Positions 1 through 11,811 of a stretch of 11,811 nt of DNA are shown one piece after another. Position numbers and translations under genes: made by a program. The first letter of the stretch is position 1, and each line of letters begins with the position of its first letter. A model generated the notes under the pieces. The model was not told the origin of the DNA, did no database searches, and saw only the letters and a program-made list of their open reading frames with translations. This DNA comes from Gammaproteobacteria bacterium (GTDB lineage: Bacteria; Pseudomonadota; Gammaproteobacteria; Steroidobacterales; Steroidobacteraceae), in NCBI GenBank assembly GCA_020846815.1, contig JADLDF010000013.1, positions 1 to 11,811 of the forward strand, written 5' to 3'.

Positions 1-239
1 AGCTACCGCTCTACGAGAAGCCGGTCCGGGTCGCGCTGGAATCGGACGGGCTCACCAGCATCGCGATCCAGCGGGTCGGGACGCTGGGCAGTTTCGCGAG
101 GCAGGAGGTCGAATTGAAGCCGGGACGTTACGTCGTGATCGGGACGCGCGCGGGGTATCGCGACGTCCGGCACGAGATCCTGGTCGCGCCCGGCCAGGCG
201 CCGCAGCCCATCCAGGTCCGCTGCGTCGATCCCATCTAG
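1..239 (+). CDS. C-terminal end of a PEGA-like domain protein (5' end outside window)
   Basis: Only the last 78 codons are visible, read from base 3 to the TAG at 237-239. The fragment looks like the end of a PEGA-type or related small beta-sandwich domain: a hydrophobic strand, then LKPGRYVVIGTRAGYRDVR, the 'PG.Y.v...r.GY' pattern typical of PEGA repeats, then a short tail ending in VDPI. No catalytic residues, membrane segment or signal peptide lie in the visible part, so the full protein's function cannot be read. The next gene starts 3 nt after this stop, which implies co-transcription and probably translational coupling. The next gene also carries PEGA repeats, so both may belong to the same envelope assembly. 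The coding call is fairly secure; the PEGA assignment is a pattern judgement. Confidence 0.7.
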   Translation, partial: LPLYEKPVRVALESDGLTSIAIQRVGTLGSFARQEVELKPGRYVVIGTRAGYRDVRHEILVAPGQAPQPIQVRCVDPI

Positions 240-242
240 GTC

Positions 243-2711
243 ATGGACGCCCCGCCCTCGATCAGGCTGCGCGAGCCGGCCGGCGAGCGGCGCATCGATC
301 CGCCGCTTCGCATCGGCGGCGCCGACGCCGATCCCGTGCGCGTGCCGGGCGCCGCCGACGCCGGGACGCTGCGCATCGAATGGCGCGGCGACGGCTGGAT
401 CGCCGTGGCCGAGCAGGGCGCACGGGGTCTGCGCGCGAATGCGGAACCGCTCGGCGAATCGCCGGGGCACGAGCTGCGCGCCGGCGATGTGTTCGAGGTC
501 GGCGAGGCGCGCGTGGTCGTGCTGCGCATCGAGCCGGCGCTGCTCGACCTCGATGTCCGTCACCTCGTCGGCAACGACACGCTCGCGCCGCTGAGCCCGG
601 GCCTCGCGCGCAGCGACGTCGAGGATGCCTCGGACCGCGACATCGCCGCCGCTGCGCTCGATCTCGCGGACGACGCGCCGCCGGGTGCGACCGATCCGGC
701 CACGCGCGAGGCGCAGCAGCGTTCCGGCGGCCGCGCGAACCGCAAGGTCTGGGGGCTCGTCGCGCTGTGCGTCGTGGCGCTGGCGCTGTTGTTCGGCGTG
801 ATCGGCCGGCTGCAGCAGGTGAGCATCGACGTCGATCCGCCGGACGCCAGGGTCCGCGCCGGTTCGCTGCTGTCGTTCTATGCGGCGTCGACGCTGTTCG
901 TGATGCCGGGAACACAAGTGGTGCGCGGCGAGCGCGAGGGCTATGAGCCTCTCGAGCGGCGCATCGAGGTCGGCGAGGGCGGTACGCAGTCGCTGACGTT
1001 GAGGCTGCGCCGGCAGCCCGGTCTCGTCAGCATCGACACCGGCGGCATCGCCGCGACCGTGACGGTCGACGGCGCCGAGCTCGGCAAGGCCCCCGGCGAG
1101 CTGCGGATCCCGGCTGGCGCGCGCACGCTGACGCTGCGCGCCGAGCGTCACCTCGACGTGATCCAGAAGATCGACGTCGAGGGCGCCGGCGAGCGGCAGT
1201 CGCTGGTCGTGAAGTTCCAGCCGTCCTGGGGACGGCTCGCGGTCAGCGCCACGACGCCCGGTGCGCAGCTGCGGGTCGGCGACGCGCCGCAGGCACAGCC
1301 GCTGCCCGCGACGCTCGACCTGCCGGCGGGCGTGCACCGTCTGTCGATCGGCGCACCCGGCGCGCGCGAATGGGTGAGCACCGTGCTGGTCAAGGCCGGC
1401 GAGACCACGACGCTCGGTCCGCTGGTGCTCGGTGCGCCCGATGCGCGCCTGCTGCTGCGCTCGGCACCGGCCGGCGCCGAAGTCACGGTCGCCGGTTCGT
1501 TCCGCGGCCGCACGCCGCTGGAGCTGCCGCTGCCGGGCGGTGCCGACTACGACGTGCTGGTGACGCGCGCCGGCCATGCGGCCTGGCAGCGCAGGGTCCG
1601 CGCCGAGCCCGGTGCGCGGCTCGCGCTCGATGCGAAGCTGCAGCCGATCGTCGCGACGCTGGTCGTGCGCGGCGAGCCGGCCGATGCCGAGCTGCTCGTC
1701 GACGGCACGCCGCGCGGCCGCACGCCCGCGACGCTGGAGCTGCTCGCGACGCGCCACCAGGTCGAAGTGCGCCGTGCGGGCTCGCAGCCGTTCCGCGCCG
1801 AGGTCGATCTGACGCCGGCGCTGGCGCGCACGGTCGAGTATGTGCTGCTGCCCGAGGGGCGGCCTTCCGGCTGGAAGCCGCCGGAGGAGCGTCTCACCTC
1901 CAAGCTCGGCGTCGCGTTGCGGCTCGTGCCCGCCGGCAGCTTCGCGATGGGCAGCGAGCGGCGCGAGCAGGGCCGTCGTCCCAACGAGACGCTGCGCCGC
2001 GTGACGCTGTCGCGGCCGTTCTATCTCGGCCTGCGCGAGGTGACCAACGCGGAGTTCCGCCGTTTCCGTCCCGGGCATGCTTCCGGCTACGTCGACAAGC
2101 GCAGCATCGACCTCGATGCGCAGTCCGTGACCGGCGTCGGCTGGCTCGACGCGGTGGCCTACTGCAACTGGCTCTCGGAACAGGAAGGGCTGCCGCCCGC
2201 CTACGAGCAGAAGGACGGCGCCTGGGTCCTGCGCGCGCCGGCGACGACGGGCTACCGCCTGCCGACCGAGGCCGAATGGGAGTACGCGGCGCGCTTCGCC
2301 GGGCCGGGCCGGCCCGCGCGGCGCTACGAATGGGGCGAGGCGTTGCCGGTGCCGCCGGGCAGCGCCAATCTTGCCGGCGTCGAGGCGAGCGCCGCCGTCG
2401 AACGTCAGCTCGAAGGCTGGCAGGACGAGTACCAGTCGGTCGCGCCGCCCGGCAGGTATCCGCCGAGCGTGCTGGGGGTTTACGACCTCACCGGCAACGT
2501 CTCGGAGTGGACCCACGACGTCTATGCCTCGTTCGTCGAGCCCGGTGCGGTCACGGACCCGACGGGGCCGTCGAAGAGCGGCGCGCGGCGCGTGATCAAG
2601 GGCAGCAGCTGGCGCACGGCCTCGTTCCCGGACCTGCGGCTGGCGTGGCGCGAAGGCGTGGATGCGGCCTCGCAGGAGATCGGCTTCCGCGTGGCGCGGA
2701 ACGCCGAGTAG
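243..2711 (+). CDS. FHA-like / TM / PEGA repeats / FGE-sulfatase (SUMF1-type) domain protein
   Basis: This 822-residue protein has a clear domain order. Residues about 1-100 look like a degenerate FHA/YscD-like beta-sandwich: RIGG near 23, then HELRAGDVFEVGEARVVVL at 77-94. The usual Ser-x-x-His and Asn-Gly phosphopeptide motifs are absent. One membrane helix lies at about 170-190, preceded by basic residues (RANRK), so the N-terminus should be cytoplasmic and the rest periplasmic. About five PEGA-type repeats follow, near 193-258, 261-326, 328-398, 400-467 and 470-537; the last two carry the classical RGRTP core. Residues about 556-822 form an FGE-sulfatase/SUMF1 domain with VPAGSFAMGS, YCNWLS, YRLPTEAEWEYAAR, YDLTGNVSEW and IGFRVAR. 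The final strand reads KGSSW with no Cys after it, so the copper-binding Cys pair of true formylglycine-generating enzymes is missing and the domain is probably a binding module. The ATG at 243 follows the previous stop by 3 nt and has no strong Shine-Dalgarno, consistent with coupling. Confidence 0.9.
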   Translation: MDAPPSIRLREPAGERRIDPPLRIGGADADPVRVPGAADAGTLRIEWRGDGWIAVAEQGARGLRANAEPLGESPGHELRAGDVFEVGEARVVVLRIEPALLDLDVRHLVGNDTLAPLSPGLARSDVEDASDRDIAAAALDLADDAPPGATDPATREAQQRSGGRANRKVWGLVALCVVALALLFGVIGRLQQVSIDVDPPDARVRAGSLLSFYAASTLFVMPGTQVVRGEREGYEPLERRIEVGEGGTQSLTLRLRRQPGLVSIDTGGIAATVTVDGAELGKAPGELRIPAGARTLTLRAERHLDVIQKIDVEGAGERQSLVVKFQPSWGRLAVSATTPGAQLRVGDAPQAQPLPATLDLPAGVHRLSIGAPGAREWVSTVLVKAGETTTLGPLVLGAPDARLLLRSAPAGAEVTVAGSFRGRTPLELPLPGGADYDVLVTRAGHAAWQRRVRAEPGARLALDAKLQPIVATLVVRGEPADAELLVDGTPRGRTPATLELLATRHQVEVRRAGSQPFRAEVDLTPALARTVEYVLLPEGRPSGWKPPEERLTSKLGVALRLVPAGSFAMGSERREQGRRPNETLRRVTLSRPFYLGLREVTNAEFRRFRPGHASGYVDKRSIDLDAQSVTGVGWLDAVAYCNWLSEQEGLPPAYEQKDGAWVLRAPATTGYRLPTEAEWEYAARFAGPGRPARRYEWGEALPVPPGSANLAGVEASAAVERQLEGWQDEYQSVAPPGRYPPSVLGVYDLTGNVSEWTHDVYASFVEPGAVTDPTGPSKSGARRVIKGSSWRTASFPDLRLAWREGVDAASQEIGFRVARNAE

Positions 2712-2726
2712 CGCGGCGGCACGCGG

Positions 2727-2742
2727 CGCGACGTACGTCGCG
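2727..2742. repeat. 16-bp perfect palindrome in the operon gap
   Basis: CGCGACGT followed directly by ACGTCGCG forms a perfect 16-bp palindrome. It lies in the 74-bp spacer between the PEGA/FGE gene and the small Pro-rich gene, the longest non-coding gap within the 1-8050 block. It lies 44 nt upstream of the next start codon. It has no loop, so it looks more like a dimeric-protein site than a hairpin, and no T-run follows. GC-rich DNA makes such words more frequent, so function is uncertain. Confidence 0.4.
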
Positions 2743-2785
2743 GCCGGACACGGCGGAGCAGCGACGTGAAAGGAGTCGGTTGATC

Positions 2786-3265
2786 ATGAGCTTCCTGAGA
2801 ACACGCATCGGCCGCGAGCTTCCGCGCCGACCGCTGTGGCGCGACCTGTTGCCGATCGTCTTCCTCGCGCTGACGATCCTGTTCGCGACCACGCGGCCAT
2901 TCCGCGCCGAGGCGCAGTCGTCCGAGTCCGCTTCGCAGCCGGCACCGACATCGGCGCCTGCATCGACACCGGCACCCCCATCGACGCCGACACCCGCGCC
3001 GGCGACACCGCCGGGCACGATGGGCACGCCGGAGGCGAGTCCGCCGGCCGCGCCGCCGACATCCCCGGCGCCCGGCGGCGAATCTTCCGTGCCGGCATCG
3101 AAGCCTGCCGACGCGCCTGCCGAAGCACCCGCCGGCGCCGACGACACCAACGTCGAGGAGCCGCAGGGGCCGCGTCGTGCCGCGCCGCCGAAGCTCTCGG
3201 AGGAGGAAGCGCCGGAGTATCGCGAGTCCGCCGACAACAACATCACGTTCCCGGTGGACATCTAG
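2786..3265 (+). CDS. Small exported Pro/Ala-rich protein with acidic C-terminal tail
   Basis: This 159-residue protein belongs to no family I recognise. The ATG at 2786 is supported by a strong Shine-Dalgarno (AAAGGAG, 2769-2775) 10 nt upstream. A basic N-terminus (residues 1-19) precedes one hydrophobic stretch at about 20-36, then the sequence RAEAQ near 40-44, which could be a signal-peptidase I site; otherwise the segment is an N-terminal anchor. Residues about 45-118 are a low-complexity Pro/Ala/Ser/Thr linker. The end, residues 119-159, is not low complexity: it is acidic, contains KLSEEEAPEYRESADNN, and finishes ITFPVDI. The layout suggests an anchored or periplasmic flexible tether whose C-terminal peptide docks on a partner. 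It sits mid-operon, and the next gene begins 1 nt after its stop. Function is unknown. Confidence 0.8.
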   Translation: MSFLRTRIGRELPRRPLWRDLLPIVFLALTILFATTRPFRAEAQSSESASQPAPTSAPASTPAPPSTPTPAPATPPGTMGTPEASPPAAPPTSPAPGGESSVPASKPADAPAEAPAGADDTNVEEPQGPRRAAPPKLSEEEAPEYRESADNNITFPVDI

Positions 3266-3266
3266 C

Positions 3267-4727
3267 ATGGAGGAGTCCATGGACGAGGCGAGCAGCTCCC
3301 GCCGCAGCGTCTCGGGCCTGGCGCTCGACGACGCCGCGCTCGCGACCGCCCGCGACGGCGCGCTCGAAGGCGTGCTGCCGTCGATCGTCGATGCGACGCG
3401 CGGTGCAGGCGCGCGCTTCGGGCGGCCGGCGACAGCCGCGGTGCGCGCCACGGCGACCGCCGTGTCCTCGCGTCACTGGTTCGACGTCGCGACCGGCCGG
3501 CCGCCCGCTGCGGAGTCGATCGCGACCGCGCGCGCCGAGCTCGCCGCCCGTTTCCTGGCGCGCGACGGCGCGCCGGCGGCCGTCGTGGCGGACCCCGCGG
3601 TCCCGTCGGCCCGGCGGCCCGGTGCGCTGCAGGTCGCCGTGCCGGCCCTGTTCGACGCGACGGGCCTGTCGCGGGTGCTCGCGATCTGCAACGCGCTGTC
3701 GCTGTCGGTCGCCGGTTTCGTCGACGCCGCGGCGCTGGCCGGCGCGGCGCTGCGCCTCGCGCGCGGTGCGGCGATCGTCATCGAGGTCGGGCTGCATCAC
3801 GTGGGCGCGACGCGGCTGGACGTCTCCGCCGTCGAAGTGCGGCGGCGCGCCACGCGGGTGCGCACGCGCGGCGGCCTGTACGCGCTGCAGGACGCCTGGC
3901 TGCATCTGATCGGCGAGGCAGCCGTGCTGCGCACGCGTTTCGATCCGCTGCACGATCCGGCGGTCGAGCAGCGGCTGTACGCCGAGCTGCCGGCGCTGGC
4001 CGCGGCCGCCGCGGCCGAGGGCAGCGCCCGCGTCGAGTTCGAGGCCAACGGCGAGCGCCAGGAGCTGACCCTGAGCCGCGACCAGTTCGCGGCGCGCGGT
4101 CAGGCGCTGTACTCCGACGTGGTCGCGATGATCCACGAGCTGCGCCCGGCGGGCGCACCGGTCACGATCGTCACCTCGCGTCTCGCGACCTCGCTGCCCG
4201 GGCTGCGCGAAGCGCTCGCCGAGTTCCGCGGCTGCGAGCTGCTGGAGCTGCCCGAGGGCTTCGTGGCCGTCGCGGCCTCGATACTGCCGGTCGCGCCGCC
4301 GATCGATCCTCTCGCCGACGAGGGCGCTGCGCGGGTGCGGCTGGTGCGCGGCCTCGCGCCGTTCGACGCGGTGCCGCTCGCCGGCGAGCTGTGCGCCTCG
4401 CGGCTCGGCGAGGCGGATTCGGCCGCGATCGAAGTGCCGACCCACCTGCTGTGGTCGGGCCGCGCCCTGCCGCTGCGCGGCGCGCGGATCGAGGTCGGCC
4501 GCGATCCCGGGGCGTCGGGCATCGCGCTGGCCGAGGGGCTCGCGGGCATCTCGCGCCTGCACTGCACCGTCTGCGACGACGGCGGGACGATCATGGTCGT
4601 CGACCACAGCCGTCACGGCACCTGGGTCAACGGCGAGCGCGTCGCCGGCCGCGCGCGCCTGCGCGCGGGCGATCGGCTGCGGCTCGGCGATCCGGGCGTC
4701 GAGCTCGAGCTGATCGCGGTGGGCTGA
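3267..4727 (+). CDS. FHA-domain protein with degenerate Hsp70/actin-like N-terminal region
   Basis: This 486-residue soluble protein has no signal peptide or membrane helix. Residues about 396-485 are a canonical FHA (phosphothreonine-peptide-binding) domain: GR at 411-412, ISRLHC at 428-433, HGTWVNGERV at 450-459. The first 340 residues follow the order of landmarks in Hsp70 nucleotide-binding domains. VAVPALFDATGLSRVLAICN (124-142) sits where 'VPAYFND.QR.ATKDAG' would be; FVDAAALAGA (151-160) matches the 'INEPTAAALA' site; AIVIEVGLHHVGATRLDV (169-186) sits at the phosphate-2 'DLGGGTFDVS' loop; and PVTIVTSRLATSLPGLREAL (298-317) matches the 'VLVGGSTRIP.v...l' region. The Gly-Gly-Thr loop and N-terminal DLGTT loop are not conserved, so ATP hydrolysis is doubtful. 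The start at 3267 is 1 nt after the upstream stop; an in-frame ATG at 3279, just behind GGAGGAG, is an alternative with short spacing. The FHA call is firm; the Hsp70-like call is moderately sure. Confidence 0.87.
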   Translation: MEESMDEASSSRRSVSGLALDDAALATARDGALEGVLPSIVDATRGAGARFGRPATAAVRATATAVSSRHWFDVATGRPPAAESIATARAELAARFLARDGAPAAVVADPAVPSARRPGALQVAVPALFDATGLSRVLAICNALSLSVAGFVDAAALAGAALRLARGAAIVIEVGLHHVGATRLDVSAVEVRRRATRVRTRGGLYALQDAWLHLIGEAAVLRTRFDPLHDPAVEQRLYAELPALAAAAAAEGSARVEFEANGERQELTLSRDQFAARGQALYSDVVAMIHELRPAGAPVTIVTSRLATSLPGLREALAEFRGCELLELPEGFVAVAASILPVAPPIDPLADEGAARVRLVRGLAPFDAVPLAGELCASRLGEADSAAIEVPTHLLWSGRALPLRGARIEVGRDPGASGIALAEGLAGISRLHCTVCDDGGTIMVVDHSRHGTWVNGERVAGRARLRAGDRLRLGDPGVELELIAVG

Positions 4728-4729
4728 GG

Positions 4730-5830
4730 ATGGCCGCGCAGCGCCGCAAGATCGAGGTCTTCAGCCTGTCGTTCCTCGACGTGATCTGCTGCGGCTTCGG
4801 CGCGGTGATCCTGCTGTACACGATCCTCAGCGCGCTCTCGGACCCCAGTACGGCGGCGCCGAACCGCGAGCTTTCCGCGCAGGTCGACAGGATCGACGAA
4901 GAGGTGCGCGAGGGTCGCGAGAATCTCGTCCGGTTGCGCAACACCCTCGAGAAGACCGAGGCCGAGATCACCTCGGCCAGCTCGCGCGCGACGCGGATGC
5001 TCGACACCCTGAAGAAGAACCAGGACGAGAGCTCCGTCTACGACGCCGAGACGCTCGCGCGCCGTGCGCGGATCCAGAAGCTGCAGGCCGACGTCAAGGC
5101 ACTGGAGGAGGGCAACCGCCGGCTCGAGGCCAGCGCGCGCACCGAGACCCCGCGTGCCGAGCGCGCCGGCACGGGTCAGGCGTTCCAGAGCCGCCGCTAC
5201 ATCACCGGCCTCGCGCTGCGCGGCAAGCGCGTGCTGGTGCTGGTCGACCGCTCGGCGAGCATGCTCGACGACGACCTCGTGAACGTGATCCTGCTGCGCA
5301 ACTCGCCCGAGGCGAAGAAGCGCACGGCGCTGAAGTGGCGGCGCACGGTCGACATCGTCAACTGGGTCGCGGCGCAGGTGCCGCAGGGGGCGCAGTTCCA
5401 GGTCTACACGTTCAACACCTCGTGGCAGCCGCTGATCGCCGGCACCAACGGCAAGTGGCTGCCGGGTGGCGAGGGCGCGCAGCTCGAGGCGGTCGCGAAG
5501 GCCATGGACGAGCTCGTGCCGCAGGACGGCACCAGCCTGATCAACGCCTTCCGCGCGATCCGCGACGTCAATCCCGAGCCCGACCAGGTCGTGCTGATCA
5601 CCGACGGACTGCCGACCCAGGGCGCCTCGCCGCCGGCGCTGCGCAGGTTCGTCGATGCCTCGGCCCGCGCCCGCTTTTTCGACGAGGCGGCGCGGGCGCT
5701 GACGCTGAAGGCGCCGGTCGACGTCGTGCTGCTGCCCATGAAGGGCGACCTGCCCGCCTCGCATCGCTTCTGGATGCTGGCGCGCAGCACCAAGGGCGCA
5801 TTCATCATGCCCTCGCCGGACTGGCCCTGA
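4730..5830 (+). CDS. ExbD/TolR-like N-terminal helix fused to coiled coil and vWA domain (paralog 1)
   Basis: The product has 366 residues. A short basic cytoplasmic N-terminus is followed by one membrane segment at about 11-34 containing FSLSFLDVICCGFGAVILL, with an Asp at 17. This resembles the N-terminal helix of ExbD/TolR/MotB, where a conserved Asp in 'P.iDv.l.LL..F' carries protons. Residues about 44-136 are charged and heptad-rich (predicted coiled coil). The vWA domain spans about 166-360 with a full MIDAS metal site: DRSAS at 173-177, Thr268 in QDGTSL, Asp292 in ITDGLP. By analogy with ExbD the vWA domain should be periplasmic. The start is 2 nt after the FHA gene's stop. It is a paralog of the next gene and shares the same architecture. 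It could instead be an ordinary membrane-anchored vWA protein in which the Asp is structural; the vWA call itself is firm. Confidence 0.92.
   Translation: MAAQRRKIEVFSLSFLDVICCGFGAVILLYTILSALSDPSTAAPNRELSAQVDRIDEEVREGRENLVRLRNTLEKTEAEITSASSRATRMLDTLKKNQDESSVYDAETLARRARIQKLQADVKALEEGNRRLEASARTETPRAERAGTGQAFQSRRYITGLALRGKRVLVLVDRSASMLDDDLVNVILLRNSPEAKKRTALKWRRTVDIVNWVAAQVPQGAQFQVYTFNTSWQPLIAGTNGKWLPGGEGAQLEAVAKAMDELVPQDGTSLINAFRAIRDVNPEPDQVVLITDGLPTQGASPPALRRFVDASARARFFDEAARALTLKAPVDVVLLPMKGDLPASHRFWMLARSTKGAFIMPSPDWP
4757..4804 (+). repeat. Copy 1 of a 48-nt perfect repeat (membrane-segment codons)
   Basis: Codons 10-25 of the first vWA gene are identical at every base, including all synonymous positions, to codons 10-25 of the second vWA gene at 5895-5942. 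The flanking codons 9 and 26 differ. Both copies encode VFSLSFLDVICCGFGA. Confidence 0.95.
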
Positions 5831-5855
5831 TGCCGCCGCGTCGCACAGCCTGCGC

Positions 5856-5861
5856 GGAGGG
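5856..5861 (+). promoter_or_regulatory. Ribosome binding site that selects a GTG start
   Basis: GGAGGG lies 6 nt before the GTG at 5868 and makes that GTG the start of the second vWA gene. The resulting N-terminus (MKLRRRETEVFSLS) matches the length of its paralog, with the shared motif at the same residue numbers, which confirms the choice. Confidence 0.8.
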
Positions 5862-5867
5862 CTCGCC

Positions 5868-6920
5868 GTGAAACTGCGCCGCCGCGAGACGGAAGTCTTC
5901 AGCCTGTCGTTCCTCGACGTGATCTGCTGCGGCTTCGGCGCGATCATCCTGCTGTTCGTGCTGTCGGACTACACCCAGCCCGGCGCGATCGAGGCCTCGC
6001 GCGAGGATCTCGACCGCCGGCTCAAGGCGCTGCAGGCCGAGCTGTTCGAGATCCGCGGCGACTCGCAGCGCCTCGAGCGCGAGCTCGCGGGCCGCGTCGA
6101 CCGGCTGGAGAAGGCGCGGCTGAACCTCGCGCGCGCGGCCGGCGACCTCTCGAGCATCAAGGGCGAGTTCTCGGCCTCGAAGCAGGAGGCCGCGGTCAGC
6201 AACATCGTCGAGACCGAGCTGCTCTCGCTGTACGCCGAGCTCGAGGCCGAGAACGAGAAGCTGCTGAAGCTCGGGCGCACGCGCCGCCGGATCTCGACCG
6301 AGGCCGTGGCCGGCATCCCGGTCGACAGCGACTACGTCATCTTCCTGATCGACACATCGGGCTCGATGCAGGGCAACCACTGGGAGACGGCCCAGGAGGT
6401 CATGAAGGAGATCCTCGACATCTACCCGCGGCTCAAGGGCGTGCAGATCGTCGACGACAACGGCAAGGAGATGTTCGAGGGCACGCGCGGGCGCTGGATG
6501 ACCGACTCGCCGAGCCTGCGCACCCAGATCGTCAACCGCATGCGCAACTGGCGCGCGTTCAGCGATTCGAGCCCGGCCGACGGCATCGAGATCGCGATCC
6601 GCAACTACTGGTCCGAGGATCGGCGCATCAGCATCTACGTGCTCGGCGACGAGTTCACCGGCGAGTCGATCCAGGCCTCGCTCGACGCCGTCGACAAGAT
6701 CAACCGGCCCGACGGCACCGGCCGGCGCCGCGTGCGCATCCACGCCATCGGCTTCCCCGTCGGCGGCGGCATGACGCCGTTTACAAACATCCGCTTTTCC
6801 GCCCTAATGAGAGCCATGTGCGAGCGCAACGACGGCACTTTCGTCGGTCTCACCAACGTCAGGGTCTGCGCCGCCACCTTCGAGGTCAACGGGGTCCGGC
6901 AATGCGTCGGAGGCAACTGA
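5868..6920 (+). CDS. ExbD/TolR-like N-terminal helix fused to coiled coil and vWA domain (paralog 2)
   Basis: This 350-residue paralog of the preceding gene starts at GTG 5868 behind a good Shine-Dalgarno. Residues 9-25 (EVFSLSFLDVICCGFGA) match the first paralog exactly, including the membrane Asp17 and Cys20-Cys21; the helix ends near 33. A long coiled coil occupies about 42-136 (RLKALQAELFEIRGDSQRLE and further heptads). The vWA domain covers about 154-330, with DTSGS at 162-166, a Ser at 234-235 where the MIDAS Thr is expected, and Asp261 in VLGDEF. A C-terminal addition has Cys334 and Cys346, which could form a disulfide if the domain is periplasmic. Outside the membrane motif, similarity to paralog 1 is low, so the two probably form a heteromeric pair rather than redundant copies. 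The 3' end overlaps the lipoprotein gene by 19 nt, and a rare-codon island lies at 6780-6812. Confidence 0.92.
   Translation: MKLRRRETEVFSLSFLDVICCGFGAIILLFVLSDYTQPGAIEASREDLDRRLKALQAELFEIRGDSQRLERELAGRVDRLEKARLNLARAAGDLSSIKGEFSASKQEAAVSNIVETELLSLYAELEAENEKLLKLGRTRRRISTEAVAGIPVDSDYVIFLIDTSGSMQGNHWETAQEVMKEILDIYPRLKGVQIVDDNGKEMFEGTRGRWMTDSPSLRTQIVNRMRNWRAFSDSSPADGIEIAIRNYWSEDRRISIYVLGDEFTGESIQASLDAVDKINRPDGTGRRRVRIHAIGFPVGGGMTPFTNIRFSALMRAMCERNDGTFVGLTNVRVCAATFEVNGVRQCVGGN
5895..5942 (+). repeat. Copy 2 of the 48-nt perfect repeat
   Basis: Identical base for base to 4757-4804; it encodes the ExbD-like membrane segment of the second vWA protein. Confidence 0.95.
6780..6808 (+). promoter_or_regulatory. 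Candidate sigma70-type promoter inside the end of the second vWA gene
   Basis: TTTACA (6780-6785, five of six bases of the -35 consensus) is followed after exactly 17 nt by CCTAAT (6803-6808, four of six of the -10 consensus). The site lies in a short A/T-rich island with codons rare for this sequence (TTT, ACA, TTT, CTA, AGA). Transcription would begin near 6815 and give the lipoprotein gene its own mRNA with a leader of roughly 85 nt or more. This is a sequence match only. Confidence 0.4.
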
Positions 6921-8050
6921 GTCGCCCGCCCGTCACGGATCACCCGTCCTCCCGCGACGTGCGGCGTCGCGCGCGGCTCGCACCGCTGCTGCCGTTGCTG
7001 ATGCTGCCGTTCGCCGGTTGCGGCGGCGTGAAGATCGCGCCGCAGCCGGTGCTGCCCAAGGCGCTGGTGCAGCCCGTACCGGCTCGCGTCGGTTTCGTGC
7101 TGCCGCCCGATCAGAAGGACTACGCCCACAACGAGACCCGCGGCGGCGTGCCCTGGAGCGTCTCGCTGGGCGAGGGCCAGCGCAAGCTCGCGCGCGAGGT
7201 CTTCAAGGCGAGCTTCCGGGCCGCCGAGGAGTTCGAGGACCTCGAGGTGGCCAAGCGCGCGGCGGGGCTGCAGGGCATCTTCGAGGCGCGGATCGAGCAG
7301 TATTCCTTCGCGACCGCGCGCGAGACCGGCGGCGACTACGTCGCGGTGACGATCCGCTACCGCATCCTGCTGCGCACGCCGCGGGGCGAGCCGGTCGATG
7401 CCTATACGCTGACCGGCTACGGCAACAGCGAGGCCGGTGGCATGAGCAGCAGCACGCCGCTCGAGATGGCGACGCGCGCAGCGATGCGCGACGCGGCGGC
7501 GAAGTTCCTCACCCAGTTCCCGGAGCAGCCTGCGGCGAAGGTCCTCGCCAGCGGCCAGCCGCTGGTCGCCGCGGCCACCGGCCAGGGCACGCCACTCGCG
7601 ACGCTGCAGGCGATCGAGGCGGTGCCGGTCCGCGCGTCCCGCCGTGGCAAGACCGGTACCGGCCATCCGACGCCGCCGCCCGCGACCTTGCCCGACTTCG
7701 GCGCGGGTTCCGGTGCGGGCGGCGCTCCGGCTGCAACGAGTCCTGCGCCGGTCGCCGCGCCCACCGTGCCCGGCGGGGAATCCGTCGAGCCGTCCGCGCA
7801 GGTTCCCGCGCCGCCGCCACCGGCCGGCGCCGAGCCACCGTCACCGCCCGGCGCGGAATCTGCCGAACCACCCGCGTCCGTCGAGCCGCCTGCGCAGCGA
7901 GGCAGCCGGGATCAGGCCCCGGCCGCAGCTCCGGTTCCGGTACCGGCCGGCGCCGAGCCGTCGCCCGGTGCGGCGCCGGCCGCGGGCGGTCTCAGCGTGC
8001 GTCCGCGGGTTCCTGCGGCGCCTTCACCAGCACCCGCTCGCGCAGCGTGA
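6902..8050 (+). CDS. Lipoprotein with Pro/Ala-rich C-terminal tail
   Basis: From the ATG at 6902 the product has 382 residues. A basic stretch (RRRAR) and a hydrophobic run APLLPLLMLPFAG lead to Cys40, a plausible lipobox (F-A-G-C). An in-frame GTG at 6959 would give a more standard 20-residue signal peptide before the Cys, so the true start may be there; the 6902 start would overlap the previous gene by 19 nt. The folded part, about 60-208, has alternating strands and helices (YVAVTIRYRILLRTPRGEP, then EMATRAAMRDAAAKFLTQ near the end). This is the outline of YajG/ABC_trans_aux-type lipoproteins, but I cannot assign a family firmly. Residues about 255-382 are a Pro/Ala-rich tail with imperfect repeats around PAGAEP and PGAES. 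An outer-membrane lipoprotein reaching toward the cell wall or the vWA proteins would fit the operon. The 3' end overlaps the convergent TPR gene. Confidence 0.82.
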   Translation: MRRRQLSRPPVTDHPSSRDVRRRARLAPLLPLLMLPFAGCGGVKIAPQPVLPKALVQPVPARVGFVLPPDQKDYAHNETRGGVPWSVSLGEGQRKLAREVFKASFRAAEEFEDLEVAKRAAGLQGIFEARIEQYSFATARETGGDYVAVTIRYRILLRTPRGEPVDAYTLTGYGNSEAGGMSSSTPLEMATRAAMRDAAAKFLTQFPEQPAAKVLASGQPLVAAATGQGTPLATLQAIEAVPVRASRRGKTGTGHPTPPPATLPDFGAGSGAGGAPAATSPAPVAAPTVPGGESVEPSAQVPAPPPPAGAEPPSPPGAESAEPPASVEPPAQRGSRDQAPAAAPVPVPAGAEPSPGAAPAAGGLSVRPRVPAAPSPAPARAA

Positions 8051-9437
8051 CGCCCTCGGTGGCCACCGGCTCGCCGTTCTCGAGCCGCGGTGCGTAGCGC
8101 GCCTTGCGCACCGCGAACAGCGTCGCCTTCTCGATCGACTGCGGCGCGTCGGTGCCGACGGTCTCGACGTCGGCGACCTTGCCGTCGGCGAGCACCTTGA
8201 AGCGCGTCTCGACGTAGCGCTCCTCGTAGCTGCCCGGATCGTTCGGGCGCGCGCGCGCGATCGATGCAGAGGGCGGCCGGTAGGCGAGGCGCCGCGGCGC
8301 CTGCAGCAGCACGGCTGCGTCGTTGCCGGCCGCGACCAGTTCCTTCCAGCCTTCGCGGTAGGCCTGGTTCGCCTTGGCGGTCGCGCCGCCGATCAGGTAC
8401 CAGTCGCCGAGCTCGACCAGCGTCTCGCCGCGGGCGCGGCGGTCGACCGGGTCGACCTTCGACAGCGCCTCGAGGGCATAGCGCAGCGCACGCTCGCCGT
8501 CCGGGTTCAGGCGGTTCTCCTGCCCCATCTGCTGCAGCGACGCGTTGGCCTGGAACGGATCGGGCGGTGCCTCGGCTTCCTCCGGGCCGTAGATGAACTC
8601 GAGATAGTAGGTGCGGGCGAGGCCGCGCAGCGACCCGACCGACTGCGGCGTGCCGCGTCCCGCGACGCTCTCGGCGATCATCAGCGCGCGCGCATGCAGG
8701 CCGCGCGCGGTCGTGTAGCGGCCGACGAATTCGTTCCAGCGCGCGAGGCGGTCGAGCGGCTCGAGCATGCGCAGGTCGTTGCGCCCGTAGGCGGACTCGG
8801 CGACGCGGAAGGCGTACTGGTTCTCCTTCTCGGCGTCCTGCAGCCGGTCGAGCGCGACGTAGCTCTCGATCAGCGGATCGAGGATGTCGAGCTGCTCGAC
8901 GTTGAACAGGCCGTCGAGGTTGCGCGACAGGTCGACGGCGCGCTTCAGCGCAGTCGCGGCCTCCGCATGCTGCCGGGTCGCGAGATAGGTCTCGCCGAGG
9001 CCCGTCAGCGGGCGCATCAGCATGCGATCGGCGCCGGCGAGCTTGCCCTCGATCAGCCGCACGGCCCGCAGGTAGGCGGTCTCGGCGGCCGGGTAGTCGC
9101 CGAGACGGTAGTAGACGGTGCCGAGATTGGTCAGCGGATTGACGAGCTGGCGGTCGTCCGGACCGTACTGCTGCTCGGTCAGCTCCACGAGGCGCTGCGC
9201 GATCGGCAGCGCAGCAGTGAAGTGGTCGGCGTCGAACTCGGCCCGGAACGCCTTGTAGACGTCGTGGCGCTCGGCATCGGTGGCCGCGGGCGAGGGCGCG
9301 GATGGAGGCGCGGGCGAGGGCGCGGGCACAGGCGCTGCCGCTGGTACGGGCGCGGGCGCGGGCGCGGCCGTCGGTGCAGCGCCGGCCGCGAGCAGCGACG
9401 CGACGCAGGCGGCGGGGATCAGTTGGCGCGGTAGCAT
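7992..9437 (-). CDS. Secreted TPR protein with TonB-like C-terminal domain
   Basis: The product has 481 residues from the ATG at 9437. An upstream ATG at 9581 would run through the neighbouring methyltransferase remnant and is unlikely. Residues 1-22 are a signal peptide or an uncleaved anchor (hydrophobic, Ala-rich), followed by a Pro-Ala linker to about 52. Residues about 55-390 are helical, with TPR-like units such as LTNLGTVYYRLGDYPAAETA (102-121) and a second near 143-170. The last 75 residues, about 405-472, match the TonB C-terminal fold: a strand with VLADGKVADVETVG, a helix with KATLFAVRKARYAPRLENGEP, and a final strand LRERVLVK. TonB domains link inner-membrane energy to outer-membrane partners, but TPR-TonB_C proteins are often structural and not coupled to ExbBD. 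It converges on the ExbD-like/vWA block, and the 3' ends overlap by 59 bp. It may be co-transcribed with the methyltransferase remnant 38 bp upstream. Confidence 0.88.
   Translation of the reverse strand: MLPRQLIPAACVASLLAAGAAPTAAPAPAPVPAAAPVPAPSPAPPSAPSPAATDAERHDVYKAFRAEFDADHFTAALPIAQRLVELTEQQYGPDDRQLVNPLTNLGTVYYRLGDYPAAETAYLRAVRLIEGKLAGADRMLMRPLTGLGETYLATRQHAEAATALKRAVDLSRNLDGLFNVEQLDILDPLIESYVALDRLQDAEKENQYAFRVAESAYGRNDLRMLEPLDRLARWNEFVGRYTTARGLHARALMIAESVAGRGTPQSVGSLRGLARTYYLEFIYGPEEAEAPPDPFQANASLQQMGQENRLNPDGERALRYALEALSKVDPVDRRARGETLVELGDWYLIGGATAKANQAYREGWKELVAAGNDAAVLLQAPRRLAYRPPSASIARARPNDPGSYEERYVETRFKVLADGKVADVETVGTDAPQSIEKATLFAVRKARYAPRLENGEPVATEGVTLRERVLVKAPQEPADAR
9348..9365. 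repeat. GGGCGC hexanucleotide tract (3 units)
   Basis: Three perfect GGGCGC units, with looser copies nearby at about 9305-9327, encode the Pro-Ala linker of the TPR protein. Such tracts change length in whole-codon steps by slippage, so linker length may vary between strains. Confidence 0.6.
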
Positions 9438-9475
9438 CGGTGATGTCCGTTCGGTCGGGTGTCCTGTGGCGCCGG

Positions 9476-10020
9476 TCAGCGGCGCTCGAAGAGATAGTGG
9501 GAGACGAACCACTCGCGGCCGCCGCCGTAGCCCCAGAGCTCGGCGCAGGACATGAAGAACACGCGCCAGTAGACCCACCATTTGAGCGCATGGTCGGCAC
9601 CGTAGGCCTGCTCGAGCACCGGCATCACGGCGGCGCGGCGCGCGCCTCGGCGGCGTCGAGGCCGGCCGCGGCCTGTGCGACGTCGAAGCTGTCGTAGCAG
9701 CAGCTCGAGTATTTCAGGTGCCGGCCGAGCACCTGCCGGTAGAACTCGGCCGGCATCTCGTAGTGCTGAGCGTTCGCCTCGGCGGTGTGGATCGCGATCG
9801 GGCTTTCGCGCAGGCGCCGCACGAGCTCCATGAGCCGCGCCTGCTGCCGCTGCGGGTCGCCCTGGTCCTCCGTGCGCAGCCGCTCGGCCAGCAGCGCGCG
9901 GACGCGGCGGCGGACCAGCCAGTCGGGCACGCGGTCCGACTCGAGCAGCCGCATCGGGAACGAGGTGGCTGCGTCGTCGGCCGGTGCGGGGGTGGGGGTC
10001 GGTGCGGTGGAAACCGTCAT
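9476..10020 (-). pseudogene. Cyclopropane-fatty-acid-synthase-like SAM methyltransferase, internal deletion and frameshift
   Basis: Two ends of one protein remain in different frames. From the ATG at 10020, 131 codons encode the N-terminal part of a CFA-synthase-like methyltransferase: VPDWLVRRRVRALLAERL, then NAQHYEMPAEFYRQVLG and LKYSSCCY, ending at a stop at 9625-9627. In the next frame the C-terminus follows at once: AAVMPVLEQAYGADHALKWW, WRVFFMSCAELWGYGGGREW, then VSHYLFERR and a stop at 9476-9478. In intact relatives (about 350 residues from memory) these blocks are separated by the SAM-binding Rossmann core with its VLDLGCGWG-type motif; none of it is present. About 180 residues remain, so roughly half the gene is lost, with a join near 9630-9650. 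The product cannot bind SAM. The 134 bp upstream (10021-10154) has a GC-rich hairpin but no convincing promoter. An assembly collapse is the main alternative. Confidence 0.88.
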
Positions 10021-10154
10021 GATGTCGCCAGGCCGTGAATCCTTCCAGCGGGCCGGGCATCCACAGTATCACGATGGCCCGCGGCTCGCCGCCGCGGCCG
10101 GCCGTGTCGGAGATGGATGACGCGCGCAGCGGCTTTGCCTAAGCTCACCGCCGC

Positions 10155-10877
10155 ATGGATCGTGTTGCGAACGCCAAGCCATCCGGCACCCCGCCGGGCG
10201 CGCGACAGGCCTGGGTCTTCGGCGCCTCCGGCCTGGTCGGCCGTCGTCTCGTCGATGCCCTGCTCGAGTCGAGCGACCACGCGCGCGTGACCGCCGTGAC
10301 GCGTCGTCCCTTCGGCCGCGAACATCCGCGCCTTGCCAACCGCATCGTCGCCTTCGAGCGCCTGGAGTCGCAGCTCGGTGGCGTCGCCTGCCACGACGCG
10401 TTCTGCTGCCTCGGCACGACGCTCGCCCGGGCCGGCTCCGAGGCCGCCTTCCGCGCGGTGGACCACGACGAGGTGCTGCGGGTCGCGCGTATCGCCCGCG
10501 AGGCCCGTGCCGAGCGCTTCGTACTGGTGTCGGCCGCCGGTGCCGACCCGGCTGCGAAGAACTTCTATCTGCGCGTCAAGGGCGAGACCGAAGTCGACGT
10601 TGCCGCCCTCGGTTTCCCGGCGCTCGACATCGTCCAGCCCGGGCTGCTGCTCGGCGGCTCCCGCGCCGAGTCGCGGCCGCTCGAGTCGGTGGCACGCCTG
10701 CTGATGCCGCTGGCGAATCCCCTGCTCGGCGGTGCGCGCAAGGCCTGGCGGGGCATCGACGTCGGCGTGCTGGCGCGGGCCATGGTCGCCCTCACGCGCA
10801 GCGGCCGACGGGGCGTCAACCGCTACACCTACGAGGCGCTGCACAAGCTCGCCGCTAGGGCGGGCGCGGCGCGCTGA
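10155..10877 (+). CDS. NAD(P)-binding atypical short-chain dehydrogenase, TIP30/HTATIP2-like
   Basis: This 240-residue Rossmann-fold protein has the dinucleotide-binding motif GASGLVG at 23-29 and a basic pair (TRRP, 49-52) after the second strand that suggests NADPH. The family block CCLGTTLARAGSEAAFRAVD lies at 84-103, followed by RFVLVSAAGAD (121-131). A Ser126 and Tyr138-x-x-x-Lys142 arrangement matches the catalytic triad of short-chain dehydrogenases. The tail, with PLANPLLGG and GIDVGVLARAM, is typical of the bacterial HTATIP2/TIP30-like group often annotated as NAD-dependent epimerase or oxidoreductase. Substrate is unknown. No clear Shine-Dalgarno precedes the ATG, so the exact start is less certain than the gene. 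It transcribes away from the methyltransferase remnant and converges with the VanZ-like gene 23 bp downstream. It looks like an ordinary chromosomal gene outside the vWA block. Confidence 0.9.
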   Translation: MDRVANAKPSGTPPGARQAWVFGASGLVGRRLVDALLESSDHARVTAVTRRPFGREHPRLANRIVAFERLESQLGGVACHDAFCCLGTTLARAGSEAAFRAVDHDEVLRVARIAREARAERFVLVSAAGADPAAKNFYLRVKGETEVDVAALGFPALDIVQPGLLLGGSRAESRPLESVARLLMPLANPLLGGARKAWRGIDVGVLARAMVALTRSGRRGVNRYTYEALHKLAARAGAAR

Positions 10878-10907
10878 GCTCGCGGGCGCGGCTCCGGCGC
10901 TCAGCGC
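10871..10907. terminator. Inverted repeat spanning both stop codons of convergent genes
   Basis: GCGCTGAGC (10871-10879) and GCTCAGCGC (10899-10907) are perfect 9-bp complements around a 19-nt GC-rich loop. The left arm contains the TGA of the dehydrogenase gene and the right arm contains the stop of the VanZ-like gene on the other strand. The position suits a shared bidirectional terminator. No T-tract follows on either side, so intrinsic termination is uncertain. Confidence 0.4.
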
Positions 10908-11811
10908 ACCCGTACCGCTGCTCCCGGCCGCTGCGCCACGCGCACGACGACCGCCGCCAGCACCATCACGGCGAGGTCCGTGGTATCCGGTACGCGATCC
11001 GGCAGCCAGCGCTGCGCGAATTCCACGACCGCGGTCAGGCCGAGCAACGCCAGCGTGCCGAGGCCGACGCCGAGGGCGCTGCCCGCGGCGATCCAGACGA
11101 CGCCGATGGCGACGAACAGGCGTTCGAGCGTACCGAAGTAGAGCGCGTCGACGCGGCCGTCGACGAGCCCCGCGAACGGCATCCAGCTGGCCGGTTGCGG
11201 CGTCGCGGAGAACGCGAACGGCGCCAGGCCCGAGACCAGCAGCGCGACGCAGACGATGCCGAGCAGCGGCGTGCGCGAGCTCGAATGCGTGCGGCTGCGC
11301 AGGCGCGCGACGACCGGCAGCGCGAGCGCGACGGCGATCAGCTCGTCGGGGGTCAGCGTCTGGCCGACGAACAGCAGCCGCGCGGCCAGCGACAGCGCGA
11401 TCACGCCGAGGAACAGCGGCCAGAAGATCTCGCGTCGGAACAGCGTGCGCATCACCGCCGACAGCACCAGGCAGGCAGCCAGCCAGGCCGCGACGCCGCC
11501 GACCGACGGCGACAGCGACAGGCTCGCGTCGATCGCGGCGCGCACCCTCCCCGGCCGCAGCCGCGGCAGAAAGGGTGCGGCATGCGCCGCGACCCACAGC
11601 GCCAGCAGCAGGCCGAGTGCGGGACTGACGTTGAGCCGGCGCAGGCGCGTCGCCAGCGGTCGCACCGGCAGCAGCGCGAACAGCAGCGCGAGCGTCGCGC
11701 CGATCGCGGTGCTGGCGACGTTCAGCACCCAGTCGGCGAGGCTCGGCACGCGCGCGCGGATCGCGTGCTGCAGCACCTCGACGCCGATCGACAGCAGCGC
11801 GCCCGCGGCGA
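10901..11811 (-). CDS. VanZ-family membrane protein with duplicated VanZ motif (5' end outside window)
   Basis: The reading frame runs from the stop at 10901 to the window edge without a credible start. The codons before the GTG at 11776 continue a VanZ helix (AAGALLSIGVE), so the gene begins beyond 11811. VanZ-family proteins are multi-pass membrane proteins; VanZ itself gives low-level teicoplanin resistance, but most members have no known role. Two motif copies have identical spacing: E-V-L-Q-x(5)-R-V-P-x(3)-D at the visible start, and E-F-A-Q-x(5)-R-V-P-x(3)-D near the C-terminus, both followed by a hydrophobic helix. Between them are several further hydrophobic segments (WLAACLVLSAVM, FWPLFLGVIALSLAARLLFV, LLGIVCVALLVSGLAPFAF), and the region looks like two VanZ domains in tandem. 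The protein ends with a short basic tail, VRVR. The family call is firm; the function is unknown. Confidence 0.87.
   Translation of the reverse strand, partial: AAGALLSIGVEVLQHAIRARVPSLADWVLNVASTAIGATLALLFALLPVRPLATRLRRLNVSPALGLLLALWVAAHAAPFLPRLRPGRVRAAIDASLSLSPSVGGVAAWLAACLVLSAVMRTLFRREIFWPLFLGVIALSLAARLLFVGQTLTPDELIAVALALPVVARLRSRTHSSSRTPLLGIVCVALLVSGLAPFAFSATPQPASWMPFAGLVDGRVDALYFGTLERLFVAIGVVWIAAGSALGVGLGTLALLGLTAVVEFAQRWLPDRVPDTTDLAVMVLAAVVVRVAQRPGAAVRVR

Follow-up and report, generated by a model that had tools for sequence, protein, structure and literature searches.

The two adjacent genes for the vWA proteins vWA1 and vWA2, found in the window (the whole stretch of 11,811 nucleotides of gammaproteobacterial DNA that was analysed), probably encode the B subunits of a proton-driven motor of the 5:2 type, the motor gene of which is in this organism probably located elsewhere. 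It is the genomic context of the pair, together with a conserved Asp in the N-terminal helix of each protein, that makes a proton motor likely. The vWA pair lies among the following features, given by position, strand and description:

1 to 242, plus strand: terminal part of a gene that matches the kinase-type gene found upstream in related loci (window positions 3-236, 101 bits)
243 to 2711, plus strand: protein with PEGA repeats and a formylglycine-generating-enzyme-like domain (PEGA-FGE) after a hydrophobic segment identified by eye (FGE-sulfatase E 2.3e-45, PEGA E 3.5e-41)
2786 to 3265, plus strand: small protein rich in Pro, with a single hydrophobic segment and a C-terminal tail ending in FPVDI
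3266, no strand: site where relatives have a MotA/TolQ/ExbB gene, here 1 bp between the flanking genes
3267 to 4727, plus strand: Hsp70-nucleotide-binding-domain-like protein with a C-terminal FHA domain (Hsp70-FHA; Pfam FHA, profile and AlphaFold2/Foldseek matches)
4730 to 5830, plus strand: vWA1, putative stator B subunit with Asp17 helix, coiled coil and vWA domain with full MIDAS (366 aa, ATG start; Asp17 codon 4778-4780)
5868 to 6920, plus strand: vWA2, putative second stator B subunit with Asp17 helix, coiled coil and vWA fold (350 aa, GTG start; Asp17 codon 5916-5918)
6902 to 8050, plus strand: lipoprotein-like gene (LipoDn) after the vWA pair (258 bits to the LipoDn profile)

Both reading frames begin, as a sequence-only reading of this DNA had described, with basic residues and a helix carrying an Asp, which are followed by a coiled coil and a vWA domain; the coordinates that it had given for the two genes, and its placing of the Asp at residue 17 in each, were likewise correct. 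The two proteins were 24% identical over 306 aligned columns, and the EVFSLSFLDVICCGFGA block of the helix was identical in both. Pfam VWA_2 matched vWA1 above its cut-off of 27 bits (29.5 bits) and vWA2 below it (21.4 bits). The AlphaFold2 model of vWA2 (19-row alignment) had a mean pLDDT of 71.4, with 77-90 per block in the vWA part (about residues 151-330) and less than 50 in residues 1-14, and contained a helix at residues 15-34 followed by long helices at 39-104 and 112-138. Foldseek searches with this model retrieved vWA structures, for example inter-alpha-inhibitor heavy chain 1 (4.7e-8) and the von Willebrand A3 domain (1.4e-6), while the top row (2.3e-8) came from a chain in an entry with the title B19V capsid. 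By the usual definition of the MIDAS, the complete set of its residues was found in vWA1 (D173, S175, S177, T268 and D292, conserved in 18 of 18 aligned sequences); in vWA2 the DxSxS motif and Asp261 were present (D162, S164, S166 and D261, conserved in 19 of 19), and a matching Thr was not identified among the 19 aligned sequences. Judging by these residues, the two vWA heads may differ in metal binding.

Asp17 was present in 153 of 154 N-termini from related loci and the window, comprising 73 of 73 vWA1 and 80 of 81 vWA2 proteins (window counted in both), with a Glu in the one exception. The sample consisted of the window and 80 loci, the top 80 of 210 relatives, and the count omitted pieces at contig edges or broken (the second L036 piece, L016, L003 and L044) as well as pieces below 150 bits. 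A first regular expression, in which the Asp was required, recovered 70 vWA1 and 77 vWA2 N-termini, and the misses were then judged by eye. The sole vWA2 protein read with Glu at position 17 was encoded at 9902-10975 of L012, the genome of which has its motor gene in trans.

A link of the two helices to proton-channel stators had been proposed from the shape of the motif; gene order, co-occurrence and conserved residues of the partner protein supported it in part, the profile similarity of the helix was not significant, and the motor gene was absent from the window. A TolQ/ExbB/MotA-type gene (the motor gene) was indeed present near homologous loci. Of the 61 sequences (window included) that extend 3.6 kb or more upstream of vWA2, 55 had it upstream of the pair and in every case on the strand of the pair; without the window, the count is 55 of 60. 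Altogether, motor-gene profile matches were obtained in 58 of 81 sequences. The MotA_ExbB domain of Pfam was detected in the upstream gene of five loci (L004, L006, L052, L023 and L015; 49.7-56.3 bits, cut-off 22.9), in each of which the motor gene was positioned two genes upstream of vWA1, as it was in most of the relatives studied. The profile of the motor family (13 members) matched TolQ (8odt, E 2.5e-4), and two threonine positions of the TolQ channel (T145 and T178 of 8odt, by hand count along the profile alignment), which we take to be important in TolQ, were both conserved in 58 of 58 motor proteins.

Co-occurrence of the motor gene and vWA2 was assessed in 217 genomes from the same taxonomic family as one of the relatives (G006): 89 had both genes, 2 the motor gene only, 7 vWA2 only and 119 neither, so that both were present in 89 of the 98 genomes with either (Fisher p 1.3e-49, uncorrected for ancestry). 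In two of the seven genomes with vWA2 only (G087 and G153), the vWA2 match began at a contig end. The corresponding numbers for a class-wide set of 369 genomes were 28, 3, 0 and 338, respectively, also uncorrected for ancestry, and at least G006, G121 and G179 were common to both samples. No ExbD match was found on the same contig at a distance of up to 20 kb from vWA2 (9 of 9 genomes) or from the motor gene (10 of 10), some of the contigs being shorter than this, and no ExbD/TolR gene was detected in the window by Pfam. Two genomes (G093 and G095) had two motor genes of the family each, one near vWA2 and the other on a separate contig. Named isolates with the cluster include Kineobactrum sediminis and Seongchinamella.

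Profile similarity of the helix to ExbD/TolR/MotB, which the sequence-only reading had suggested, was not significant when 60-column helix profiles were compared by hhalign. The highest probability was obtained for vWA1 against ExbD (3.4%, E 0.013), followed by the pooled vWA1 and vWA2 helices (1.4%) and vWA2 (1.1%), and the values against MotB were at most 0.5%. The inputs for ExbD and MotB were 29 of 63 and 15 of 18 matches, respectively, drawn from these genomes. The positive control, ExbD against MotB, reached 74%, and among five unrelated membrane-segment controls, LipoUp against vWA2 (1.8%) and ExbD against PEGA-FGE (4.1%) scored above ExbD against vWA2 and ExbD against vWA1, respectively. 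Pfam matches of the window's proteins to PF02472 (ExbD/TolR) or PF13677 (MotB) were likewise absent. The stator reading thus rests on context and on the Asp rather than on a demonstrable homology of the helix. The vWA proteins resemble ExbD/TolR and MotB in having a short basic N-terminal tail, a single helix with an Asp and a MotA/TolQ/ExbB partner, and differ from them in this lack of a Pfam or significant profile match and in ending with a vWA domain where ExbD/TolR and MotB have their own C-terminal domains.

The lack of a significant match to ExbD or MotB also fits a different explanation, which we regard as unlikely: the helix could be a mere membrane anchor with a conserved packing face, and the vWA pair could serve the PEGA-FGE, Hsp70-FHA and lipoprotein components as a scaffold or chaperone, with the MotA/TolQ-like protein operating alongside and not taking in the helix. 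The conserved CCGFGA block could then be a packing motif, and 6 of 18 vWA1 members did match a model of a MoxR-vWA ternary system, if weakly (best E 0.00039). A mere anchor is, however, difficult to reconcile with a near-invariant Asp17 within the hydrophobic segment of both proteins, with a dedicated motor protein whose gene has no ExbD neighbour in the genomes tested, and with the retention of the motor gene even where it lies outside the cluster.

In the window itself, a motor gene next to the pair was absent; with the small gene extending to 3265 and the Hsp70-FHA gene beginning at 3267, there is no room for one. Among the 61 sequences, the motor gene was missing from the cluster in L009, L012, L013, L055 and L064 in addition to the window, and in the genomes of all five a full-length motor homologue, sharing 51-60% identity with the one of L008, was encoded elsewhere. 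At 9986-10984, L055 encodes a verrucomicrobial vWA2 homologue with no matches to other cluster profiles in the locus, and both a motor gene and a vWA1 gene were found elsewhere in this genome (L084 and L116). A cluster without the motor gene, combined with a motor gene elsewhere, was observed in seven genomes (G001, G002, G003, G089, G140, G191 and G199). The two were 1.44 Mb apart on one contig of 4.65 Mb in G089 and about 100 kb apart on a shared contig in G191, while the motor gene of G140 was situated at the end of a 9.7 kb contig, with one flank unseen. Searches with the cluster profiles identified no other cluster genes within 1.5 kb of the trans motor copies in G001-G003, nor in the stretches fetched around those of G089, G140, G191 and G199, the contig of G140 ending there. 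Altogether, both genes were present and not in cis in 28 genomes; the trans count was taken from nine of these, and many of the other 19 may represent contig breaks. One candidate, G203, was rejected as a trans case, its motor gene being in cis and split over two contig ends, and in G008 the cluster was cut by the contig start. A tree of 20 hand-picked vWA2 proteins, in which the window and L010 (G008) were given the trans label by inference, required four changes between cis and trans labels, and well-supported branches made three of these unavoidable. The seven genomes with a cluster lacking the motor gene and a copy elsewhere suggest that the motor protein can work in trans, and most likely the motor gene of the window's organism is encoded elsewhere in the same way.

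The gap in the window could also reflect a decaying copy of the cluster from which the motor has been lost, and the nearest to the window of the 217 genomes searched, G203 (vWA2 82% identical), does carry the gene in cis. We consider decay very unlikely, however, as the cluster genes lying wholly in the window are open and have retained Asp17 and the metal-site residues, and all five other motor-less loci with room for the gene have it elsewhere in the genome. The Hsp70-FHA protein of the window has an altered N-terminus, which was shared by P0248 (97% identical) and P0249 (76% identical), both on other contigs, and was unlike the short MSTLG-like start of the 18 of 18 further homologues compared (P0250-P0267). 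The arrangement therefore appears to be stable in a clade, which speaks against decay, and the shared N-terminus equally argues against an error of assembly. An assembly artefact of this contig, from which alone the gap is known, is the least probable of the explanations weighed here, since the gap falls between two genes with 1 bp separating them, and seven other genomes are without the motor gene at the same place.

If the vWA pair does belong to a proton motor, vWA1 and vWA2 would be its paired, membrane-anchored inner (B) subunits, one of each, with their N-terminal Asp17 helices inside a pentamer of the dedicated MotA/TolQ/ExbB-type protein. Protons would pass Asp17 and the two conserved threonines of the pentamer and cause the pair to turn, and the coiled coils would transmit this motion across the periplasm, as far as the pair of vWA domains, which could hold a partner by way of the metal site. 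That the vWA heads grip is a guess. Proton-driven motors could, if all this is true, bear gripping heads instead of the usual periplasmic domains.

A stator-type pair of vWA proteins has already been presented in print: the TPH-vWA proteins (Williams-Jones et al. 2025, Mol Biol Evol, PMC12204202, section 8) are described there as membrane-tethered, with a TolR/ExbD-like helix and its Asp, as heterologous pairs tightly linked to a tolQ-like gene without tolR/exbD, and as occurring mainly in Proteobacteria and Verrucomicrobia; section 8 presents AlphaFold3 models and no experiment. The window shares with the proteins of that section the heterologous vWA pair, the conserved-Asp helix, the vWA fold and the absence of tolR/exbD nearby, but has no adjacent tolQ-like gene and is therefore a variant rather than a plain member. 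The Hsp70-FHA, PEGA-FGE, FPxDI, kinase and lipoprotein genes and a motor in trans are not named in the text of section 8 and its legend, on which the comparison is based, and the gene clusters drawn in the figure may show such neighbours. The present analysis adds to it the motor gene in trans, the other genes of the cluster and the counts of co-occurrence. Among the best matches listed in literature searches, no other paper was evidently concerned with these vWA proteins, and searches by term found no mention of vWA in a 2026 review citing that work (PMC12905483) or in PMC12505986. The trans arrangement constitutes a natural test, in that the same motor protein is kept when it no longer adjoins its partners; such retention is stronger evidence of a partnership than gene order alone, and it also means that surveys of gene neighbours will miss members.

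Membership of the Zorya system was considered and rejected: the L006 motor protein matched ZorA models weakly (best 2.5e-5, at most 21.5 bits), the two vWA proteins had no match to a ZorB model when five cluster proteins were scanned with PADLOC, and neither component was at model strength. The same scan gave weak coiled-coil matches of the vWA proteins to JetC and LmuB. The Agl-Glt gliding machinery is comparable in that a TolQ-type motor, FHA domains and a vWA protein occur in one trans-envelope system, the vWA adhesin CglB being separate from the motor. Matches to Agl-Glt models were below the cut-off for GltG (23.2 bits, cut-off 650) and GltJ (12 bits, cut-off 450).

Among the other genes of the cluster, the profile of the 3267-4727 protein matched Hsp70 chains (4gni, E 3.9e-6) as well as FHA chains (2fez, 1.1e-8). 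Foldseek searches with the AlphaFold2 model of this protein (pLDDT 87.2) gave matches to DnaK and BiP. Gly-rich phosphate loops of the usual kind seem, by eye, to be missing from the Hsp70-like domain, which may for this reason be a switch and not an ATPase. The conserved C-terminal tail of the small protein (SADNNITFPVDI in the window) looks like a docking peptide; of 58 sequences examined (the window among them), 48 had the pattern [FLIV]Px[DE][IVL] directly before the stop. A Pkinase domain was found in the corresponding upstream gene of L004 and L006, and many other loci had a different gene (U3) in the place of the kinase-type gene. If the motor reading is true, such a module of kinase, FHA and Hsp70-like components may switch the motor. 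A fuller version of the proton-motor reading is put forward tentatively, as a doubtful possibility: a rotary vWA1-vWA2 heterodimer, controlled from the cytoplasmic side by phosphorylation (kinase and FHA) with the Hsp70-type protein as the switch, whose metal-dependent heads would grip and release an envelope partner such as PEGA-FGE or the FPxDI tail, and whose pentamer gene would have left the cluster several times and be obligatory in trans.

Other assignments of cluster genes were tried and set aside. Linkage of FHA to the kinase-type gene failed as a rule: the Hsp70-like protein carried FHA in 13 of 13 loci of the kinase type, in 18 of 40 of the U3 type and in 13 of 14 in which neither gene was seen. 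Strong matches of the L004 kinase to defence-system models that include kinases (mad6, 3.5e-33, and PD-T4-6) were taken as general kinase similarity, and identification of the PEGA-FGE protein as GldK (TIGR03525) was rejected at 101.8 bits against a cut-off of 350. In the window, neither the small protein nor LipoDn had a match in Pfam, and the relatives of LipoUp and LipoDn had none above the cut-off. A convergent gene on the minus strand (7992-9581) encodes a TPR protein with a domain like the TonB C-terminal domain (PF03544, E 1.1e-8), and similar-looking TPR/TonB-type genes were seen by eye at the same place in L004 and L006.
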